From positions 2,104,501 through 2,168,500 of the forward strand of contig NZ_CP152412.1 in the NCBI RefSeq assembly GCF_038957035.1: a stretch of 64,000 nt of DNA, read 5' to 3'. A program made the position numbers and the translations under genes. The notes under the pieces were generated by a model. It saw only the letters and a list, made by a program, of their open reading frames with translations. It did not search any database and was not told the DNA's origin. Shown piece after piece: positions 1 through 64,000 of the stretch; position 1 is the stretch's first letter; each line of letters begins with the position of its first letter. Origin of the DNA: Bradyrhizobium sp. B097 (GTDB lineage Bacteria > Pseudomonadota > Alphaproteobacteria > Rhizobiales > Xanthobacteraceae).

Positions 1-120
1 GGGATGGCCGGCGGGGCGCTGCCCGGGCTTCCGTCTGGCCTGTGTGCTATGAGTTTTTGCCATTGCCCAATGCGGGGCTACCCAATAATCCTCAGGGCAA
101 GATAGCCTTGGGGGGAACAG

Positions 121-1446
121 ATGAGCCAGTCCGCAACCGTCGCGCCCGATCGCGGAGCCCGCAGCGAGGTCGAGACGTCCACAATCCGCGCGATCTCCTG
201 GCGGCTGATCCCGTTCCTGATCCTGGCCTACTTCTTCTCCTACCTCGATCGCGTCAATCTCTCGTTCGCCGCGCTGCAAATGAATGCGGAGCTGAAGTTC
301 TCGCCGGTGGTGTTCTCGTTCGGCGCCGGCATCTTCTTCATCGGCTATTTCATTTTCGAGGTGCCGAGCAATCTGGCGCTGGAGCGATTCGGCGCCAGCA
401 AGTGGATCGCCCGCATCATGGTGAGCTGGGGCATCCTCTCGGCGTTGATGGCGGCAGTCTATGACGAGCACAGCTTCTATGCGTTGCGCTTCTTCCTCGG
501 TGTCGCCGAGGCCGGCTTCTTCCCCGGCATCATCCTCTATCTCACTTACTGGTACCCGGCCGAGTATCGCGCGCGCTTCCTCGCCGCCTTCGCGCTTGCC
601 GTGCCGATTTCGACCGTGATCGGCGCCCCGATCTCCGGCCTGTTGCTCGGGCTCGACGGCGTGATGGGGCTGAAGGGCTGGCAGTGGCTGTTCGTGATCG
701 AGGGCATCCCCTCGGTGCTGCTCGGCATCGTCACCTGGTTCTATCTCACCGACCGGCCGGAGAAGGCCAATTGGCTCTCGGCCGAGCAGAGGGCCTGGCT
801 GAAGGCGAAGCTCGATGCCGAGGTCGCGGCCAAGCAGGCGGCGCAGCACTTCACGCTCGGCCAGGCGCTGTCCTCGCCGAAGGTGCTGGCGCTCAGCGCG
901 ATCTATTTCGGCTTCGTCGCCTCGCTCTATGGCATGCAGTTCTGGCTGCCGCAGATCGTCAAGGCGTTCGGTCTCACCAACGCGCAGACCGGCTTCGTCA
1001 CCGCGATCCCCTATGTGTTCGGCACCGTCGCGATGATCCTGTGGGCGCGCCGTTCCGACGCCACGCGGGAGCGCGTGTTTCATGTCGGCGCGCCGCTTTT
1101 GCTCACGGCGCTGTCGCTCGCCATCTCCAGCTACATCACCGATCCGACCATGACCATGGTCGTGCTGACGGTTGCCGCGATCGGCGTGTTCTGCACCTTC
1201 GCGGTGTTCTGGACGCTGCCGACCGCCTGGCTGTCAGGCACCGCCGCTGCCGGCGCGATCGCGCTGATCAACTCGATCGGCAACCTCGCCGGTTTCGGCG
1301 GGCCCTATCTGATCGGCTGGGTGAAGGAGACGACCGGCAGCACGTCGACCGGCCTCCTGGTGCTGTCGCTGCTGCCGCTCGCGGCCGGCCTGCTGGTTTT
1401 CCTCGGCAGCCACGAGACCAAGACCGAGTTCGCGGGCGCGAAATAG
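121..1446 (+). CDS. MFS transporter, anion:cation symporter (ACS) type
   Basis: This 441-residue polytopic inner-membrane protein probably imports an organic anion (a tartrate, phthalate or hydroxyphenylacetate type substrate) with a cation. The protein alternates hydrophobic segments from about residue 25 to 430, in the usual 12-helix MFS pattern with a hydrophilic central loop near 215-245. The stretch VPSNLALERFGASKW followed by RFFLGVAEAGFFPG is characteristic of the ACS family. The ATG is preceded by a strong GGGGGGAA ribosome site. The gene stands alone: 120 bp of upstream sequence has no other gene, and a palindromic repeat follows. The substrate cannot be read from the sequence. Confidence 0.9.
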   Translation: MSQSATVAPDRGARSEVETSTIRAISWRLIPFLILAYFFSYLDRVNLSFAALQMNAELKFSPVVFSFGAGIFFIGYFIFEVPSNLALERFGASKWIARIMVSWGILSALMAAVYDEHSFYALRFFLGVAEAGFFPGIILYLTYWYPAEYRARFLAAFALAVPISTVIGAPISGLLLGLDGVMGLKGWQWLFVIEGIPSVLLGIVTWFYLTDRPEKANWLSAEQRAWLKAKLDAEVAAKQAAQHFTLGQALSSPKVLALSAIYFGFVASLYGMQFWLPQIVKAFGLTNAQTGFVTAIPYVFGTVAMILWARRSDATRERVFHVGAPLLLTALSLAISSYITDPTMTMVVLTVAAIGVFCTFAVFWTLPTAWLSGTAAAGAIALINSIGNLAGFGGPYLIGWVKETTGSTSTGLLVLSLLPLAAGLLVFLGSHETKTEFAGAK

Positions 1447-1458
1447 GGTAACGGCTGC

Positions 1459-1541
1459 GTAGGATGGGTAGAGCGAAGCGAAACCCATCGTTCATGGTCT
1501 GAGGCGAGACGATGGGTTTCGCTTCGCTCTACCCATCCTAC
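1459..1541. repeat. Palindromic intergenic repeat (GATGGGTAGAGCGAAGCG type)
   Basis: The two arms (starting GTAGGATGGGTAGAGCGAAG and ending with its reverse complement) can form a long stem of about 33 bp around a short centre. This is a typical dispersed palindromic unit of Bradyrhizobium-type genomes. It lies 12 bp after the MFS stop and could act as a 3' mRNA stem. Confidence 0.85.
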
Positions 1542-1553
1542 ATTTCTTGGCTG

Positions 1554-1835
1554 CTAGACCGGGTATCGCCACTTCAGCGAACGGCGCACGAAGAAGATCG
1601 CAACCAGCGTGACGCCCAGCGCTGCAAGCCACGTCCACATCAGGATGCCGCCCTGCGCCAGGGCGTAGCGCTCGGAGAGCGTGAGCGCGACCAGAACGCC
1701 GATGAGCCCGGCACCCGACCAATAGAGCGGCGAGCGCAGCATTCCCGTCGTGGCGTGCTCAGCCGCGCGTTCGCGTGCCCGGCCGACGGACCAGATCAGG
1801 AAGCCTGCGTAACCAAGGGCCAATATCCATGACAT
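1554..1835 (-). CDS. Small membrane protein of unknown function
   Basis: This is a 93-residue protein not recognised as a named family. Three hydrophobic stretches (about residues 2-16, 37-52 and 63-81) suggest two to three membrane helices. The C-terminus is basic (FVRRSLKWRYPV), suggesting a cytoplasmic tail. It is transcribed away from the RND operon and ends next to the preceding palindromic repeat. The ATG start gives MSWILALGYAGF. The hydrophobic periodicity supports it as a real gene, but no function can be assigned. Confidence 0.6.
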   Translation of the reverse strand: MSWILALGYAGFLIWSVGRARERAAEHATTGMLRSPLYWSGAGLIGVLVALTLSERYALAQGGILMWTWLAALGVTLVAIFFVRRSLKWRYPV

Positions 1836-1940
1836 GGCGGCAACCTCGCATGCCGCTGCTTCCGTGACCGTAAACGGCCGCGGCCAGAGTCGACGTATCG
1901 GGGCGAAAGAGGCCGATTCCGGCCCGTCCTCACGAATTGG

Positions 1941-2010
1941 TTACTAATGACGAATATTGACATTCATCAGTGATAAATCGATACTCTTCATCAGTCGTCA
2001 GCCTGATGGA
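1941..2010 (+). promoter_or_regulatory. Promoter and putative TetR operator of the RND efflux operon
   Basis: A sigma70-like -35 TTGACA (1957-1962) is spaced 17 bp from GATACT (1980-1985). An imperfect palindrome CTAATGA/TCATCAG (1944-1970) covers the -35 box. A second inverted repeat, CATCAG/CTGATG (about 1989-2008), lies downstream of the -10. Paired inverted repeats over a pump promoter are the usual target of a locally encoded TetR repressor, here the one at 6394. Repressor identity is inferred. Confidence 0.5.
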
Positions 2011-2018
2011 GATTTCAG

Positions 2019-3125
2019 ATGTTCGTTCGTTCCGTTTTGTCGAGCTATTACAGGCTCTTGACCGGAGCAACGCTGGCTTTCGCGGTGTTCGCGCTGACCG
2101 GCTGCAATGACAAGGCAGCCGAAAACGCGGATCCCGGACGCCCCGTTCTGGTGGCGACCGTCCATTACGAGGCCGAAACGCCCGAGCGCAGCTTTGTCGG
2201 CACCATCAAGCCCCGTATCGAAGCCGATATGGGCTTTCGGGTCGCCGGCAAGGTGGCCAAGCGGCTGGTCGAGGTCGGACAGACAGTCGACGTCGACCAG
2301 CCCTTGGCCACCCTCGATGAGGTCGATTTGAAGCTGCAGGCCGAGCAGGCGGAGGCGGAATTCCGCGCCGCCACCGGCGTGCTGGCGCAGGCCGGGGCCG
2401 CCGAGCAGCGCGCCAAGGACCTGAAGGCCAAGGGCTGGGCCACCGATGCGGCGCTCGATTCCGCCAAGGCCGCCGGCGACGAGGCGCGGGCGCGGCTGAA
2501 CCGCGCCGAGCGCTCGGTCGAGCTGACCAAGAATTCCCTCTCCTATGCAACGCTGGTGGCCGACACGAGGGGTGTCGTCACAGCGACCATGATCGAGCCC
2601 GGCCAGGTGGTTGCCGCGGGCCAGGCTTCGATCCGTGTCGCCCGACTTGGCGAGAAGGAAGCTGTCGTCGCGATCCCCGAGACGCTTCTCGCTCGTGCCA
2701 GGTCGGGCGTTGCCACGGTGACGCTGTGGTCGGATGCCAAGAAGACCTATGCCGCGAAGCTGCGTGAGGTCGCGCCGCAGGCCGATCCCGCCACCCGCAC
2801 CTATCTCGCGAAGTTCTCGCTGCCCGACGCCGACGAGGCCGTCTCGCTCGGCATGACCGCGACGCTGACCCTGGCCGACAAGGCGACCGAACGGGTCGCC
2901 AAGCTGCCGCTGTCGGCGCTGTACAGCCAGGGCGGCGATCCCTCGCTCTACATCGTCGATGACAAGGGCGACATCGCGCTGAAGCCGGTCAAGGTGAAGG
3001 CCTATGAAAGCAACAACGTCGTCATCTCCGGCGGCGTCGACGATGGCGCCAAGGTGGTCGCCCTCGGCGTGCAGAAACTCGATCCGAGCCAGAAGGTCCG
3101 GGTCGTCTCGTCGCTGTCGTTCTAA
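2019..3125 (+). CDS. RND efflux pump periplasmic adaptor (membrane fusion) lipoprotein
   Basis: This 368-residue adaptor would link an inner-membrane RND pump to an outer-membrane channel. The N-terminus is a lipoprotein signal with lipobox LTGC (Cys29). It is followed by the first half of the lipoyl domain (GFRVAGKVAKRLVEVGQTVD), an alpha-helical hairpin (about residues 105-175), the second lipoyl half (TRGVVTATMIEPGQVV), a beta-barrel, and a membrane-proximal domain near the C-terminus. GGAG at 2008-2011 sets the ATG. It is the first gene of the pump operon; no outer-membrane factor is encoded nearby, so a TolC-like protein from elsewhere must complete the complex. Confidence 0.92.
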   Translation: MFVRSVLSSYYRLLTGATLAFAVFALTGCNDKAAENADPGRPVLVATVHYEAETPERSFVGTIKPRIEADMGFRVAGKVAKRLVEVGQTVDVDQPLATLDEVDLKLQAEQAEAEFRAATGVLAQAGAAEQRAKDLKAKGWATDAALDSAKAAGDEARARLNRAERSVELTKNSLSYATLVADTRGVVTATMIEPGQVVAAGQASIRVARLGEKEAVVAIPETLLARARSGVATVTLWSDAKKTYAAKLREVAPQADPATRTYLAKFSLPDADEAVSLGMTATLTLADKATERVAKLPLSALYSQGGDPSLYIVDDKGDIALKPVKVKAYESNNVVISGGVDDGAKVVALGVQKLDPSQKVRVVSSLSF

Positions 3126-3135
3126 TCAATCGTCC

Positions 3136-3218
3136 GTCATTGCGAGCGAAGCGAAGCAATCCATCTCGCCGCAAAACAAATGTGGATTGCTTCGTCGCTG
3201 ACGCTCCTCGCAATGACG
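3136..3218. repeat. Palindromic intergenic repeat (CGTCATTGCGAGCGAAGCG type)
   Basis: The inverted arms CGTCATTGCGAGCGAAG and the matching CTCCTCGCAATGACG at the far end can form a hairpin. It sits between the adaptor and pump genes of one operon, where it could moderate the level of the downstream message. Confidence 0.85.
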
Positions 3219-3255
3219 GGTGCAGCGAAATCGGTTCAGGGACTTGGAGAGTTCG

Positions 3256-6200
3256 ATGAAGCGCTTCAACCTTTCGGCCTGGGCGGTCAGCCATCCGACG
3301 CTGGTGCTGTTCCTGATGATCATCCTCGGCGCCGCCGGCTACTTCTCCTATCAGAAGCTCGGCCGCGCCGAGGATCCGTTCTTCACCGTCAAGGTGGTGA
3401 ACGTCTCGGTGATGTGGCCGGGCGCGACCTCGCAGGAAATGCAGATGCAGGTCGCCGATCCGATCGAGAAGAAGCTGCAGGAGCTGCCGTTCTTCGACAA
3501 GGTGCAGACCTATTCCAAGCCGGGCTTCACGGCGATGCAGGTCTCCTTCAAGGATTCGACCTCGCCGAAGGACGTGCCCTATCTCTTCTATCTCATCCGC
3601 AAGAAGCTGGTCGACGTGCAGGGCGAGCTGCCCTCCGGCATTCTCGGCCCCGTGGTCAACGACGAATTCTCCGACGTCGATTCGATCCTCTATATGATGA
3701 CCGGCGACGGCGCCAATTACGCGCAGCTCAAGAAGGTCGCGGAAGGTTTTCGCCAGCGTCTCTTGAAAGTGCCTGGCGTCACCAAGATCGATCTCTACGG
3801 CACCCAGGACGAGCGCATCTTCGTCGAGTTCTCGCACGCCAAGCTCGCGACGCTCGGCATCACGCCGCAGGCGCTGTTCGACTCGCTCGCCAAGCAGAAC
3901 AACGTCACCCCGGCCGGCACGGTCGAGACGTCGTCGCAGCGCGTGCCGCTGCGCGTCACCGGTGCGCTTGACGGCGTCAAGGCGGTTGCCGAAACGCCGG
4001 TCGAGAGCAACGGCCGCGTGTTCCGGCTCGGCGATATCGCAACCGTCTCTCACGGCTATGTCGATCCGCCGAGCTTCAAAGTGCGTCAGGAAGGCAAGCC
4101 GGCGCTCGGCATCGGTGTCGTCACCGCCAAGGGCGCCAACATTCTCGAGCTCGGCAAGGAGGTCCAGCAGGCGACCGCCGAGTTCCTGAAGGCGGTGCCG
4201 CAGGGCGTCGACATCCAGCAGATCGCCGACCAGCCCAAGGTGGTCGAGCACGCCGTCGGCGAGTTCGTGCACTCCTTCGTCGAGGCGCTCGCGATCGTGC
4301 TGTTCGTCTCCTTTGTCGCGCTCGGCTGGCGCACCGGCATCGTGGTGGCACTCTCGGTGCCGCTGGTGCTCGGCATCGTCTTCATCGTGATGAACGCGAT
4401 GTCGCTCGATCTGCACCGCATCACCCTCGGCGCGCTGATCATTGCGCTCGGCCTCCTGGTCGACGACGCCATCATCGCGGTCGAGATGATGGTGGTGAAA
4501 ATGGAACAGGGCTGGGACCGCATGAAGGCGGCGTCCTTTGCCTGGGAATCTACCGCGTTTCCGATGCTCACGGGGACGCTGGTCACAGCCGCTGGCTTCC
4601 TCCCCATCGGCTTTGCCAATTCGGCGGTCGGCGAATATGCCGGCGGCATCTTCTGGATCGTGGCGATCGCGCTGGTCGCCTCCTGGTTCGTCGCGGTGAT
4701 CTTCACGCCCTATATCGGCGTCAAGCTGCTGCCGAACATCAAGGTGCACCAGAACCACGATCCGCACGCGATCTATGAGACGCGGATGTATCGCGGCCTG
4801 CGCAGCGTGGTGCAGTGGTGCGTCGATCACCGCATCAAGGTGGTGGTGGCGACCGTCGGCGTGTTCGTCGCCGCGATCGTCGGCTTCGGCCACGTCCAGC
4901 AGCAGTTCTTCCCGCTGTCGGAGCGGCCCGAGTTGTTCCTGCAGCTCCGCCTGCCGGAAGGCACCGCCTTCAACGTGACCGAGAAGGCGGTGAAGCAGGC
5001 CGAAGGGCTGCTGAAGGACGACCAGGACATTCAGACCTACACCGCCTATGTCGGCCAGGGCTCGCCGCGCTTCTGGCTCGGCCTCAACCCGCAGCTGCCG
5101 AACGAGGCCTTTGCCGAGATCGTCATCCTCGCCAAGAACGTCGAGGCGCGCGAGCGCGTCAAGGCGAAGATCGAGCAGGCCGCCGCCGATGGCGCGCTGA
5201 ACGAGGCGCGGGTCCGGGTCGACCGCTTCAATTTCGGTCCGCCGGTCGGCTTCCCGGTCCAGTTCCGCGTGATCGGGCCCGACGCCAACAAGGTGCGCGA
5301 CATCGCCTACCAGGTGCGCGAGGTGATGCGGCAGAACAAGAACGTCAAGGACGTCCAGCTCGACTGGAACGAGCAGTCGCCCTACCTGAAGCTCGCCGTC
5401 GACCAGGATCGGGCGCGCGCGCTCGGCCTGACCCCGCAGGATGTCTCGCAGGCGCTGGCAATGCTGATCTCGGGCGCGCCGGTCACCACGATCCGCGACG
5501 GCATCGAGAAGGTCGGCGTGGTCGCCCGCGCGGTGCCGTCCGAGCGGTTCGATCTCGGCCGCGTCGGCGATCTCACCATCACCACGCGCAATGGCGTGGC
5601 GGTGCCGCTGCAGCAGATCGCCAAGATCGAGTATGCGCATGAGGAACCGATCCTGTGGCGGCGCAACCGCGACATGGCGATCACCGTGCGCTCCGACGTC
5701 GTCGACGGCGTGCAGGCGCCCGACGTCACCAACCAGATCGCGCCGAAGCTGAAGGACATCCAGGCCCATCTCGAGCCGGCCTACCGGATCGAGCCGGGCG
5801 GGGCGTTCGAGGAATCCGCCAAGGGCAATGCGTCGATCTTCATCCTCTTCCCCGTGATGGTGATGGTGATGCTGACGCTGCTGATGATCCAGCTGCAGAG
5901 CTTCTCGCGCCTGACGCTGGTGTTCCTGACCGCGCCGCTCGGCATCGTCGGCGCCTCGCTCGGGTTGAACGTCGCCAACCAGCCGTTCGGCTTCGTGGCG
6001 CTGCTCGGCCTGATCGCGCTCGCCGGCATGATCATGCGCAACGCGGTGATCCTGGTCGATCAGATCGAGAGCGACGTGTCCTCCGGCCTGACCCGGCGCG
6101 AAGCGATCGTCGAGGCCACCGTCCGGCGCGCCCGGCCCGTGGTGCTAACCGCGCTCGCGGCGATCCTCGCCATGATCCCGCTGTCGCGCTCGGCGTTCTG

Positions 6201-6393
6201 GGGCCCGATGGCGATCACCATCATGGGCGGTTTGTTTGTTGCGACTTTCCTGACCTTGCTGTATCTGCCGGGCCTTTACGCCCTCTGGTTCCGCAAGACC
6301 TTGGATGAAAGCGGCCCCGAGCAAGTCAATACTGCGCCGCAGCATGCGGGTGAGGGACAACTCGCATTTCCACTTGCTGAGGCGGCCGAATAA
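3256..6393 (+). CDS. RND efflux transporter permease (inner-membrane pump)
   Basis: This 1045-residue proton-driven RND pump, of normal family length, exports substrates from the inner membrane or periplasm. A transmembrane helix near residues 15-30 is followed by a large periplasmic porter domain, a helix bundle (about 335-520) with the proton-relay region LLVDDAIIAVEMM, a second porter domain, and a C-terminal helix bundle. The ATG at 3256 is chosen because GGAG lies 6 bp upstream and the protein then begins MKRFNLSAWAVSHP, the normal RND start; an upstream in-frame start would run into the repeat. Substrate range is unknown; a multidrug or solvent role is likely from family knowledge. Confidence 0.93.
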   Translation: MKRFNLSAWAVSHPTLVLFLMIILGAAGYFSYQKLGRAEDPFFTVKVVNVSVMWPGATSQEMQMQVADPIEKKLQELPFFDKVQTYSKPGFTAMQVSFKDSTSPKDVPYLFYLIRKKLVDVQGELPSGILGPVVNDEFSDVDSILYMMTGDGANYAQLKKVAEGFRQRLLKVPGVTKIDLYGTQDERIFVEFSHAKLATLGITPQALFDSLAKQNNVTPAGTVETSSQRVPLRVTGALDGVKAVAETPVESNGRVFRLGDIATVSHGYVDPPSFKVRQEGKPALGIGVVTAKGANILELGKEVQQATAEFLKAVPQGVDIQQIADQPKVVEHAVGEFVHSFVEALAIVLFVSFVALGWRTGIVVALSVPLVLGIVFIVMNAMSLDLHRITLGALIIALGLLVDDAIIAVEMMVVKMEQGWDRMKAASFAWESTAFPMLTGTLVTAAGFLPIGFANSAVGEYAGGIFWIVAIALVASWFVAVIFTPYIGVKLLPNIKVHQNHDPHAIYETRMYRGLRSVVQWCVDHRIKVVVATVGVFVAAIVGFGHVQQQFFPLSERPELFLQLRLPEGTAFNVTEKAVKQAEGLLKDDQDIQTYTAYVGQGSPRFWLGLNPQLPNEAFAEIVILAKNVEARERVKAKIEQAAADGALNEARVRVDRFNFGPPVGFPVQFRVIGPDANKVRDIAYQVREVMRQNKNVKDVQLDWNEQSPYLKLAVDQDRARALGLTPQDVSQALAMLISGAPVTTIRDGIEKVGVVARAVPSERFDLGRVGDLTITTRNGVAVPLQQIAKIEYAHEEPILWRRNRDMAITVRSDVVDGVQAPDVTNQIAPKLKDIQAHLEPAYRIEPGGAFEESAKGNASIFILFPVMVMVMLTLLMIQLQSFSRLTLVFLTAPLGIVGASLGLNVANQPFGFVALLGLIALAGMIMRNAVILVDQIESDVSSGLTRREAIVEATVRRARPVVLTALAAILAMIPLSRSAFWGPMAITIMGGLFVATFLTLLYLPGLYALWFRKTLDESGPEQVNTAPQHAGEGQLAFPLAEAAE

Positions 6394-7023
6394 TTGAAGA
6401 TTGAGCAGGCCAATATGACGCTGATCCAGGAACATAGCGAAACCGACACCCGCGAGCGGATTCTCGTGGTGGCGGAGCGCTTGTTCCGGCAGATCGGCTA
6501 TCAGAAGACCACGGTCGCCGACATCGCCAAAGAGCTGCGGATGAGCCCCGCCAACGTGTATCGCTTCTTCGATTCGAAGAAGTCGATCCACGAGGGCGTG
6601 GCGCGCGGCCTGATGGGCGAGGTCGAGATCGAGGCGCAGCGGATTGCCCGGTCGGAAGGGCCCGCTGCGGCGCGCTTGCGCCAGATGATGACGACCATCA
6701 ATCGCATGAACACCGAGCGCTATGTCGGCGATTCCAAGCTGCACGAGATGGTCGAGATCGCGATGCAGGAGGATTGGGAGGTCTGCACCGCCCATATGGA
6801 GCTGATCGGCCAGACGATCGGCGAGGTGATCGCGCAAGGCGTGGCCTCGGGTGAATTCGAGGTCAACGACCTGGAGCTCGCCGCGCTCTGCGCCTGCACG
6901 GCGATGATGCGGTTCTTCCACCCGCAGATGATCGCCCAATGCGCCACCAAGCCGGGCCCGACCATCGACCAGATGATCGATTTCGTGATCGCCGGCCTGT
7001 CGCCGCGCATCCGCGCCAACTGA
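6394..7023 (+). CDS. TetR/AcrR family transcriptional regulator
   Basis: This is a 209-residue regulator, probably the repressor of the upstream pump operon. The N-terminal helix-turn-helix (about residues 25-65) contains TTVADIAKELRMSPANVYRFF, and the rest is the helical ligand-binding and dimer domain. The TTG at 6394 abuts the pump stop codon; an ATG at 6415 giving MTLIQEHSETD is an equally plausible start. Co-transcription with the pump would give autoregulation through the palindromes at 1944-2008. A perfect inverted repeat follows the stop. Confidence 0.9.
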   Translation: MKIEQANMTLIQEHSETDTRERILVVAERLFRQIGYQKTTVADIAKELRMSPANVYRFFDSKKSIHEGVARGLMGEVEIEAQRIARSEGPAAARLRQMMTTINRMNTERYVGDSKLHEMVEIAMQEDWEVCTAHMELIGQTIGEVIAQGVASGEFEVNDLELAALCACTAMMRFFHPQMIAQCATKPGPTIDQMIDFVIAGLSPRIRAN

Positions 7024-7031
7024 GCACCGGC

Positions 7032-7049
7032 ACTGACGTTTTCGTCAGT
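7032..7049 (+). terminator. Short hairpin after the tetR gene
   Basis: ACTGACG, a TTTT loop and CGTCAGT form a perfect 7-bp stem 8 bp after the tetR stop. There is no clean U tract, so it is a weak terminator at best. The half-site CGTCAG also occurs at the pump promoter, so it may instead be a regulator site. Confidence 0.35.
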
Positions 7050-7082
7050 TGACTCTTCCTGCATTGCAAGCGAAGCGAATTT

Positions 7083-7168
7083 GTAGCCCGGATGGAGCGC
7101 AGCGCAATCCGGGAATGCTTCCACGTGTGAGACGAGTCCCGGATTGCGCTGCGCTCCATCCGGGCTAC
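7083..7168. repeat. Palindromic repeat (GTAGCCCGGATGGAGCG family), copy 1
   Basis: The inverted arms GTAGCCCGGATGGAGCGCAG and the matching CTCCATCCGGGCTAC flank a variable centre. The same element recurs at 34389-34473 and 49243-49330. Confidence 0.9.
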
Positions 7169-7185
7169 CGTGAGAGGGGCCAAGC

Positions 7186-7809
7186 TTGACCGCAAAAGAC
7201 CTGCATTTCTACGAGCCGAAGAACGGCCACGGCCTGAAGCACGACCCGTTCAATGCCATCGTGGCGCCGCGGCCGATCGGCTGGATCTCCTCGCGCGACA
7301 AGGGCGGCAACGTCAACCTCGCGCCCTACAGCTTCTTCAACGCCTTCTGCTACGTGCCGCCGATCATCGGCTTCTCCTCCACCAACTGGAAGGACAGCGT
7401 CGCCAACATCCAGGACACCGGTGAGTTCGTCTGGAACCTGGCGACGATGGACCTCGCCAAGCATATGAACGCGACCGCAGCGCATGTCGCGCGCGAAGTC
7501 GACGAGTTCAAGCTCGCAGGGCTCACGCAGGTCGCCGGCAAGCTGGTCAACGTGCCGCGCGTTGCCGAAAGCCCGGTGTCGTTCGAATGCAAGGTGAGCC
7601 AGATCGTCCAGCTCCAGGGCGCCGACGGCAAGAAGGCCGAGGCCTGGCTCACACTCGGCGAGGTGGTCGCCGTCCACATCGACAAGGCCTTCATCAAGGA
7701 CGGCGTCTATCAGACCGGTCTCGCCCACCCGATCGTCCGCGCCGGCCGCCGCGGCGACTATTTCGAGATCAAGCCGGAGAACATGTTCGAGATGATCCGG
7801 CCGGATTAG
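7186..7809 (+). CDS. Flavin reductase-like (FMN-binding) domain protein
   Basis: This 207-residue cytosolic protein of the flavin reductase-like split-barrel family probably binds FMN. The motif IVAPRPIGWISSRDKGG followed by NLAPYSFFN is characteristic of the family, and the C-terminal GLAHPIVRAGRRGDYF is also conserved. The start is TTG at 7186, since AGAGGGG lies just upstream and no ATG occurs in frame before the conserved region. It stands alone between repeats. Members act as NAD(P)H:flavin oxidoreductases or as partners of monooxygenases, but no monooxygenase is adjacent, so the substrate is unknown. Confidence 0.88.
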   Translation: MTAKDLHFYEPKNGHGLKHDPFNAIVAPRPIGWISSRDKGGNVNLAPYSFFNAFCYVPPIIGFSSTNWKDSVANIQDTGEFVWNLATMDLAKHMNATAAHVAREVDEFKLAGLTQVAGKLVNVPRVAESPVSFECKVSQIVQLQGADGKKAEAWLTLGEVVAVHIDKAFIKDGVYQTGLAHPIVRAGRRGDYFEIKPENMFEMIRPD

Positions 7810-7818
7810 TTCTTTCTT

Positions 7819-7960
7819 CTCCCTCGCCCCGCTTTTGCGGGGAGAGGGTTGGGGTGAGGGGCTGCCTCCACGAGTTGTGAGCGTGGTGAGACCTGTACCC
7901 CCTCACCCGAAATTCAAGCTGCGCTTGAATTTCGACCTCTCCCCGCAAGCGGGGCGAGGT
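7819..7960. repeat. Palindromic repeat (CCTCGCCCCGC / GCGGGGAGAGG type)
   Basis: The outer arms CTCGCCCCGCTTTTGCGGGG and CCCCGCAAGCGGGGCGAG enclose a smaller inverted repeat AATTCAAGCTGCGCTTGAATT. It is a nested palindrome in the gap between two unrelated genes. Confidence 0.85.
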
Positions 7961-8138
7961 AAGGAACGTCGCTCTCCGCCGTGCATTCGCGCGCCCCGCG
8001 ACGCCTGCCCACACCACGACAATGTGAAATTTCCGCCCGCAGTGATGAAAAACCGTCACTCGCAACCTCCGAGCGAGCAGTCTAACCTCCCGCGCGCCAG
8101 GCCGGATCAACGGCCGGCGAACATAGTGGGAGGATGCG

Positions 8139-9404
8139 ATGACACGCCAGGAGCGGAGCGGTCCAAAGGGCGCGCAAAGCGGTCAGAAGGAAGAGGCGCG
8201 CGATCCGAACGTTTCACGTCGAACGCTTGTCCAGGGATTGGCGGTGGGGGCGGCCGCTGCCGCAGCCGGCGTCAGCAGCGCGCTGGCGCAGAACGCGCCC
8301 GCGCCGGTCGGACCGCCGACGACCATCACCAGCCCGCCGCGCGACTTCAGTCCGCGCGGTGCGCCGACCACCTATTTCTGGGACCCCGACATCATCGCGG
8401 TCGATCCGTCCTTCAACGACCTTGCCCAGCCCAACACCTCGATCAAGCGCCTCCATACCGGGCTGTTGTGGGCGGAAGGCCCGGCCTGGAGTTCGCAGGG
8501 CCGCTATCTCCTGTGGAGCGACATCCCCAACAACCGGCAGATGCGCTGGTCGGAGGATGACGGCCATGTCAGCGTGTTCCGCACGCCGTCGAACTACTCG
8601 AACGGCAATTCGTTTGACTTCCAGGGCCGCCAGCTCTCCTGCGAACATCTCACCCGCCGGGTGACGCGCTACGAGAATGACGGCACTGCGACGGTGCTTG
8701 CTGATAACTATCAAGGCAAGCGGCTGAACTCGCCGAACGACATCGCCGCGCATCCCGACGGCAGCTACTGGTTCACCGATCCGCCCTATGGCGGCCAGCT
8801 CTACGAGGGCGAGCCTGACGCGGCCGGTGGCCCGAGCAACGCGGCCGGCAAGCTCAACCCGCGGATCGGGCAGCCCGCGGGCTTCGCGCCGGCCAAGCGC
8901 GAACTGCCGACCAATTGCTATCGCATCGATCCCTCGGGCCGCGTCGATCTCGTGGTGACCGAGGACCAGGTGCCGGATCCGAACGGCCTCTGCTTCTCGC
9001 CCGACTACAAGAAGCTCTACGTCGTCTCGACCGGCAAAGGACCGGGCGACACCGGCCCCGGCGGCAAGGGCGACGTCTTCGTGTTCGATGTCGGCGCCGA
9101 CAACAAGCCCGTCAACGGCAAGCGGTTCAGCGATTTCACGATCGACGGCGTGAAGTGCGGACCGGACGGCATCCGCTGCGACGTCAACGGCAATGTCTGG
9201 TGCTCGAGCAACGCCGGCCGCGCAGTCGGTTACAACGGCGTCACGGTGTGGTCGCCGGAAGGCAAGCTGCTCGGCCGCATTCGGCTGCCCGAGGTCTGCG
9301 GCAACATCACCTTCGGCGGCCCCAAGCGCAATCGCCTGTTCATGGCCGCAAGCCAGTCGCTCTATGCGGTCTATACCGCGACCCAGGGCGCCGGGCCGGC
9401 GTAA
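8139..9404 (+). CDS. Tat-exported SMP-30/gluconolactonase family protein
   Basis: This is a 421-residue beta-propeller hydrolase, probably a periplasmic sugar-lactone hydrolase. A twin-arginine signal (SRRTLVQGLAVGAAAA, about residues 26-50) ends near ALAQ. Family metal and active-site segments are present: WAEGPAW (Glu), NSPNDIAAHPDGSYWFTDP (Asn) and CGPDGIRCDVNGNVWCSS (Asp). It is longer than cytosolic SMP-30 proteins because of the signal and an insert near residue 235 rich in Gly, Pro and Ala. The start has GGGAGG upstream. It stands alone between two nested palindromic repeats. The natural substrate cannot be read. Confidence 0.88.
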   Translation: MTRQERSGPKGAQSGQKEEARDPNVSRRTLVQGLAVGAAAAAAGVSSALAQNAPAPVGPPTTITSPPRDFSPRGAPTTYFWDPDIIAVDPSFNDLAQPNTSIKRLHTGLLWAEGPAWSSQGRYLLWSDIPNNRQMRWSEDDGHVSVFRTPSNYSNGNSFDFQGRQLSCEHLTRRVTRYENDGTATVLADNYQGKRLNSPNDIAAHPDGSYWFTDPPYGGQLYEGEPDAAGGPSNAAGKLNPRIGQPAGFAPAKRELPTNCYRIDPSGRVDLVVTEDQVPDPNGLCFSPDYKKLYVVSTGKGPGDTGPGGKGDVFVFDVGADNKPVNGKRFSDFTIDGVKCGPDGIRCDVNGNVWCSSNAGRAVGYNGVTVWSPEGKLLGRIRLPEVCGNITFGGPKRNRLFMAASQSLYAVYTATQGAGPA

Positions 9405-9426
9405 AGTATCCGCGTGGGAGACTGCG

Positions 9427-9603
9427 CTCCCTCTCCCGCTTGCGGGGGAGGCATAGGCGGCCCGGCGGGCCGCCGTCCTTGAAGAGGACGCCGATGCGAA
9501 AGCGTCGGCTACGGGTGGGGGCTCTCTCCGCGAGTCGTATCGTGGAGAGAGCCCCCACCCGCCGCGCTGATGCGCGGCGACCTCCCCCGCAAGCGGGAGA
9601 GGT
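9427..9603. repeat. Nested palindromic repeat (CCTCTCCCGCTTGCGGG family), copy 1
   Basis: The outer arms CCCTCTCCCGCTTGCGGGGG and CCCCCGCAAGCGGGAGAGG surround inner arms GGGTGGGGGCTCTC and GAGAGCCCCCACCC. A shorter copy with nearly identical arms is at 35589-35703. The gap 9405-9839 otherwise holds only the operator-like element near 9760. Confidence 0.9.
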
Positions 9604-9755
9604 GGGGAGCCTGCCGCGAGACCGGCACTTGGTTCGTCCTGCTTTCGTGGTGCTACCACCCTCGGCTACCTGATTGTCGCAGCTCAGCTTTCGGAACTGA
9701 ACGCGTGGTCTGCCGTTAACAAACGGCGGCTCGGCCGCGTCAATTTCGCTTTATT

Positions 9756-9782
9756 TGAACAGCGAAGTGTTCACCGGTGAAC
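9756..9782 (+). promoter_or_regulatory. Interlocked operator-like palindromes upstream of the beta-oxidation operon
   Basis: TGAACA-N6-TGTTCA (9756-9773) overlaps the perfect 14-bp palindrome GTTCACCGGTGAAC (9769-9782), giving three alternating TGAAC half-sites 58 bp before the fadE start. This is the kind of site bound by TetR- or GntR-type fatty-acid regulators; the regulator is not identified. Confidence 0.5.
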
Positions 9783-9839
9783 GGCACTTTCCGATAGGAT
9801 CATCACCCATCCGCGCTGCCGTTTCATGAGGACCCCACC

Positions 9840-12107
9840 ATGAGCTTCCGCCGCGATTACCTGTCCAAGCCGATCTTCTCCTGGGCGCGTGGTGTGCTGC
9901 CGACCATGTCGGACACCGAGCGCGAGGCGCTGGAAGCCGGCGACGTCTGGTGGGACGCCGATCTCTTCACCGGCAATCCCGACTGGTCGAAATTGCTGGC
10001 GTTCGCGCCGGCCAAATTGACCGACGAGGAGAAGGCCTTCCTGCATGGTCCGGTCGACGAGCTCTGCGCAATGCTCGACGAGTGGAAGATCAATTGGGAA
10101 TGGCGCGACCTGCCGCCCGAGGTGTGGAGCTTCATCAAGGCCAAGAAATTCTTCGGCATGATCATCCCCCGGGAGTTCGGCGGCCTCGGCTTCTCGCCTT
10201 ATGCGCATTCCGAAGTGGTGCGCAAGATTTCCTCGCGCTCGCTGACCGCGGCCGTCACCGTGATGGTGCCGAACTCGCTTGGGCCGGGCGAACTCCTGAT
10301 GCGCTTCGGCACCAAAGAGCAGCAGGACAGATGGCTGCCGCGTTTGGCCGCGGGCCAGGACATTCCCTGCTTCGGGCTGACCAGCCCGGAGGCCGGCTCG
10401 GACGCCGCCTCGATGATCGACACCGGCGTCATCTGCAAGGGCAATTTCGAAGGCCGCGAGGTGCTTGGGCTCAAGCTCAATTGGCACAAGCGCTACATCA
10501 CGCTGGGGCCGGTCGCGACGCTGCTCGGCCTCGCCTTCAAGGCCTATGATCCCGATCACCTCGTCGGCAGCGAGGAAGAGCTCGGCATCACGGTCGCGCT
10601 GATCCCGACCCATCTGCCCGGCGTCTCGATCGGCCATCGCCATCTGCCGGCGATGCAGGTGTTCCAGAACGGCCCGAACTGGGGCAAGGACGTCTTCATC
10701 CCGCTGGACTACATCATCGGCGGCCAGGAGCGCTTGGGCCAGGGCTGGAAGATGCTGATGACGGCGCTCGCCGCCGGCCGCGGCATCTCGCTGCCGTCGC
10801 TGTCGGCCGCCGGCGCCGCCTACGCCGCGCGCACCACCGGCGCCTATGCCCGCATCCGCGAGCAGTTCGGTATCTCGATCTCGAAATTCGACGGCATCGA
10901 GGAGCCGCTCGCGCGCATCGCCGGTACCGCCTATCTGCTCGACGCCGCGCGGCGGCTGACCTGCGCCGCGCTGAACGAGGGGCATCACCCCGCCGTCATC
11001 TCCGGGATCATGAAGCTTCACGCCACCGAGCGGATGCGGATCGCGATCGACGACGCCATGGACATCCACGGCGGCAAGGCCGTGATCGACGGGCCGCAGA
11101 ACTATCTCGGCGGGCTCTACCGTTCGGTGCCGGTCGGCATCACGGTCGAGGGCGCCAATATCCTGACCCGCAATCTGATCGTGTTCGGGCAGGGTGCGAT
11201 CCGCGCGCATCCGTATCTGCTGCAGGAGATGAACGCGCTCAGCGAGACCGATCGCGACAAGGGCCTGACTGCGTTCGACACCGCGTTCTGGAAGCATGTC
11301 GGCCACAGCTTCGCGACCATGTTCCGCGCCTGGGGCCGCAGCTGGAGCTTTGGCCTGTTCGCACCGGCGCCAGATGCCGGCGATGCGACGGAGTTCTATC
11401 GCCAGCTCTCGCGCTATTCGTCGGCGTTCGCGTTGTGTGCCGATATGGCGCTGCTCACCCTCGGCGGCGCGCTGAAGCGCAAGGAAATGCTCTCGGCGCG
11501 CTTCGGCGACATCCTGTCCGAGCTGTATTTGCTCTCCGCCGCGCTGAAACGCTGGCAGGACGAGGGGCGGCAGAAGGAGGATCTTCCCGCGCTCGAATGG
11601 TGCATGGCGTCGGGCTTCAAGACCATCGAGAACCGCTTTGCGGAGATCCTCGCCAATCTGCCGAACCGCCCGGTGGCATGGATGCTGAAATTCTTGATCC
11701 AGCCGTTCGGCGCGCGCGTCACGGGTCCGTCGGACCGCGTCGTGCATCTCTGCGCACAACTCGTGCTGTCGCCGTCGGCGGCACGCGACCGCCTGACGCC
11801 CGACCTCGCCTTTGTCGAGGATGATGGCGGCATTGCGCGGCTGGAAAAGGCCTTCCGTCTCGTCACCGAGTCCGAGGATGCGGCCAAGCAGCTGCGTGCA
11901 GCGCGGCTGCATGACTGGAAGGAAGCCGTCAAGAAAGGCGTCATCACCGAGGCCGACGGCGAGAAGCTCGCCGCCGCCCATGAGGCCGTCGCCAAGGTCA
12001 TCGAGGTCGATGATTTTGCGCCCGAGGCGCTGTCCCCGATTTACAAGAAAACCGCCGACGTGCATCAGTTCTTCCAGGAGCTGGGTGAGCAGAGGGCGGC
12101 GAGCTGA
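9840..12107 (+). CDS. fadE: Long-chain acyl-CoA dehydrogenase (FadE type)
   Basis: This 755-residue flavoenzyme would catalyse the first step of beta-oxidation, acyl-CoA to trans-2-enoyl-CoA. The N-terminal part has the dehydrogenase core: PREFGGLGFSPYAHSEVV (about 110-127), CFGLTSPEAGSDAASM (about 178), and VEGANILTRNLIVFGQGA (about 436). The extra C-terminal region of about 280 residues is the FadE-specific domain (DUF1974-like) missing from short acyl-CoA dehydrogenases. Its stop overlaps the thiolase ATG by one base (TGATG), showing translational coupling. An operator-like palindrome lies upstream. Electrons would pass to ETF; no ETF genes are nearby. Confidence 0.93.
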   Translation: MSFRRDYLSKPIFSWARGVLPTMSDTEREALEAGDVWWDADLFTGNPDWSKLLAFAPAKLTDEEKAFLHGPVDELCAMLDEWKINWEWRDLPPEVWSFIKAKKFFGMIIPREFGGLGFSPYAHSEVVRKISSRSLTAAVTVMVPNSLGPGELLMRFGTKEQQDRWLPRLAAGQDIPCFGLTSPEAGSDAASMIDTGVICKGNFEGREVLGLKLNWHKRYITLGPVATLLGLAFKAYDPDHLVGSEEELGITVALIPTHLPGVSIGHRHLPAMQVFQNGPNWGKDVFIPLDYIIGGQERLGQGWKMLMTALAAGRGISLPSLSAAGAAYAARTTGAYARIREQFGISISKFDGIEEPLARIAGTAYLLDAARRLTCAALNEGHHPAVISGIMKLHATERMRIAIDDAMDIHGGKAVIDGPQNYLGGLYRSVPVGITVEGANILTRNLIVFGQGAIRAHPYLLQEMNALSETDRDKGLTAFDTAFWKHVGHSFATMFRAWGRSWSFGLFAPAPDAGDATEFYRQLSRYSSAFALCADMALLTLGGALKRKEMLSARFGDILSELYLLSAALKRWQDEGRQKEDLPALEWCMASGFKTIENRFAEILANLPNRPVAWMLKFLIQPFGARVTGPSDRVVHLCAQLVLSPSAARDRLTPDLAFVEDDGGIARLEKAFRLVTESEDAAKQLRAARLHDWKEAVKKGVITEADGEKLAAAHEAVAKVIEVDDFAPEALSPIYKKTADVHQFFQELGEQRAAS

Positions 12108-13390
12108 TGGCGCGACCAGTCTTTATCGTCGACGGCAGCCGGACGCCGTTCCTGAAGGCGCGCTCCGGTCCCGGTCCGTTCACCCCGGTCGATCTTGCCG
12201 TGCAATGCGGCCGGCCGCTGCTGGCGCGGCAGCCTTTCGCGCCCACCGCCTTCGACCAGGTCATCCTCGGCTGCGTCAACGTCATCGCCGACGAGATGAA
12301 CCCGGCGCGGGTCGCAGCGCTCCGGCTCGGCATGGGCGAGCAGATGGTCGCCTTCACGGTGCAGATCAATTGCGGCTCCGGCATGCAGTCGATCGATACC
12401 GGCTATCGTTACATCCGCGAGGGCATCTCCGATTTGATCCTCGCCGGCGGCGCCGAGGCGCTGAGCCACGCGCCGCTGGTCTGGCCCAATTCAGGTGTGC
12501 GCTGGTTTGCCGGCTTTGCCGGCGCCAAGGGGGTAGGGGCCAAGATCGCCGCGGCGCTGAAGGTGAGGCCGAGCTACTTCAAGCCGATCATCGGGCTGGA
12601 GCGCGGGCTGACCGATCCGATCACCGAACTGAACATGGGCCAGACTGCCGAGAAGGTCGGCCATCTCTTCGGCATCACCCGTGCGCAGTCCGATGCTTAC
12701 GCCGCCGAGAGCCACCAGCGGCTGGCGAAGGCGCAGAAGGAGGGCTTCCTCAAGGGCGAGGTCGAGACCGCGTTCTCCCGCGACGGCAAGTTCTACGACC
12801 ATGACGACGGCGTCCGCCCGGATTCGACAGCCGAAACGCTGGCAAAGCTGAAACCGGTGTTCGAGCGCCCGTGGGGTCAGGTCACCGCCGGCAATTCCTC
12901 GCAAATCACCGACGGCGCCTCCTGGGTGATCCTGGCGTCCGAGACGGCGGTGGCAAAGCACGGGCTGACGCCGAAGGCCGTCATCCTCGACAGCCAGTGG
13001 TCGGCGCTCGATCCATCGATCATGGGCCTCGGTCCGGTGCTGTCGGCGAGCGCACTGCTCAAGCGCAACGGGCTGACCTTGCAGGAGGTCGAGACCTGGG
13101 AGCTGAACGAGGCCTTTGCCACGCAGGTGCTCGGCTGTCTCGCCGCCTGGAACGACGACAAATTCTGCCGCGAGATTTTGGGACTCGACGGCGCGGCCGG
13201 TGAGATCGACCGCGCGAAGTTGAACGTCGACGGCGGAGCGATCAGCCTCGGCCATCCCGTCGGCACCAGCGGCAACCGCATCGTGCTGCATCTGGTCAAT
13301 GCGATGAAGCGGCTCGGCACCAGGCGCGGCGTCGCCACCGAATGCATCGGTGGCGGGCAGGGCGGCGCGATGTTGATAGAGACGGTGTGA
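12107..13390 (+). CDS. fadI: Acetyl-CoA acyltransferase (thiolase, FadI type)
   Basis: This 427-residue thiolase would cleave 3-ketoacyl-CoA to acetyl-CoA and a shortened acyl-CoA, the last step of beta-oxidation. The nucleophilic Cys lies in INCGSGMQSIDTGYRYI (about residue 88), the His in SLGHPVGTSGNR near residue 382, and the second catalytic Cys in ATECIGGGQGG near the C-terminus. NEAFA is also present. Pairing with a FadE-type dehydrogenase and a fused FadJ-type enzyme argues for a degradative thiolase rather than the biosynthetic PhaA type. It is followed by only 2 bp before the next ATG. Confidence 0.92.
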   Translation: MARPVFIVDGSRTPFLKARSGPGPFTPVDLAVQCGRPLLARQPFAPTAFDQVILGCVNVIADEMNPARVAALRLGMGEQMVAFTVQINCGSGMQSIDTGYRYIREGISDLILAGGAEALSHAPLVWPNSGVRWFAGFAGAKGVGAKIAAALKVRPSYFKPIIGLERGLTDPITELNMGQTAEKVGHLFGITRAQSDAYAAESHQRLAKAQKEGFLKGEVETAFSRDGKFYDHDDGVRPDSTAETLAKLKPVFERPWGQVTAGNSSQITDGASWVILASETAVAKHGLTPKAVILDSQWSALDPSIMGLGPVLSASALLKRNGLTLQEVETWELNEAFATQVLGCLAAWNDDKFCREILGLDGAAGEIDRAKLNVDGGAISLGHPVGTSGNRIVLHLVNAMKRLGTRRGVATECIGGGQGGAMLIETV

Positions 13391-13392
13391 TC

Positions 13393-15489
13393 ATGGATTC
13401 ACGGATCATGGACGTTCTCGCCGACCGCGTGCTCGAGCTCGGGCCGAAGCCGGCAGCCGACAGCCCCTACAAGAATTTCAAGCTGACGCGGGACGAGGAC
13501 GGCATTGCCTGGCTGCTGTTCGACCGCGCCGGCACCAGTGCCAATACACTTTCCGCCGATCTGCTCGAGGAGCTCGATGCTGTTGTCGCGGCACTGGAGA
13601 ATCAGCGGCCCACCGGCCTCGTGGTGCGCTCCGCGAAAAAGAGCGGCTTCATCGCCGGGGCCGACGTCAATGAGTTTCGCGGCGCCAGCGACCCGCGGGC
13701 GGTCGAGACCGAGATCGGCCGCGCCCATGCGGTGATCGACCGGCTCGAGGCGTTGCGCGTGCCGTCGGTCGCCGTGATCCACGGTTTCTGTCTCGGCGGC
13801 GGCCTCGAGGTCGCGCTGGCCTGCCAGATGCGGATCGCGATCGACGATGCGCGGTTCGGTTTCCCCGAGGTGATGCTCGGCCTGCACCCCGGCCTCGGCG
13901 GCACCGTGCGCTTCACCGAACTGGTCAACCCGATGCAGGCGATGACCTTGATGCTGACCGGCAAGACGATCGACGCGCGCCGCGCCAAATCGCTCGGCTT
14001 GGTCGATGCCGTCACCCAGGAACGCCACGTCCGCAACGCGGTGAAGGATGCTGTGTTCGGCCGGCTGAAGCGCGGCAAACCGGGCATGCTCAACGCGATC
14101 CTCAATCTTGGCCCGGTCCGGGGCGTGCTTGCCTCGCGGATGCGCAGCGAGGCCGAGAAGGCTGCGCCGCGCAAGCATTATCCGGCGCCCTATGCGCTGA
14201 TCGAGCTCTGGGAGAAGCACGCAGGCAACCGCTCGGCGATGCTCAATGCGGAGAAGGCCTCGTTCGCCAATCTGATGGTGGCGCCGACCGCGCAAAACCT
14301 GATCCGGGTGTTCTTCCTGCGCGAGCAAATGAAGAAGGCGGCAGGCCCCGGTAACAAGGTTGCGCACGTCCATGTCATCGGCGCCGGCGCGATGGGCGGC
14401 GACATCGCGGCCTGGTGCGCCAACCAGGACATGCGCGTCACGCTCGCCGACATGAAGGCCGAACCGATCGCGGGCGCGATGAAGCGCGCCGCGGATCTGT
14501 TCGGCAAGATCATGCGCAAGAAGATCGACCAGCGCGACGCGCTCGACCGACTGATCCCCGACATGGACGGCGAGGGCGTCCGTAATGCGGATCTGATTAT
14601 CGAGGCGGTGCCGGAGAAGCTCGAGCTCAAGCAGAAGGTCTATGCCTCGCTCGAGCCGAAGCTGAAACCGGGCGCGATCCTCGCCACCAACACATCGAGC
14701 ATCCCCTTGCAGGATCTGCGCACCACGCTGGCACGGCCGGAGCGGCTGCTCGGATTGCATTTCTTCAACCCGGTGTCGCGGCTGCAGCTCGTCGAGGTCG
14801 TCAGCCATGACGGCACCGATGCCGCGATGCTGAAGGAAGCGCTCGCCTTTGTCGGCGCCATCGATCGCCTGCCGCTGCCGGTGAAGAGCTCGCCGGGCTT
14901 CCTCGTCAACCGCGCGCTGACGCCCTACATGCTCGAAGCGATGATGATGCTGGACGAGAAGACCGACCAGCGCCTGATCGACGCGTCGGCGGTCGAGTTC
15001 GGCATGCCGATGGGCCCGATCGAGCTGGCCGACCAGGTCGGCCTCGATATCTGCCTCGATGTCGGCGACATGCTGCGCTCGAAGTTCGGCGACACCTTGC
15101 CGCCGACGCCGGCGTGGCTGCGCGAGAAGGTGGCCAAGGGTGAGCTCGGCCGCAAGACCGGCAAGGGCTTCTACACCTGGAAGGACGGCAAGGCGGAGAA
15201 AGCGCCGCTGCCGGAGACCGGTCCGAAAGTGAGCGACGAGATGATCGACCGCCTGGTGCTGCCGATCTCCAATGTCTGCGTCGCCGCCTTGCGCGAAGGC
15301 ATCGTCGAAGACCCCGATATGGTCGACGGCGCGATGATCTTCGGCACCGGCTATGCTCCGTTCCGCGGCGGCCCGCTCAACTACGCGCGCACGCGCGGCG
15401 TCGACAGCGTCGTATCCGCGCTGCGCGCACTGACGCAGAAGTTCGGCGATCGTTTCGCACCCGATGCAGGCTGGGAGACCTTCAAGTGA
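13393..15489 (+). CDS. fadJ: Bifunctional enoyl-CoA hydratase / 3-hydroxyacyl-CoA dehydrogenase (FadJ type)
   Basis: This 698-residue fused enzyme performs the two middle steps of beta-oxidation. The N-terminal crotonase half has the oxyanion loop near FIAGADVNEF and both catalytic glutamates, in FCLGGGLEVALACQ and FGFPEVMLGLHPGLGG. The dehydrogenase half starts at about residue 325 with the NAD-binding motif VIGAGAMGGDIA, then has LHFFNPVSRLQLVEVV (catalytic His) and KSSPGFLVNR. The ATG at 13393 is used because it follows the thiolase stop by 2 bp; an upstream in-frame start would overlap the thiolase by about 50 bp. It forms the degradative complex with the thiolase. Confidence 0.93.
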   Translation: MDSRIMDVLADRVLELGPKPAADSPYKNFKLTRDEDGIAWLLFDRAGTSANTLSADLLEELDAVVAALENQRPTGLVVRSAKKSGFIAGADVNEFRGASDPRAVETEIGRAHAVIDRLEALRVPSVAVIHGFCLGGGLEVALACQMRIAIDDARFGFPEVMLGLHPGLGGTVRFTELVNPMQAMTLMLTGKTIDARRAKSLGLVDAVTQERHVRNAVKDAVFGRLKRGKPGMLNAILNLGPVRGVLASRMRSEAEKAAPRKHYPAPYALIELWEKHAGNRSAMLNAEKASFANLMVAPTAQNLIRVFFLREQMKKAAGPGNKVAHVHVIGAGAMGGDIAAWCANQDMRVTLADMKAEPIAGAMKRAADLFGKIMRKKIDQRDALDRLIPDMDGEGVRNADLIIEAVPEKLELKQKVYASLEPKLKPGAILATNTSSIPLQDLRTTLARPERLLGLHFFNPVSRLQLVEVVSHDGTDAAMLKEALAFVGAIDRLPLPVKSSPGFLVNRALTPYMLEAMMMLDEKTDQRLIDASAVEFGMPMGPIELADQVGLDICLDVGDMLRSKFGDTLPPTPAWLREKVAKGELGRKTGKGFYTWKDGKAEKAPLPETGPKVSDEMIDRLVLPISNVCVAALREGIVEDPDMVDGAMIFGTGYAPFRGGPLNYARTRGVDSVVSALRALTQKFGDRFAPDAGWETFK

Positions 15490-15932
15490 CCGACACCCAA
15501 GCGCCCGAAACGCACGTTCACGCGCCGCCGATCAGCGGCAACGAGCCGCAGGGCGATCTCTGCATCCGTACGCTGGCGATGCCGGCCGATACCAATGCCA
15601 ATGGCGATATCTTCGGCGGCTGGCTGCTCAGCCAGATGGACGTCGGCGGCGGCGTGTTCGCCTCCAAGCTGGCGAAGTCCCGCACCGTGACGGTTGCGAT
15701 CGAGGCGATGAACTTCCGCAAGGCGGTCTATGTCGGCGATCTCGTCTCGGTGCACGCCAACCTCGTGCGTGTCGGCCGCACCTCGATCACGGTGCATCTC
15801 GAAGCCTGGGTGCTGCGCCGCCGCGAGCAGCAGTCGATCCTCGTCACCGACGGCAATTTCACCTACGTCTCGATCGACGAGCAGGGCCATCCGCAACCGA
15901 TCCAGCGCGATGGTGCGACGATTTCGACCTGA
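15486..15932 (+). CDS. Acyl-CoA thioesterase, YciA/hot-dog family
   Basis: This 148-residue single hot-dog-fold thioesterase hydrolyses acyl-CoA to free acid and CoA. The conserved DTNANGDIFGGWLLSQMD segment (about residues 36-53) holds the catalytic Asp and the long helix; RTVTVAIEAMNFRKAVYVGD and RTSITVHLEAW follow. The GTG start overlaps the fadJ stop by 4 bp (GTGA), so it is co-translated with the beta-oxidation genes. It may release CoA when acyl-CoA intermediates build up. Confidence 0.9.
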   Translation: MTDTQAPETHVHAPPISGNEPQGDLCIRTLAMPADTNANGDIFGGWLLSQMDVGGGVFASKLAKSRTVTVAIEAMNFRKAVYVGDLVSVHANLVRVGRTSITVHLEAWVLRRREQQSILVTDGNFTYVSIDEQGHPQPIQRDGATIST

Positions 15933-16098
15933 CGTCTTTCGTGCGAAAAGCGCCGCTGATTCGGCGCAAGAAAAAACGAGTCGAAACTGAGACCGGAGCG
16001 CGGCTCGATCGCAAAAAGCGGCGCTTCGCTTCGCAAAAAACTCAGGAACAAACAGGCGGCGATGCCGTTGTCGGCGCGGAATCAAACCGAGGCCGATA

Positions 16099-16293
16099 AT
16101 GTCAGACTGCTACGTCATCGAAGTAAGTTCCGAGACCGCGGGTATCGTGGTGCGCGATACCAGGGGTTACGCGTTTTTCGCGGCTTCGCACCGCTTCCAG
16201 GCCCTGGAGGGCCAAATCTTCCGCAATGCACGCGAGGCCGAGCGCGCGGCGCGACGGCTTGTCACTGGGCAAGATCTGCAGCTGGCCTCCTGA
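16099..16293 (+). CDS. Small conserved-looking hypothetical protein
   Basis: This is a 64-residue protein of unknown function. It has no signal peptide or membrane helix. The alternation in CYVIEVSSETAGIVVRDTRGYAF suggests a beta-hairpin, followed by an amphipathic helix (NAREAERAARRLVTG). A GAGG ribosome site precedes the ATG. It lies between the thioesterase and the HAD gene without overlap. Confidence 0.6.
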   Translation: MSDCYVIEVSSETAGIVVRDTRGYAFFAASHRFQALEGQIFRNAREAERAARRLVTGQDLQLAS

Positions 16294-16374
16294 TATGGAG
16301 CCACGCGGCGCGCCGTTTGCGCGCGCCGCAAGAGTCTGTATTGATGCATCCGAACTCACGGAAATGTTTTTCGG

Positions 16375-17049
16375 ATGACGCAGACACAAGGCAGAGCGCT
16401 GCTGTTCGATATCGACGGCACGCTCGCCGACACCGATCCGCTGCATCTGGCGGCGTTCAACCAGGTGCTCGGCCCCCATGGACACAGCTTCGATCACGCG
16501 CGCTTCGGCAAGGAGCTGCAAGGCTTCTCCAATGCTTCGATCGGCGAGCGCTTCCTCGCCCACGAGCCGGCCGACCGCCGCGCCGGCATCCTCGGCGAGA
16601 AGGAGCGGATCTTCCGCGAATTGGTCTCCGGCCAGATCGTGCCGGTGCCGGGATTGATGGCGCTGCTCGACCGCGCCGATCGCGCCGGCGTGCCGATGGT
16701 GGCGGTGACCAACGCGCCGCGCCCGAACGCCGAACTGCTGCTGTCGGGGATGGACATCGCGCACCGTTTCAAGGCGCTCGTGATCGGCGATGAACTGGCG
16801 CACGGCAAGCCGCATCCATTGCCGTATCTCGAGGGGTTGCGCCTCGCAGGCGCGCAGGCTTCGGCTTCGCTCGCGTTCGAGGATTCGCGCTCCGGCATCC
16901 AGTCCGCGACGGCGGCGGGCATCGCGACGATCGGGATGCGAACCGGGCTCGGTCATGCCGATCTGCTCGCGGCCGGCGCGGTCGCCAGCGCTGCGGCATT
17001 CGATGATCCGGAATTGATTCGCCTTGTTGCATCCGCCATGTCTTGGTGA
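16375..17049 (+). CDS. HAD-superfamily phosphatase (beta-PGM / phosphoglycolate phosphatase like)
   Basis: This is a 224-residue HAD subfamily IA hydrolase. Motif I is LLFDIDGTLADTDP (nucleophile Asp), motif II VAVTNAPRPN, motif III Lys in HGKPHPLPYL, and motif IV FEDSRSGIQSA. The helical cap lies between motifs I and II. It sits 160 bp upstream of glpR. A role on a glycerol-derived phosphate is possible from context only; sugar phosphates or phosphoglycolate are equally likely. Confidence 0.88.
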   Translation: MTQTQGRALLFDIDGTLADTDPLHLAAFNQVLGPHGHSFDHARFGKELQGFSNASIGERFLAHEPADRRAGILGEKERIFRELVSGQIVPVPGLMALLDRADRAGVPMVAVTNAPRPNAELLLSGMDIAHRFKALVIGDELAHGKPHPLPYLEGLRLAGAQASASLAFEDSRSGIQSATAAGIATIGMRTGLGHADLLAAGAVASAAAFDDPELIRLVASAMSW

Positions 17050-17210
17050 GGAAACGGCTTGGTGAGGAATCGGCTTGGTGAGGCATTGTGCCGAAACGTT
17101 GCCGGCTCGACATTGCTGCAACGCAGTCCTTAACCCCGCCGATGCTTGCTCGTTGACCTCCGTGCCGAACGGTCGCACGATGGGTCATTCGCCGTTTCAA
17201 GGGGGCCGCC

Positions 17211-18041
17211 GTGGCCGGACTCTCCCATCGCCAGACTGAAATCCTCAACATCGCACGTGCATTCGGCCGGGTCATGGTCGAGGACCTTGCCAAGCGATTC
17301 GAGGTGTCGGCGCAGACCATCCGCAAGGACCTCAACGATCTCTGCGACGAGCGGTCGCTGACCCGCATCCATGGCGGCGCGATCATCGCCTCGGGTGTCG
17401 AGAACCTCGCCTATGAGGCGCGCCGCTTCGTCGCCGCCGAGGAGAAGAAGGCGATTGGCGCCGCCGCGGCCGCGCGGATTCCAAACGGCTGCTCGCTGTT
17501 CATCAATATCGGCACCACCACGGAAGAGGTCGCCAGCGCGCTGACCTCGCATGAGGACCTGCTGGTCATCACCAACAACCTCAACGTCGCGATGCTGCTG
17601 TATCGCCATCCGCGCATCGAGGTGGTGGTGGCCGGCGGCACGGTGCGCCGCGCCGACGGTGCCGTGGTCGGCTCCACCGCGACGCAACTGATCGGCCAGT
17701 TCAAGGTCGATTACGCGATCATCGGCGCGTCCGCGATCGACGAGGAGGGCGCGCTGCTCGACTTCGACTATCGCGAGGTGCAGGTCGCGCAGGCGATCAT
17801 CGCCAACGCGCGCAACGTGATGCTGGTGTCGGATGCGACAAAACTCCGCCGCAGCGCGCCGGTGCGGATCGCCCATATGAGCCAGATCCAGACCTTCGTC
17901 ACCGATTCGCCCTTGCCCGCAGGCCTCGCCAACATCTGCCACAGCCGCGGCATCGAGGTGGTCGTCGCGATGGACAAGCCGCAGGCCGATATCGACGACA
18001 ACGGCGCCGACGCCGCGCCCGCGACGCTGCGCAGCGCGTAA
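17211..18041 (+). CDS. glpR: DeoR-family glycerol repressor GlpR
   Basis: This is a 276-residue DeoR/GlpR regulator. The N-terminal winged helix (residues 5-60) contains QTEILNIARAFGRVMVEDLAKRF, then VSAQTIRKDLNDLCDE and the typical RIHGGAI. The C-terminal sugar-phosphate sensor domain has INIGTTTEEVA and the FDYREVQVAQAII region. The GTG start follows an AAGGGGG site. It is encoded directly upstream of glpD and probably represses that operon until glycerol-3-phosphate is present, acting on the TTTCG-rich repeats at 18294-18358. Confidence 0.9.
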   Translation: MAGLSHRQTEILNIARAFGRVMVEDLAKRFEVSAQTIRKDLNDLCDERSLTRIHGGAIIASGVENLAYEARRFVAAEEKKAIGAAAAARIPNGCSLFINIGTTTEEVASALTSHEDLLVITNNLNVAMLLYRHPRIEVVVAGGTVRRADGAVVGSTATQLIGQFKVDYAIIGASAIDEEGALLDFDYREVQVAQAIIANARNVMLVSDATKLRRSAPVRIAHMSQIQTFVTDSPLPAGLANICHSRGIEVVVAMDKPQADIDDNGADAAPATLRSA

Positions 18042-18097
18042 TTCCTCTCTCGCTTTCATCGCTCGGCGATCCGACGAATCCACGCGCACAGCTCTCT

Positions 18098-18206
18098 CAC
18101 CGTCATCCTGAGGAGCGCGCCCTTGCGCGCGTCTCGAAGGAACGACGGCCACCGGCGGGGCCGTGCACCCTTCGAGGCTCGCTCCGCTCGCACCTCAGGG
18201 TGACGG
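18098..18206. repeat. Palindromic repeat (CGTCATCCTGAGG / CCTCAGGGTGACGG)
   Basis: Inverted arms CACCGTCATCCTGAGG and CCTCAGGGTGACGG enclose inner arms around CTTCGAGGCTCGCTCCG. The unit fills the glpR-glpD gap upstream of the operator region. Confidence 0.85.
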
Positions 18207-18293
18207 GTCTTGTACTGACGGGCCGAACGAGGGGTCTGCCCCCGCTACGATCATTCCGCCCAAAAAATCCCCAACAAAAGTTCCCTATTTTCA

Positions 18294-18358
18294 CTTTGCT
18301 TTCGTTTTCGGTTGTGATCTACTTCAATCCGAAAGTAAAACCGTCAAAGCGAAAACGG
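18294..18358 (+). promoter_or_regulatory. Putative GlpR operators upstream of glpD
   Basis: CTTTGCTTTCGTTTTCGG (18294-18311) is mirrored by CAAAGCGAAAACGG (18345-18358), with a further CCGAAAGTAAAACCG between them (18329-18343). TTTCG-type repeats are typical DeoR/GlpR targets. They lie 20-85 bp before the glpD TTG and in the right place to block its promoter. Confidence 0.6.
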
Positions 18359-18377
18359 TTGCCGGGGGAAGCGCTCT

Positions 18378-19922
18378 TTGGACCGAATTTACGACCTCGC
18401 CATCATTGGAGGCGGCGTTAATGGCTGCGGCATCGCGCGCGATGCGGCGGGCCGGGGCAATTCTGTTTTCCTCTGTGAAATGAATGATTTGGCCAGCGGA
18501 ACGTCGTCCTGGTCGACCAAGCTCGTGCATGGCGGTCTGCGCTATCTCGAGTATTACGAGTTTCGTCTGGTGCGCGAGGCGCTGATCGAGCGCGAGATCC
18601 TCTGGCAGATCGCGCCGCATATCATTCGTCCGCTGCGTTTCGTTTTGCCGCACCATTCGGGCCTGCGCCCGGCCTGGCTGCTGCGGCTCGGCCTTTTCCT
18701 CTACGACCATATCGGCGGCCGGCACCTGCTGCCGGCGACGCGCTCGGTCGATCTGACACGCGACGTGGTCGGCAAGCCGCTGATCCCCGGGCGCTACACC
18801 AAGGGCTTTGAATATTCCGATTGCTTCGTCGACGACGCGCGGCTGGTGGCGCTGACCGCGCGCGATGCCGCCGATCGCGGCGCCGAGATTCGCACCCGTA
18901 CCCGCGCGGTGGAGATCAGGCAGGTCGACGGCGTCTGGCACGTCACGGTCGAGGACGGCGCCACCGGCGCCCGCGACACCATCAAGGCGCGCGTGCTGGT
19001 CAACGCCGGCGGTCCCTGGGTCGAGCAGGTGCTGGCCACCGGTGTCGGCGTCAACGCGCGGGCCAAGGTGCGGCTGGTGCAGGGCTCGCATATCGTCGTG
19101 CCGAAACTCTACGACCACGACCGCGCCTACATCTTCCAGAATGCCGACGGCCGCATCATCTTCGTCATTCCCTACCAGAACGATTTCTCGCTGATCGGCA
19201 CCACCGATCGCGATTATGACGGCGATCCGGCCGAGGTGAAGGCGACGCGTGAGGAGATCGAGTATCTCTGCGCCTCCGCCAGCGAATACCTTGCCAAGCC
19301 GGTGAAGCCCGAGGACGTGGTCTGGAATTACTCCGGCGTGCGTCCGCTCTATGACGACGGTGCGAGCGAAGCCAAGGCCGCGACCCGCGACTACGTGTTC
19401 GAGCTCGATACGCCCGGCGGTGCCCCGCTGCTGTCGATCTATGGCGGCAAGATCACCACCTATCGCCGCCTCTCCGAAGAGGCGCTGGAGCGGCTGTCGC
19501 CCTATCTCCGCGGCGCGAAGGCGCAGGAGGGTTGGACCGGCAAGGCGCCGCTGCCCGGCGGCGACATGGATGTCTCGGCGGTCGCGGCGCTGAGCGCCGA
19601 GCTGGTTCGCAACTATCCGTTCCTCGCACAGTCCCACGCCAACCGTCTCGCCCACGCCTATGGCACGCGCGCCAGCAAGGTCTTGGGCAATGCAGCAACG
19701 GCTGATGATCTCGGCCGCGCCTTCGGCGCCACCTTGACGGAGAGTGAAGTCCGGTACCTGATGGCGAACGAATGGGCACGGACCGCGGACGATGTCGTCT
19801 GGCGACGATCCAAGCTGGGCTTGCGGATGACGGCGGGTGAAATCGCCGCGCTCGACGAGTGGATGGTCGCCAACCGCGTGTCAGGTGAACGTCCCCTCCG
19901 CGAAGCGGGAGGACGGGCATGA
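18378..19922 (+). CDS. glpD: Aerobic glycerol-3-phosphate dehydrogenase
   Basis: This 514-residue membrane-associated flavoenzyme oxidises glycerol-3-phosphate to dihydroxyacetone phosphate and passes electrons to quinone. The FAD-binding motif is at the N-terminus (DLAIIGGGVNGCGIARDAAG). The segments SSWSTKLVHGGLRYLEY and SIYGGKITTYRRLSEEAL are GlpD signatures. The TTG start is chosen because GGGGGA lies upstream and the FAD motif begins at residue 6. Its stop overlaps the glpS start (ATGA), so the dehydrogenase and importer form one operon. Confidence 0.95.
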   Translation: MDRIYDLAIIGGGVNGCGIARDAAGRGNSVFLCEMNDLASGTSSWSTKLVHGGLRYLEYYEFRLVREALIEREILWQIAPHIIRPLRFVLPHHSGLRPAWLLRLGLFLYDHIGGRHLLPATRSVDLTRDVVGKPLIPGRYTKGFEYSDCFVDDARLVALTARDAADRGAEIRTRTRAVEIRQVDGVWHVTVEDGATGARDTIKARVLVNAGGPWVEQVLATGVGVNARAKVRLVQGSHIVVPKLYDHDRAYIFQNADGRIIFVIPYQNDFSLIGTTDRDYDGDPAEVKATREEIEYLCASASEYLAKPVKPEDVVWNYSGVRPLYDDGASEAKAATRDYVFELDTPGGAPLLSIYGGKITTYRRLSEEALERLSPYLRGAKAQEGWTGKAPLPGGDMDVSAVAALSAELVRNYPFLAQSHANRLAHAYGTRASKVLGNAATADDLGRAFGATLTESEVRYLMANEWARTADDVVWRRSKLGLRMTAGEIAALDEWMVANRVSGERPLREAGGRA

Positions 19923-21058
19923 GCGTTACACTGCAGAACGTCACGCGAACCGTGGATGGCATTCAGACCATCCGCAATGTTTCGCTGACGCTGGAGCGTG
20001 GCACGCTCAGCGTGCTGCTCGGGCCCACGCTGTCTGGCAAGACCTCGATCATGCGGCTGCTCGCCGGCCTCGACAAGCCGACCACCGGCCGCGTGCTGGT
20101 CGACGGCAGGGACGTCACCGGCGCCGACGTGCGGCAACGCTCGGTGGCGATGGTCTATCAGCAGTTCATCAACTATCCCTCGCTGACGGTCTACGAGAAC
20201 ATCGCCTCGCCGCTGCGGGTGCAGGGCAAGCCGAAGGCCGAGATCGAGCAGCGGGTGGCCGAGGCGGCCAGCCTGTTGCGGCTCGAGCCCTATCTGAAGC
20301 GGACGCCGCTGCAGCTTTCCGGCGGCCAGCAGCAGCGCACCGCGATTGCCCGCGCGCTGGTCAAGGGCGCCGACCTCGTGCTGCTCGACGAGCCGCTCGC
20401 CAACCTCGATTACAAGCTGCGCGAGGAACTGCGCGCCGAACTGCCGCGGATCTTCGAGGCCTCGGGTGCGATCTTCGTCTATGCCACCACCGAGCCGTCG
20501 GAAGCGCTGCTGCTCGGCGGCGACACGGTGTGCATGTGGGAAGGCCAGGCGCTGCAGACCGGCGCGACGCCGAAGGTCTACCGCCATCCCGACACGCTGC
20601 GGGTCGCGCAGGTGTTCTCCGATCCGCCGCTCAACATCATCGGCATCCAGAAGAAGGGCGACCGGGTGGTCTATGCCGGCGGCGAGCAGGCGCCCGCGGC
20701 GGGGCTGTACGCCAATCTGCCTGACGGCACGTACAAGATCGGCTTCCGGGCGCATCAACTCGAGGTCGGGAGCGTCGTGCCCGGCCGCCACAAATTCTCC
20801 GCCACCGTGACGGTGACCGAGATCACCGGGTCGGAGAGCTTCGTGCACGTTCATGTCCACGATTCGAACTGGGTCGCGGTGCTGCATGGCGTGCACGAAT
20901 ATGAACCCGGGCAGGTGCTCGAGGCCGCGCTCGATCCCGAGAATATCTTTGTGTTTGACGCCGCCGACCGCCTGGTCGCGTCGCCCGCGACCGCGTTTGC
21001 AAGCGAATTGTATGGCAGTTCGCTGGCGGCACGCGTGTCAGCCAGCAAGAGCAATTGA
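19919..21058 (+). CDS. glpS: Glycerol ABC importer ATPase subunit GlpS
   Basis: This 379-residue CUT1-type ATPase belongs to a glycerol ABC importer. Walker A is GPTLSGKT (35-42), Q-loop Gln near 81, signature LSGGQ (133-137), Walker B DLVLLDE (152-158), and a C-terminal OB-fold regulatory domain starts after residue 240. The switch (H-loop) His is replaced: the segment reads YATTEPSEAL, with Thr191 where VTHDQ-type ATPases have His. It is coupled to glpD by a 4-bp overlap and followed 12 bp later by its partner GlpT, so the two likely form a heterodimer. Confidence 0.9.
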   Translation: MSVTLQNVTRTVDGIQTIRNVSLTLERGTLSVLLGPTLSGKTSIMRLLAGLDKPTTGRVLVDGRDVTGADVRQRSVAMVYQQFINYPSLTVYENIASPLRVQGKPKAEIEQRVAEAASLLRLEPYLKRTPLQLSGGQQQRTAIARALVKGADLVLLDEPLANLDYKLREELRAELPRIFEASGAIFVYATTEPSEALLLGGDTVCMWEGQALQTGATPKVYRHPDTLRVAQVFSDPPLNIIGIQKKGDRVVYAGGEQAPAAGLYANLPDGTYKIGFRAHQLEVGSVVPGRHKFSATVTVTEITGSESFVHVHVHDSNWVAVLHGVHEYEPGQVLEAALDPENIFVFDAADRLVASPATAFASELYGSSLAARVSASKSN

Positions 21059-21070
21059 GGGAGATGCCCG

Positions 21071-22156
21071 ATGGCTCGCATTGACCTCGTCGATCTCGCG
21101 CAATCCTACAGCGGCAACGACGCGCCGCTGGAATCCTTTGCGCTGAAACCGGTCACCATGACCTGGCGGCAGGGCGGCGCCTATGCGCTGCTCGGGCCCT
21201 CCGGCTGCGGCAAGACCACGCTGCTGAATCTGATTTCCGGCATCGTGACGCCGTCGCGCGGCAAGATCCTGTTCGACGGCCAGGACATCACGCCGCTGTC
21301 GACGCAGAAGCGCAACATCGCGCAGGTGTTCCAGTTCCCGGTGATCTACGACACCATGACGGTCGGCCAGAACCTGGCCTTCCCGCTGAAGAACCGCGGC
21401 GTCGCCAAGGCCGAGGTCGATGCGCGGGTCAGGCAGATCGCCGATTTGCTCGATCTGACGCCGTACCTGAACCGCAAGGCGACGCGGCTCACCGCCGACG
21501 CCAAGCAGAAGATCTCGCTCGGCCGCGGCCTGGTGCGCTCCGACGTCGCCGCCGTGCTGTTCGACGAGCCGCTGACCGTGATCGATCCCGAGCTGAAATG
21601 GCAGCTGCGCTCCAAGCTGAAGGCGCTGCATCGTGAGCTCGACCTCACGATGATCTACGTCACCCACGACCAGACCGAGGCGCTGACCTTTGCCGATACC
21701 GTCGTCGTCATGCATGACGGCCGCGTGGTGCAGAGCGGCACGCCGGCCGAACTGTTCGACAAGCCGGCGCACACCTTCGTCGGCTATTTCATCGGCTCGC
21801 CCGGCATGAACATCGTGCCCGCCGAGGTCAGTGGCCACGAGGCGCGGATCGACGGCCATGTCATCGGCCTGCATCGAAACTATGGTGTCCTGCCGGCCGG
21901 CAAGAAGATCGAGATCGGCGTGCGGCCTGAATTTGTCGATGTCGCGGCGCCCGCGTCCGGGCTGCTGTCGGCCACCATCGAGCGGATCGACGATCTCGGC
22001 CGCATCCAGTTCGCCCGCGTCCGGATCGGCAACACCAAACTCGCGGCGCGTGTGCCGCCGGGCTTCTCGATCTCCGGCGATACCGCCGGCCTGATCTTCA
22101 ATCCCGCCAACGTCCACGTCTATGCCGACAGCCATTTGGTCGAAGGGGTCGCCTGA
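21071..22156 (+). CDS. glpT: Glycerol ABC importer ATPase subunit GlpT
   Basis: This 361-residue ATPase pairs with GlpS. Walker A is GPSGCGKT (42-49), Walker B VLFDEP (about 162-167), and the H-loop is canonical (VTHDQ, His199). The ABC signature is not canonical: where LSGGQ is expected the protein reads LTADA (140-144), followed by KQKISLGRGL. A C-terminal regulatory domain follows. GAGGGAG sets the ATG. It overlaps the next permease gene by one base. It is unrelated to the MFS transporter also called GlpT in E. coli. Confidence 0.9.
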   Translation: MARIDLVDLAQSYSGNDAPLESFALKPVTMTWRQGGAYALLGPSGCGKTTLLNLISGIVTPSRGKILFDGQDITPLSTQKRNIAQVFQFPVIYDTMTVGQNLAFPLKNRGVAKAEVDARVRQIADLLDLTPYLNRKATRLTADAKQKISLGRGLVRSDVAAVLFDEPLTVIDPELKWQLRSKLKALHRELDLTMIYVTHDQTEALTFADTVVVMHDGRVVQSGTPAELFDKPAHTFVGYFIGSPGMNIVPAEVSGHEARIDGHVIGLHRNYGVLPAGKKIEIGVRPEFVDVAAPASGLLSATIERIDDLGRIQFARVRIGNTKLAARVPPGFSISGDTAGLIFNPANVHVYADSHLVEGVA

Positions 22157-23058
22157 TGGACAAGACCATCAACCAAAAAGCCTGGTTCCTGGTGCTGCCG
22201 GTGTTCCTGGTGGTGGCGTTCTCGGCGGTGCTGCCGCTGATGACCGTCGTGAACTATTCGATGCAGGACACTTTCGGCAACAACCAGTTCTTCTGGAACG
22301 GCGTCGGCTGGTTCAAGGAGCTGCTCGATCCCTCGACCGATCTCGGCGGCCGCTTCCTGGCCTCGCTCGGCCGCAACCTGTTCTTCTCCGCGGTGATCCT
22401 TGCGATCGAGGTGCCGCTCGGCATCATCGTCGCGCTGTCGATGCCGCGCGAGGGCTGGAGCGTCGCGGCCTGCCTCGTCACCCTCGCATTGCCGCTGCTG
22501 ATTCCGTGGAACGTGGTCGGCACCATCTGGCAGATCTTCGGCCGGCCCGATATCGGCCTGCTCGGCTATACGCTGAACCACCTTGGCTTCAACTACAACT
22601 ACGTCTCCAACGACGTCGACGCCTGGGTCACTGTCATCGTGATGGACGTCTGGCATTGGACGAGCCTCGTCGCGCTGCTCTGCTACGCGGGCCTGAAGTC
22701 GATCCCCGACGCCTATTACCAGGCGGCGCAGATCGACGGCGCCTCGCGCTGGGCGGTGTTCAAGGCGATCCAGCTGCCGAAGATGAACCGCGTGCTGCTG
22801 ATCGCGGTGCTGCTGCGCTTCATGGATAGCTTCATGATCTACACCGAGCCGTTCGTGGTCACCGGCGGCGGCCCCGGCAACTCGACGACCTTCGTCTCGA
22901 TCGAGCTCGTCAAGATCGCGCTCGGCCAGTTCGACCTCGGCAAGGCAGCCGCGCTGTCGCTGGCCTACAATCTCATCATCCTGATCGTGTGCTGGGTGTT
23001 CTACACCGTGATGACCAATGCCGGCACCGAGCGTCCGGTCAAGGAGGGAGCGGCATGA
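22156..23058 (+). CDS. glpP: Glycerol ABC importer permease GlpP
   Basis: This is a 300-residue MalF-like inner-membrane permease of the binding-protein-dependent family. About six hydrophobic helices are visible, starting at residues 9-30. The cytoplasmic EAA loop that docks on the ATPase is YYQAAQIDGASRWAVFKAIQ (about residues 190-209), of normal sequence. It overlaps glpT by 1 bp and glpQ by 4 bp, indicating co-translation. Confidence 0.92.
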   Translation: MDKTINQKAWFLVLPVFLVVAFSAVLPLMTVVNYSMQDTFGNNQFFWNGVGWFKELLDPSTDLGGRFLASLGRNLFFSAVILAIEVPLGIIVALSMPREGWSVAACLVTLALPLLIPWNVVGTIWQIFGRPDIGLLGYTLNHLGFNYNYVSNDVDAWVTVIVMDVWHWTSLVALLCYAGLKSIPDAYYQAAQIDGASRWAVFKAIQLPKMNRVLLIAVLLRFMDSFMIYTEPFVVTGGGPGNSTTFVSIELVKIALGQFDLGKAAALSLAYNLIILIVCWVFYTVMTNAGTERPVKEGAA

Positions 23059-23864
23059 TGCATTCGATTCCCGGCCGCCGCCTGATCATGGCGCTGTTCC
23101 TGATCTTCCTGCTGTTGCCGATCTACTGGCTCGTCAACATGAGCTTCAAGACCAACGCCGAGATCGTCTCGACGATGACGCTGTGGCCGCATACACCGAC
23201 GCTGCAGCACTACCGGCGCATCTTCACCGACGAGAGCTGGTACTCGGGCTACATCAACTCACTGGAATATGTCGTCATCAACACCGTGATCTCGATCGCG
23301 GTGGCGTTGCCGGCGGCCTATGCGTTCTCGCGCTACCGCTTCCTCGGCGACAAGCACCTGTTCTTCTGGCTGCTGTCGAACCGCATGGCGCCGGCGGCGG
23401 TCTATGCGCTGCCGTTCTTCAACCTGTACTCGGCGATCGGCCTGTTCGATACGCCATGGGCGGTCGCGCTGGCGCACTGCATCTTCAACGTGCCGCTGGC
23501 GGTGTGGATCCTCGAAGGCTTCGTCTCCGGCGTGCCGCGCGAGATCGACGAGACCGCCTTCCTCGACGGCTATTCGTTCCCGCGCTTCTTCATCAAGATC
23601 CTGGTGCCGCTGATCGCGAGTGGCATCGGCGTCGCCGCATTCTTCTGCTTCATGTTCTCCTGGGTCGAGCTGCTGCTCGCGCGCACGCTGACCTCGGTTG
23701 CCGCCAAGCCGATCTCCGCGGTGATGACGCGGACGGTATCGGCCGCCGGCATGGACTGGGGCCTGCTTGCCGCGGCCGGCGTGCTCACCATCATCCCGGG
23801 CGCACTGGTGATCTGGTTCGTCCGCAACTACATCGCGCGCGGCTTCGCGCTCGGCCGGGTCTAG
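23055..23864 (+). CDS. glpQ: Glycerol ABC importer permease GlpQ
   Basis: This 269-residue MalG-like permease pairs with GlpP. Its EAA loop is REIDETAFLDGYSFPRFFIK (about 166-185). The ATG at 23055 overlaps the glpP stop (ATGA) and gives MMHSIPGRRLIMALFLIFLL, a normal MalG-type N-terminus with the first helix near residue 12. The name follows the rhizobial glycerol importer and differs from E. coli GlpQ, a phosphodiesterase. Confidence 0.92.
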   Translation: MMHSIPGRRLIMALFLIFLLLPIYWLVNMSFKTNAEIVSTMTLWPHTPTLQHYRRIFTDESWYSGYINSLEYVVINTVISIAVALPAAYAFSRYRFLGDKHLFFWLLSNRMAPAAVYALPFFNLYSAIGLFDTPWAVALAHCIFNVPLAVWILEGFVSGVPREIDETAFLDGYSFPRFFIKILVPLIASGIGVAAFFCFMFSWVELLLARTLTSVAAKPISAVMTRTVSAAGMDWGLLAAAGVLTIIPGALVIWFVRNYIARGFALGRV

Positions 23865-23872
23865 GAGGGCTC

Positions 23873-24199
23873 ATGGACAGCATCGCATGGATGGCATGGA
23901 CCTGGCCCACCGCGATCTTCTTCGTGCTGCTTGCCTCTACACTCGGGATGATGACCTGGCTCGCGATCGGCTATCCCGAGGCGGAGCGGGTTGGCGTGCT
24001 GCGCATTCCGACCACGCGCGGCGATCGCCTGTTCGTTTCGCTGGTGCTGGCGGCGGTGATCCACCTGCTGTGGATCGGCCTCGTCGGCACCGATCCGATT
24101 TTCACCCTGCCGATCGCGGAGGGCGTCGAGATTTCGAGCCTGTGGCTCGGAACGGTAATTTCGCTTCTTTCAGCCGTGGTGATTTTTCGCACCGTCTGA
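23873..24199 (+). CDS. glpU: Small membrane protein of the glycerol importer locus (DUF2160, GlpU)
   Basis: This 108-residue protein has three clear hydrophobic helices (about residues 12-32, 52-70 and 87-104). It matches the DUF2160 pattern of small proteins placed between the permease and binding-protein genes in glycerol importer operons of rhizobia. It begins 8 bp after glpQ, with AGGAGGG as ribosome site. Its role is unknown; by position it may help assemble or stabilise the permease. Confidence 0.8.
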   Translation: MDSIAWMAWTWPTAIFFVLLASTLGMMTWLAIGYPEAERVGVLRIPTTRGDRLFVSLVLAAVIHLLWIGLVGTDPIFTLPIAEGVEISSLWLGTVISLLSAVVIFRTV

Positions 24200-24269
24200 A
24201 GAACGCGAAAAAGAGCAGATCCGGGGTCTACCCGGGCCTGAATTTAGTCGCTGCAACCGGAGGAATCTA

Positions 24270-26051
<1,782 letters not shown>

Positions 26052-26092
26052 GGCGGTAAGGCGTACCAGCCCACGCCATCCGCAGACTGCAG

Positions 26093-26120
26093 AAGGCCGG
26101 GAGCAATCCCGGCCTTTTTT
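26093..26120 (+). terminator. Rho-independent terminator of the glp operon
   Basis: A perfect 10-bp stem AAGGCCGGGA / TCCCGGCCTT with a 4-base loop is followed by a T run (T6). It lies 42 bp after the glpV stop. Confidence 0.9.
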
Positions 26121-26223
26121 GCCGGATCTGTGGCTGTGGAGACCGGTTCAGGATTGTGCTCAAATGACGCGATGAGGTCATATGCGTCTTCCCGTCATCG
26201 CATCATGATCCCGGAGTTTCGTC

Positions 26224-26934
26224 ATGCGCATGACTTTTCGTTGCGATCCGCGGCTCGCCGATCATCTGCCGCGGCCACATCCGGCCCGCACTGCGTTGCC
26301 CGATTGGTTGCGCGCGATGCCGGCGAAGGCGCATTCCGACATCCACGACCGCGAGATCCGGACGGTCAAGCAATGCCCGCCCTTCGTCGATGCGATGGCC
26401 CATGGGGTCATGATCCCGCTACCCTGCGATGTCAGGGTCGAGCGCGGCGCATTCGCCTGGGACTGGGACATTCCGGAGCCCGCAACGCAGGGCCATCCGC
26501 GCGCGCCGCTCAGCTTCCATCCCGTCGCGCAATTCGCCGGCGCGCCGTTTGCCAACGGGCTGGCTGCGCTGAAATTCAACAGCTTCTGGACCATCGAGCT
26601 CGAGCCGGGCTGGTCGCTGTTCGCGACCCATCCGGTCAATCGCGACGACCTGCCGTTCCGCGTGATCTCGGGGTTGGTCGACGCCGACCGGTTTCACGAC
26701 GGCGGCATCAATTTCCCGGCGGTCTGGACCCAGCCTGATTTTGCCGGCGTGTTGCCGAAGGGGATGCCGGTCGTGCAATGTTTCGCGGTGCCGCGCGCGG
26801 CCCCCGAACTGGTGTTCGAGGTGTTCGACGATGCGCATCGCGAGGCCTATTCGAAAGTCGTCGGCGAGGTGTTGGCTGCGCCCAATGTCTATCGCAAACA
26901 TTTCCGCGCCAAGCGCGGCCGGCTAGTGACCTAG
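26224..26934 (+). CDS. Conserved hypothetical protein (possibly DUF6065-like)
   Basis: This is a 236-residue cytosolic protein not securely recognised. The segment VKQCPPFVDAMAHGVMIPLP, then PLSFHPVAQFAGAPF and FWTIELEPGWSLFATHPVNR, resembles proteins annotated as DUF6065, but that is from memory. It is rich in Pro, Trp and Phe and ends in a basic tail (KHFRAKRGR). No catalytic motif or membrane helix is seen. It runs convergently with the TPR gene and overlaps it by 12 bp at the 3' ends. Confidence 0.7.
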   Translation: MRMTFRCDPRLADHLPRPHPARTALPDWLRAMPAKAHSDIHDREIRTVKQCPPFVDAMAHGVMIPLPCDVRVERGAFAWDWDIPEPATQGHPRAPLSFHPVAQFAGAPFANGLAALKFNSFWTIELEPGWSLFATHPVNRDDLPFRVISGLVDADRFHDGGINFPAVWTQPDFAGVLPKGMPVVQCFAVPRAAPELVFEVFDDAHREAYSKVVGEVLAAPNVYRKHFRAKRGRLVT

Positions 26935-27735
26935 CGCTGCACGCAGCGCGCGCTCATCGAGCCACAGCCGGCCGTGCGGGGCCGAGGTCAGCGCCATCGC
27001 GATCGATCCGAACAGCTGTGGACGCAAGGCATAGGCGCGCGCGAAGGCCTGCATCGCGGCGTCGGGCTCGCCGCTGTCCTGCAGCGTGATCCCCAGATTG
27101 AGCGCCGCTTCGGCGTAATCCGGCTTGATCTCGAGCGCCTTGCGGTAGGCGCGTGCGGCACCGTCATGGTCGAGCAAATCCTGCTTTGCGACGCCGAGAT
27201 CGAACCACGCCGAAGCCGGTGCCGCACTCGCAACGGCGCGCTCGAGCAGGCTTACAGCATCGGCGAGGTCACCGGCCTCCCAGGCGAGCCGGCCGAGCCT
27301 TGCATTGGCTTCCTGATGCTCCGGGATCGCCTTGAGGATCGCCTCCCAGGCCTCGCCGGCCTGCACCTTGCGGCCAGCCAGCTCCAGTGTGCGTGCCTTC
27401 TCGACGAAGGCTTCGCGTTGCGGCTTGAGCGCGATGGCGCGGTCGAGATGCGTCAGTGCCGCATCGAATTCGCCGCCGTCGCGGGCGAGGCGCCCCGCGA
27501 GCAGCCGCGCCGCCGCATTGTCGGGGCGCTGCGCCAGGCTGGTCTCGATATGCTTGCGGGCTAGTGCGATCTCGCCTTTGGCGAACAGCACGGCGGCGAG
27601 CAGATGGCTCAGCATCGGCTCGCCGGGCTGGCGCGCAAGGCCGCGTTCGCAGAGCTCGATCGCCTCGCCATGCCGGCCGCCATTGAAGGCGACGGTGGCG
27701 CGTCGAACGATATCCTCGGCGTTGTCCTTGCTCAT
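26923..27735 (-). CDS. Tetratricopeptide-repeat protein
   Basis: This 270-residue protein is built almost wholly of TPR motifs, about seven copies of 34 residues. Clear examples are EAIELCERGLARQPGEPML, AALTHLDRAIALKPQ and GAARAYRKALEIKPDYAEA. There is no signal peptide or membrane helix, so it is probably a cytosolic scaffold. It stands alone on the minus strand; neither neighbour suggests a partner. Confidence 0.85.
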   Translation of the reverse strand: MSKDNAEDIVRRATVAFNGGRHGEAIELCERGLARQPGEPMLSHLLAAVLFAKGEIALARKHIETSLAQRPDNAAARLLAGRLARDGGEFDAALTHLDRAIALKPQREAFVEKARTLELAGRKVQAGEAWEAILKAIPEHQEANARLGRLAWEAGDLADAVSLLERAVASAAPASAWFDLGVAKQDLLDHDGAARAYRKALEIKPDYAEAALNLGITLQDSGEPDAAMQAFARAYALRPQLFGSIAMALTSAPHGRLWLDERALRAALGH

Positions 27736-27886
27736 TTCCGTGGGCGACCGTCTTCAGGTTAGCTCGTTACGGTCCATGCTATGCGGCGCCGGAGATCATG
27801 ACCAGCGCTTACCGCGCCGGGGAGTAGCCGGCCGCCGCGCGCATCTGCATGGGCATAGGAATCCGGAGCACGGCACGCAACGAATA

Positions 27887-27910
27887 AAGGCCGGGAGCGA
27901 TCCCGGCCTT
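27887..27910 (-). terminator. Hairpin with the same stem as the glp terminator
   Basis: The stem AAGGCCGGGA / TCCCGGCCTT repeats the arms found at 26093. Read on the minus strand it is followed by TATT, so it could end transcripts from the OYE gene 165 bp upstream; the U tract is poor in both directions. Confidence 0.5.
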
Positions 27911-27945
27911 GTTCCTCTCGTCGCAATTCCAGCATTCTCTTTCGA

Positions 27946-28046
27946 CATTCCCGGGCGCGCGAAGCGCGAGCCCGGAATCTATCCTGACGCAAGTGATGCG
28001 GATCAATGGATTCCGGGGTCTGCGCCTGGCGGCGCATCCCGGAATG
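27946..28046. repeat. Palindromic repeat (CATTCCCGGG / CCCGGAATG family), copy 1
   Basis: Arms CATTCCCGGGCGCGCGAAGC and the matching end GGCGCATCCCGGAATG enclose a second arm pair CCCGGAATC/GGATTCCGGGG. Related copies are at 30252 and 42281. With the hairpin at 27887 this accounts for most of the 27736-28074 gap. Confidence 0.85.
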
Positions 28047-28074
28047 ACGATGTGGAAGGAAAGCGGACCGGGTT

Positions 28075-29178
28075 TTACTCCGCCGCTTCGGTCGCCTTCA
28101 GCGTCGGATAATCCGTGTAGCCCTTGGCGCCGCCGCCGTAGAAGGTCGCCTTGTCCCAGTCGTTGAGCGGGGCGCCGGCCTTGAGCCGCTCGACCAGATC
28201 GGGATTGGAGATGAACGGCTTGCCGAACGCGATCAGGTCGGCAGCACCGGCCTCCAGCACCTTCTCCGCCAGCGCGAAGTCGTAGCCGTTGTTGGCGACA
28301 TAGGCCTGCTTGAAGCGCTTGCGCAGCGAGGCGTAGTCGAACGGTGCGATGTCGCGCGGGCCGCCGGTCGCGCCCTCGATGACGTGGATATAGGTCAGCT
28401 TGAGCGCATTGAGCTGGTCGACGATGTAGTCGAACAGCGGTTGCGGATTGCTGTCGGAGACGTCGTTGGCCGGCGTCACCGGCGAGATGCGGATGCCGGT
28501 ACGCTCGGCGCCGGCCTCCTTGGCGACGACCTTGGAGACCTCCAGCATCAGCTGGGCGCGTTTCTCGATCGAACCGCCATAGGCGTCGGTGCGCTTGTTG
28601 GTGCCGTCCTTCGCGAACTGGTCGAGCAAATAGCCGTTGGCGCCATGGATCTCGACGCCGTCGAACCCGGCCGCCAGCGCATTCGCGGTGCCGCGCTTGA
28701 AATCCTCGATGATCCCGGGGATCTCCGACAGGTCGAGCGCGCGGGGCTCGGACACGTCGGCGAAGGTGCCGTTCACGAAGGTCTTGCCCTTGGCGCGGAT
28801 TGCGCTCGGCGCCACCGGCGCGCCGCCGTTCGGCTGCAGCGAGGTGTGCGAGATGCGGCCGACATGCCAGAGCTGGATGAAGATGTGGCCACCGCGCTCA
28901 TGCACGCGATCGGTGACCTTGCGCCAGGCCGCGACCTGCTCCTTCGAATAGATGCCGGGGGTGTCCTGATAGCCCTGGCCCTGCTGCGAGACCTGGCTCG
29001 CCTCGGTGATCAGAAGGCCGGCAGAAGCGCGCTGGCCGTAATAGTCCACCGCGAGCGGGCTTGGCACCATGCCGGGCGGCACCGCGCGGTTGCGCGTCAG
29101 CGGCGCCATCACGAATCGGTTCGGCAGCGTCAGCGGGCCAAGCTTGTAGGGCTCGAGAAGTTTGGTCGGGTGGCTCAT
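28075..29178 (-). CDS. Alkene reductase, Old Yellow Enzyme family (NemA type)
   Basis: This 367-residue FMN-dependent TIM-barrel oxidoreductase reduces activated C=C bonds with NAD(P)H. Visible motifs are LTLPNRFVMAPLTRNRA at the N-terminus, LITEASQVSQQGQGYQDTPG, the substrate-side IFIQLWHVGRISH, and DGVEIHGANGYLLDQFAKDG (about residues 170-190). The start is the ATG at 29178, giving MSHPTKLLEPYKLG, the usual OYE beginning; longer in-frame starts would add about 41 non-homologous residues. The SDR gene upstream is on the same strand with 88 bp between. Cellular substrate is unknown. Confidence 0.9.
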   Translation of the reverse strand: MSHPTKLLEPYKLGPLTLPNRFVMAPLTRNRAVPPGMVPSPLAVDYYGQRASAGLLITEASQVSQQGQGYQDTPGIYSKEQVAAWRKVTDRVHERGGHIFIQLWHVGRISHTSLQPNGGAPVAPSAIRAKGKTFVNGTFADVSEPRALDLSEIPGIIEDFKRGTANALAAGFDGVEIHGANGYLLDQFAKDGTNKRTDAYGGSIEKRAQLMLEVSKVVAKEAGAERTGIRISPVTPANDVSDSNPQPLFDYIVDQLNALKLTYIHVIEGATGGPRDIAPFDYASLRKRFKQAYVANNGYDFALAEKVLEAGAADLIAFGKPFISNPDLVERLKAGAPLNDWDKATFYGGGAKGYTDYPTLKATEAAE

Positions 29179-29266
29179 GTGAAACGGTTCCAGACAATGA
29201 TCGATGAGGAGAGATTTGTGCATTGCCGCGACGAGCGCAATGGTCGGGATATGCCCAGTTTGCAGG

Positions 29267-30127
29267 CTAGCCGCGCACAATTCCGCCCATGTGGCCGGCA
29301 TCGAGGAACAAAGTGTGCGCGTTCACGTAGGAGGATTCATTCGAAATCAGGAACAGCGCGGCATAGGCGACCTCCCAGCCGGTACCCTGGCGGCCGAAAG
29401 GCACTGTCACGGCGCGGTCCGATCGCCTGCGGCTGGCATCGCGGCCCATCGGCGTGTCCATGAAGCCGGGCGCGATGACATTGCAGCGAATGCCCTTGTC
29501 CTCGCCGGCCCGCGCGATCGCCCGTCCCAGCGCGATCTGCGCTGCCTTGGAGGATTCATAGGCCGGGTGGCGGCCGCCGGCGCGCTGGCTCGCCATCGAG
29601 GAGATCAGGATGATCGCGCCGCCCGGCGCCATCACCTCGAGCGCCTTCTGCGCGAACAGCATGTGGCTGCGGACGTTGACGGCGTAGTCGCGGTCCCAGG
29701 CTTCTGCCGTCATTTTGGGCAGCGACAGGCCGGAGGAAATGCCGACATTCAGCGCCAGCCCGTCGAGCCCGCCGAGTTCTTGCGCGCAGCGTTCAACCGC
29801 GGGGGCGATCGCCGCGACGTCGGAGACATCGACCACGTCGGTGAAGGCCTTGCCGCCTTCACCCGTGATTTGCGCGACGGTATCGTCGGCGGCGGCCTTG
29901 TTGACGTCGAGGCACGCGAGCGCGGCGCCTTCGCGCGCGAACAGCACGCTCATGGCGCGGCCGTTGCCGATCGGCGGCGCTTCATCCACGGTGGTGCGCT
30001 GTCCCGCGCCGACCACGATGATGCGCCGGTCGGCGAGGCGGCCGTGGTTCTTCGCAAGCCCCAGCGATTCCGCATGCAGCGAGGCGGACGGATCGACGGC
30101 TCTTGGTGCGTGGGTTGTGGTCGGCAT
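29267..30127 (-). CDS. Short-chain dehydrogenase/reductase with split glycine motif
   Basis: This is a 286-residue SDR. The nucleotide-binding glycine motif is unusual: IIVVGAGQR is separated from IGNGRAMSVLFAREG by about nine residues (TTVDEAPP), where classical SDRs have a continuous TGxxxGIG. The catalytic site is intact, with Ser in ILISSMASQR and YxxxK in PAYESSKAAQ. A classical NNAG is replaced by LNVG. It lies just upstream of the OYE gene on the same strand, and the two may be co-transcribed. Substrate is unknown. Confidence 0.85.
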   Translation of the reverse strand: MPTTTHAPRAVDPSASLHAESLGLAKNHGRLADRRIIVVGAGQRTTVDEAPPIGNGRAMSVLFAREGAALACLDVNKAAADDTVAQITGEGGKAFTDVVDVSDVAAIAPAVERCAQELGGLDGLALNVGISSGLSLPKMTAEAWDRDYAVNVRSHMLFAQKALEVMAPGGAIILISSMASQRAGGRHPAYESSKAAQIALGRAIARAGEDKGIRCNVIAPGFMDTPMGRDASRRRSDRAVTVPFGRQGTGWEVAYAALFLISNESSYVNAHTLFLDAGHMGGIVRG

Positions 30128-30251
30128 GGTGTGCTCCCTGACGTCTTGTTGTTGTCAGGGAGCAGTAGCACGGCCAAGCGTGCGAGGCGACGTGTCGCGC
30201 CGAAACCTTGGCGAAGGCGGAAAATCCCGCGGCGGGGAATATATTTGCCGC

Positions 30252-30353
30252 CGTCATTCCGGCGCGATGCGCAGCATCGAACCCGGAATCTCGAGATTCC
30301 CCGGTGCGCAATAGCGCACCTGAGGTTCGTCCTTCGGACGCCCCGGAATGACG
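30252..30353. repeat. Palindromic repeat (CGTCATTCCGG / CCCGGAATGACG family), copy 2
   Basis: Outer arms CGTCATTCCGG and CCCCGGAATGACG enclose smaller hairpins around GGTGCGCAATAGCGCACC. It lies between the SDR start and the DUF1993 stop. Confidence 0.85.
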
Positions 30354-30364
30354 CGCGGAGCGCG

Positions 30365-30868
30365 TCAGCTGACGCCGAGGAAATCGCGCTTGCCGATCTC
30401 GACACCGTTGTGGCGCAGGATGCCGTGCGCGGTGACGGCATGGAAGTAGAAGTTCGGGAGCGAGAAGGCGCTGACGAATTGCTGGCCCTTCAGGGTCATG
30501 GTGCGCTCGGCGCCGATCGGGAAGGTGACGTCCTTGGCGTCGGCGCCGTCGAACTGCTCCGGCTTGAACGATTTCACATAGTCGATCGTCTTCGCCAGCC
30601 GCTGCTTCAGTTCGCCGAAGCTCTTCTCGGTGTCGGGCGTCGACGGCACCTCGCTATGGGTCAGCCGCGCACAGCCTCTTGCGGCGTGATCGCAGACCAG
30701 CTGCACCTGCTTGGTCAGCGGCAGCATGTCGGCATAGAGCCGCGATCCCAGCAGCACCTCGGGCGCGATCTTCTTCGCTTCGCAATGCGCCTCGGCCTTG
30801 GTCAGCTCGCCGGTGAGGCTGTTGAGGATCTGCAAGTACGCGGGGACGACGGCGTCATAAAAGGACAT
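30365..30868 (-). CDS. DUF1993 family protein
   Basis: This 167-residue helical cytosolic protein belongs to DUF1993, a DinB-like fold group with no known function. Matching segments are MSFYDAVVPAYLQILNSLTG at the N-terminus, LYADMLPLTKQVQLVCDHA, and FSLPNFYFHAVTAHGILRHN near the C-terminus. The ATG at 30868 is used rather than a longer in-frame start because the conserved family N-terminus begins there. It is a single-gene unit between palindromic repeats. Confidence 0.85.
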   Translation of the reverse strand: MSFYDAVVPAYLQILNSLTGELTKAEAHCEAKKIAPEVLLGSRLYADMLPLTKQVQLVCDHAARGCARLTHSEVPSTPDTEKSFGELKQRLAKTIDYVKSFKPEQFDGADAKDVTFPIGAERTMTLKGQQFVSAFSLPNFYFHAVTAHGILRHNGVEIGKRDFLGVS

Positions 30869-31001
30869 GTGGATGCTCTTTGTTCTGATGAAATCCGGAT
30901 CTGCCGAACGGCGATGCTGCACATGGGGCCGCGAAGGGAATAATACAACTGCGGACGGCTGTAACACTTGGTCAAATATTTCTCGCGGTGGCGCTCTTAA
31001 T

Positions 31002-31167
31002 CCCGTCATCCCGGCGCAAAGGCTTCGCCTTTGTCGCTGGAGGTGCGAGCCTCCTCGGCGAGCCTCGAAGGATGCACGGCCCGGCTGTTGGCCGATTCAT
31101 CCTTCGAGGCTCGCTCCGCTCGCACCTCCAGCGACAAAGGCGAAGCCTTTGCGCGGGGATGACGGGG
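31002..31167. repeat. Long palindromic repeat (CCCGTCATCCC...GGGATGACGG)
   Basis: This is a 166-bp unit whose outer arms run CGCAAAGGCTTCGCCTTTGT and back, with an inner pair of CCTCGAAGGATGCA-type arms. The complementary arms total about 70 bp each side, with some gaps. It fills most of the 30869-31189 gap; nothing else is seen there. Confidence 0.88.
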
Positions 31168-31189
31168 AGAGATTTCGCGCGTAGCATCC

Positions 31190-32572
31190 CTACCGCGTCG
31201 GCGGCATCGCGGCGTCCGCGGCCGGCTGCGTGCGGCCACCGCCGCGCATCCGCGCCAAGAGCTCCGCGGTCGGCCAGGAGTCCGCCGGCAGGCCGTATTT
31301 TATCTGCATCGCTTTCACCGCGCTGCGGCTCGCCTGGCCGAGCACGCCGTCGATCTTGCCGACGTCGTAGCCGGCGCGCGCGAGAAGAGTTTGCAGCTCC
31401 TTGATCTCGCCAAACGGCAGTTGCGCGACCGGCGCGTGCGGCCGCTGCATCGGCGGTGCGCCCGCGATGCGGCCGGCGAGATAGCCGGCAGTGGTCGAAT
31501 AGATCAGCGAGTTATTCCACTCGGTGTAGGCGGCGAAGTTTGGATAAGCGAGGAAGGCTGGTCCCATTCGGCCCATCGGCAGCAGCAGCGAGGCCGCCAT
31601 CTCGTCATTCGGCAGAGCCTTGCCGTCGGTCAAGGTGACGCCGAGCGCTGCCCATTTCGAGCGCGGCAGCTTGACAGTGAGGTCGGCCTGGTCCCACGGA
31701 AAGTTCGCGGCCTGCGGCACGCGCACCTCCTGCAGCCACGGCTCGCCGCGGCGCCACTTCAATCCGTTGGCGATGTAATTTGCGGTCGAGCCGATCACGT
31801 CGGGGCCGCTCTGCAGGAGATTGCGATGGCCGTCGCCGTCATAGTCGACGGCATAGTTGAAATAGTGCGTCGGCAAAAATTGCGTCTGGCCGAGCTCGCC
31901 GGCCCATGAGCCGATCATCTCGTCGGGCGTCAGGTCGCCGCGCTCGATGATCTTCAGCGCCGCGATGGTCTCGCCCTGGAACATTTCCGAGCGGCGGCAA
32001 TCATAGGCCAGCGACACCAGCGATTTCAGCGTCGGCAGATTGCCCATCTGGACGCCGAAATCGCTCTCTAGTCCCCAGAACGCGGCGATCACCGCCGGCG
32101 GCACGCCATACTCCTTCTCGGCGCGCGCGAACGCGGCCGCGTAGGTTCGGATGTATTGCTGGCCCTGCTGCATCCGGTAGTTCGCAGCCATGCGGCCGGC
32201 GAACTGGGTGAAGATCTGCCCGAACACGCGCTGGCCGCGGTCGCGGTTGACGATGCCCTGGTCGTAAACCAGATAGGGCGCGGTCTCTGCGATCGTACGC
32301 TGCGAGACGCCGGCGGCGACCGCCTTCTGCTTCAGCTCGGCGAGGAAGCGATCGAAGTTCTGCCCGTTGTGGCAGGACGCAGCCCTTGGCGATGCTGTGG
32401 TGGCCGGGCGCGCCCTGACCGGGGCCGGCCCTGCGGGATTGGGCAGCGGCTGCTGCGCCTGACCCAGCGATGAGAGCGCCAGCGCCCCCGCGATCGCTGC
32501 GAACATGATCGGGGCGCGGAGGGCGGATGCTGGCATCGATGTCACCGGCTGGAAAGGAGGATCAAGGCACAT
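31190..32572 (-). CDS. Lytic murein transglycosylase, MltB family, with peptidoglycan-binding domain
   Basis: This 460-residue periplasmic enzyme cleaves peptidoglycan glycan strands to 1,6-anhydro products. After a signal sequence (hydrophobic near residues 20-38) and a Pro/Ala linker, the SLT_2/MltB catalytic domain covers about residues 70-370. The catalytic Glu is in AAFWGLESDFGVQMGNLPT, and GSWAGELGQTQFLPTHYFNYA is diagnostic. A PG_binding_1 domain (EIKELQTLLARAGYDVGKID) occupies about residues 385-440. A second in-frame ATG at 32536 (MPASALRAP) gives a more usual signal peptide and may be the real start. Confidence 0.92.
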   Translation of the reverse strand: MCLDPPFQPVTSMPASALRAPIMFAAIAGALALSSLGQAQQPLPNPAGPAPVRARPATTASPRAASCHNGQNFDRFLAELKQKAVAAGVSQRTIAETAPYLVYDQGIVNRDRGQRVFGQIFTQFAGRMAANYRMQQGQQYIRTYAAAFARAEKEYGVPPAVIAAFWGLESDFGVQMGNLPTLKSLVSLAYDCRRSEMFQGETIAALKIIERGDLTPDEMIGSWAGELGQTQFLPTHYFNYAVDYDGDGHRNLLQSGPDVIGSTANYIANGLKWRRGEPWLQEVRVPQAANFPWDQADLTVKLPRSKWAALGVTLTDGKALPNDEMAASLLLPMGRMGPAFLAYPNFAAYTEWNNSLIYSTTAGYLAGRIAGAPPMQRPHAPVAQLPFGEIKELQTLLARAGYDVGKIDGVLGQASRSAVKAMQIKYGLPADSWPTAELLARMRGGGRTQPAADAAMPPTR

Positions 32573-32719
32573 CCTGCATACACCAGGGCGACAGCGGGCA
32601 ACAACGGGGGTGCCGCTGTTAGACCAATTGGGCTTCGGCAGGTTGAGGAGCCGCCGCTATGATCGGCAGGTGATTCGCGGGCAGGGGTGTCGGCGGATCG
32701 ATCACGCCCGGAGGGACCC

Positions 32720-34372
32720 ATGTGGAGTTTTCTCGAGCGTCTGTTGGATTCGTCGACGTTTTCGCCACACGGCATCTGCCTGTTGTGGGAGCCGGAGTTG
32801 ATCTGGCTGCACGTGATTTCAGACGCGATCATTGCCGCTTCGTATTTTTCGATTCCGTTTGCGCTGGCGATCCTCGTCTCCAAGCGCCGCGACTTCCAGT
32901 TCGGCTGGATGGCCTGGCCGTTCGCCGCGTTCATCCTCGCCTGCGGCCTCACCCATGTGTTCTCGATCTACACGCTGTGGGTGCCGATCTACGGGCTCGA
33001 AGGAATAGTCAAGGCGCTCACCGCTGTCGCCTCGATCTTCACCGCGGTGCTGCTCTGGCCGCTGATCCCGAAAATCCTGGCGATCCCGACCGAGGCGCAG
33101 CTGCGCGAGGCCCATGTCGCGCTCGCCGAGGAGGGCCGGCAGCGCCAGCGCTCGGAAGTCCTGCTCGAGCGTTTCCGCGAGGCCGAGGTCAATGAGAGCA
33201 AGATACGCCAGGCGCAGAAGATGGAAGCGGTCGGACAGCTCACCGGCGGCATCGCGCACGACTTCAACAACATCCTCACCGTCATCACCGGCACCATCGA
33301 CATCCTGGCCGAGGCGGTCACCCACAACCGCCAGCTCACCGAGATCACCAGTCTGATCCGCGACGCCGCCGAGCGCGGTGCATCGCTGACGCGGCATTTG
33401 CTCGCCTTCGCGCGCAAGCAGCCGCTGCAGCCGAGTGATGTCGACGTCAATGCGCTGATGATCGACACCATCGAGCTGCTGCGGCCGACCATCGGCGACC
33501 ATGTCGATATCGACTTTCGCCCGATGCCCGATCTGCCGCGCGCGCTGGTGGATTCCAACCAGCTGGTTACCGCGATCATCAATCTCGCGCTGAACGCGCG
33601 CGACGCGATGCCGAAGGGCGGCAGGCTGCGGATCGAGACCCGCACCGCCGAGCTGAAGCCATCAGACGTGCACGGCCATGACGGGCTTGCCGCCGGCGAC
33701 TATGTCGCGATTGCGCTGATCGACAACGGCCAGGGCATCGCAGAAGCCGATCTCGCCAAGGTGTTCGAGCCGTTCTTCACCACCAAGGACGTCGGCAAGG
33801 GCACCGGCCTCGGGCTTTCCATGGTCTACGGCTTCGTCAAACAGTCCAACGGCCACATCGCGCTCGATAGCGAGGTCGGCCGCGGCACGCGGGTGATGCT
33901 CTATCTGCCGCAAGCGGCGGTGCTCTCGCCGGCCGTGGCGCCCGAGCGGCGGCAGCCGGAGGTGCGCGGCGCGCAGGAGATCGTGCTCGTCGTCGAGGAC
34001 GACAGGCTGGTGCGCTCCTACGTGCTGACCCAGATCGAGAGCCTCGGCTACACGACACGCTCGGCCAACAATGGCGGCGAAGCGCTGGCCGTGCTCGACA
34101 GCGGCGCGCCGGTCGATCTGTTGTTCACCGACGTCATCATGCCCGGTGCGATGAACGGACGCGACCTCGCCACCGAGGCGCAGCAGCGGCGGCCTGGTTT
34201 GCGCGTGCTGTTCACCTCGGGCTACACCGATGACGCCATCGACCAGGACGGCAAGCTCGAGCAGGGCATCCTGTTCCTGGCCAAGCCCTACAGCCGCGCC
34301 CAGCTCGCCCGTATGCTGCGGGTCGCGCTGCGCGAGCAGGCGGCGGCGCGCGCGCAGGAGCCAGCGGAGTAG
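32720..34372 (+). CDS. Hybrid histidine kinase with ethylene-receptor-like membrane sensor
   Basis: This is a 550-residue sensor kinase. The first 120 residues carry three membrane helices resembling the plant ETR1/cyanobacterial ethylene-binding domain: Asp35, Tyr42, Ile45, Pro46, Cys75 and His79 sit at the same relative spacing as ETR1 Asp25, Tyr32, Ile35, Pro36, Cys65 and His69. A coiled-coil linker (about 125-165) joins a HisKA domain (His180 in [14 protein letters not shown]) and an HATPase domain ([28 protein letters not shown]). A receiver domain with Asp in LLFTDVIMP ends the protein. No GAF domain is present. GGAGGG supports the ATG. No response regulator gene is adjacent. Ligand identity is inferred. 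Confidence 0.9.
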
Positions 34373-34388
34373 CCACGATGCCGTAGCC

Positions 34389-34473
34389 GTAGCCCGGATG
34401 GAGCGAAGCGAAGTCCGGGAACAGTTTCACCACGGGGACGGCCCCGGATTCCGCTCCGCTCCATCCGGGCTAC
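34389..34473. repeat. Palindromic repeat (GTAGCCCGGATGGAGCG family), copy 2
   Basis: Same arms as at 7083: GTAGCCCGGATGGAGCGAAG and CTCCATCCGGGCTAC, with a different centre. Confidence 0.9.
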
Positions 34474-34611
34474 CGATCGCGACACATGACCAATCGTTAA
34501 TCCACGCCGCGTCGCTGCGACGCACACCTTCCCCTTGCGGCCTCGGCGGCAAAATCCCTACCTCAGCGGCGTCAGTTGTGGCAGCATTCCGCTCGCCGTG
34601 AGGGAACCACG

Positions 34612-35544
34612 ATGAATTATTTCCGCACCGCGCTTCTGCTTGCCGGCCTCACTGCGCTGTTCATGGGCGTCGGCTATCTGATCGGCGGCGGCACCGGCGC
34701 CGTGATCGCGCTGATCGTCGCGGCTGCGACAAATCTGTTCACCTACTGGAATTCCGATCGCATGGTGCTGTCGATGTACGGCGCCCATCAGGTCGATGCG
34801 CGTTCGGCGCCGGACCTTTACAATCTCGTCGCCGAGCTCGCGCAGCGCGCCGCGCTGCCGATGCCGCGCGTGTTCGTGATGGACGAGGCACAGCCGAACG
34901 CGTTCGCGACCGGCCGCAATCCGGAGAACGCCGCGGTCGCCGTCACCACCGGATTGATGCAGCAGCTCAGCCGCGAGGAGCTCGCCGGCGTGATCGCGCA
35001 CGAGCTCGCGCATATCAAGCACCATGACACGCTGACCATGACGATCACGGCGACGATCGCCGGCGCGATCTCGATGCTGGCGCAGTTCGGCATGTTCTTC
35101 GGCGGCAATCGCAACAACAACGGCCCCGGCATCGTCGGCTCGATCGCGATGATGATCCTGGCGCCGCTCGGCGCCATGCTGGTGCAGATGGCGATCAGCC
35201 GCACCCGCGAATACGCCGCCGACAATTTTGGCGCGCGCATCGTTGGGCAACCGATGTGGCTCGCGTCCGCGCTCGCGAAGATCGAGAACGCCGCGCACCA
35301 GCTGCCGAACATGGAGGCGGAGCGCAATCCGGCCACCGCGCACATGTTCATCGTCAACCCGCTGTCGGGCCATGGCGTCGACAATCTGTTCGCCACCCAC
35401 CCCTCGACCGCGAACCGCATCGCCGCGCTGCAGCAGCTCGCCGCCGAGCTCGGCACCCAGACCGCGCCACGCCCGGCCGGCGCCAGCTATCCGCCGCGCA
35501 GCCCGTGGGGCGGTGCCTCAGGCCAGCGCGGGCCGTGGGGCTAG
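34612..35544 (+). CDS. htpX: Membrane zinc metalloprotease HtpX
   Basis: This 310-residue M48-family inner-membrane protease takes part in membrane protein quality control. Two N-terminal helices (residues 5-22 and 25-42) precede the zinc site [10 protein letters not shown] (HExxH, near residue 136), followed by two more hydrophobic segments and [12 protein letters not shown], which holds the third zinc ligand Glu. The C-terminus is Pro/Gly-rich ([19 protein letters not shown]). The ATG gives [19 protein letters not shown], a typical start. It is a single gene between palindromic repeats. Confidence 0.95.
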
Positions 35545-35588
35545 GGCGGGACGAGGCTAGGCTGAATATCGGGCACAGATTCCTTCGC

Positions 35589-35703
35589 CTCTCCCGCTTG
35601 CGGGGGAGGCCGACGCGCGCAGCGCGGCGGGTGGGGGCTCCCTCCATAATACGACTCGTGGAGAGAGCCCCCACCCCGGCCCTCCCCCGCAAGCGGGAGA
35701 GGG
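35589..35703. repeat. Nested palindromic repeat (CCTCTCCCGCTTGCGGG family), copy 2
   Basis: Arms CCTCTCCCGCTTGCGGGGGA and CCCCCGCAAGCGGGAGAGG enclose GGGTGGGGGCTC and GAGCCCCCACCC. It is a shorter relative of the element at 9427-9603. Confidence 0.9.
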
Positions 35704-35776
35704 AGCGCACCGCCTTTGCGGCTGCCATTCAACAAATCTAATCTTGCTTCAGCGCCCGTAAGCGTTGCCCACCCCG

Positions 35777-36727
35777 CTACGCGCTCGCGGCGTCCAGCCG
35801 CTCGACCTGACCCTTGCTCAGCTCCAGCTTCGCCGCCGCGACCAGCGTTGCCACCTGCTCGGGCTTGGTTGCGCTCGCTATCGGCGCAGTGATGCCGGGC
35901 TTCGCCATCAGCCAGGCGAGCGCAACCGCGGCCGGCTCGGCGTGGGTCTCCGCGGCGACCTCGTCGAGGCCGGCGAGGATCCGCATGCCGCGCGGGTTCA
36001 TGTATTTTGGAATGCTGCGCGCACCGCGCGGGCTCTTGGCGAAGTCGCTCTCCGAGCGATATTTGCCGGTCAGGAATCCGGCGGCGAGGGAGAAGAACGT
36101 GATCACGCCGACGTCGTTCTCCTCGCAGACGCGCTGCAGCGCGCCCTCATAGCTCGACCGCTCCGCCAGGCTGTATTCGGGCTGCATACTCTCATAGCGC
36201 GGCAGCCCATTCGCCCTGGAAATATCCAGCGCGCTCTTGAGCCGCTCCGCCGAGAAATTCGAGGCGCCGATCGCCCTGATCTTGCCGGCCTTGATCAATT
36301 TGTCATAGGCGGCGAGCGTCTCTTCCTGCGGCGTCGTCTCATCGTCCTTATGGGACTGGTAGAGGTCGATGTGGTCGGTCTGCAGCCGCCGCAGCGAGTC
36401 CTCGACGGCGCGCGCGATGTAGTCCGGCTTCAGGCCGACATTGCCGTCTCCCATGTCCATGCCGACCTTGGTGGCGAGGACGATGCGGTTGCGGTTGCCG
36501 CGCGCCTTCATCCATTTGCCGATGATCGTCTCGGACTCGCCGCCGTGATGACCCGGCACCCAGCGCGAATAGACGTCGGCCGTATCCAGGAACGTCAGTC
36601 CATGCTCCAGCACGCTGTCGAGCAGCCGGAAAGATGTAGTCTCGTCCACCGTCCAGCCGAACACATTGCAGCCGAAGCAGAGGGGAGGGACGGTGATGCC
36701 GGAGCGGCCGAGCGCGCGATGCTTCAT
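35777..36727 (-). CDS. Aldo/keto reductase
   Basis: This is a 316-residue NADPH-dependent TIM-barrel reductase. The catalytic tetrad is visible: Asp and Tyr in FLDTADVYSRW, Lys in LATKVGMDMG, and His in DLYQSHKDD. The cofactor-side GASNFSAERL and the C-terminal LMAKPGITAPIASATKPEQV are also conserved. The start at 36727 (MKHRALGRSGITVPPLCFGC) is the usual one; a longer reading adds 82 unrelated residues. It is transcribed away from the GYD gene across a 395-bp gap. Substrate is unknown. Confidence 0.92.
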   Translation of the reverse strand: MKHRALGRSGITVPPLCFGCNVFGWTVDETTSFRLLDSVLEHGLTFLDTADVYSRWVPGHHGGESETIIGKWMKARGNRNRIVLATKVGMDMGDGNVGLKPDYIARAVEDSLRRLQTDHIDLYQSHKDDETTPQEETLAAYDKLIKAGKIRAIGASNFSAERLKSALDISRANGLPRYESMQPEYSLAERSSYEGALQRVCEENDVGVITFFSLAAGFLTGKYRSESDFAKSPRGARSIPKYMNPRGMRILAGLDEVAAETHAEPAAVALAWLMAKPGITAPIASATKPEQVATLVAAAKLELSKGQVERLDAASA

Positions 36728-37122
36728 GAGTGTTCTTTCTCTTGTTCTTGGCGGGAGGCGCGGGACACTGAGGCAGATTGCCCTTGTTTGCAAGGCACCG
36801 TGCCGGCCACAACGATCTGAGGCGAATCCGGAAATGATCGATTGGAAGGAATGATGCAGGCCGCGCATCAGGTCAGCTTCGCTGCCCCTCAGTCTGCGTC
36901 TTCGGGCGATTTCGTCGCAGCGCAGGATTTCATTCGCAGGACGTTTGATGTAGATTGTCGCGCGAGCTGCCACCGGTCACGCCGGAATTCCGGAGAATGA
37001 GCGGCAGCGCAACTGGCCATCGGCAGGCCGCTTCTTCCTCATTTCAGTACGAAATCTTCTTCTGCCCGGGCGGTGCTCGGGTGAATGCCTTTTTCCATTC
37101 CCAGCCAAGTGGAGGGATTGCC
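36728..37122. other. Intergenic gap between divergent genes, nothing recognised
   Basis: This is a 395-bp stretch between the divergent aldo/keto reductase and GYD-domain genes. It has no convincing ORF and no palindromic repeat, which is unusual here. It must hold the two promoters, but no clear -35/-10 pair was found. Confidence 0.5.
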
Positions 37123-37458
37123 ATGCACTTCTGCCTCTCAGGGGAATACACGCCGCGTTCCATCAACAGCATCATGGAGAACCCGACAACCAATCGGCTA
37201 GAGGCGGCCAAGAAGTTGATCGAGGCGGGCGGCGGCAAATTGATTTCGATGTACAGCATGGCGGCCGATGGCCCCGGCGTGATGGTGATCTTCGACGTGC
37301 CGGATCCGACCGTCGCACCCGCCATCACTGGCGTGGTCGTGGCGGCCGGCGCCATCCAGAATGTGAAGCTGGTCCGGCTGTTCACGCAGGACGAGATCAA
37401 GGTGGTGCGTCAGCACGCGAGCAAGCTCAAGGCCGCCTACTCGCCTCCAGGAAGTTAG
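37123..37458 (+). CDS. GYD domain protein
   Basis: This 111-residue cytosolic protein of the GYD family is named for a conserved motif and has a ferredoxin-like alpha/beta fold. Matching features are the N-terminal FCLSGEYTPRSINSIMENPT, then KLIEAGGGKLISMYSMAADG and GVMVIFDVPD. GGAGGGA sits 5 bp before the ATG. No enzymatic residues are defined for the family. A longer in-frame reading would add unlikely residues, so the ATG at 37123 is preferred. Confidence 0.82.
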   Translation: MHFCLSGEYTPRSINSIMENPTTNRLEAAKKLIEAGGGKLISMYSMAADGPGVMVIFDVPDPTVAPAITGVVVAAGAIQNVKLVRLFTQDEIKVVRQHASKLKAAYSPPGS

Positions 37459-37725
37459 CAGGCACGGACGACGAAACGCGGCGCAGATCGATCTGATGAC
37501 CGCTGTCCCTCGCGCGCGGCGGCGCTTCGCAGCGTCCCGCGCGGAGACGAGGACCGTTGCGCGCCGCAGATCCGGGGCGCGTTCACGGGATGGGCAGTCG
37601 CTCAGGCGGATGTCGCGCGCGCATGCTGGCTCGCATAGCCCCGGCCGGTTGTGCCGTCGCATGACGTCCGCCGCCTCGTTCAGCGTGTCTTCGGCGCGGC
37701 GATCGCAGCACCACGCCACCGCCGC

Positions 37726-38140
37726 TCACGAGGGCAGAGAGTCCAGATACACGTAAAGCGCCGCGATCTTGCCGTCCCGCGCGATGATGAAATCCACCCC
37801 GGTATAGACCGGCGTTTCGCCTCTCGGCCCGGAGCCCCACGCAAGGCGTCCCGAATTGTGCAGCGCCTGCGGCGCGCCATGCGGCGTGTAAACAAAGTGC
37901 GGATGCGTCGCGCGGAGATCGCCGGCGAACTTGTCGAGTGCGTCGCGGCCGGCAAGAACGCCCGGCGGCGCGTAGAGCACGCAGTCCGCGGTGTAGAGCT
38001 CTTCAATTGCGGCCCTGCGGGCGCACCGGATCGCCTTCGCCGAAAACCTCCGGAAGATTGCGGGTGAGCAGCGTCTCGATCACGCGGACGTCAGCTCCCG
38101 CGGAGGGGGCGACGCTGGTTTTGCTGGCATGCTCGTTCAT
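37726..38140 (-). pseudogene. NTF2/SnoaL-like protein gene interrupted by a frameshift
   Basis: Two minus-strand reading frames join into one NTF2-like (SnoaL-type) protein of about 138 residues. The first part starts at 38140 (MNEHASKTSVAPS) and reads LPEVFGEGDPVR, then runs into a stop at 38003. The second frame supplies AAIEELYTADCVLYAPPGV and continues to ALYVYLDSLPS at 37726. The join lies near 38018-38026, where an extra C in GCGCCCGC would explain the shift by one base. The rest of both halves is intact, so either a recent mutation or a sequencing error is possible. Confidence 0.75.
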
Positions 38141-38418
38141 CTGAGACCTCCATGTGATATCTGAAATCATGTGGTCGCAGCCACCGTTGCGAAACGGCAA
38201 TGATGGAAAGTCATCGTTTCATATTTTGATGCATCGACGTGACGGCGTTGCGGTCGAAAACGCTTTGGCGCGCCTCATCGCACGTCGAGCCCTCTTCAGC
38301 CACCTTTCAGTGCGGTGTATGTACAAACGTTGCCGCCAAGCGATTTGCGCGGCGGCGTCGAAGGGCAGGCGCTTGGGGTCTGCGGAGTTGGGGTCTGAAG
38401 GTGCATCACTTGGTTTCG

Positions 38419-39210
38419 ATGTTGGACGCGGCGTCGACGGCGTGCGCGGGATTGCCTGTCCGCATGGTCCGGCTGGCCTGCGGTATTGCGATCGGTTGCG
38501 CCCCGATTGGCTTCGCTCCGCAACCCGCGGCGGCGCAGGTGCCATTCTCCCCGTTTCAACCAGTGCGACAGATGGAGGCTGCGAAGCCGCTGGCGCGTGA
38601 CGTCACTGGCCCGCCGGCCGCCAGCCAGCGGCTCGACGGCACCGCGTTCTTTGTCGACGATCTCGGGCATATGCTGACCGCGCGGCATGCGGTCGCGGAC
38701 TGCGCCCGCATTGTCGTCAGCAAGGAGGGGCGGGCTGTCGCGGCGCGCGTGGTGGCGCTGGCCGCGAGCGACATTGCATTGATCAAGGTGCCGCGCACGC
38801 TAGGCCTTGCGGCGGTATTCCCGCGCGCCGACACGTCCGTTGCCAACGACATGGTGTTTGCCGAGGCCTATGACCGCCTGAAGCCGATGCTCGCGCATGG
38901 CGGATCGCTCGGCAATGCGTTCGTCGATACCACCCTGCGCGATCCCGAGCACCTCGTGCTGCGCTCGAATGTTACCTTCGGCACCAGCGGAGCGCCGGTG
39001 CTGGATTCCCGCGGCCTTGTCGAAGGCGTGGTGAGCCGCAGGACCACGGTCGATCGCGTGCTGGCGGTCGATGCTGTGCACGCCAAATCCTTTCTTGCCG
39101 CGCATGGCGTGCACTTCCAGGAAGACGACCGGCCGCAGATGAGTGGCACCGCGTCCCGCGCGCATCGCGCCGCCAGCATCTCGGCACGCGTCACATGCCT
39201 GCAACAATGA
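38419..39210 (+). CDS. Secreted trypsin-like serine protease
   Basis: This is a 263-residue serine protease with a signal-like N-terminus (hydrophobic to about residue 35, ending QPAAAQ). The triad is visible: His in MLTARHAVADC, Asp in ALAASDIALIKV, and Ser in FGTSGAPVLDSRG. There is no PDZ domain, unlike DegP/HtrA. The start is uncertain: ATG at 38419, GTG at 38401 and ATG at 38464 are all in frame, and the last gives a shorter signal peptide. The final 13 codons lie inside a repeat that recurs at 41703, so the C-terminus may have been replaced by repeat sequence. Confidence 0.8.
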   Translation: MLDAASTACAGLPVRMVRLACGIAIGCAPIGFAPQPAAAQVPFSPFQPVRQMEAAKPLARDVTGPPAASQRLDGTAFFVDDLGHMLTARHAVADCARIVVSKEGRAVAARVVALAASDIALIKVPRTLGLAAVFPRADTSVANDMVFAEAYDRLKPMLAHGGSLGNAFVDTTLRDPEHLVLRSNVTFGTSGAPVLDSRGLVEGVVSRRTTVDRVLAVDAVHAKSFLAAHGVHFQEDDRPQMSGTASRAHRAASISARVTCLQQ

Positions 39211-39256
39211 CCGATTAGTTGCGGCGATGGCTGATGCTCTCGCGCGGTCCTGTCAG
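39172..39256 (+). repeat. 85-bp direct repeat, copy A
   Basis: It matches 41703-41787 at about 83 percent without gaps, with 27 identical bases around CGCGTCACATGCCTGCAACA. It includes the end of the protease gene, and the two copies bracket about 2.4 kb. Confidence 0.85.
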
Positions 39257-39477
39257 TCGCGCCTGCCAAGCGTTGCGCTGAAACCCGACCGGTCGGCGTT
39301 GACGAAGGTCGTCACCGTTGCCGCCATTGCATGCAGACAAGATCGAATAAGAAGCCAAGACGCCCGGCGCCACCATCTCGCGCTACCGGACGGGGCAGCC
39401 GCCTCCGGCCGTTGCCAGTATTCCTCATACCAGTCGGGTTGGACCCGGAATGCGCGCACTGTCTGTTCGGATCTCAT
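39253..39477 (-). CDS. Small basic protein, unknown
   Basis: This is a 74-residue protein starting MRSEQTVRAFRVQPDWYEEY, followed by RARWWRR-like basic and aromatic residues and a weakly hydrophobic stretch. Similar short proteins beginning with a QPDWYEEYW motif occur near DUF1127 genes in Bradyrhizobium, to the best of my memory. It lies 84 bp downstream of the DUF1127 gene on the same strand. Its start is an ATG at 39477; an in-frame start further upstream is less likely. Confidence 0.5.
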   Translation of the reverse strand: MRSEQTVRAFRVQPDWYEEYWQRPEAAAPSGSARWWRRASWLLIRSCLHAMAATVTTFVNADRSGFSATLGRRD

Positions 39478-39561
39478 GAGAGGGGTCTTTCGTACTGACG
39501 TGACGCAGCCTCTTCCCAAAGCGATGCTATCGTCGGCGTTCCTGTCGCCGGGCACCTCTGC

Positions 39562-39804
39562 TCATGTAGGATAGATGGCGCCCCGCGGGTCGACCGCGCG
39601 ATGCGAGGCGACATAGTCGATCTCGCCGCGCGCAATACCGATATCCCGTAGCTCGTGATCGTTCAGATTGCTCAGCCGCTGCCGTAGCTGCGCACGTTCC
39701 TGCCAATCCAGAAGCGCGGCCCAGCACTGGCTGACGATGGCAAGGCGCGGATGTGCTGATGCAATCGCACGCGCCGATCCAACCACATTGTAGGGCGTAT
39801 CCAT
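39562..39804 (-). CDS. DUF1127 family small protein
   Basis: This is an 80-residue protein with a C-terminal DUF1127 helix-turn motif: RQRLSNLNDHELRDIGIARGEIDYV. DUF1127 proteins are small arginine-rich factors; some bind RNA and affect phosphate or carbon metabolism. The Trp-containing ALLDWQERAQLRQRL segment is typical. Start at 39804 gives MDTPYNVVGSARAI. It is divergent from the regulator gene that begins at 39953. Confidence 0.85.
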   Translation of the reverse strand: MDTPYNVVGSARAIASAHPRLAIVSQCWAALLDWQERAQLRQRLSNLNDHELRDIGIARGEIDYVASHRAVDPRGAIYPT

Positions 39805-39952
39805 TGGACATCTCCCGACGTCTCGTCCTCTGCATGAAGGTGGCAGGACGGCGGGAAGCCTGCTTGACATATCGCTTACATTTTCCTCACCGGCGGCTTA
39901 CTCTTTCGACGCCAGCCCGCGTGGGAGCGCCTTCGGGCGACCGGAGGGCCAT

Positions 39953-41602
39953 TTGGAGAATGGTCCCTTGCGCTATTCCTTCGAGGATTACGTATTGGAC
40001 ACCGAGCGGTGCGAACTGCAACGCGGGCCTGGGATTGTCCCGACGACGCGACAGGTTTTCGCGCTGCTTGACTACCTGATCCGCAACAGGGATCGCGTCG
40101 TCAGCAAGGACGACCTTGTCGCCACGATCTGGGATGGACGGGTCGTTTCCGATGGAGCGGTGACGACGCGCCTGAATGCTGCCCGACACGCGATCGGCGA
40201 TTCCGGTCAAGAGCAACGCCTGATCAAGACACTGCCTCGACAAGGCTTTCGCTTCGTGGGCGTGGTGCAAGTGGTACAAGAACCGCCGACTGGATTGCCG
40301 GCCATGGCTCTGGACGGGAAGGACGTAAACCGGCTCGCGCACCCGGAATGGTCGCCCCGCCGCGAGATCCGGCACGAGGTGGACGCGGCGCCCGGCACTC
40401 CAAGCAACATGCCGTCGGTCGCGGTGCTGCCCTTCGCTAACCTGTCGGGGGACAGGGAGCAGGACTATTTCAGCGACGGCATCACCGAAGACATCATCAC
40501 CGAGCTGTCACGGTTCTCGCAGCTGTTCGTCGTCGCCCGCAACTCGTCCTTCACGTACAAGGACAAGGCTGTCGACGTCCGTCAGATCGGTCGGGAGCTT
40601 GATGTGCGCTACCTGCTCGAAGGCAGCATTCGGCGTGACGGAGAGCGGGTTCGGATCACGGCGCAGCTAATCGATGCCCTGACCGGGGCGCATCATTGGG
40701 CCGAGCGGTACGACCGCGAGTTGAAGGACATCTTCGCGGTCCAGGAGGACGTGGCGCGCACCATTGTCGCTGTCCTCGCCGACCACGTGTATGTGGCGGA
40801 GCTCGAGCATGCCAGATGCAAGCCGACGGAGAATCTGGGCGCCTATGATCTCTATCTTCGAGGAATGGCGGAAGCCTACAAGTGGACGAGAGAGGGGAAC
40901 GAAGCAGCGCTCCGCCTGTTCTACAGGGCCGTCGAACTTGATCCCGAATTCCCGACGCCCTACGGCGCTGCGGCGATGCGTTTCAGCGTGCGCAAGGGGT
41001 TCGGCTGGATTGTCGATCCCGATCAGGAGGTCGCTGAAGTCAGGAGATTGGCCCGCCGGGTGATGCAACTGGGCAAGAACGACCCGATCGCCTTCGTGCA
41101 TGTCGGGCATTCGTTGGCCTATGTCGCCAAAGACCTCGCTGAGGGCGTCGCCTTGATTGATCGCGCGCTGGCCCTGAACCCGAACCTCGGGGCCTCGTGG
41201 GCACATAGCGGCTGGTCGCGGTTGTGGCTTGGGGAGGCAGACCTGGCCATCGAGCACTTTGGACGCGCCATGCGGCTGAGCCCTGTCGATCCGGGCAGGT
41301 TCTGGCCGCAGGAAGGAACAGCTCATGCTCATTTCTTCGCGGGCCGCTACGACGAAGCACTGTCATGGGCGAGGATGGCGTTGTGCAGCCGGCCGGACAG
41401 CCACGCCGCGCTGCGCATCGGCGCCGCGAGTGGCGCGCTTGCCGGGCACTGCGACGAGGCCAGGAGACTTGCGACGCGATTGCACGAGGTCGATCCGGCG
41501 CTACGCCCAGCGACGCTGAACACTGTGTTGGGTCCGTATCGGAACCTCGAAGACGTGGCGAAGTATGCGGATGCGCTACGACGGGCTGGCCTACCCGACT
41601 GA
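39953..41602 (+). CDS. Winged-helix regulator fused to TolB-like and TPR domains
   Basis: This is a 549-residue fusion protein. Residues 5-100 are an OmpR/CadC-type winged helix (RDRVVSKDDLVATIWDGRVV, LIKTLPRQGFRFVG). Residues 150-275 are a TolB-N/adenylate-cyclase-associated domain: VAVLPFANLSGDREQDYFSDG and DVRYLLEGSIRRDGERVRIT. From about 285 to the end are TPR-like repeats (YRAVELDPEFPTPYGAAA). There is no membrane helix, so it is cytosolic and not a CadC-type membrane sensor. The start is TTG at 39953 after GGAGGG. The target is unknown. Confidence 0.85.
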   Translation: MENGPLRYSFEDYVLDTERCELQRGPGIVPTTRQVFALLDYLIRNRDRVVSKDDLVATIWDGRVVSDGAVTTRLNAARHAIGDSGQEQRLIKTLPRQGFRFVGVVQVVQEPPTGLPAMALDGKDVNRLAHPEWSPRREIRHEVDAAPGTPSNMPSVAVLPFANLSGDREQDYFSDGITEDIITELSRFSQLFVVARNSSFTYKDKAVDVRQIGRELDVRYLLEGSIRRDGERVRITAQLIDALTGAHHWAERYDRELKDIFAVQEDVARTIVAVLADHVYVAELEHARCKPTENLGAYDLYLRGMAEAYKWTREGNEAALRLFYRAVELDPEFPTPYGAAAMRFSVRKGFGWIVDPDQEVAEVRRLARRVMQLGKNDPIAFVHVGHSLAYVAKDLAEGVALIDRALALNPNLGASWAHSGWSRLWLGEADLAIEHFGRAMRLSPVDPGRFWPQEGTAHAHFFAGRYDEALSWARMALCSRPDSHAALRIGAASGALAGHCDEARRLATRLHEVDPALRPATLNTVLGPYRNLEDVAKYADALRRAGLPD

Positions 41603-41702
41603 CGGCTGCGAGGTCGGCGGGTTGCGGCGAGAGCGGCGTCCAGCAGTTCATCGCCTTGCGCAGGCGGGCCCCATAGTGATCGGCCAAAACACCGAGGAGG
41701 CG

Positions 41703-41787
41703 GCCAGCATCCCGGCGCGCGTCACATGCCTGCAACAATGAACGACTAGTTGCTGCAAGCGCTAATACTCTCGCGTTGCCTTGTCAG
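41703..41787 (+). repeat. 85-bp direct repeat, copy B
   Basis: Second copy of the sequence at 39172-39256, beginning GCCAGCATCCCGGCGCGCGT. Mismatches cluster in the last third. It is not inside a gene here. Confidence 0.85.
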
Positions 41788-41820
41788 CCTGCTGTCCGCG
41801 GTCAACCCTTGTCCAGAACC

Positions 41821-42252
41821 ATGCTTATCTTGCGGGGCACGCTGGTGCTCTCGTTCGGCCTGCTGATCTTCGCCCCGGCGCCCGGCCATGCCCAGGACGC
41901 CAACTTTCGCAATCCGGAACAGGCGCCGCCGTCATGGGCGCAGTTTGCCAAGCTGGTCAAATACCGGTTCGAGGAATGGATCGCGGCCGACGAGACGGTT
42001 GCCAATCGCTTCCGCAACTGGGTCATCGAGCATTCCGGCAAGGAGAACGGGCCACCGCCGACGCTCGTGGTGCGCGCCTGGCTCAATCCGGACGGCACCG
42101 TCGAGCGCGTCACGTTTCCGGCGCTCAATGATGCCGGCGCGACCGAGGACCTGCGCACCATCCTCAAGCGCGGCAATGTCGGCGAGGCTCCACCGCCGGA
42201 GATGTTGCAGCCGCTGAACCTGCGCTTCTCGCTCAATCTGCGCAAACCTTGA
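41821..42252 (+). CDS. Secreted protein with TonB-C-like region, unknown
   Basis: This 143-residue protein has a signal peptide (hydrophobic 3-22, ending PGHAQ) and a mature domain with PPTLVVRAWLNPDGTVERVT and LQPLNLRFSLNLRKP. That arrangement resembles the C-terminal domain of TonB/energy transducer proteins, but the transmembrane anchor and proline-rich spacer are missing, so it is not a full TonB. It is expected in the periplasm. The ATG at 41821 sits immediately before the signal; an upstream GTG-type start would add 15 residues. Confidence 0.65.
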   Translation: MLILRGTLVLSFGLLIFAPAPGHAQDANFRNPEQAPPSWAQFAKLVKYRFEEWIAADETVANRFRNWVIEHSGKENGPPPTLVVRAWLNPDGTVERVTFPALNDAGATEDLRTILKRGNVGEAPPPEMLQPLNLRFSLNLRKP

Positions 42253-42280
42253 AGCGTTCTCGCGCGTGCTTGCGTTTCCT

Positions 42281-42387
42281 CGTCATTCCGGGGCGAGCGA
42301 AGCGAGAGCCCGGAATCCATTGATCTACGAGTTATGCTGCATGATGGATTCCGGGCTCGCGTCAAAGAGGCGCGCCCCGGAATGACG
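42281..42387. repeat. Palindromic repeat (CGTCATTCCGGGGCGAGCG family), copy 3
   Basis: The arms CGTCATTCCGGGGCGAGCG and GCGCCCCGGAATGACG enclose an inner pair AGCCCGGAATCCAT and ATGGATTCCGGGCT. First of three palindromic units stacked in 42253-42723. Confidence 0.88.
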
Positions 42388-42459
42388 TGGGAGAGAGGCG
42401 CCGCGCCTCGAGTGCTGATTTACTCGACGGCACAGCCCCGGTGCGTTCCCAATGTACCT

Positions 42460-42561
42460 GTCATCGCGCGGCTCGACCGGGCGATCCAGTACGCCGCGGC
42501 CTCTCGGTTCAAGCAGTGCCGTCTCTGGAATACTGGATCACCCGCTTTCGCGGGTGATGAC
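42460..42561. repeat. Palindromic repeat (GTCATCGCGCGGCTCGACCG type)
   Basis: Inner arms GATCCAGTA and TACTGGATC are flanked by GTCATCGCGCGG and CGGGTGATGAC, with CCCGCTTTCGCGGG near the end as a small hairpin. Second of the three stacked units. Confidence 0.75.
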
Positions 42562-42596
42562 ACCGCGTAGTTGTTTGACACTTGAATCAGAACAAT

Positions 42597-42709
42597 CCCG
42601 TCATCCCCGCACAACCAAAAATGCTGCTTGTTGCGCAATGCTGGAACCACGAGTCCCGTTTACAATGCCTGCCACGGAGTATGGGTCCCTGCTTCCGCAG
42701 GGACGGCGC
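42597..42709. repeat. Degenerate palindromic repeat
   Basis: CCCGTCATCCCCGC at the start and CTGCTTCCGCAGGGACGG at the end are arms of the same general kind, but the inner match is poor. It runs up to the HiPIP-like gene start. Confidence 0.55.
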
Positions 42710-42723
42710 ATGGGGTGAACACC

Positions 42724-42981
42724 ATGGCTAAACAACAGCCCGAACGTTCGCGGCGCGCGTTCATCGCCGTCGCCGTCGCAGGAATTCCCGCGGCACTGCT
42801 GCCGCGACCTGCCGCGGGCTCCGACAAAATGACAAAGCCGCAGGCCGAATATCAGGACACGCCGAACGGCATCTACTCCTGCGGCCTCTGTACGCTATTC
42901 GTCGCGCCCGACGGCTGCAAGGTGGTCGAGGGCGCTATCAGCAAGGACGGCTGGTGCAAGGCCTTTGCCGCGGTCGATTGA
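42724..42981 (+). CDS. Tat-exported high-potential iron-sulfur protein-like protein
   Basis: This is an 85-residue protein with a twin-arginine signal (ERSRRAFIAVAVAGIPAAL, residues 7-25). The mature part has four Cys in the order C-x2-C-x8-C-x12-C (YSCGLCTLFVAPDGC, DGWC), consistent with a small HiPIP holding one [4Fe-4S] cluster, though the spacing is shorter than in purple-bacterial HiPIPs. It would be a soluble periplasmic electron carrier. It stands alone between repeats, and no photosynthesis or cytochrome gene is adjacent. Confidence 0.75.
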   Translation: MAKQQPERSRRAFIAVAVAGIPAALLPRPAAGSDKMTKPQAEYQDTPNGIYSCGLCTLFVAPDGCKVVEGAISKDGWCKAFAAVD

Positions 42982-42984
42982 GAC

Positions 42985-43164
42985 ACCCTCCCCTGGAGGG
43001 GGAGGGTCGGCTCACGTTGAGCGCAGCGAAACGTGAGACGGGGGGGTGATCTCTCAACACGGGCGGCACCCGATACGAGAGACCTTCACCCCACCCCGCC
43101 GCTCATTTCATTCGCGTCGACCCAAGAGCGAGCTTCGCTCGTCTCGACCCCTCCGGGGAGGGTG
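42985..43164. repeat. Nested palindromic repeat (ACCCTCCCCTGGAGG / CCTCCGGGGAGGGT)
   Basis: Outer arms of CCCTCCCC type and inner arms AACGTGAGACGGGGGGGTGA and TTCACCCCACCCCG lie between the HiPIP-like stop and the ScfR-type regulator stop. It resembles the CCTCTCCCGC group in layout. Confidence 0.75.
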
Positions 43165-43167
43165 AAG

Positions 43168-44610
43168 CTACAACTCCCGCGCATTCGAGAACGCGAACGA
43201 CGACACCCGCCGCGTGGTCTCGTCCAGGATCAGGCTGCGCGTGATCGGCGGCTCGGCGCGCTGGCTGCAGTTCTCGCGCTCGCAGAGCCGGCAGTTGACG
43301 CCGATCGGCGTGCCCTCGACCTTCTCCAGATCCATGCCTGTCGCATAGACGAGCTTGGCCGCATGACGGATCTCGCAGCCGAGCCCGATCGCAAAGCGCG
43401 GCTGCGGCTGCGGATAGGGCGCCACCGGCCGCCGCACCGTCTGCGCGATCGAGAAGTAGCGCGTGCCGTCCGGCAGCTCGATCACCTGACTCAACAGGCG
43501 GTCGGGCATGTCGAAGGTCGAATGCACGTTCCAGAGCGGGCAGGTGCCGCCGAATTTGGAGAACGGGAAGGTGCCGGAGGAAAACCGCTTGGACACGTTG
43601 CCGGCATTGTCGACCCGCAGCAGGAAGAACGGCACGCCGCGCGCGTTCGGCCGTTGCAGCGTGGTGAGGCGGTGGCAGACCTGCTCGAAGCCGGCATTGA
43701 AGCGCTGCGCCAGCACGTGGACGTCGTAGCTCAAGGCCTCGGCCGCCGAATGAAATGCCTGATAGGGCATCATCGCGGCGGCCGCGAAATAATTGGCGAG
43801 CGTGATGCGGTACAGCCGGCGCGCGGTGTCGTCGAGCGGACCGGCGCGGCTGACGATCGCGTCGATCGCGGCACCGCATTCGACAAAGCCGATCTGCAGC
43901 GCGAGCTGGAAGCTGCGACCGGCACTGTCGACCAGTTCGGAGATCAAGAGCTGACGGCGATGGCGGTCGAAACGGCGCAGCGTCTCGCGCATCACGTCGA
44001 CCGGCATGACGCGGGTGACGATTGAATGTTTTTCGCGCAGCCGCGTGGCGAGTGCCGTGAACAGGCCTTCGGTCGGCACGTTGAGCTCGTCGCGCAGATT
44101 CTCCGCCGCGGTCTCGAGCTCCGGAAAATAGTTGCGGTTGGCCTCGATCAGGTCGCGCACCCGCTCGATCGGGTTGGCGTCGAACTGCGAGCCCTCGCGA
44201 TCGGCCATCTGCGCCGCCACCAGCGTCTCGCCGCGGCGCGCCTCGGTATAGGCGGCGTAGAGCCGCTGCAACGCATGCGTCACGCCGGGGCACAGCTCGG
44301 CGAGATCGCGCAGTTCCTGCTTCGGCAGGTCGATCTGGCGGAACAGGGGATCGGAGAAGATCTCGTTGAGTTCCGCGAAGAAGCGGTCCTCGTCGGCGGT
44401 GGCGAGGTCGCGCAAATCGAGGTCGTAAGTCTCGGCCAGCCGCAGCAGGATCTGCGCCGTCACCGGGCGCTGGTTGCGCTCGATCAGGTTGATGTAGGAA
44501 GGCGAGATGCCGAGCCCCTCGGCGATCTGGGTCTGCGACAGCCCCAATTGCTGGCGGATCCGCCGAAAGCGCGGACCGACGAACAGCTTCTTTCCGGACT
44601 CGCCCGGCAT
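43168..44610 (-). CDS. ScfR-type short-chain fatty acyl-CoA responsive XRE regulator
   Basis: This is a 480-residue regulator of the RamB/PrpR/ScfR group. The N-terminal XRE helix-turn-helix (residues 12-65) contains LSQTQIAEGLGISPSYINLIE. A central helical part precedes an IrrE-like/DUF2083 region around residues 180-300, and the C-terminal part carries CRLCERENCSQRAEPP, a Cys cluster seen in this group and possibly metal-binding. Members sense acyl-CoA and control propionate, acetate or ethylmalonyl-CoA pathways. Two TTTGTAAA-type sites lie just upstream of its own start, suggesting autoregulation. No metabolic target is nearby. Confidence 0.88.
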   Translation of the reverse strand: MPGESGKKLFVGPRFRRIRQQLGLSQTQIAEGLGISPSYINLIERNQRPVTAQILLRLAETYDLDLRDLATADEDRFFAELNEIFSDPLFRQIDLPKQELRDLAELCPGVTHALQRLYAAYTEARRGETLVAAQMADREGSQFDANPIERVRDLIEANRNYFPELETAAENLRDELNVPTEGLFTALATRLREKHSIVTRVMPVDVMRETLRRFDRHRRQLLISELVDSAGRSFQLALQIGFVECGAAIDAIVSRAGPLDDTARRLYRITLANYFAAAAMMPYQAFHSAAEALSYDVHVLAQRFNAGFEQVCHRLTTLQRPNARGVPFFLLRVDNAGNVSKRFSSGTFPFSKFGGTCPLWNVHSTFDMPDRLLSQVIELPDGTRYFSIAQTVRRPVAPYPQPQPRFAIGLGCEIRHAAKLVYATGMDLEKVEGTPIGVNCRLCERENCSQRAEPPITRSLILDETTRRVSSFAFSNAREL

Positions 44611-44633
44611 GGCAGCCTTCCTGACCCATTTTG

Positions 44634-44649
44634 TGACAAAGTTTACAAA
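44634..44649 (-). promoter_or_regulatory. Putative ScfR-type operator (tandem TTTGTMA sites)
   Basis: Read on the minus strand, TTTGTAAAC and TTTGTCA follow each other directly 24-39 bp upstream of the regulator start. RamB/ScfR proteins bind TTTGCAAA-like boxes, so this is a candidate autoregulation site. Confidence 0.4.
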
Positions 44650-44852
44650 TCGACATTTATTACAAGTTCAGATGTTACATGACATCACCAATAAAAAACA
44701 AGGTATCTGTACGAACTTCCCGTTTTCGCGTTTATCTCCTGACACGCACTTCGCGATGCTCTGTCAAGAATGTCGATACGGCGAGCAGGTCGCGGGGATC
44801 AGAATTCAGGCGGCTGAGCAAGGGCAGCAGGATTTTTTGGAGGAGACTGACG

Positions 44853-45062
44853 ATGAGCAAGGGCAGCAATTTCTGGGTGATCGGCGGCGAGTTCGGCTCG
44901 ATGAACTTCCACAAGCTCGTCGAAGGCTCCGCGCAGGTCCGCGGTCCGTTCAAGACCCGCAAGGAAGCCGAAGAGTGCTGGAAGGAAGTCTCGGAAGAGA
45001 GCCGCCACAAGGCCGGCGTGCGCTTCTCGATCGTCGAGGAGCCGTCGCGGGTTTCGGCCTGA
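44853..45062 (+). CDS. DUF4170 family protein
   Basis: This 69-residue cytosolic protein matches DUF4170: FWVIGGEFGSMNFHKLVEGS, VRGPFKTRKEAEECWKEVSE and AGVRFSIVEE. The function is unknown. It is divergent from the ScfR-type gene. GGAGGAGA precedes the ATG at 44853. A stable hairpin follows the stop. Confidence 0.88.
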   Translation: MSKGSNFWVIGGEFGSMNFHKLVEGSAQVRGPFKTRKEAEECWKEVSEESRHKAGVRFSIVEEPSRVSA

Positions 45063-45101
45063 CACCAAATTACCTGAGCTAAGAAACGTCCAAGGACGGC
45101 G

Positions 45102-45140
45102 GCCCCATCCGGTTCATCCGGGTGGGGTCGACCGCTTTTG
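45102..45140 (+). terminator. Hairpin terminator-like element after the DUF4170 gene
   Basis: A 12-bp stem (about GGCCCCATCCGG with CCGGGTGGGGTC, including GU pairs) with a 5-base loop is followed by GACCGCTTTT. It lies 40 bp after the stop, and a short T4 tail follows. Confidence 0.6.
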
Positions 45141-45271
45141 GGACAGGGCCGGGATCTTTCAGTTGGGGATAAGTGGCCACCTAAGTGCTTGGGAACCAAC
45201 GTGCTTTGCGGACGTCATGGTTGCTGATAGGTTAATGGGTAAGGCAACCCGTCACCACGAGGCCGTAAGGC

Positions 45272-45847
45272 ATGTCCGATCCGCAGAACACCGGCAGCGA
45301 GGCGCGCGAGATGCGGCCGACGCTGCGAGAGGCGCTGCGGCGGGCGCGGATCGAGGCGGCCGATCGCACCGGCGTCGTCGTCGAGCTGCGCGATGCCGAG
45401 GTGGCGCGGCTCGAGATCCTCAACGACGCGCTCGATCCGCTGTTCGCGCAGGTGCCGGAGAAAGTCGACCTGTTCGACCGCGGCATCAGCCAGGGCGAGA
45501 CGCCGCGGCTTTGGATCGACGTGGTCGCGCATGTACTGATGGGCCGCGACAAGCGCATCTACCGCTTCGTGCAGGACACGAGATTCGGCCGCATCGTGCT
45601 CGCCGAATCGCACGACGTGGCCGTGATGGTCGATGCGGTCACCGACTATGTCGCGCGGCGCATGATCGAACGCGAGCATGCGATGGTGGCAACGCCGCTT
45701 CCGGTTGCCGAGCCGCCGGCTCCGCCGCCCGTGCCGGTGGTGGCGCCGAAGCGCCGCGGCGGGATCGGCTTGTTCGTGCTCGGCTTCGTCCTGGGTGCGC
45801 TGGCGCTGTTCGGCTTCGCTCTGCTGGCGAGCTTGCAGAACTTTTAG
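45272..45847 (+). CDS. Hypothetical protein with C-terminal membrane anchor
   Basis: This 191-residue protein is not a recognised family. The cytosolic part (residues 1-145) is charged and helical, with repeated Arg/Asp/Glu segments (VVVELRDAEVARLEILNDA, RLWIDVVAHVLMGRDKRIYR). A Pro-rich linker (EPPAPPPVPVVAPKRR) leads to one membrane helix near the C-terminus (about 168-188). This makes it a probable tail-anchored inner-membrane protein. No partner is evident. Confidence 0.65.
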   Translation: MSDPQNTGSEAREMRPTLREALRRARIEAADRTGVVVELRDAEVARLEILNDALDPLFAQVPEKVDLFDRGISQGETPRLWIDVVAHVLMGRDKRIYRFVQDTRFGRIVLAESHDVAVMVDAVTDYVARRMIEREHAMVATPLPVAEPPAPPPVPVVAPKRRGGIGLFVLGFVLGALALFGFALLASLQNF

Positions 45848-45896
45848 AGCATGATCCGGAAAAGTGCGAAGCGGTTTTCCGAAAGAGATCATGCTC
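45847..45896. repeat. Palindromic repeat (GAGCATGATCCGGAAAAG type)
   Basis: GAGCATGATCCGGAAAAGTG pairs with CCGAAAGAGATCATGCTC to make a compact 50-bp hairpin immediately after the preceding gene, whose stop it touches. This unit is familiar in Bradyrhizobium-type genomes. Confidence 0.85.
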
Positions 45897-45921
45897 AAAT
45901 AGGGGAAGGGCGGGGGGCATC

Positions 45922-46689
45922 GTGGTCGTAACTCCCGCCTCGGCATTTTTCGGCATCCTGGCGGCGGCCGCGGTGGTCGGCAGCGCCGTGCTGTTCGGCA
46001 AATGGCAGACGCTGCGGCGCGCCGAATATATCCGCACCTTCAAGTGGCCGGCGGGCCTGTTGGCCCGGCTCGAGCAGCATCACCCCGGCTTCGCCCGCAA
46101 GGACAGCGCGCTGGTGTCGCGCGGTCTGCGGCAGTTCTTCCTCGCCTATCTGATGAGCGGCAAGCGTTACGTCTCGATGCCGTCGCAAGCGGCCGACGAC
46201 CTCTGGCACGAATTCATTCTCTACACCCGCGAATACGACGCGTTCTGCCGCCGCGCCTTCGGATCCTTCCTGCATCACACCCCCGCGGTCGTGCTGGTGA
46301 AGGAGCGGCGCCGGAGCAATGAAGGGCTACGGCGGGTTTGGTGGTACTGCTGCAAATACGAGAACATCGATCCGGTCAGGCCGACGCGGCTGCCGCTGTT
46401 GTTCGCGCTCGACGCCAAGCTGAGCATCGCGAACGGCTTCATCTACCACACCGACTGCGAGGCACTGCGCCGCAGCGGCATCGGTGGCAGCAGTCCGTAT
46501 TGCGGCGGCGATTTCTCGGACTCATCGATCGACGGATCGTCGGCCGGGTTCGGCGATGCCGGCAGCGATGGAAGCAGCGGTGGCGATGGCGGTGACGGAG
46601 GCGGCCACGGCGGCGGCGATGGTGGAGGCGGCGGTGACAGCGGAGGCGGCTGCGGCGGTGGTTGCGGCGGCGGTGGTGGCGGCGACTAG
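45922..46689 (+). CDS. Glycine-rich-domain protein with Gly/Cys tail, unknown
   Basis: This is a 255-residue protein with an N-terminal hydrophobic helix (about residues 8-24). The body contains SGKRYVSMPSQAADDLWHEF and LYTREYDAFCRRAFG, a pattern found in uncharacterised glycine-rich-domain proteins. The last 65 residues are almost only Gly, Ser and Asp, then Gly and Cys (GGGCGGGCGGGGGGD). The GTG at 45922 is the first start in frame after the repeat. It overlaps the convergent phosphoesterase gene by 4 bp at their stops. The low-complexity tail is encoded by GGC repeats. Confidence 0.75.
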   Translation: MVVTPASAFFGILAAAAVVGSAVLFGKWQTLRRAEYIRTFKWPAGLLARLEQHHPGFARKDSALVSRGLRQFFLAYLMSGKRYVSMPSQAADDLWHEFILYTREYDAFCRRAFGSFLHHTPAVVLVKERRRSNEGLRRVWWYCCKYENIDPVRPTRLPLLFALDAKLSIANGFIYHTDCEALRRSGIGGSSPYCGGDFSDSSIDGSSAGFGDAGSDGSSGGDGGDGGGHGGGDGGGGGDSGGGCGGGCGGGGGGD

Positions 46690-47573
46690 GACAGCCGCAC
46701 TTGCTTCAGCTCGCGAATGCCGTCGTGAGCGCCGAGGCCGCGCACGGTCTGCTCGCAGCGCCAGCCGTTGCCGTCACGCTCGATCGAGAACAGGTTGTAG
46801 GCCGCCGCCGGATAGTGCTTGCGCGCCAGCGCCGATGCCGACGGCACGCCGATCGCCGGGATTTTCCGCTCGGGGCCGTCGAACCACATCGTCGAATGGA
46901 TGTGGTCATGGCCATGCAGCACCAGCTCGACGCCGTGCCGCTTGAGCAGCGCCAGCAGCTGATGCGAATCGGTCAGCCGCTTGGCGCGCCCGTCGGAGTG
47001 CAGCGGGTGATGCACCAGGAGGACGCGAAAGGCCTCCTCCCGCGACAGCCGCGCGAGGATCGCATCCAGCGCGCCGAGCTGGGCATGGCCGAGCCAGCCG
47101 GTCGCCATCAGCGGCGGCGTCGGCACCGCCGAGGAGACGCCGATCAGCGCCACCGGGCCGCGGCGGCGCACGAACGGAAAATGCGATGCCGCGCCATCGG
47201 CGTCGCCGCGCAGATAGTCGCCGAAGTGACTGACGAAGCGATGCCGGGTCGCGCGCACATAGGCGTCGTGATTGCCGGGGACCACGGTGACGTCGGCGGC
47301 ACCGCCGACACCCTCGAGCCATTGCCGCGCCGGATTGAACTCGGCATCCAGCGCCAGGTTGACGAGATCGCCGGTCACGGCGACATGGTCCGGCTGCTGT
47401 GCCTGCATGTCCGACACCAGCGTGTCGAGCACGTCGCGGCGATGATATTTGTGACGGTTGCGCGTCCAGTTCAGGTAGCCGAAGGCGCGCTTGCCGGCGA
47501 GATCGCGCAGCCGCGCCGCCGGCAGCGGCGGCAGATGCGGATCCGACAAATGCGCGAGACGGAACACCGCCAT
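46686..47573 (-). CDS. Calcineurin-like metallophosphoesterase
   Basis: This 295-residue phosphoesterase has all the family metal motifs: HLSDPHLP (motif I), VAVTGDLVNLAL (II), VVPGNHDAYV (III), LLVHHPLHSD (IV) and LVLHGHDHIH (V). This fits a di-metal cytosolic enzyme, like cyclic-nucleotide or lipid-A precursor phosphodiesterases. The start is ATG at 47573 (MAVFRLAHLSDPHLP), because a longer reading contains no conserved sequence. The Nudix gene starts 148 bp away, divergently. Substrate is unknown. Confidence 0.9.
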   Translation of the reverse strand: MAVFRLAHLSDPHLPPLPAARLRDLAGKRAFGYLNWTRNRHKYHRRDVLDTLVSDMQAQQPDHVAVTGDLVNLALDAEFNPARQWLEGVGGAADVTVVPGNHDAYVRATRHRFVSHFGDYLRGDADGAASHFPFVRRRGPVALIGVSSAVPTPPLMATGWLGHAQLGALDAILARLSREEAFRVLLVHHPLHSDGRAKRLTDSHQLLALLKRHGVELVLHGHDHIHSTMWFDGPERKIPAIGVPSASALARKHYPAAAYNLFSIERDGNGWRCEQTVRGLGAHDGIRELKQVRLS

Positions 47574-47720
47574 CACGCGATTCCCCTCGGATTGTCGGTG
47601 AAAAGTGGCCGGCAGCCGGTCATGTCGTGCTATCCCGAACGTCCTGTCCTGTATTGGCAAGAGCTGCGCAGGCGCGCAAGGATCAAAGCACGGATCAAAC
47701 ACCATGATGTCGAGGGTTCA

Positions 47721-48209
47721 GTGACGGTCCTGCTCGATTTACGCAAGCGCTACGAGCCGCAGATCAGGTGGGTGTTTCATTTCTACTGGCGGCTGGCCCG
47801 CAGCATGACGCTCGGGGTCCGCGCCGTGGTGCTCGACGCCGACAACAAGGTGTTCCTGGTCAAGCACAGCTATGTCCACGGCTGGTATCTGCCCGGCGGC
47901 GGGGTCGAGGTTGGTGAAAGTTTTATCGAAGCGCTGCGGCGCGAGCTGGAGGAGGAGGGGCGGATTGAGCTCGACGGCGAGCCGGTGCTGCACGGCATCT
48001 TCCACAACAGCCACGTCTCGCCGCGCGATCATGTCGCGGTCTATGTCGTCAGGAGCTACCGGCAGGACCGGCTGCCGGAGCCGAATCGCGAGATCGTGGC
48101 CTGCGGCTTTTTTGACCCGGCTGATCTGCCTCATGACACCACCCCCGGTACGCGGCTGCGGATCGCGGAGGTGCTTGAGGGCAAGCCGCCGCCGGCCACA
48201 TGGCGGTGA
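47721..48209 (+). CDS. Nudix hydrolase
   Basis: This is a 162-residue Nudix pyrophosphohydrolase. The Nudix box is GGGVEVGESFIEALRRELEE, followed by EGRIEL, with the expected GX5EX7REUXEEXGU pattern (about residues 59-81). The GTG start follows a GAGGG site. A longer in-frame reading extends far upstream inside the antisense phosphoesterase gene and is rejected. The acetyltransferase gene follows 39 bp later and is probably co-transcribed. The substrate cannot be told. Confidence 0.88.
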   Translation: MTVLLDLRKRYEPQIRWVFHFYWRLARSMTLGVRAVVLDADNKVFLVKHSYVHGWYLPGGGVEVGESFIEALRRELEEEGRIELDGEPVLHGIFHNSHVSPRDHVAVYVVRSYRQDRLPEPNREIVACGFFDPADLPHDTTPGTRLRIAEVLEGKPPPATWR

Positions 48210-48248
48210 TGGACCGCGCCCGCGCCAGATGCTATCCCGCGCCCCACA

Positions 48249-48761
48249 ATGACTGAATTGTCCCTGACCATCCTGCCCGAGACCCCAAAAGACGCCCAGG
48301 CGATCGAGCGCCTGCACGAGCGCACCTTCGGGCCCGGCCGCTTCGCGCTCAGCGCCTACCGCTTGCGCGAGCACGTCGATCATCTGCTCGATGTTTCCTT
48401 CACGGCGCGGATCGGCACGCTGCTGGTCGGTTCGGTGCGTCAACTCCCGGTCACGGTCGGCGATACGCCGGCCCTGATGCTCGGGCCGTTGACGGTCGAG
48501 CCGCCGTTCCGCAGCCGCGGCGTCGGCCGCGCGCTGCTCGAGCGTGCGATCAACGACGCCCGCGCCAAGGGCCATCGGCTCATCGTGCTGGTCGGTGACG
48601 CGCCGTACTATTCGCGGGTCGGCTTCAAGCCGGTCCCGAAGGGACGGATGACGATGCCCGGCCCGGTCGACTACAGTCGCCTGCTTGTCATGGAACTGGT
48701 CGACGGCGCTGCCGAGGGCGTATCCGGGCCGATCCAGCCGGACTGGAGCAAGGCGATCTGA
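48249..48761 (+). CDS. GNAT N-acetyltransferase
   Basis: This is a 170-residue GNAT-fold acetyltransferase. The acetyl-CoA-binding motif A is LTVEPPFRSRGVGRALLERA (about residues 80-99), followed by YYSRVGFKPVPKG (motif B region). The YhbS-like length and layout suggest a small-molecule or protein N-acetyltransferase. It follows the Nudix gene by 39 bp, with EthD downstream at 48876. Its acceptor is unknown. Confidence 0.88.
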   Translation: MTELSLTILPETPKDAQAIERLHERTFGPGRFALSAYRLREHVDHLLDVSFTARIGTLLVGSVRQLPVTVGDTPALMLGPLTVEPPFRSRGVGRALLERAINDARAKGHRLIVLVGDAPYYSRVGFKPVPKGRMTMPGPVDYSRLLVMELVDGAAEGVSGPIQPDWSKAI

Positions 48762-48875
48762 CATCCGCGCGAGCGTCGCCCGGAACGGTTGCGCGCTATC
48801 GGAAACTGAAGCACAGTTGAGGCAAGCGCCGGGACAAGACCGGCGCATGTCATATCAACAGGGAGAGTGCGCGCC

Positions 48876-49193
48876 ATGATCAAGGTCAGTGTGATGTATC
48901 CGAACAATCCAGGCGCACGCTTTGATCACGAGTACTATCGCGACAAGCACATGCCGCTGGTGAAGGCGCGCCTCGGCGACGCCTGCAAATACTACACGGT
49001 CGACAAGGGTCTCGCCGGCGGCGCGCCGGGGACGCCCGCAACCTATGTCGGGATGTGCCACATCTTCTGCGACTCGGTTGAGGCCTTCGCGGCCGGCATG
49101 GGCAAGCACGCCCAGGAGATCATGGGCGACATTCCGAATTACACCGATCTGCAGCCGGTGATTCAGATTAGCGAAGTCGTCGTCGGCCACTGA
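48876..49193 (+). CDS. EthD family protein
   Basis: This 105-residue cytosolic ferredoxin-like-fold protein of the EthD family has the conserved YYRDKHMPLVKARLG (about residues 20-34), with VSVMYPNNPGARFD before it. EthD proteins act in ring-substrate degradation or have unknown roles. The ATG at 48876 has GGGAGAG upstream. A palindromic repeat follows. Confidence 0.85.
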   Translation: MIKVSVMYPNNPGARFDHEYYRDKHMPLVKARLGDACKYYTVDKGLAGGAPGTPATYVGMCHIFCDSVEAFAAGMGKHAQEIMGDIPNYTDLQPVIQISEVVVGH

Positions 49194-49242
49194 ACGTTTC
49201 GATCGAGCGAATCTCGCGACTCCACTCGCGTCAGAGACGCTT

Positions 49243-49330
49243 GTAGCCCGGATGGAGCGAAGCGCGATCCGGGATCAGCCCCACTGCGTGGGCAGTGTCC
49301 CCGGATTGCGCTGCGCTTCATCCGGGCTAT
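49243..49330. repeat. Palindromic repeat (GTAGCCCGGATGGAGCG family), copy 3
   Basis: Same arms as at 7083 and 34389 with a different centre; the last arm ends GGGCTAT, one base off. Confidence 0.88.
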
Positions 49331-49339
49331 GCGACTGCA

Positions 49340-49371
49340 AACTCCCTCTGCTGCAAACGGCAGAGGGAGTT
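49340..49371 (-). terminator. Hairpin terminator of the TonB receptor gene
   Basis: AACTCCCTCTGC and GCAGAGGGAGTT form a perfect 12-bp stem around an 8-base loop, 8 bp beyond the minus-strand stop at 49379. There is little U tract. Confidence 0.6.
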
Positions 49372-49378
49372 GCTTGTC

Positions 49379-51745
49379 TCAGAACTTCAGATTGGCGAAG
49401 GCCCGCACGCCGAGGCCCGGCATCAGCACCTCGTCCTTGGTGTAGGACACCGAGTTGCGGATGTTCTGGTTGAGCAGATTGTTGCCGGCCAGACCAAGCG
49501 TCATCTCGCGCGCGCCGATCCATGACTGCGTGAGCTTGGTGTTGTAGGTGATCTCCGCGTTCAGCAGGTTGTATCCCGCCGTCGGCGTCTCGCCGATCAC
49601 CGCGATGTCGCTCTGCGCGAAGGCGTGCACCAGGTTGATGCGGGTGAACCAGTTACTGTCGCGCCAGTAGACGCCGCCGCCAAGCCGCACCGGCGGAATC
49701 CGCGGCACGTTGCTGCCGTCGGTGAAGGTGGCGCGGACCACGTCGAACTGGTTCTCGATGCCCCAGATGCCGCCGTTGAGCGGGCCGATGTCGAGCTGGC
49801 TCTGGAATTCGGCGCCGCGGAAGATGGCATCGCGCTGCGAATACACCGCCAGCCGGCTCTCGTTGCTCGGATCGCCGTTGCCGCAGGAATCGAAATCGCT
49901 GCCGCACATCACCCCGGTCAGGCGGCGATAGATGAAATTGCTGAAGCGGGTGTAGTAGGCGGTGGCCTCGAAGCGGAACGGACCGGTCGCCTTGCGCAGG
50001 CCGACCTCGACCGATTTCGCGGTCTCGATGGTCAGGTTCGGATTGCCGATGTCGAAGGTCGCGGTCGCATCATGCGCGCCGCGCGAGAACAGCTCGGCGG
50101 GCTTCGGCGCACGCTCGACATATTGCGCCGTGATGCTGCCGACGAGATCGCCGGGCAGGTTCTGGATCAGCCCGACGCTGCCGCTGACAGGAGTGTAGGA
50201 CGGATTGCGCGCGACCGAACTCTGCGGCGCGCCGTCGGGCAGGAAGTCCGCCGGGAAATCCGGCGTCGATCCGTGCAGGTCGACATGTTCGATGCGGCCG
50301 GCGAGCTGCGCCTTGGTCGAATCCGTGAACTTGAATTCGTTGAACACGTAGCCCGCGATGCGGTTGTTGTTGTTCGGGCTCCACAGGCCGTTGAACAGCG
50401 CGCCGGGGTCGTCGGGGCTCGGCGCGGTCAGCTCCTGATGCCCGCCCTGCAGGCCGAACGCCGTGGTCACCGTGGCGAAGCGCGCGTTGAACGGCATCAT
50501 CTGCACCTCGACGCGGGCCTCCTGCTCCTTGCTGGTGAAGGTCTGGCGCACGCCGTCGCTGAACAGGTCGGTCGGATCGGCGAGGCCGAGCTCGTTGTGC
50601 CGATAGTCGGTCGCGCCGACCCAGAACCGCACGGCGTCGATTGCTGCCGCATCGGGCCGGTACTCGCCCTTCACCGCGATCTTGGTCTGGTGCGCGTCGA
50701 TCCGGGTCTGGTGATCGGCGCCGTCGATTCCCGGAATGTGATAGAGCGAGTCGTTCTGGGTGATCGACGCGCCGATATAGCCGCCCTGGAAGAAATAGGA
50801 CGCGCCGACCGAGGCACCGTCCGACTGCGTCGCGGAGTTCGGCTGGCGGCCATTCACCGGCCGCGTCTGATCGAACAGATACGGATTGCTCGGGATGCTG
50901 TAGTCGCTGGTGGTGCGGCCATAGACATCGGCATGCACGGCGACATTGTTGCCGCCGGCGTCCAGCAGCATGCCGCCCTCGACGCCGCGATTGACCGAGC
51001 TCACGGACGTGCGGGTCTCGACATTGTGGCAACCGGGCGCGCCGGTGTCGGCCAGCGGCGCCTTCACCGGCAGTCCGTAGCTCTGGAACGGCGCTGCCGC
51101 GCAGGTCGGCATCGCGTCCGGAATCCGGTTGTTGGTGGCGCTCACCACGCCGCCGATCGAGGTCGAGCCGTAACGCAGCGCGGCAGGTCCTCGGACCACC
51201 TCGATCTGGTTGGTCGAGAACGGATCGATCGGCACGAAATGATCTTCGCCGAGATCCGACACGCCGCCGCCGCCAAGACCGTTCTCGACGATGCCGACGC
51301 GGTTGACGTCGAGGCCGCGGATGATCGGCCGGCTCGATGCGCCGGGCGCGAAGCTCGATCCGGTGATGCCGGGCTTGGAGAACAGGAGATCGCCGAGCGT
51401 GGCGCCGCCGGAGCGCCGCAGTTCCTCGTTGGGCACCACGGTGACGGTTGCGAACTGGTCGGTGACGACGGGCAACACGCCCTGCTGTGGTGCGGGCGCG
51501 GGTGCCGCTTGCGCCGGTTGCACGGCTGCGGCGCGTTCGCGGTTGCGGCTAGGCGCAGCCCGGACGACGTGAACCGGCGCGCGCGTCGGCGCGGTGCGGT
51601 GCCGCTGGATCGGGCTTGGCGCCGTGACCGTGATGTCAGGGAGTTGCGTCGGCGGGTCATCGGCCACCGCGCTGCCATGCATTGCGCCGAGCAGCAGCCA
51701 GCTCGCGCCTCCGATGTGGAGTGCTCGTTTCTTCTGAAGTGTCAT
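49379..51745 (-). CDS. TonB-dependent outer-membrane receptor, ZnuD-like
   Basis: This is a 788-residue TonB receptor. A signal peptide (residues 1-29) is followed by a Pro/Ala spacer, a plug domain (about 90-220: LGDLLFSKPGITGSSF, RPIIRGLDVNRV, QIEVVRGPAALRYGS) and a beta-barrel ending in a terminal Phe. The plug segment LGEDHFVPIDPFSTNQIEVV resembles ZnuD zinc receptors. A disulfide-type Cys pair lies near residues 235-260. The ATG at 51745 gives a normal signal. It lies downstream of the DUF2946-like gene and a Zur-box-like site at 52340, consistent with zinc import under zinc starvation; the metal is inferred. Confidence 0.88.
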   Translation of the reverse strand: MTLQKKRALHIGGASWLLLGAMHGSAVADDPPTQLPDITVTAPSPIQRHRTAPTRAPVHVVRAAPSRNRERAAAVQPAQAAPAPAPQQGVLPVVTDQFATVTVVPNEELRRSGGATLGDLLFSKPGITGSSFAPGASSRPIIRGLDVNRVGIVENGLGGGGVSDLGEDHFVPIDPFSTNQIEVVRGPAALRYGSTSIGGVVSATNNRIPDAMPTCAAAPFQSYGLPVKAPLADTGAPGCHNVETRTSVSSVNRGVEGGMLLDAGGNNVAVHADVYGRTTSDYSIPSNPYLFDQTRPVNGRQPNSATQSDGASVGASYFFQGGYIGASITQNDSLYHIPGIDGADHQTRIDAHQTKIAVKGEYRPDAAAIDAVRFWVGATDYRHNELGLADPTDLFSDGVRQTFTSKEQEARVEVQMMPFNARFATVTTAFGLQGGHQELTAPSPDDPGALFNGLWSPNNNNRIAGYVFNEFKFTDSTKAQLAGRIEHVDLHGSTPDFPADFLPDGAPQSSVARNPSYTPVSGSVGLIQNLPGDLVGSITAQYVERAPKPAELFSRGAHDATATFDIGNPNLTIETAKSVEVGLRKATGPFRFEATAYYTRFSNFIYRRLTGVMCGSDFDSCGNGDPSNESRLAVYSQRDAIFRGAEFQSQLDIGPLNGGIWGIENQFDVVRATFTDGSNVPRIPPVRLGGGVYWRDSNWFTRINLVHAFAQSDIAVIGETPTAGYNLLNAEITYNTKLTQSWIGAREMTLGLAGNNLLNQNIRNSVSYTKDEVLMPGLGVRAFANLKF

Positions 51746-51868
51746 TGTCCCGATCCAAGTCCTGATCCAGGGCCGTCGAAATGACGGATCGATCCCGATT
51801 TGCCCTGGCGGAGCAGGCCGCAACTGTGACGCGGCCGTCCGCTCAGGGCGTGCAGCAATCAGTCGATG

Positions 51869-52291
51869 TCAGGACAGGGGAGGTGCGCGGGAGTGGAAGG
51901 CCGCAGGCGCCGACTTCAGGTGGACGAATTCGGCATTGGTGGTGCGGAACAGAAGCTCGATGGCTTCCGGCAGCAGCAGCACCGGCGGCGCCGTGAACAG
52001 CATGCTGCTCGCGAGCGAGATGACGGTGCAGATCGCGCAATGATCCGCCGGATGCCGGTCGTTGTCGTGCTTCGTGGGCGGCGCGGTCTCGGTCAATTGG
52101 ACCGCAAGGTCCGGCGTTGCCGAGGTCCCGATATAGGCGAGATCGAGCAGCGACAGGCCGGTCTGGACCGCGGGTGCCGCTTGCGCGGCCGCGATCGGGT
52201 GGAAGTGCCCAAACGACAGCACGAACTGGACGGCGAGCGCGAACAGCGCCAGCCGCGAACCAGTCTTGATGCGTCTCCGGAACCACTTCAC
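51869..52291 (-). CDS. DUF2946-like His/Cys-rich secreted or membrane protein
   Basis: This is a 140-residue protein with an N-terminal hydrophobic segment (about residues 11-27, LALFALAVQFVLSFGHFHP). His and Cys cluster around residues 74-88 (KHDNDRHPADHCAIC), and the C-terminus reads FHSRAPPLS. Layout and motif resemble DUF2946, a family often near copper or other metal genes. The GTG at 52291 is used, giving MKWFRRRIKTG. It is followed, 123 bp further on, by the TonB receptor gene on the same strand and sits 48 bp from a Zur-like site. It may bind metal ions in the periplasm; that is inference. Confidence 0.72.
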   Translation of the reverse strand: MKWFRRRIKTGSRLALFALAVQFVLSFGHFHPIAAAQAAPAVQTGLSLLDLAYIGTSATPDLAVQLTETAPPTKHDNDRHPADHCAICTVISLASSMLFTAPPVLLLPEAIELLFRTTNAEFVHLKSAPAAFHSRAPPLS

Positions 52292-52339
52292 GCCGATTGA
52301 ACCCCACCCATCGGGACGGCGCTCATTCCCCAGCCGCCC

Positions 52340-52358
52340 GATGTTACATTATAACATC
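52340..52358 (-). promoter_or_regulatory. Zur-box-like palindrome upstream of the metal-uptake pair
   Basis: GATGTTACATTATAACATC is a near-perfect 19-bp inverted repeat, mismatched only near the centre, and resembles Zur/Fur-family operators of alphaproteobacteria. It ends 48 bp before the DUF2946-like gene start. Zur rather than Fur is suggested by the ZnuD-like receptor. Confidence 0.65.
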
Positions 52359-52463
52359 GGAGGGTGGCCGCGATGTCAACGGTGGTTCAGACACACTGTG
52401 TCGATCCGTTGCTGGTGTGTGATTGAGGCAACGGGGCCGGTTGGACGTTGAGCGCTGTTGGTC

Positions 52464-54527
52464 TCAGCGTCCCTCACGCAGCCAGGTTGCCGCGAATGCG
52501 CCGAGCAGCAGCAGCAGGCCGACCAGGCCGGCGAACATCGGCAGCACGCCGACGCCCTTGACCACGCTGGCGTCGCGCATCTTGACGCCGAGCCAGCCGT
52601 CGCCGCGGAAGATCGTCGACGCGCGCACCGGCACGATACGGGGCATGTCGAGGCTCGATCCATCGACGATGCGCCGCGCGTCGCCGCCGGTCGCCTGCGC
52701 CAGCGGCTTCAGCATGTCGGTGGTTGAGGTGACTTCCGAGAATTCCTTCGGGTTGGTCGGGCCGACATTGATCAGCGCCTTCAGCGTGCCGTCGGTGGCC
52801 TGCCACAGGCCGAGCTCGCTCGCGGGCAACGTGGCGCGCCACTCGCCGGGATCGCCGGCGGTCAAGGTCAGTTCATGCGTGGCGCCGCTCGGCGACGTCA
52901 CGGTGACCGGCGCGACGGTGTCGGCCATGGTCTGCCGCACCACCACGAGGTCTTTGCCCTGCACCTGCATGCGCAGCGCCTCTTCGTCGAGGTCGGGCTG
53001 CTTCATCAGCCAGTGCGACACCCGCCGCAGCAGATCGAGATGCGGTCCGCCGCCTTCATAGCCGCGCGCCCACAGCCAGATCTGGTCGGAGAGCAGCAGC
53101 GCGACGCGGCCCTCGCCGAACCGCGACAACAGCAGCAGCGGCTTGCCGTCGGCACCGGTCATGACCGGCGGGTTGATCGCGTTGCGGGTGTCGACGGTGC
53201 GGAAGAACCGGCTCCAGTGCGGCGGCTCGGCATTCGAGCCTTCCAGCCCGCGTGTCACCGGATGACGTTTCCCGGCATCGCTCAGATGCGCGTAGAACGG
53301 CTTCTCGGTGACGCCGACCGGCTCGGCCGGCAGCACCGAATCCAGCGGCGTGCGCCAGATGCTGGTGGTCGAGGCGTAATCGGGACCGGCCGAGACCAGC
53401 ACCGCGCCGCCGGAGCGGACATAGCGCGCGATGTTGTCGAAATAGGCGATCGGCAGCACGCCCTGGCGGGCGTAGCGGTCGAAGATGATCAGCTGGAATT
53501 CGTTGATCTTCTGCTGGAACAGCTCGCGGGTCGGAAACGCGATCAGCGACAGCTCGTTGATCGGCGTGCCGTCCTGCTTCTCCGGCGGGCGAAGAATGGT
53601 GAAGTGGACGAGATCGACGCTGGGATCGGACTTCAACAAATTGCGCCAGGTGCGCTCGCCGGCATGCGGTTCGCCGGACACCAGCAGCACGCGCAGCTTG
53701 TCGCGCACGCCGTCGATCGCCACAACGGCGCGGTTGTTGACCGGCGTCAGCTCGTTCTCGAGCGGCGAGGCCTCGATCTCGACGATGTTCGGACCGGCAT
53801 GCTTGATGTCGATGTCAACGCTGGAGGTCTGGCCGCTGGTCAGCGTGCGCTCGTTGATCACCTCGCCGTCGCGGCGGATCGTGACCTTGGCGCGCTCGCC
53901 GGTGACGCCCTGGTCGTCGAGCCGGTAGGTGATGGTCTGGGTCTGGCCGACGATGCCGAAGCGCGGTGCAGCCGTGACCGCGATGCGGCGGTCGCGCTCG
54001 TCCTTGCGGCCGGTGATCAAGGCGTGCACCGGTGCCTGGAAGCCAAGCGCTTGCGCGTTCCCGGGAATGTCGTGCACGCGGCCGTCGGTGATCATGAACG
54101 CGCCGGCGACGCGCTCGACCGGAACGTCCGACAGCGCCGACGTCAGCGCGCCGAACAGCTTGGTGCCGTCGGTTTCGCCGTCGGCCTGGCCGGCCTCGAC
54201 GACGCGGACCTCGAGGCCCTTGATCTGCTTCAGGCTGTCGACCAGCGCCTGCCGTGCCTTGTCGGTCTCCTGGTTGCGGGTGCCGAAATTCTGGCTCGGG
54301 CTCTTGTCGATCACGATGGCGGCGACCGAGGTCAGCGGCTCGCGGTCCTCGCGGGTGAAGGAGGGATTGGCCAGCGCAAGCAGGATCAGCGCCAGCGCAG
54401 CGACACGCACCGCGGCGCCGCGCGCGCGCGACAGCAGCAGCAGTGCCGCGATGACGACGATCGCGCCGAGCGCGATCCACAGCACGATCGAGGGAACCAG
54501 CGGTGTGAACGCGATACCGTAGTTCAT
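52464..54527 (-). CDS. Large membrane protein with VWA-like and GATase-like regions
   Basis: This 687-residue protein is the last gene of the MoxR-DUF58-DUF4159 operon. Two N-terminal helices (about residues 10-32 and 38-56) and one at the C-terminus anchor it. After the anchor, IVIDKSPSQNF carries a DxSxS metal-site pattern like a von Willebrand A domain. A region around residues 280-450 (FQLIIFDRYARQG, YVRSGGAVLVSAGPDYAS) resembles glutamine amidotransferase-like domains but no catalytic triad is evident. Large proteins of this kind end such operons in many Alphaproteobacteria. Its function is unknown. Confidence 0.8.
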   Translation of the reverse strand: MNYGIAFTPLVPSIVLWIALGAIVVIAALLLLSRARGAAVRVAALALILLALANPSFTREDREPLTSVAAIVIDKSPSQNFGTRNQETDKARQALVDSLKQIKGLEVRVVEAGQADGETDGTKLFGALTSALSDVPVERVAGAFMITDGRVHDIPGNAQALGFQAPVHALITGRKDERDRRIAVTAAPRFGIVGQTQTITYRLDDQGVTGERAKVTIRRDGEVINERTLTSGQTSSVDIDIKHAGPNIVEIEASPLENELTPVNNRAVVAIDGVRDKLRVLLVSGEPHAGERTWRNLLKSDPSVDLVHFTILRPPEKQDGTPINELSLIAFPTRELFQQKINEFQLIIFDRYARQGVLPIAYFDNIARYVRSGGAVLVSAGPDYASTTSIWRTPLDSVLPAEPVGVTEKPFYAHLSDAGKRHPVTRGLEGSNAEPPHWSRFFRTVDTRNAINPPVMTGADGKPLLLLSRFGEGRVALLLSDQIWLWARGYEGGGPHLDLLRRVSHWLMKQPDLDEEALRMQVQGKDLVVVRQTMADTVAPVTVTSPSGATHELTLTAGDPGEWRATLPASELGLWQATDGTLKALINVGPTNPKEFSEVTSTTDMLKPLAQATGGDARRIVDGSSLDMPRIVPVRASTIFRGDGWLGVKMRDASVVKGVGVLPMFAGLVGLLLLLGAFAATWLREGR

Positions 54528-54528
54528 G

Positions 54529-57342
54529 TCATTGTCCCAGCCGCTCGATCAAGGCAGGCGCGTGCACCTGGTCGGCCTTGTAGTTGCCGGTCAGCGTGTA
54601 CATCACGATGTTGACGCCAGCGCGGAAGGCGAATTCGCGCTGGCGCGGCTCGCCCGGTGTCAGCGGCAGCATCGGCTGCCCGTCGGGACGGATCGCCCAG
54701 GCGCCGGCGAGATCGTTCGAGGTGATGATGATCGGCGAGACGCCGTCGCCGCCGCGCGCCGGGCGCTGTGCGGCCTCCTCGTCGTCCTCGCGCGGCAGCG
54801 CCTCGACCCAGGTCTGGCCCGAGTTGAAGCGGCCGGGGAAGTCGCGCAGCAGATAGAACGTCTTGGTCAGCACGTGCTCGCGCGGCACCGGCTCGAGCTC
54901 GGGCACGTCGAGGGTTGACAGCAATTCGCGCAGCGTCTGCATGCCGGGCGTCTGCGACGCGCCATTGTCGCCCGGCGGCGCCTCGACGGCGTCGCGGGTG
55001 TCGAAGATCACCGTGCCGCCCTGCTTCATGTAGGCGTCGATCTTGTTGATGGCGTCCTGCGCCGGCTTCGGCGCGCCCGGCACGATCGGCCAGTAGATCA
55101 GCGGGAAGAATGCCAGCTCGTCGCGCGCGGGATCGATGCCGACGGGATCGCCGGCTTCCAGCGCTGTGCGCTGCCCGAGGAACAGCGTCAATCCGGACAT
55201 CCCGGCCTTGACGATGGAATCGACGTCGGCATTGCCGGTCACGACATAGGCCAGCCGCGTCTGCGACACCGCCTTGATAGCGAAGTCGTCGGTGCTGGCG
55301 TTCTGGGCGCGCGTCGGCGACGGCACCATCATGGTCGCAAGGATGAAGGCCAAAACGAGCACGGCCGGCGCGGCGCGCCGGCGGATCAGCGCGGCAAGGC
55401 CGCCGCCGAGCATCGCCACCACGATCGCATCGAGCAGGAACAGCGCCAGCGCCGTCGACAGCATGATGCCGCGCAGGTCACGCGGCTCGGTATTGGTGTA
55501 GGTCGCATGCTTCGCGCGCAGGCCGGAGGTGTCGAGCGGCGCAATGCGGTCGGCGGAGGCCAGCGTATTGACCGCGATCGGGCTCTCGGCGGTGCCGTAG
55601 AAGCCGGGCGGGTGGTCCGCGGTGCCGCGGTCGCGATAGTCCGCCGACATCGGCTTGGCGGTCGAAGGCGGCGGGCCGAAGGCACCGAAGCCGTCGAGCG
55701 TGCGCAGCGGCGCCACTGTCTCGGCGTTGGGATCGCTGGCGACGCCAGGGCCGGGCTTCGAGGTGTAACCGGACATGTCGATCAGCCGGCGCAGCATCTC
55801 GACGAAAGTGCCGGACATCGGCAGATCGGACCAGCGCATGTCGGCGCCGACATGGAACAGGCTGACCACGCCCTTGCCGCGATGCTCGCCGGTGACGAGC
55901 GGCGTGCCGTCTTCCAGCGAGGCCCAGCTCTTGGTCGCGAGCACGGCGTCGGGCTCGGCCAGCACCTGGCGGCTGACGGTGATGTCCTTCGGCACGGTGA
56001 GGCCCGTGAACGGGCCGTCGGCGGCGAACGAGGCCATGTGCTGCGGCTTCTCCCAGGTCAGGCTGCCGCCGAGCGTGCGTCCGCCGCGGCGCAGCTTGAC
56101 GGGAACGAGGTCGTCATCGGCCTGCGCGAGGCGAGGGCCTGCGAAGCGCACCAGCACGCCGCCTTGCTCGATCCAGGCATTGAGGCGGTCGCGGATCTCC
56201 GGCGACAGCGTGCCGACGTCGGCCATCACGATCATCGGCAGCCGCTGGTCGAGGAATTGTCCGATCACCTGCTGCGGCGCGCCGCGATCGCCGAGCCTGA
56301 CGTCGGCGAAGGGCGACAGCGCGCGGGAGAGATAGAAGGTCGAGGCCAGCAGCGGCTGCGCGGTGTCGTTGCTCGCACCCGAGACCACGCCGATGGCGCG
56401 GCGGCGCCAGCGCCGGTCGAGCAGCTGCACGGCGCCGGCCGAATGCTCGCCGGAGATTTCGAGCCGCGCGATGTCGTTGCGCAATTCGACCGGAAGATCG
56501 AAGGCGGCTTCGGTCTCGCGCTCCTGCGGGCCGAATGCATAGCGGGCCTCGCCGATCGGCGAGCCCTTGGCGTCGACCGCGCGCACCGTTCCCGCCGCGA
56601 TGCCGCTCTCGGTGCGCAGCACCTTCACAGTCATCTTGGCGGCGGCGTTCTCGGCCGCGACCAGTGCCTGCGCGGATTGCGCGCCGCCGGCATAGATCGT
56701 CAGATTGCGGCTCTCGATCACCTTGCCGAGACCTTCGGTGAATTCGCTGCCGCGACCGGTGTCGACGCCGTCGGACAGCCAGGCGATGTCGCAGTCGCCG
56801 GTCGATTTGAGGAAACGTTCCAGCGTCGCCAGGGTTTCAACGCGGTCGATCGAGTAGGGTTTTGGCGCAAGCTGGCGCAGCGCGACGCGCGCGGCGCCGG
56901 CCGGCATCAGCGTGATGTCGCGCGTCGGCTCGGACAGCGGCACCAGCGCGACGCCGCGGCGGTCGCTGTCGGCATTGGTGACCAGCTCGTCCGCGGCCTT
57001 GATCCGCGCATCCCAGCTCGAGGCCGCGCTCCAGCCGTCGTCGAGCAGGATCACCAGCGGCTGCTTGCCGGCGGCAACGCCGGTCTGCGGATTCCAGATC
57101 GGTCCAGCGGCGGCGAAGATCACCAGCGCGGCGGCGGCGAGCCGCAGCAGCGTCAGCCACCACGGTGTGCGCGACGGCGTCTCCTCCTTCGGCGCGATGT
57201 CGAACAGCAGCCGCGTCGGCGGGAATTCGATCCGGCGCGGCCGCGGCGGCATCACGCGCAACAGCCACCACAGCACCGGCAGGCTGACCAGCCCCAATAG
57301 CAGCAATGGTTCGGCGAAGGAGAGCGGGAGGCCTGCGATCAT
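54529..57342 (-). CDS. BatA-like/DUF4159 membrane protein
   Basis: This is a 937-residue protein. The N-terminus is a BatA-type aerotolerance segment with two helices (LPVLWWLLRVMPPRPRRIEF, then WWLTLLRLAAAALVIFAAA). A VWA-like domain follows (LVILLDDGWSAASSWDARIK), whose metal motif reads DDGWS instead of DxSxS. A second pair of helices lies near residues 635-685, and DUF4159 covers about 700-920. The start overlaps the DUF58 gene by 4 bp, and the stop lies 1 bp before the next gene. It probably works with MoxR in a complex-maturation pathway. Confidence 0.85.
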   Translation of the reverse strand: MIAGLPLSFAEPLLLLGLVSLPVLWWLLRVMPPRPRRIEFPPTRLLFDIAPKEETPSRTPWWLTLLRLAAAALVIFAAAGPIWNPQTGVAAGKQPLVILLDDGWSAASSWDARIKAADELVTNADSDRRGVALVPLSEPTRDITLMPAGAARVALRQLAPKPYSIDRVETLATLERFLKSTGDCDIAWLSDGVDTGRGSEFTEGLGKVIESRNLTIYAGGAQSAQALVAAENAAAKMTVKVLRTESGIAAGTVRAVDAKGSPIGEARYAFGPQERETEAAFDLPVELRNDIARLEISGEHSAGAVQLLDRRWRRRAIGVVSGASNDTAQPLLASTFYLSRALSPFADVRLGDRGAPQQVIGQFLDQRLPMIVMADVGTLSPEIRDRLNAWIEQGGVLVRFAGPRLAQADDDLVPVKLRRGGRTLGGSLTWEKPQHMASFAADGPFTGLTVPKDITVSRQVLAEPDAVLATKSWASLEDGTPLVTGEHRGKGVVSLFHVGADMRWSDLPMSGTFVEMLRRLIDMSGYTSKPGPGVASDPNAETVAPLRTLDGFGAFGPPPSTAKPMSADYRDRGTADHPPGFYGTAESPIAVNTLASADRIAPLDTSGLRAKHATYTNTEPRDLRGIMLSTALALFLLDAIVVAMLGGGLAALIRRRAAPAVLVLAFILATMMVPSPTRAQNASTDDFAIKAVSQTRLAYVVTGNADVDSIVKAGMSGLTLFLGQRTALEAGDPVGIDPARDELAFFPLIYWPIVPGAPKPAQDAINKIDAYMKQGGTVIFDTRDAVEAPPGDNGASQTPGMQTLRELLSTLDVPELEPVPREHVLTKTFYLLRDFPGRFNSGQTWVEALPREDDEEAAQRPARGGDGVSPIIITSNDLAGAWAIRPDGQPMLPLTPGEPRQREFAFRAGVNIVMYTLTGNYKADQVHAPALIERLGQ

Positions 57343-58283
57343 GCGCTGCGTCCCGCCTTGACGGTTGAGCGGCCGCCGCCCTTGCTCACCATCATGCCGG
57401 CATGCAGGAACAGCAGCAGTTCGGCCGCGGAGCGGCTGGTGGTGTGGGTCGAGAACAGCCAGTCGAGCCGGTTGGTCTCGGCACGGATCTGCTCGCGATG
57501 CAGCGCGACGCGCGCGACATAGTCGCTCGCCCAGCTCTCGGCACGGCCCGCGGTGATGACGCTACCGGCCTCCGGCTCGACGAATTCGACGCGGCCGGAA
57601 TAGGGGAAGGTCTCTTCGGCGGGATCGACGACCTGAATCATCGTGCCGTGCGCGCCCGACGAGGCAAGCCCGGCCAGCATGGTCGTGATCTCCGCGATCG
57701 GCGACCAGAAATCCGACAGCACGACGACTTCGGCCAGCGACGACGGCACGAAGGACGGCGGCAGGCTCGCGCGCGTCTTCTCGTCGTGCAACATCGCTTC
57801 CGCCATCTTGTCGATCACGTTGAGGCTTGCAGTCGGGTTCAGCAGGCCGGGAATGCCGACGCGTTCTCCGCCCGCAACGAGCAACTCGGCAAGCGCGAAG
57901 GCGACGATCAGTCCGCGCTCCAGCTTGCTGTCGCGGGCTTCGCGCGAGGCAAAGGCCATCGAGGGCGAGCGGTCAGGCCAGATCCACACGGTGTGCGCTG
58001 CCTCCCACTCCTGCTCGCGGACATAGAGATGGTCGTCGCGTGCCGAGCGGCGCCAGTCGACGCGCTGCGACGGCTCGCCGGAGACGAAGCGGCGGTATTG
58101 CCAGAAATTCTCGCCCGAGCCGGCGCGGCGGCGCCCGTGCAGGCCATGGATGACGTTGGCGGCGACACGGCGGGCCTCAAGCACAAGACGCGGCAGCGAT
58201 GCGGCGAGCGTTCGGCTTTCGCCATCGGCACGTCGAACCGCCAGGATCTCCTCGTTCTGGTGCCTGTTGTCTGCCGCCATCAA
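57339..58283 (-). CDS. DUF58 domain protein
   Basis: This is a 314-residue DUF58 protein. The family segment VDWRRSARDDHLYVREQEWE is present (about 74-93), followed by TVWIWPDRSPSMAF, whose DRSPS carries the DxSxS metal-site pattern. There are no membrane helices. DUF58 proteins pair with MoxR ATPases in activating or assembling protein complexes. Overlaps of 4 bp on both sides show translational coupling. Confidence 0.88.
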   Translation of the reverse strand: MMAADNRHQNEEILAVRRADGESRTLAASLPRLVLEARRVAANVIHGLHGRRRAGSGENFWQYRRFVSGEPSQRVDWRRSARDDHLYVREQEWEAAHTVWIWPDRSPSMAFASREARDSKLERGLIVAFALAELLVAGGERVGIPGLLNPTASLNVIDKMAEAMLHDEKTRASLPPSFVPSSLAEVVVLSDFWSPIAEITTMLAGLASSGAHGTMIQVVDPAEETFPYSGRVEFVEPEAGSVITAGRAESWASDYVARVALHREQIRAETNRLDWLFSTHTTSRSAAELLLFLHAGMMVSKGGGRSTVKAGRSA

Positions 58284-59284
58284 CCGATCCGCGTCTTCAA
58301 CTGCTTGATCACGTCAGGAATGGTGCGGCCCTCGGCGCGCGCCGAGAAGGTCAGCGCCATGCGGTGCTTGAGCACGGGCTCGGCGAGATCGAGCACGTCG
58401 TCGATCGACGGTGCGAGCCTTCCGTCGAGCAGCGCGCGGGCGCGGACCGCCAGCATCAGCGACTGGCTGGCGCGGGGACCGGGTCCCCATGCGATCAGCT
58501 TGCCGGCTTCGCCGCCCTCGGTGCCGGGGCGCGCGGCGCGCACCAGCGTCAGGATCGCCTCGACCACGGAATCGCCGACCGGCAGGCGGCGCACCAGGCG
58601 TTGCGCGGTGATCAGCGTCTCGGCGTCCATCGCCGCCTTGGCGAGCGTCTCATCGGCACCGGTGGTTTCGAACAGGATGCGCCGCTCGGCGTCGCGATCG
58701 GGATAGTCGACGTCGATTTCCATCAGGAAGCGGTCGAGCTGCGCCTCGGGCAGCGGATAGGTGCCTTCCTGCTCGAGCGGATTCTGCGTCGCGAGTACGT
58801 GGAACGGCTTCGGCAAATCGTGCCGCGCGCCGGCAATGGTGATGTGCTGCTCCTGCATGGCTTGCAGCAGCGCCGACTGGGTGCGCGGGCTGGCGCGGTT
58901 GATCTCGTCGGCCATCAAGAGTTGCGCGAATACCGGACCAGAGATGAAGCGGAACGAACGCTTGCCGGCGGAGCTCTCGTCGAGCACTTCGGCGCCGAGA
59001 ATGTCCGACGGCATCAGGTCGGGCGTGAACTGGATGCGCTTGGCGTCGAGCCCGAGCGTGACGCCGAGCGTTTCGACCAGCTTGGTCTTGGCGAGGCCGG
59101 GGACGCCAATCAGCAGCGCGTGGCCGCCGGACAGGATTGTCACCAGGGTGTTTTCGATCACCTGGTCCTGGCCGAAGATGACGGTGGCGACCGCTTCCTT
59201 GGCAGCCTTGATCTGGCCCGCGACCTGCTCGGCCGAGCGGACGATCACATCTTCCAGTTTTTCGACGCTGTCTGCACCGGCCAT
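58280..59284 (-). CDS. MoxR-family AAA+ ATPase
   Basis: This is a 334-residue AAA+ ATPase with chaperone-like role. Walker A is GVPGLAKTKLVE, Walker B region LLMADEINRASPRTQSALLQ, and sensor segment VLATQNPLEQEGTYPLPEAQ, all typical of MoxR. It begins the operon (MoxR, DUF58, DUF4159, VWA-like). The ATG at 59284 is the first start in frame with a normal N-terminus. Its client is unknown. The divergent DUF1285 operon starts 229 bp away. Confidence 0.93.
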   Translation of the reverse strand: MAGADSVEKLEDVIVRSAEQVAGQIKAAKEAVATVIFGQDQVIENTLVTILSGGHALLIGVPGLAKTKLVETLGVTLGLDAKRIQFTPDLMPSDILGAEVLDESSAGKRSFRFISGPVFAQLLMADEINRASPRTQSALLQAMQEQHITIAGARHDLPKPFHVLATQNPLEQEGTYPLPEAQLDRFLMEIDVDYPDRDAERRILFETTGADETLAKAAMDAETLITAQRLVRRLPVGDSVVEAILTLVRAARPGTEGGEAGKLIAWGPGPRASQSLMLAVRARALLDGRLAPSIDDVLDLAEPVLKHRMALTFSARAEGRTIPDVIKQLKTRIG

Positions 59285-59513
59285 TCGATCCGCTCCTTCT
59301 TGACGATGCGCTCGATTCTCGCGTCGTCACCACATGGACCGCATGCTAAACCTATGCGAAGGCCATGTATTCGTTGAATTAAACTATCCCCACCTTATCG
59401 GTATTTCAGGGTATGAACGGCATCACGATGTGGCGAGAATGACATCCCGACCACATCTCAGGATACGTGCACCAAATGTGCCAGATTGAGGGTTGGAAAC
59501 TTCAGGGCAAACA

Positions 59514-60170
59514 ATGGCGAAGCAAGGGCAGAGCGATTCCGGCAGTGAAACTACGGGGCTCGAAACGAAGGCCCTCGGAGGCAAGGGCCTCGAAGGGCTG
59601 ACCACCGCCGCCAACCAAGCCGCGACATCGGGTCCAGCCGGACGCAAGGGCCTGCCTCCGGTTCATCTGTGGAATCCGCCGTTCTGCGGCGATCTCGACA
59701 TGCGAATCGCGCCCGACGGCACCTGGTTCTACATGGGAACGCCGATCGGACGCCCCGCGCTGGTGCGGCTGTTCTCCACGATTCTGAAGCGCGAGGACGG
59801 CAAGCACTTTCTCGTGACACCGGTGGAGAAGGTCGGCATCCGCGTCGACGACGCGCCGTTCCTTGCGGTGGAAATGCAGACCGAGGAAGACGCGCGCGGC
59901 CGTTTGCTCCGGTTCCGCACCAATGTCGACGACTGGGTCGATTGCGAGAAGGGCCACGGCCTCAGATTCGAGGCCGCCGAAGATGGCGGATTGACGCCCT
60001 ATCTGCATGTCCGCGCCGACCTGTGGGCCAAAGTCACCCGCGCGCTCTACTACGATCTGGTTGACATGGGCGAGGAGCGGATGGTCGATGGTCAGGAGAT
60101 GTTCGGCATCGAGTCCGGCGGCGAATTTTTCGCGATGGCCGATGCCAGCCAGGTGAGGGGCGCACTTTGA
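59514..60170 (+). CDS. DUF1285 family protein
   Basis: This is a 218-residue DUF1285 protein. A low-complexity, Gly/Thr/Ser-rich N-terminus (about 1-45) precedes the domain: PPVHLWNPPFCGDLDMRIAP, GTWFYMGTPIGRPALVRLFS and HFLVTPVEKVGIRVDDAPF. The ATG at 59514 (MAKQGQSDSG) is preferred to 59493, though both are in frame. The stop overlaps the CoA pyrophosphatase start by 4 bp. Function is unknown. Confidence 0.88.
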   Translation: MAKQGQSDSGSETTGLETKALGGKGLEGLTTAANQAATSGPAGRKGLPPVHLWNPPFCGDLDMRIAPDGTWFYMGTPIGRPALVRLFSTILKREDGKHFLVTPVEKVGIRVDDAPFLAVEMQTEEDARGRLLRFRTNVDDWVDCEKGHGLRFEAAEDGGLTPYLHVRADLWAKVTRALYYDLVDMGEERMVDGQEMFGIESGGEFFAMADASQVRGAL

Positions 60171-60838
60171 ACGAGCCGTTGCTGAAGGTGAAGCCGGCGA
60201 CGATCAGCTCGACGGAATTCTTCGCGCGAGCCCGCACGCGGCTCGACTTCGAAGTGCCGCCGGGCCTGGTCGATCCGCATATCATTCCGCGCACCGGGGA
60301 TTCCGGCAACGATCGGATGCTCGAGATCGTGGCGCAGGAGCAGCCGGTGCGGCCGGCCGCGGTGCTGATCCCGGTGGTCGATCATCCCGAGCCGACCGTG
60401 CTGTTGACGCAGCGTTCGCCCAATCTGTCGAGCCACGCCGGACAGATCTCGTTTCCCGGCGGCAAGATCGACGCCACCGATGCTTCGCCGCTCGATGCGG
60501 CGCTGCGCGAAGCCTGTGAAGAAGTCGGGCTGAAGCGGGAATTCATCGACCCTGTCGGCTATCTCGACCTCTATGGCACCGCGTTCGGCTTCCGCATCCT
60601 GCCGACGGTCGCCAGGGTGAAGCCGGGATTTACCCTGGAGATCAACGAGGCCGAGGTCGTCGATGCGTTCGAGGTGCCGCTCGCCTTCCTGATGAACCCC
60701 GAGAATCATCAGATCCACACCAAGGAATTCCGCGGCATGGACCGGTCCTACTACGCGATGCCGTTCGCCGAGCGCTACATCTGGGGCGCGACCGCCGGCA
60801 TCCTGCGGGTGCTGTATGAGCGGATCTACCTGTCATGA
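60167..60838 (+). CDS. CoA pyrophosphatase, Nudix family
   Basis: This 223-residue Nudix hydrolase is of the CoA-diphosphatase type, cleaving CoA to phosphopantetheine and adenosine bisphosphate. The UPF0035 signature LLTQRSPNLSSHAGQISFPG is present (about 77-96), and the Nudix box follows (GGKIDATDASPLDAALREAC, then EEVGL). The TTG start overlaps the DUF1285 stop (TTGA). The next gene overlaps it by 4 bp. Confidence 0.92.
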   Translation: MNEPLLKVKPATISSTEFFARARTRLDFEVPPGLVDPHIIPRTGDSGNDRMLEIVAQEQPVRPAAVLIPVVDHPEPTVLLTQRSPNLSSHAGQISFPGGKIDATDASPLDAALREACEEVGLKREFIDPVGYLDLYGTAFGFRILPTVARVKPGFTLEINEAEVVDAFEVPLAFLMNPENHQIHTKEFRGMDRSYYAMPFAERYIWGATAGILRVLYERIYLS

Positions 60839-61098
60839 TCCGCACGGTGTTGACCGAGGTCGGAATCTTCCTGATCCCTTTCGCGGTCTATGCCATCTTC
60901 CTCATCGCGACGCGGTCCGGCGTGACGCTACCGGCATCCTGGCCGCTCGACATGATCGCGAAGCTGACGCTGGCGGCGCTGGTGCTGGTCATCGTGAGCT
61001 TCGTGCTGCTGGCCGAATTGACCGGCGCGCCGCCGAACTCGACCTACGTTCCCGCCCATATCGAGAACGGCAAGCTGGTGCCGGGAGCTGAGAAATGA
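60835..61098 (+). CDS. DUF6111 small membrane protein
   Basis: This 87-residue protein has two helices (about residues 7-25 and 42-63) and the motif PNSTYVPAHIENGKLVPG at the C-terminus, typical of small proteins placed between the Nudix and CCA-transferase genes in rhizobia. The ATG overlaps the upstream stop (ATGA), and its own stop overlaps the cca-type gene by 4 bp. Function is unknown. Confidence 0.85.
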   Translation: MIRTVLTEVGIFLIPFAVYAIFLIATRSGVTLPASWPLDMIAKLTLAALVLVIVSFVLLAELTGAPPNSTYVPAHIENGKLVPGAEK

Positions 61099-62351
61099 GC
61101 GAGGTGCGCCTGTTGTCCGACGCGCCATGGCTCGCCTCGGGGCCCGCGGCGCGCGTGCTCGGCCTGCTCAATGCCGACGGCGAGGAAGCGCGGGTGATCG
61201 GCGGCGCCGTGCGCAACGCGCTGATGCGGATTCCGCTCGCCGACATCGACATCGCCACCACCGCATTGCCGGAGGAGGTGATCCGCCGTGCCAAGCGGGC
61301 GGCCATCAAGAGCGTGCCGACCGGGATCGAGCACGGCACGGTGACCCTGGTCGTCGACGGCCAGCCCTTCGAGGTGACGACGCTGCGCGAGGACACCGAG
61401 ACCTATGGCCGCAAGGCCAAGGTGGCGTTCGGGCGCGACTGGGTGCGCGACGCCGAGCGGCGCGACTTCACCATCAACGGCCTGTCGGTCGACGCCTCCG
61501 GCGTCGTGCACGATCACGTCGGCGGTCTCGCCGACATCGAAGCGAGGCGGGTGCGCTTCATCGGCGATCCCGCGCAGCGGATAGCCGAGGATTATCTGCG
61601 CATCCTGCGCTTCTTCCGCTTCCACGCCGCCTATGGCGCAGGCGAGGTCGATCGCGCCGGCTATCTCGCTTGCATCAGCGGGCGCGCCGGACTTGCCGGC
61701 CTCTCGGCCGAGCGCATCCGCATGGAGATGCTCAAGCTCGTGGTCGCGAACGGCGCCGCCGGCGCGGTGGTCGCGATGGGCGATGGCGGGTTGCTGCTGC
61801 CGCTGTTCGGCGGCGTCGCCTATACCGGGCCGTTCGCGGCGATGATCGAGATCGAGCAGCTGATGGCGCTTAAGCCGAATGCGACCCGCAGGCTGGCCGC
61901 GCTGACGGTCGCCGTGACCGAGGACGCGCGGCGGATCGCAAGCCGGCTGCGGCTCTCCAACGCCGAGGCCAAGGCGCTCGACTCGATGGGCCATCGCTGG
62001 TGGCGCCTGCCCGGCATGGACGAGGCGCGTGCCAAGCGCAGGCTCTACCGGCTCGACGAGGAGCCCTATCGCGACCGGCTGCTGCTCGCCTGGGCGCGAA
62101 CCGGCGCGGACCGCGATGTCGATCAATGGCGCGCGCTCGCCACGCTGCCGCAGCGCTGGCGCGCGCCTCACTTTCCGTTGCGGGCGTCGGATTTCATCGC
62201 ACGCGGGATCGCCGAGGGACCAGCGCTGGGGCACGTCCTGACCTTGGCCGAGGATGCCTGGCTAGCCGCGGATTTCCCGCTGGATCCGCAGGTGTTGTCT
62301 GGCATCGCCGACCAGACCGTTTCCCGTTTCACCCGCGATCATCGGCTCTAG
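61095..62351 (+). CDS. CCA tRNA nucleotidyltransferase / poly(A) polymerase family
   Basis: This is a 418-residue class II nucleotidyltransferase that would add or repair the CCA end of tRNA. The N-terminal motif ARVIGGAVRNALM (G-G-x-V-R) precedes the catalytic pair in LADIDIATTAL, followed by EVTTLREDTETYG and RDAERRDFTINGLSVD. The C-terminal two-thirds is helical. It completes the coupled operon with a 4-bp overlap. Whether it is a CCA-adding enzyme or a poly(A) polymerase I-type cannot be decided from sequence alone. Confidence 0.9.
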   Translation: MSEVRLLSDAPWLASGPAARVLGLLNADGEEARVIGGAVRNALMRIPLADIDIATTALPEEVIRRAKRAAIKSVPTGIEHGTVTLVVDGQPFEVTTLREDTETYGRKAKVAFGRDWVRDAERRDFTINGLSVDASGVVHDHVGGLADIEARRVRFIGDPAQRIAEDYLRILRFFRFHAAYGAGEVDRAGYLACISGRAGLAGLSAERIRMEMLKLVVANGAAGAVVAMGDGGLLLPLFGGVAYTGPFAAMIEIEQLMALKPNATRRLAALTVAVTEDARRIASRLRLSNAEAKALDSMGHRWWRLPGMDEARAKRRLYRLDEEPYRDRLLLAWARTGADRDVDQWRALATLPQRWRAPHFPLRASDFIARGIAEGPALGHVLTLAEDAWLAADFPLDPQVLSGIADQTVSRFTRDHRL

Positions 62352-62496
62352 ATTTTCTGGCTGGGTTTGTCGCTGGATGTTCTTGCCGGCATCTCAATGC
62401 CGCCGTGATCATCGGCGGCATGGTGACGATTGGCTGAACGACGATTGTGGAGACGATGCCGCCGGCATGTGCCAGACAGCATCGCGCCAACAGATC

Positions 62497-62775
62497 TCAA
62501 GCCGCCTTGCGCTTCTTCTTGCGGTCGCCGTCGTCGTCCTCGTCTTCGTCGTCCTCTTCTTCCTCGTCTTCGTCCTCGTCCTCGTCGTCTTCCTCTTCAT
62601 CGTCTTCCGGATCGATTTCGGCCGACTCAAGTGCGACGAGCGGCAGGGTTTCGCGAAACAGGTCGCCGTCCGTGCCCATCCACAGGCACTCGACCTTGTC
62701 TTCGTCGACTTCCACCACCGTGATCGGATGGCCGCCGGATTTCAGCATGACGACATCGCCTGGTTTCAGTTCCAT
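62497..62775 (-). CDS. DUF2158/YodC-like protein with acidic tail
   Basis: This is a 92-residue protein. The first half is a DUF2158 (YodC-like) small beta fold: MELKPGDVVMLKSGGHPITV and KVECLWMGTDGDLFRETLP. The second half is a run of about 27 residues almost entirely Asp and Glu, from DPEDDEEEDD on, then DRKKKRKAA. The acidic run is encoded by a GAC/GAG/GAT tandem tract near 62525-62610. The start at 62775 is clear. The tail is an addition not found in most family members. Confidence 0.78.
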   Translation of the reverse strand: MELKPGDVVMLKSGGHPITVVEVDEDKVECLWMGTDGDLFRETLPLVALESAEIDPEDDEEEDDEDEDEDEEEEDDEDEDDDGDRKKKRKAA

Positions 62776-62886
62776 GATTATCCCTCCGCGCTGGATGACG
62801 CGGACGGCAAGCTAGCGACCGGTGATGACAGTGCGATCACGGCCGGCGCCTGGCGCGGTGGATTTGCGGTGAAAACAGAAGCTGCG

Positions 62887-63627
62887 TTATTTCGGCGCGG
62901 CCGGAACCAGCTCGGTCAGCGAGCGGATGATGCGGTCGGGCTTGATCGTCGATCCCGGCGGCAGCCCGACACCGTGCACGTCCATCCAGATCGCATAGAT
63001 GCCAAGCCGCTGCGGCGCCACGACTTCCCACTCCAGATTGTCGCCGATCATCCAGGTATCCGATGCGGTGACGCCGAGCGCCTGCATCGCGTGCAGATAG
63101 GCGCGCTCCTCCGGCTTGCCGAAACCGTGCTCGCCCTCGATCTGGATGTGATCGAAGCGATGGCCGAGCGCGAAGCGCTCGACCTTGGCGCGCTGCATGT
63201 CGGCGGCACCGTTGGTGACCAGCGCGAGCTTGATGCCGAGCGCCTTGAACGTATCGATCGCTTGATGCGCGCCAGGGAAGACAAACATCTCCTCCTCGCG
63301 ATAGGCGGTGAAGCGATCGGCGATGCGGTCCGCGAGATCGTCCGGCAGCGTACGATGGCCGGCCGCCGCAAGCTGAGCGAAGCCGCCCTTCACGGTCAGC
63401 CGCCGCGCCTCGCCGAGCTTGATCCGCCAGATCGGCTCGGCGGTCGACCAGAATTGCCGTGCAGAGGCCAACAGCGCCGTCGCGACCATGTCCGGGGGCA
63501 GGGGAGCGAGCTCCGCGGCGAACTCGGTGGTGATCGTGTTCCAGGCGATCTCGGGACGTCCATAGGCCGACAGGATGGTGTCATCCATGTCGATCAGCAT
63601 CGCGCGCGGCAGCTTGGTCACGGCCAT
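62887..63627 (-). CDS. HAD-superfamily hydrolase (YjjG-like)
   Basis: This is a 246-residue HAD hydrolase. Motif I is [15 protein letters not shown] (DxDDT), motif II is [17 protein letters not shown], motif III Lys is in [14 protein letters not shown] and motif IV is [14 protein letters not shown]. The size fits nucleotidase or haloacid dehalogenase-like enzymes such as the pyrimidine nucleotidase YjjG. It shares 10 bp with the end of hemF, so the two are likely co-transcribed, hemF first. Confidence 0.88.
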
Positions 63628-64000
63628 TTCACCTCCGGCGGCAGCGATGACAGGATCGAATCGACATTGCCGCCGGTCTTCAGGCCGAAGATGGTGCCGC
63701 GATCATAGAGCAGGTTGAACTCGACATAGCGGCCGCGGCGGATCAGCTGCTCGTCGCGATCCTCCGCGCTCCAGTCGGCCTCGAAATTGCGCCGCACCAG
63801 GTCGGGATAGATCTTCAGGAAGCTGCGCCCGACGTCCCGGGTGAAGGCGAGGTCGGCTTCCCAATCGCCGCTGTCGTGCCAGTCATAGAAGATGCCGCCG
63901 ATGCCGCGCGCTTCCTTGCGGTGTGGCAGATAGAAATAGTCGTCGCACCATTTCTTGTACTTGTCGTAGTCGGCGACGCCGTTCGGTCCGCTGCAGGCCT
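63618..64000 (-). CDS. hemF: Oxygen-dependent coproporphyrinogen III oxidase, 3' part
   Basis: The reading frame from the window edge ends at 63618 and gives the last about 127 residues of HemF, which converts coproporphyrinogen III to protoporphyrinogen IX. Visible family segments include [60 protein letters not shown] and the C-terminal SLPPEVKWP. The N-terminal part lies beyond the window. The last 10 bp overlap the HAD gene start. Confidence 0.95.

Follow-up and report, generated by a model that had tools for sequence, protein, structure and literature searches.

A probable ethylene receptor of the bacterial kind, joined to a hybrid histidine kinase, in Bradyrhizobium sp. B097

The residues that plant ETR1 needs for ethylene binding are taken here to be D25, Y32, I35, P36, I62, C65 and H69, and the conserved lysine of its suggested salt bridge is presumably Lys91. 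Seven is the number of residues described as required for ethylene binding in ETR1 (PMC11819568), and a review assigns Cu(I) coordination to Cys65 and His69 of ETR1 helix 2 and mentions an AlphaFold model suggesting that the conserved Asp forms a salt bridge with the conserved Lys (PMC13012798). SynEtr1 (slr1212) of Synechocystis, compared here by description only, is likewise a bacterial histidine kinase with an ethylene-binding domain (EBD), with phosphorelay signalling (PMC11819568) and a cyanobacteriochrome between EBD and kinase (PMC6682694). The closest proven relative that we found for the protein described below is AzoEtr1 of Azospirillum brasilense, reported as a 525-aa protein encoded downstream of a release factor 3 gene; AzoEtr1(1-130) expressed in yeast showed saturable ethylene binding, and the ethylene binding of A. 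brasilense cells was largely lost in AzoEtr1 disruptants (PMC11819568). The preliminary description of the present locus held EBDs to be known from plants and some cyanobacteria and predicted in other bacteria; since AzoEtr1 binds ethylene (PMC11819568), receptors in plant-associated proteobacteria are no longer merely predicted.

The window analysed, a 64,000-nucleotide stretch of the Bradyrhizobium sp. B097 genome, contains a 550-aa open reading frame (32720..34372, + strand) encoding a hybrid histidine kinase with the Pfam order EBD-HisKA-HATPase-REC. The start at 32720 is supported by a Shine-Dalgarno-like GGAGGG 5' of the ATG (32710..32715, +) and by start codons kept in orthologues: read by eye, the hexamer recurs in 17 of 20 orthologues, with GGAGCG in the other three, and the start codon place holds ATG in 17, GTG in two and ATA in one. 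Residues 26-122 (32795..33085) form an ETR1_N ethylene-binding-type domain scoring 128.1 bits (E 1.6e-37, cut-off 27), and the same search of 14 control genomes returned no match, so the assignment is not a chance one. A linker (residues 123-171, 33086..33232) leads to the HisKA dimerization domain, DHp (172-234, 33233..33421), with His180 as the phospho-acceptor by motif, followed by HATPase_c (278-399, 33551..33916) and a Response_reg receiver (422-533, 33983..34318) with Asp471 as the phospho-acceptor by motif, all on the + strand. Neither PAS nor GAF was matched by Pfam anywhere in the 550-aa protein, in agreement with the earlier proposal of a sensor joined directly to HisKA, HATPase and receiver without GAF. 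The kinase and receiver half resembles hybrid kinases of the PRK13557 and CckA types, from which the protein differs in having an EBD as sensor: NF010076 (PRK13557) matched residues 151-538 at 393.8 bits, under its curated cut-off of 631, and the CckA structure 5idj and the ETR1 ATPase domain 4pl9 matched at 163.5 and 33 bits, respectively. Sequence comparison with solved structures gave no match to the EBD at E<=1.

D35, Y42, I45, P46, C75 and H79, previously listed as matching the ETR1 set at a +10 offset, were found at these positions by residue check and alignment, and I72 (ETR1 I62), absent from that list, completes the set of seven; the offset holds for all seven in an alignment with ETR1. 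Cys75 (codon 32942..32944, +; C75 also in AzoEtr1) and His79 (32954..32956, +) fall at the ETR1 copper ligands C65 and H69, as the preliminary description had asked of such an alignment, and Asp35 (32822..32824, +) corresponds to ETR1 D25 and AzoEtr1 D35. Lys98 (33011..33013, +), the possible salt-bridge partner of the Asp, is matched to K91 of ETR1 at +7, the loop before helix 3 being three residues shorter. All eight residues were invariant in an alignment of eight sequences, namely the window protein, AzoEtr1, five Bradyrhizobium relatives and ETR1. The seven residues and the Lys are thus common to the window protein and plant ETR1, whose aligned N-terminal parts are 35% identical.

An AlphaFold2 model of the kinase (48 sequences; mean pLDDT 74.4, pTM 0.41) has helices at 26-55, 62-87 and 91-120, bearing out the three-helix segment proposed earlier, followed by a single helix at 125-199 that contains the linker and runs into the phospho-acceptor helix. 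On this model the sensor appears to be coupled straight to the kinase; the helix is unbroken at the point where a GAF domain separates sensor from kinase in plant receptors. The top Foldseek matches listed were kinase-side structures. AlphaFold and ab initio models of the ETR1 membrane part are reported to conflict, neither fully fitting EPR data (PMC13012798), and for this reason the window model is no evidence of a copper site. The window protein has an N-terminal three-helix domain of the ETR1_N family (helices from the predicted model) with the seven residues in place.

AzoEtr1 was taken to be the 525-aa frame at L111:5001-6578 on a plasmid of A. brasilense Sp7, assigned by its length and neighbours (by eye, a GTPase-like frame upstream and an overlapping receiver-like frame downstream) and not by locus tag. 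Its first 152 residues align with those of the window protein at 51% identity and without gaps, D35 and C75 carrying the same numbers in each, and both proteins are histidine kinases of plant-associated alphaproteobacteria. The kinase parts are only 27% identical, and AzoEtr1 has the layout EBD-PAS-HK without a receiver, whereas the window kinase has a receiver and no PAS. The AzoEtr1 gene is also directly followed by a response regulator gene (PMC11819568), unlike the window gene, which consequently does not form a pair of the AzoEtr1 type (PAS kinase with adjacent single-domain regulator). In the titles and abstract openings that made up our literature search no EBD kinase was reported from Bradyrhizobium, although the survey in a study of the Synechocystis receptor (PMC4972284) may mention one.

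Of 265 Bradyrhizobium genomes, 26, B097 among them, matched the first 166 residues at 79% identity or above, the next listed match being at 67%. Among the orthologous loci fetched, mltB adjoins the gene in 20/20 and an M48 peptidase gene in 17/20. The seven residues and the Lys are kept in all 21 copies (20 orthologues plus the window), as are the kinase and receiver motifs with small variations, and dN/dS across these copies is 0.17 overall, lowest in the EBD (0.10) and rising through DHp (0.12), the catalytic ATPase domain (0.14) and the receiver (0.15) to 0.58 in the linker before the receiver. The seven residues were likewise kept in 60/60 Bradyrhizobium loci picked from the strongest listed matches; in a redundant collection of 442 EBD sequences, all eight residues were present in 425 and 17 deviated.

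ETR1_N matches were found in 181 of 265 Bradyrhizobium genomes, in 20 of 289 genomes across the class (own genome included) and in 29 of 398 across the phylum (own genome and seven other Bradyrhizobium included); the 9.25-Mb B097 genome has one. An EBD match at 41.8% identity was also seen on a plasmid of Rhizobium sp. 32-5/1, an isolate from a Vicia cracca nodule. By E-value alone, 147 of the 181 Bradyrhizobium genomes carry an intact-type EBD and 34 have weak matches only. B097 carries nodA (E 1.7e-97), in keeping with its description as a probable legume symbiont. Counting as nodA-positive the 139 genomes with a strong match, and as negative 24 with matches at E about 1e-6 to 1e-3, intact-type EBDs occurred in 84/139 positive and 63/126 negative genomes (p 0.11), nodA in 98/181 genomes with any EBD and in 41/84 without (p 0.43), and the window class in 16/139 and 10/126 (p 0.41), kinship being ignored in all three comparisons. 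The nodA match exceeded the Pfam cut-off in 160 of the 163 matched genomes and most of the 24 weak ones thus pass; with all 163 counted as positive, p was 0.22 (any EBD), 0.26 (intact-type) and 0.095 (window class). The association with nodA was accordingly rejected as evidence of a role in symbiosis, no p value being significant and that of the window class coming nearest, and any role of the EBD gene in symbiosis is hypothetical. The suggestion that ethylene would be a meaningful host signal drew no clear support from distribution (p 0.11 for the intact type). ACC deaminase, matched in B097, was discarded as a marker, being too common to be informative (242/265 genomes at E<=0.001, 232 over cut-off).

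The weak matches define a sister family, class R, surveyed in 30 of those 34 genomes at one locus apiece, that of the stronger match where there were two. At 29 of the 30 loci (L216, L217, L222-L248) Y42 is replaced by Phe, P46 by Ala and H79 by Arg, with D35 and K98 unchanged throughout and C75 in all but one; the remaining locus (L249) holds a broken copy in which I72, C75, H79 and K98 survive. The three replacements were invariant in 28 aligned class R sequences, and the linker had the window's length in all 28 that could be measured. A kinase tree with 11 class R sequences placed them as sister to L058 and the window's group (node support 0.95), on a stem that is short for the kinase (0.10) and long for the EBD (0.61). 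Mean EBD identity was 75% within class R and 43% between it and the window, against 89% and 72% for DHp. Twelve class R loci examined more widely had no neighbour family common to more than four. From sequence, we read class R as a sensor that has given up ethylene and may, as a derivative of the EBD, detect another signal. Because this family of the same genus has an altered site, the ETR1_N scaffold can evidently serve other uses, and its retention of fold, linker length and kinase lends weight to the idea that the window protein, too, has another natural ligand (copper, a small olefin or gas, or a redox state), its ETR1_N fold and copper site being kept and ethylene binding incidental. The lack of a significant tie between EBD carriage and nodA points the same way. 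Against it, the full residue set is kept under purifying selection in 21/21 window-class copies, and the same set is linked with ethylene in ETR1 and recurs in AzoEtr1 (PMC11819568); we hold this explanation to be clearly improbable.

A decaying or non-functional receptor gene would be suggested by its absence from close relatives. A search by mltB confirmed 241 loci, of which the best 80 were kept; among these 80 the EBD gene was present at 17, absent at 59 and beyond the available upstream DNA at four. At 26 of the 59 loci without it, counted by eye, mltB and M48 lie within 800 bp of each other. The gene is missing, with differing break points, from three near relatives whose mltB is 93-95% identical, and two of them retain pieces: about 32639-34461 is missing in B. 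altum, a piece matching 32762-32844 remains in sp. CER78, and in B. uaiense sequence is retained to about 32757, just past the start. We read the gene as a unit of its own that has been lost on more than one occasion, though the B. altum case by itself could be an ancestral absence. Broken frames in EBD genes at three other loci (L082, L083 and L084) are also what decay would produce. The open frame of the window gene, its low overall dN/dS and the catalytic motifs kept in 21 copies speak against decay here, which we consider a negligible prospect. Domain search, alignment and model together uphold the original claim of an ethylene-receptor-type sensor fused directly to HisKA-HATPase-REC. Judged by sequence, the protein has an ETR1_N domain in which all seven residues and the Lys are in place, followed by intact kinase motifs and an intact receiver; it looks like a further member of a known receptor kind, and is very probably a bacterial-type membrane ethylene receptor.

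The gene is flanked by mltB (SLT_2) upstream, divergently oriented, and by the M48 peptidase gene downstream. A ScfR-type short-chain acyl-CoA regulator with an IrrE-like domain and HTH lies farther along the window (43171-44610, - strand). As described before, no response regulator is adjacent: apart from the kinase's own, no receiver was found in the 64-kb window, the nearest match lying about 42 kb away (C1:2095124), nor, with a home-made profile, in the 10-15 kb covered at each of the 20 orthologous loci. This profile recovered the regulators beside L045, L055, L072 and L089, its build set including the receivers of L045, L072 and the window. The neighbourhood was hence rejected as a source of the output partner, mltB and M48 not being signalling genes and all 20 loci lacking a further receiver. 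The genome has 94 receiver matches (92 over cut-off), one ChpT-type match and four Hpt matches, of which two lie in small frames and two in CheA-sized ones (911 and 930 aa). Copper P-type ATPases are matched three times over cut-off. In the mechanism that we propose, the dimer would bind Cu(I) through Cys75 and His79 and ethylene would bind at the copper; the change would travel along the coiled coil and alter autophosphorylation of His180, whose phosphate would pass to Asp471 of the kinase's own receiver and from there, via a separate HPt protein, to an unlinked response regulator. Ethylene from the host and ethylene from the soil are both candidate ligands, and the data favour neither.

Other EBD kinases of the genus differ in layout. 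Class C (L045, L055, L056; EBD-PAS-HK by Pfam at L045) comes closest in arrangement to the Azospirillum pair, with a receiver-only frame and a second regulator following at L045 and L055 (LuxR-type by Pfam at L045), and offers a better entry point to an ethylene output pathway. Class D (about 650 aa) is EBD-PAS-HK-REC by Pfam at L072 and L078, and at L072 and L089 a regulator gene, which Pfam assigns to the LuxR type at L072, lies upstream. Class B, at about 530 aa, is EBD-HK-REC and adjoins a PMT gene at L047 and L059. Four loci (L085-L088, from G107, G176, G037 and G020) encode EBD-HisKA-REC without an ATPase domain (by Pfam for L085, by alignment for all four) with His and Asp motifs kept and dN/dS of 0.14; from their sequences, these proteins should not autophosphorylate by themselves and might act in phosphotransfer. 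The kinase frames at L082-L084 break early, their relatives at these loci or in their classes being intact, through either real decay or assembly error.

In the window class 63 residues separate the EBD end (P117) from the phospho-acceptor His. The main other linker lengths (+1, -13, -6 and +15 relative to the window) are each one residue off in heptad register. Among PAS-less sequences 301/310 fall in register 0 or +1, and 42/51 clusters at 80% identity in register +1, the sequences being related in both counts. Of nine distinct lengths besides the window's these four are in register +1, that of -6 with only two sequences, and the rest (-33, the ATPase-less class, -22, -4, -2 and +26) have one to four sequences each. 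Linkers of 7n and 7n+1 gave opposite light responses in the engineered LOV kinase YF1 (PMC6798134), and natural bacteriophytochrome linkers use several registers (PMC11164954). By analogy with YF1, the one-residue difference could mean that the window class is wired with opposite sign to most PAS-less EBD kinases, which we regard as rather unlikely; if true, net kinase activity would be activated by ethylene in one class and repressed by it in another of the same genus. Class R shares the window's register despite its altered ethylene site. The register analysis is weak, and the sign inversion is suggestive only.

In many legumes ethylene acts as a brake on nodulation, and widely used inoculants belong to Bradyrhizobium. 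If the window protein binds ethylene, Bradyrhizobium can read a plant hormone directly and would join Azospirillum as a plant-associated genus in which such direct reading can be tested, the absence of a significant nodA association leaving room for a wider role in soil or at the root. The genus offers a built-in comparison of intact, site-altered and ATPase-less versions, and the receptor, ordinary as a kind, is useful as a comparative system.
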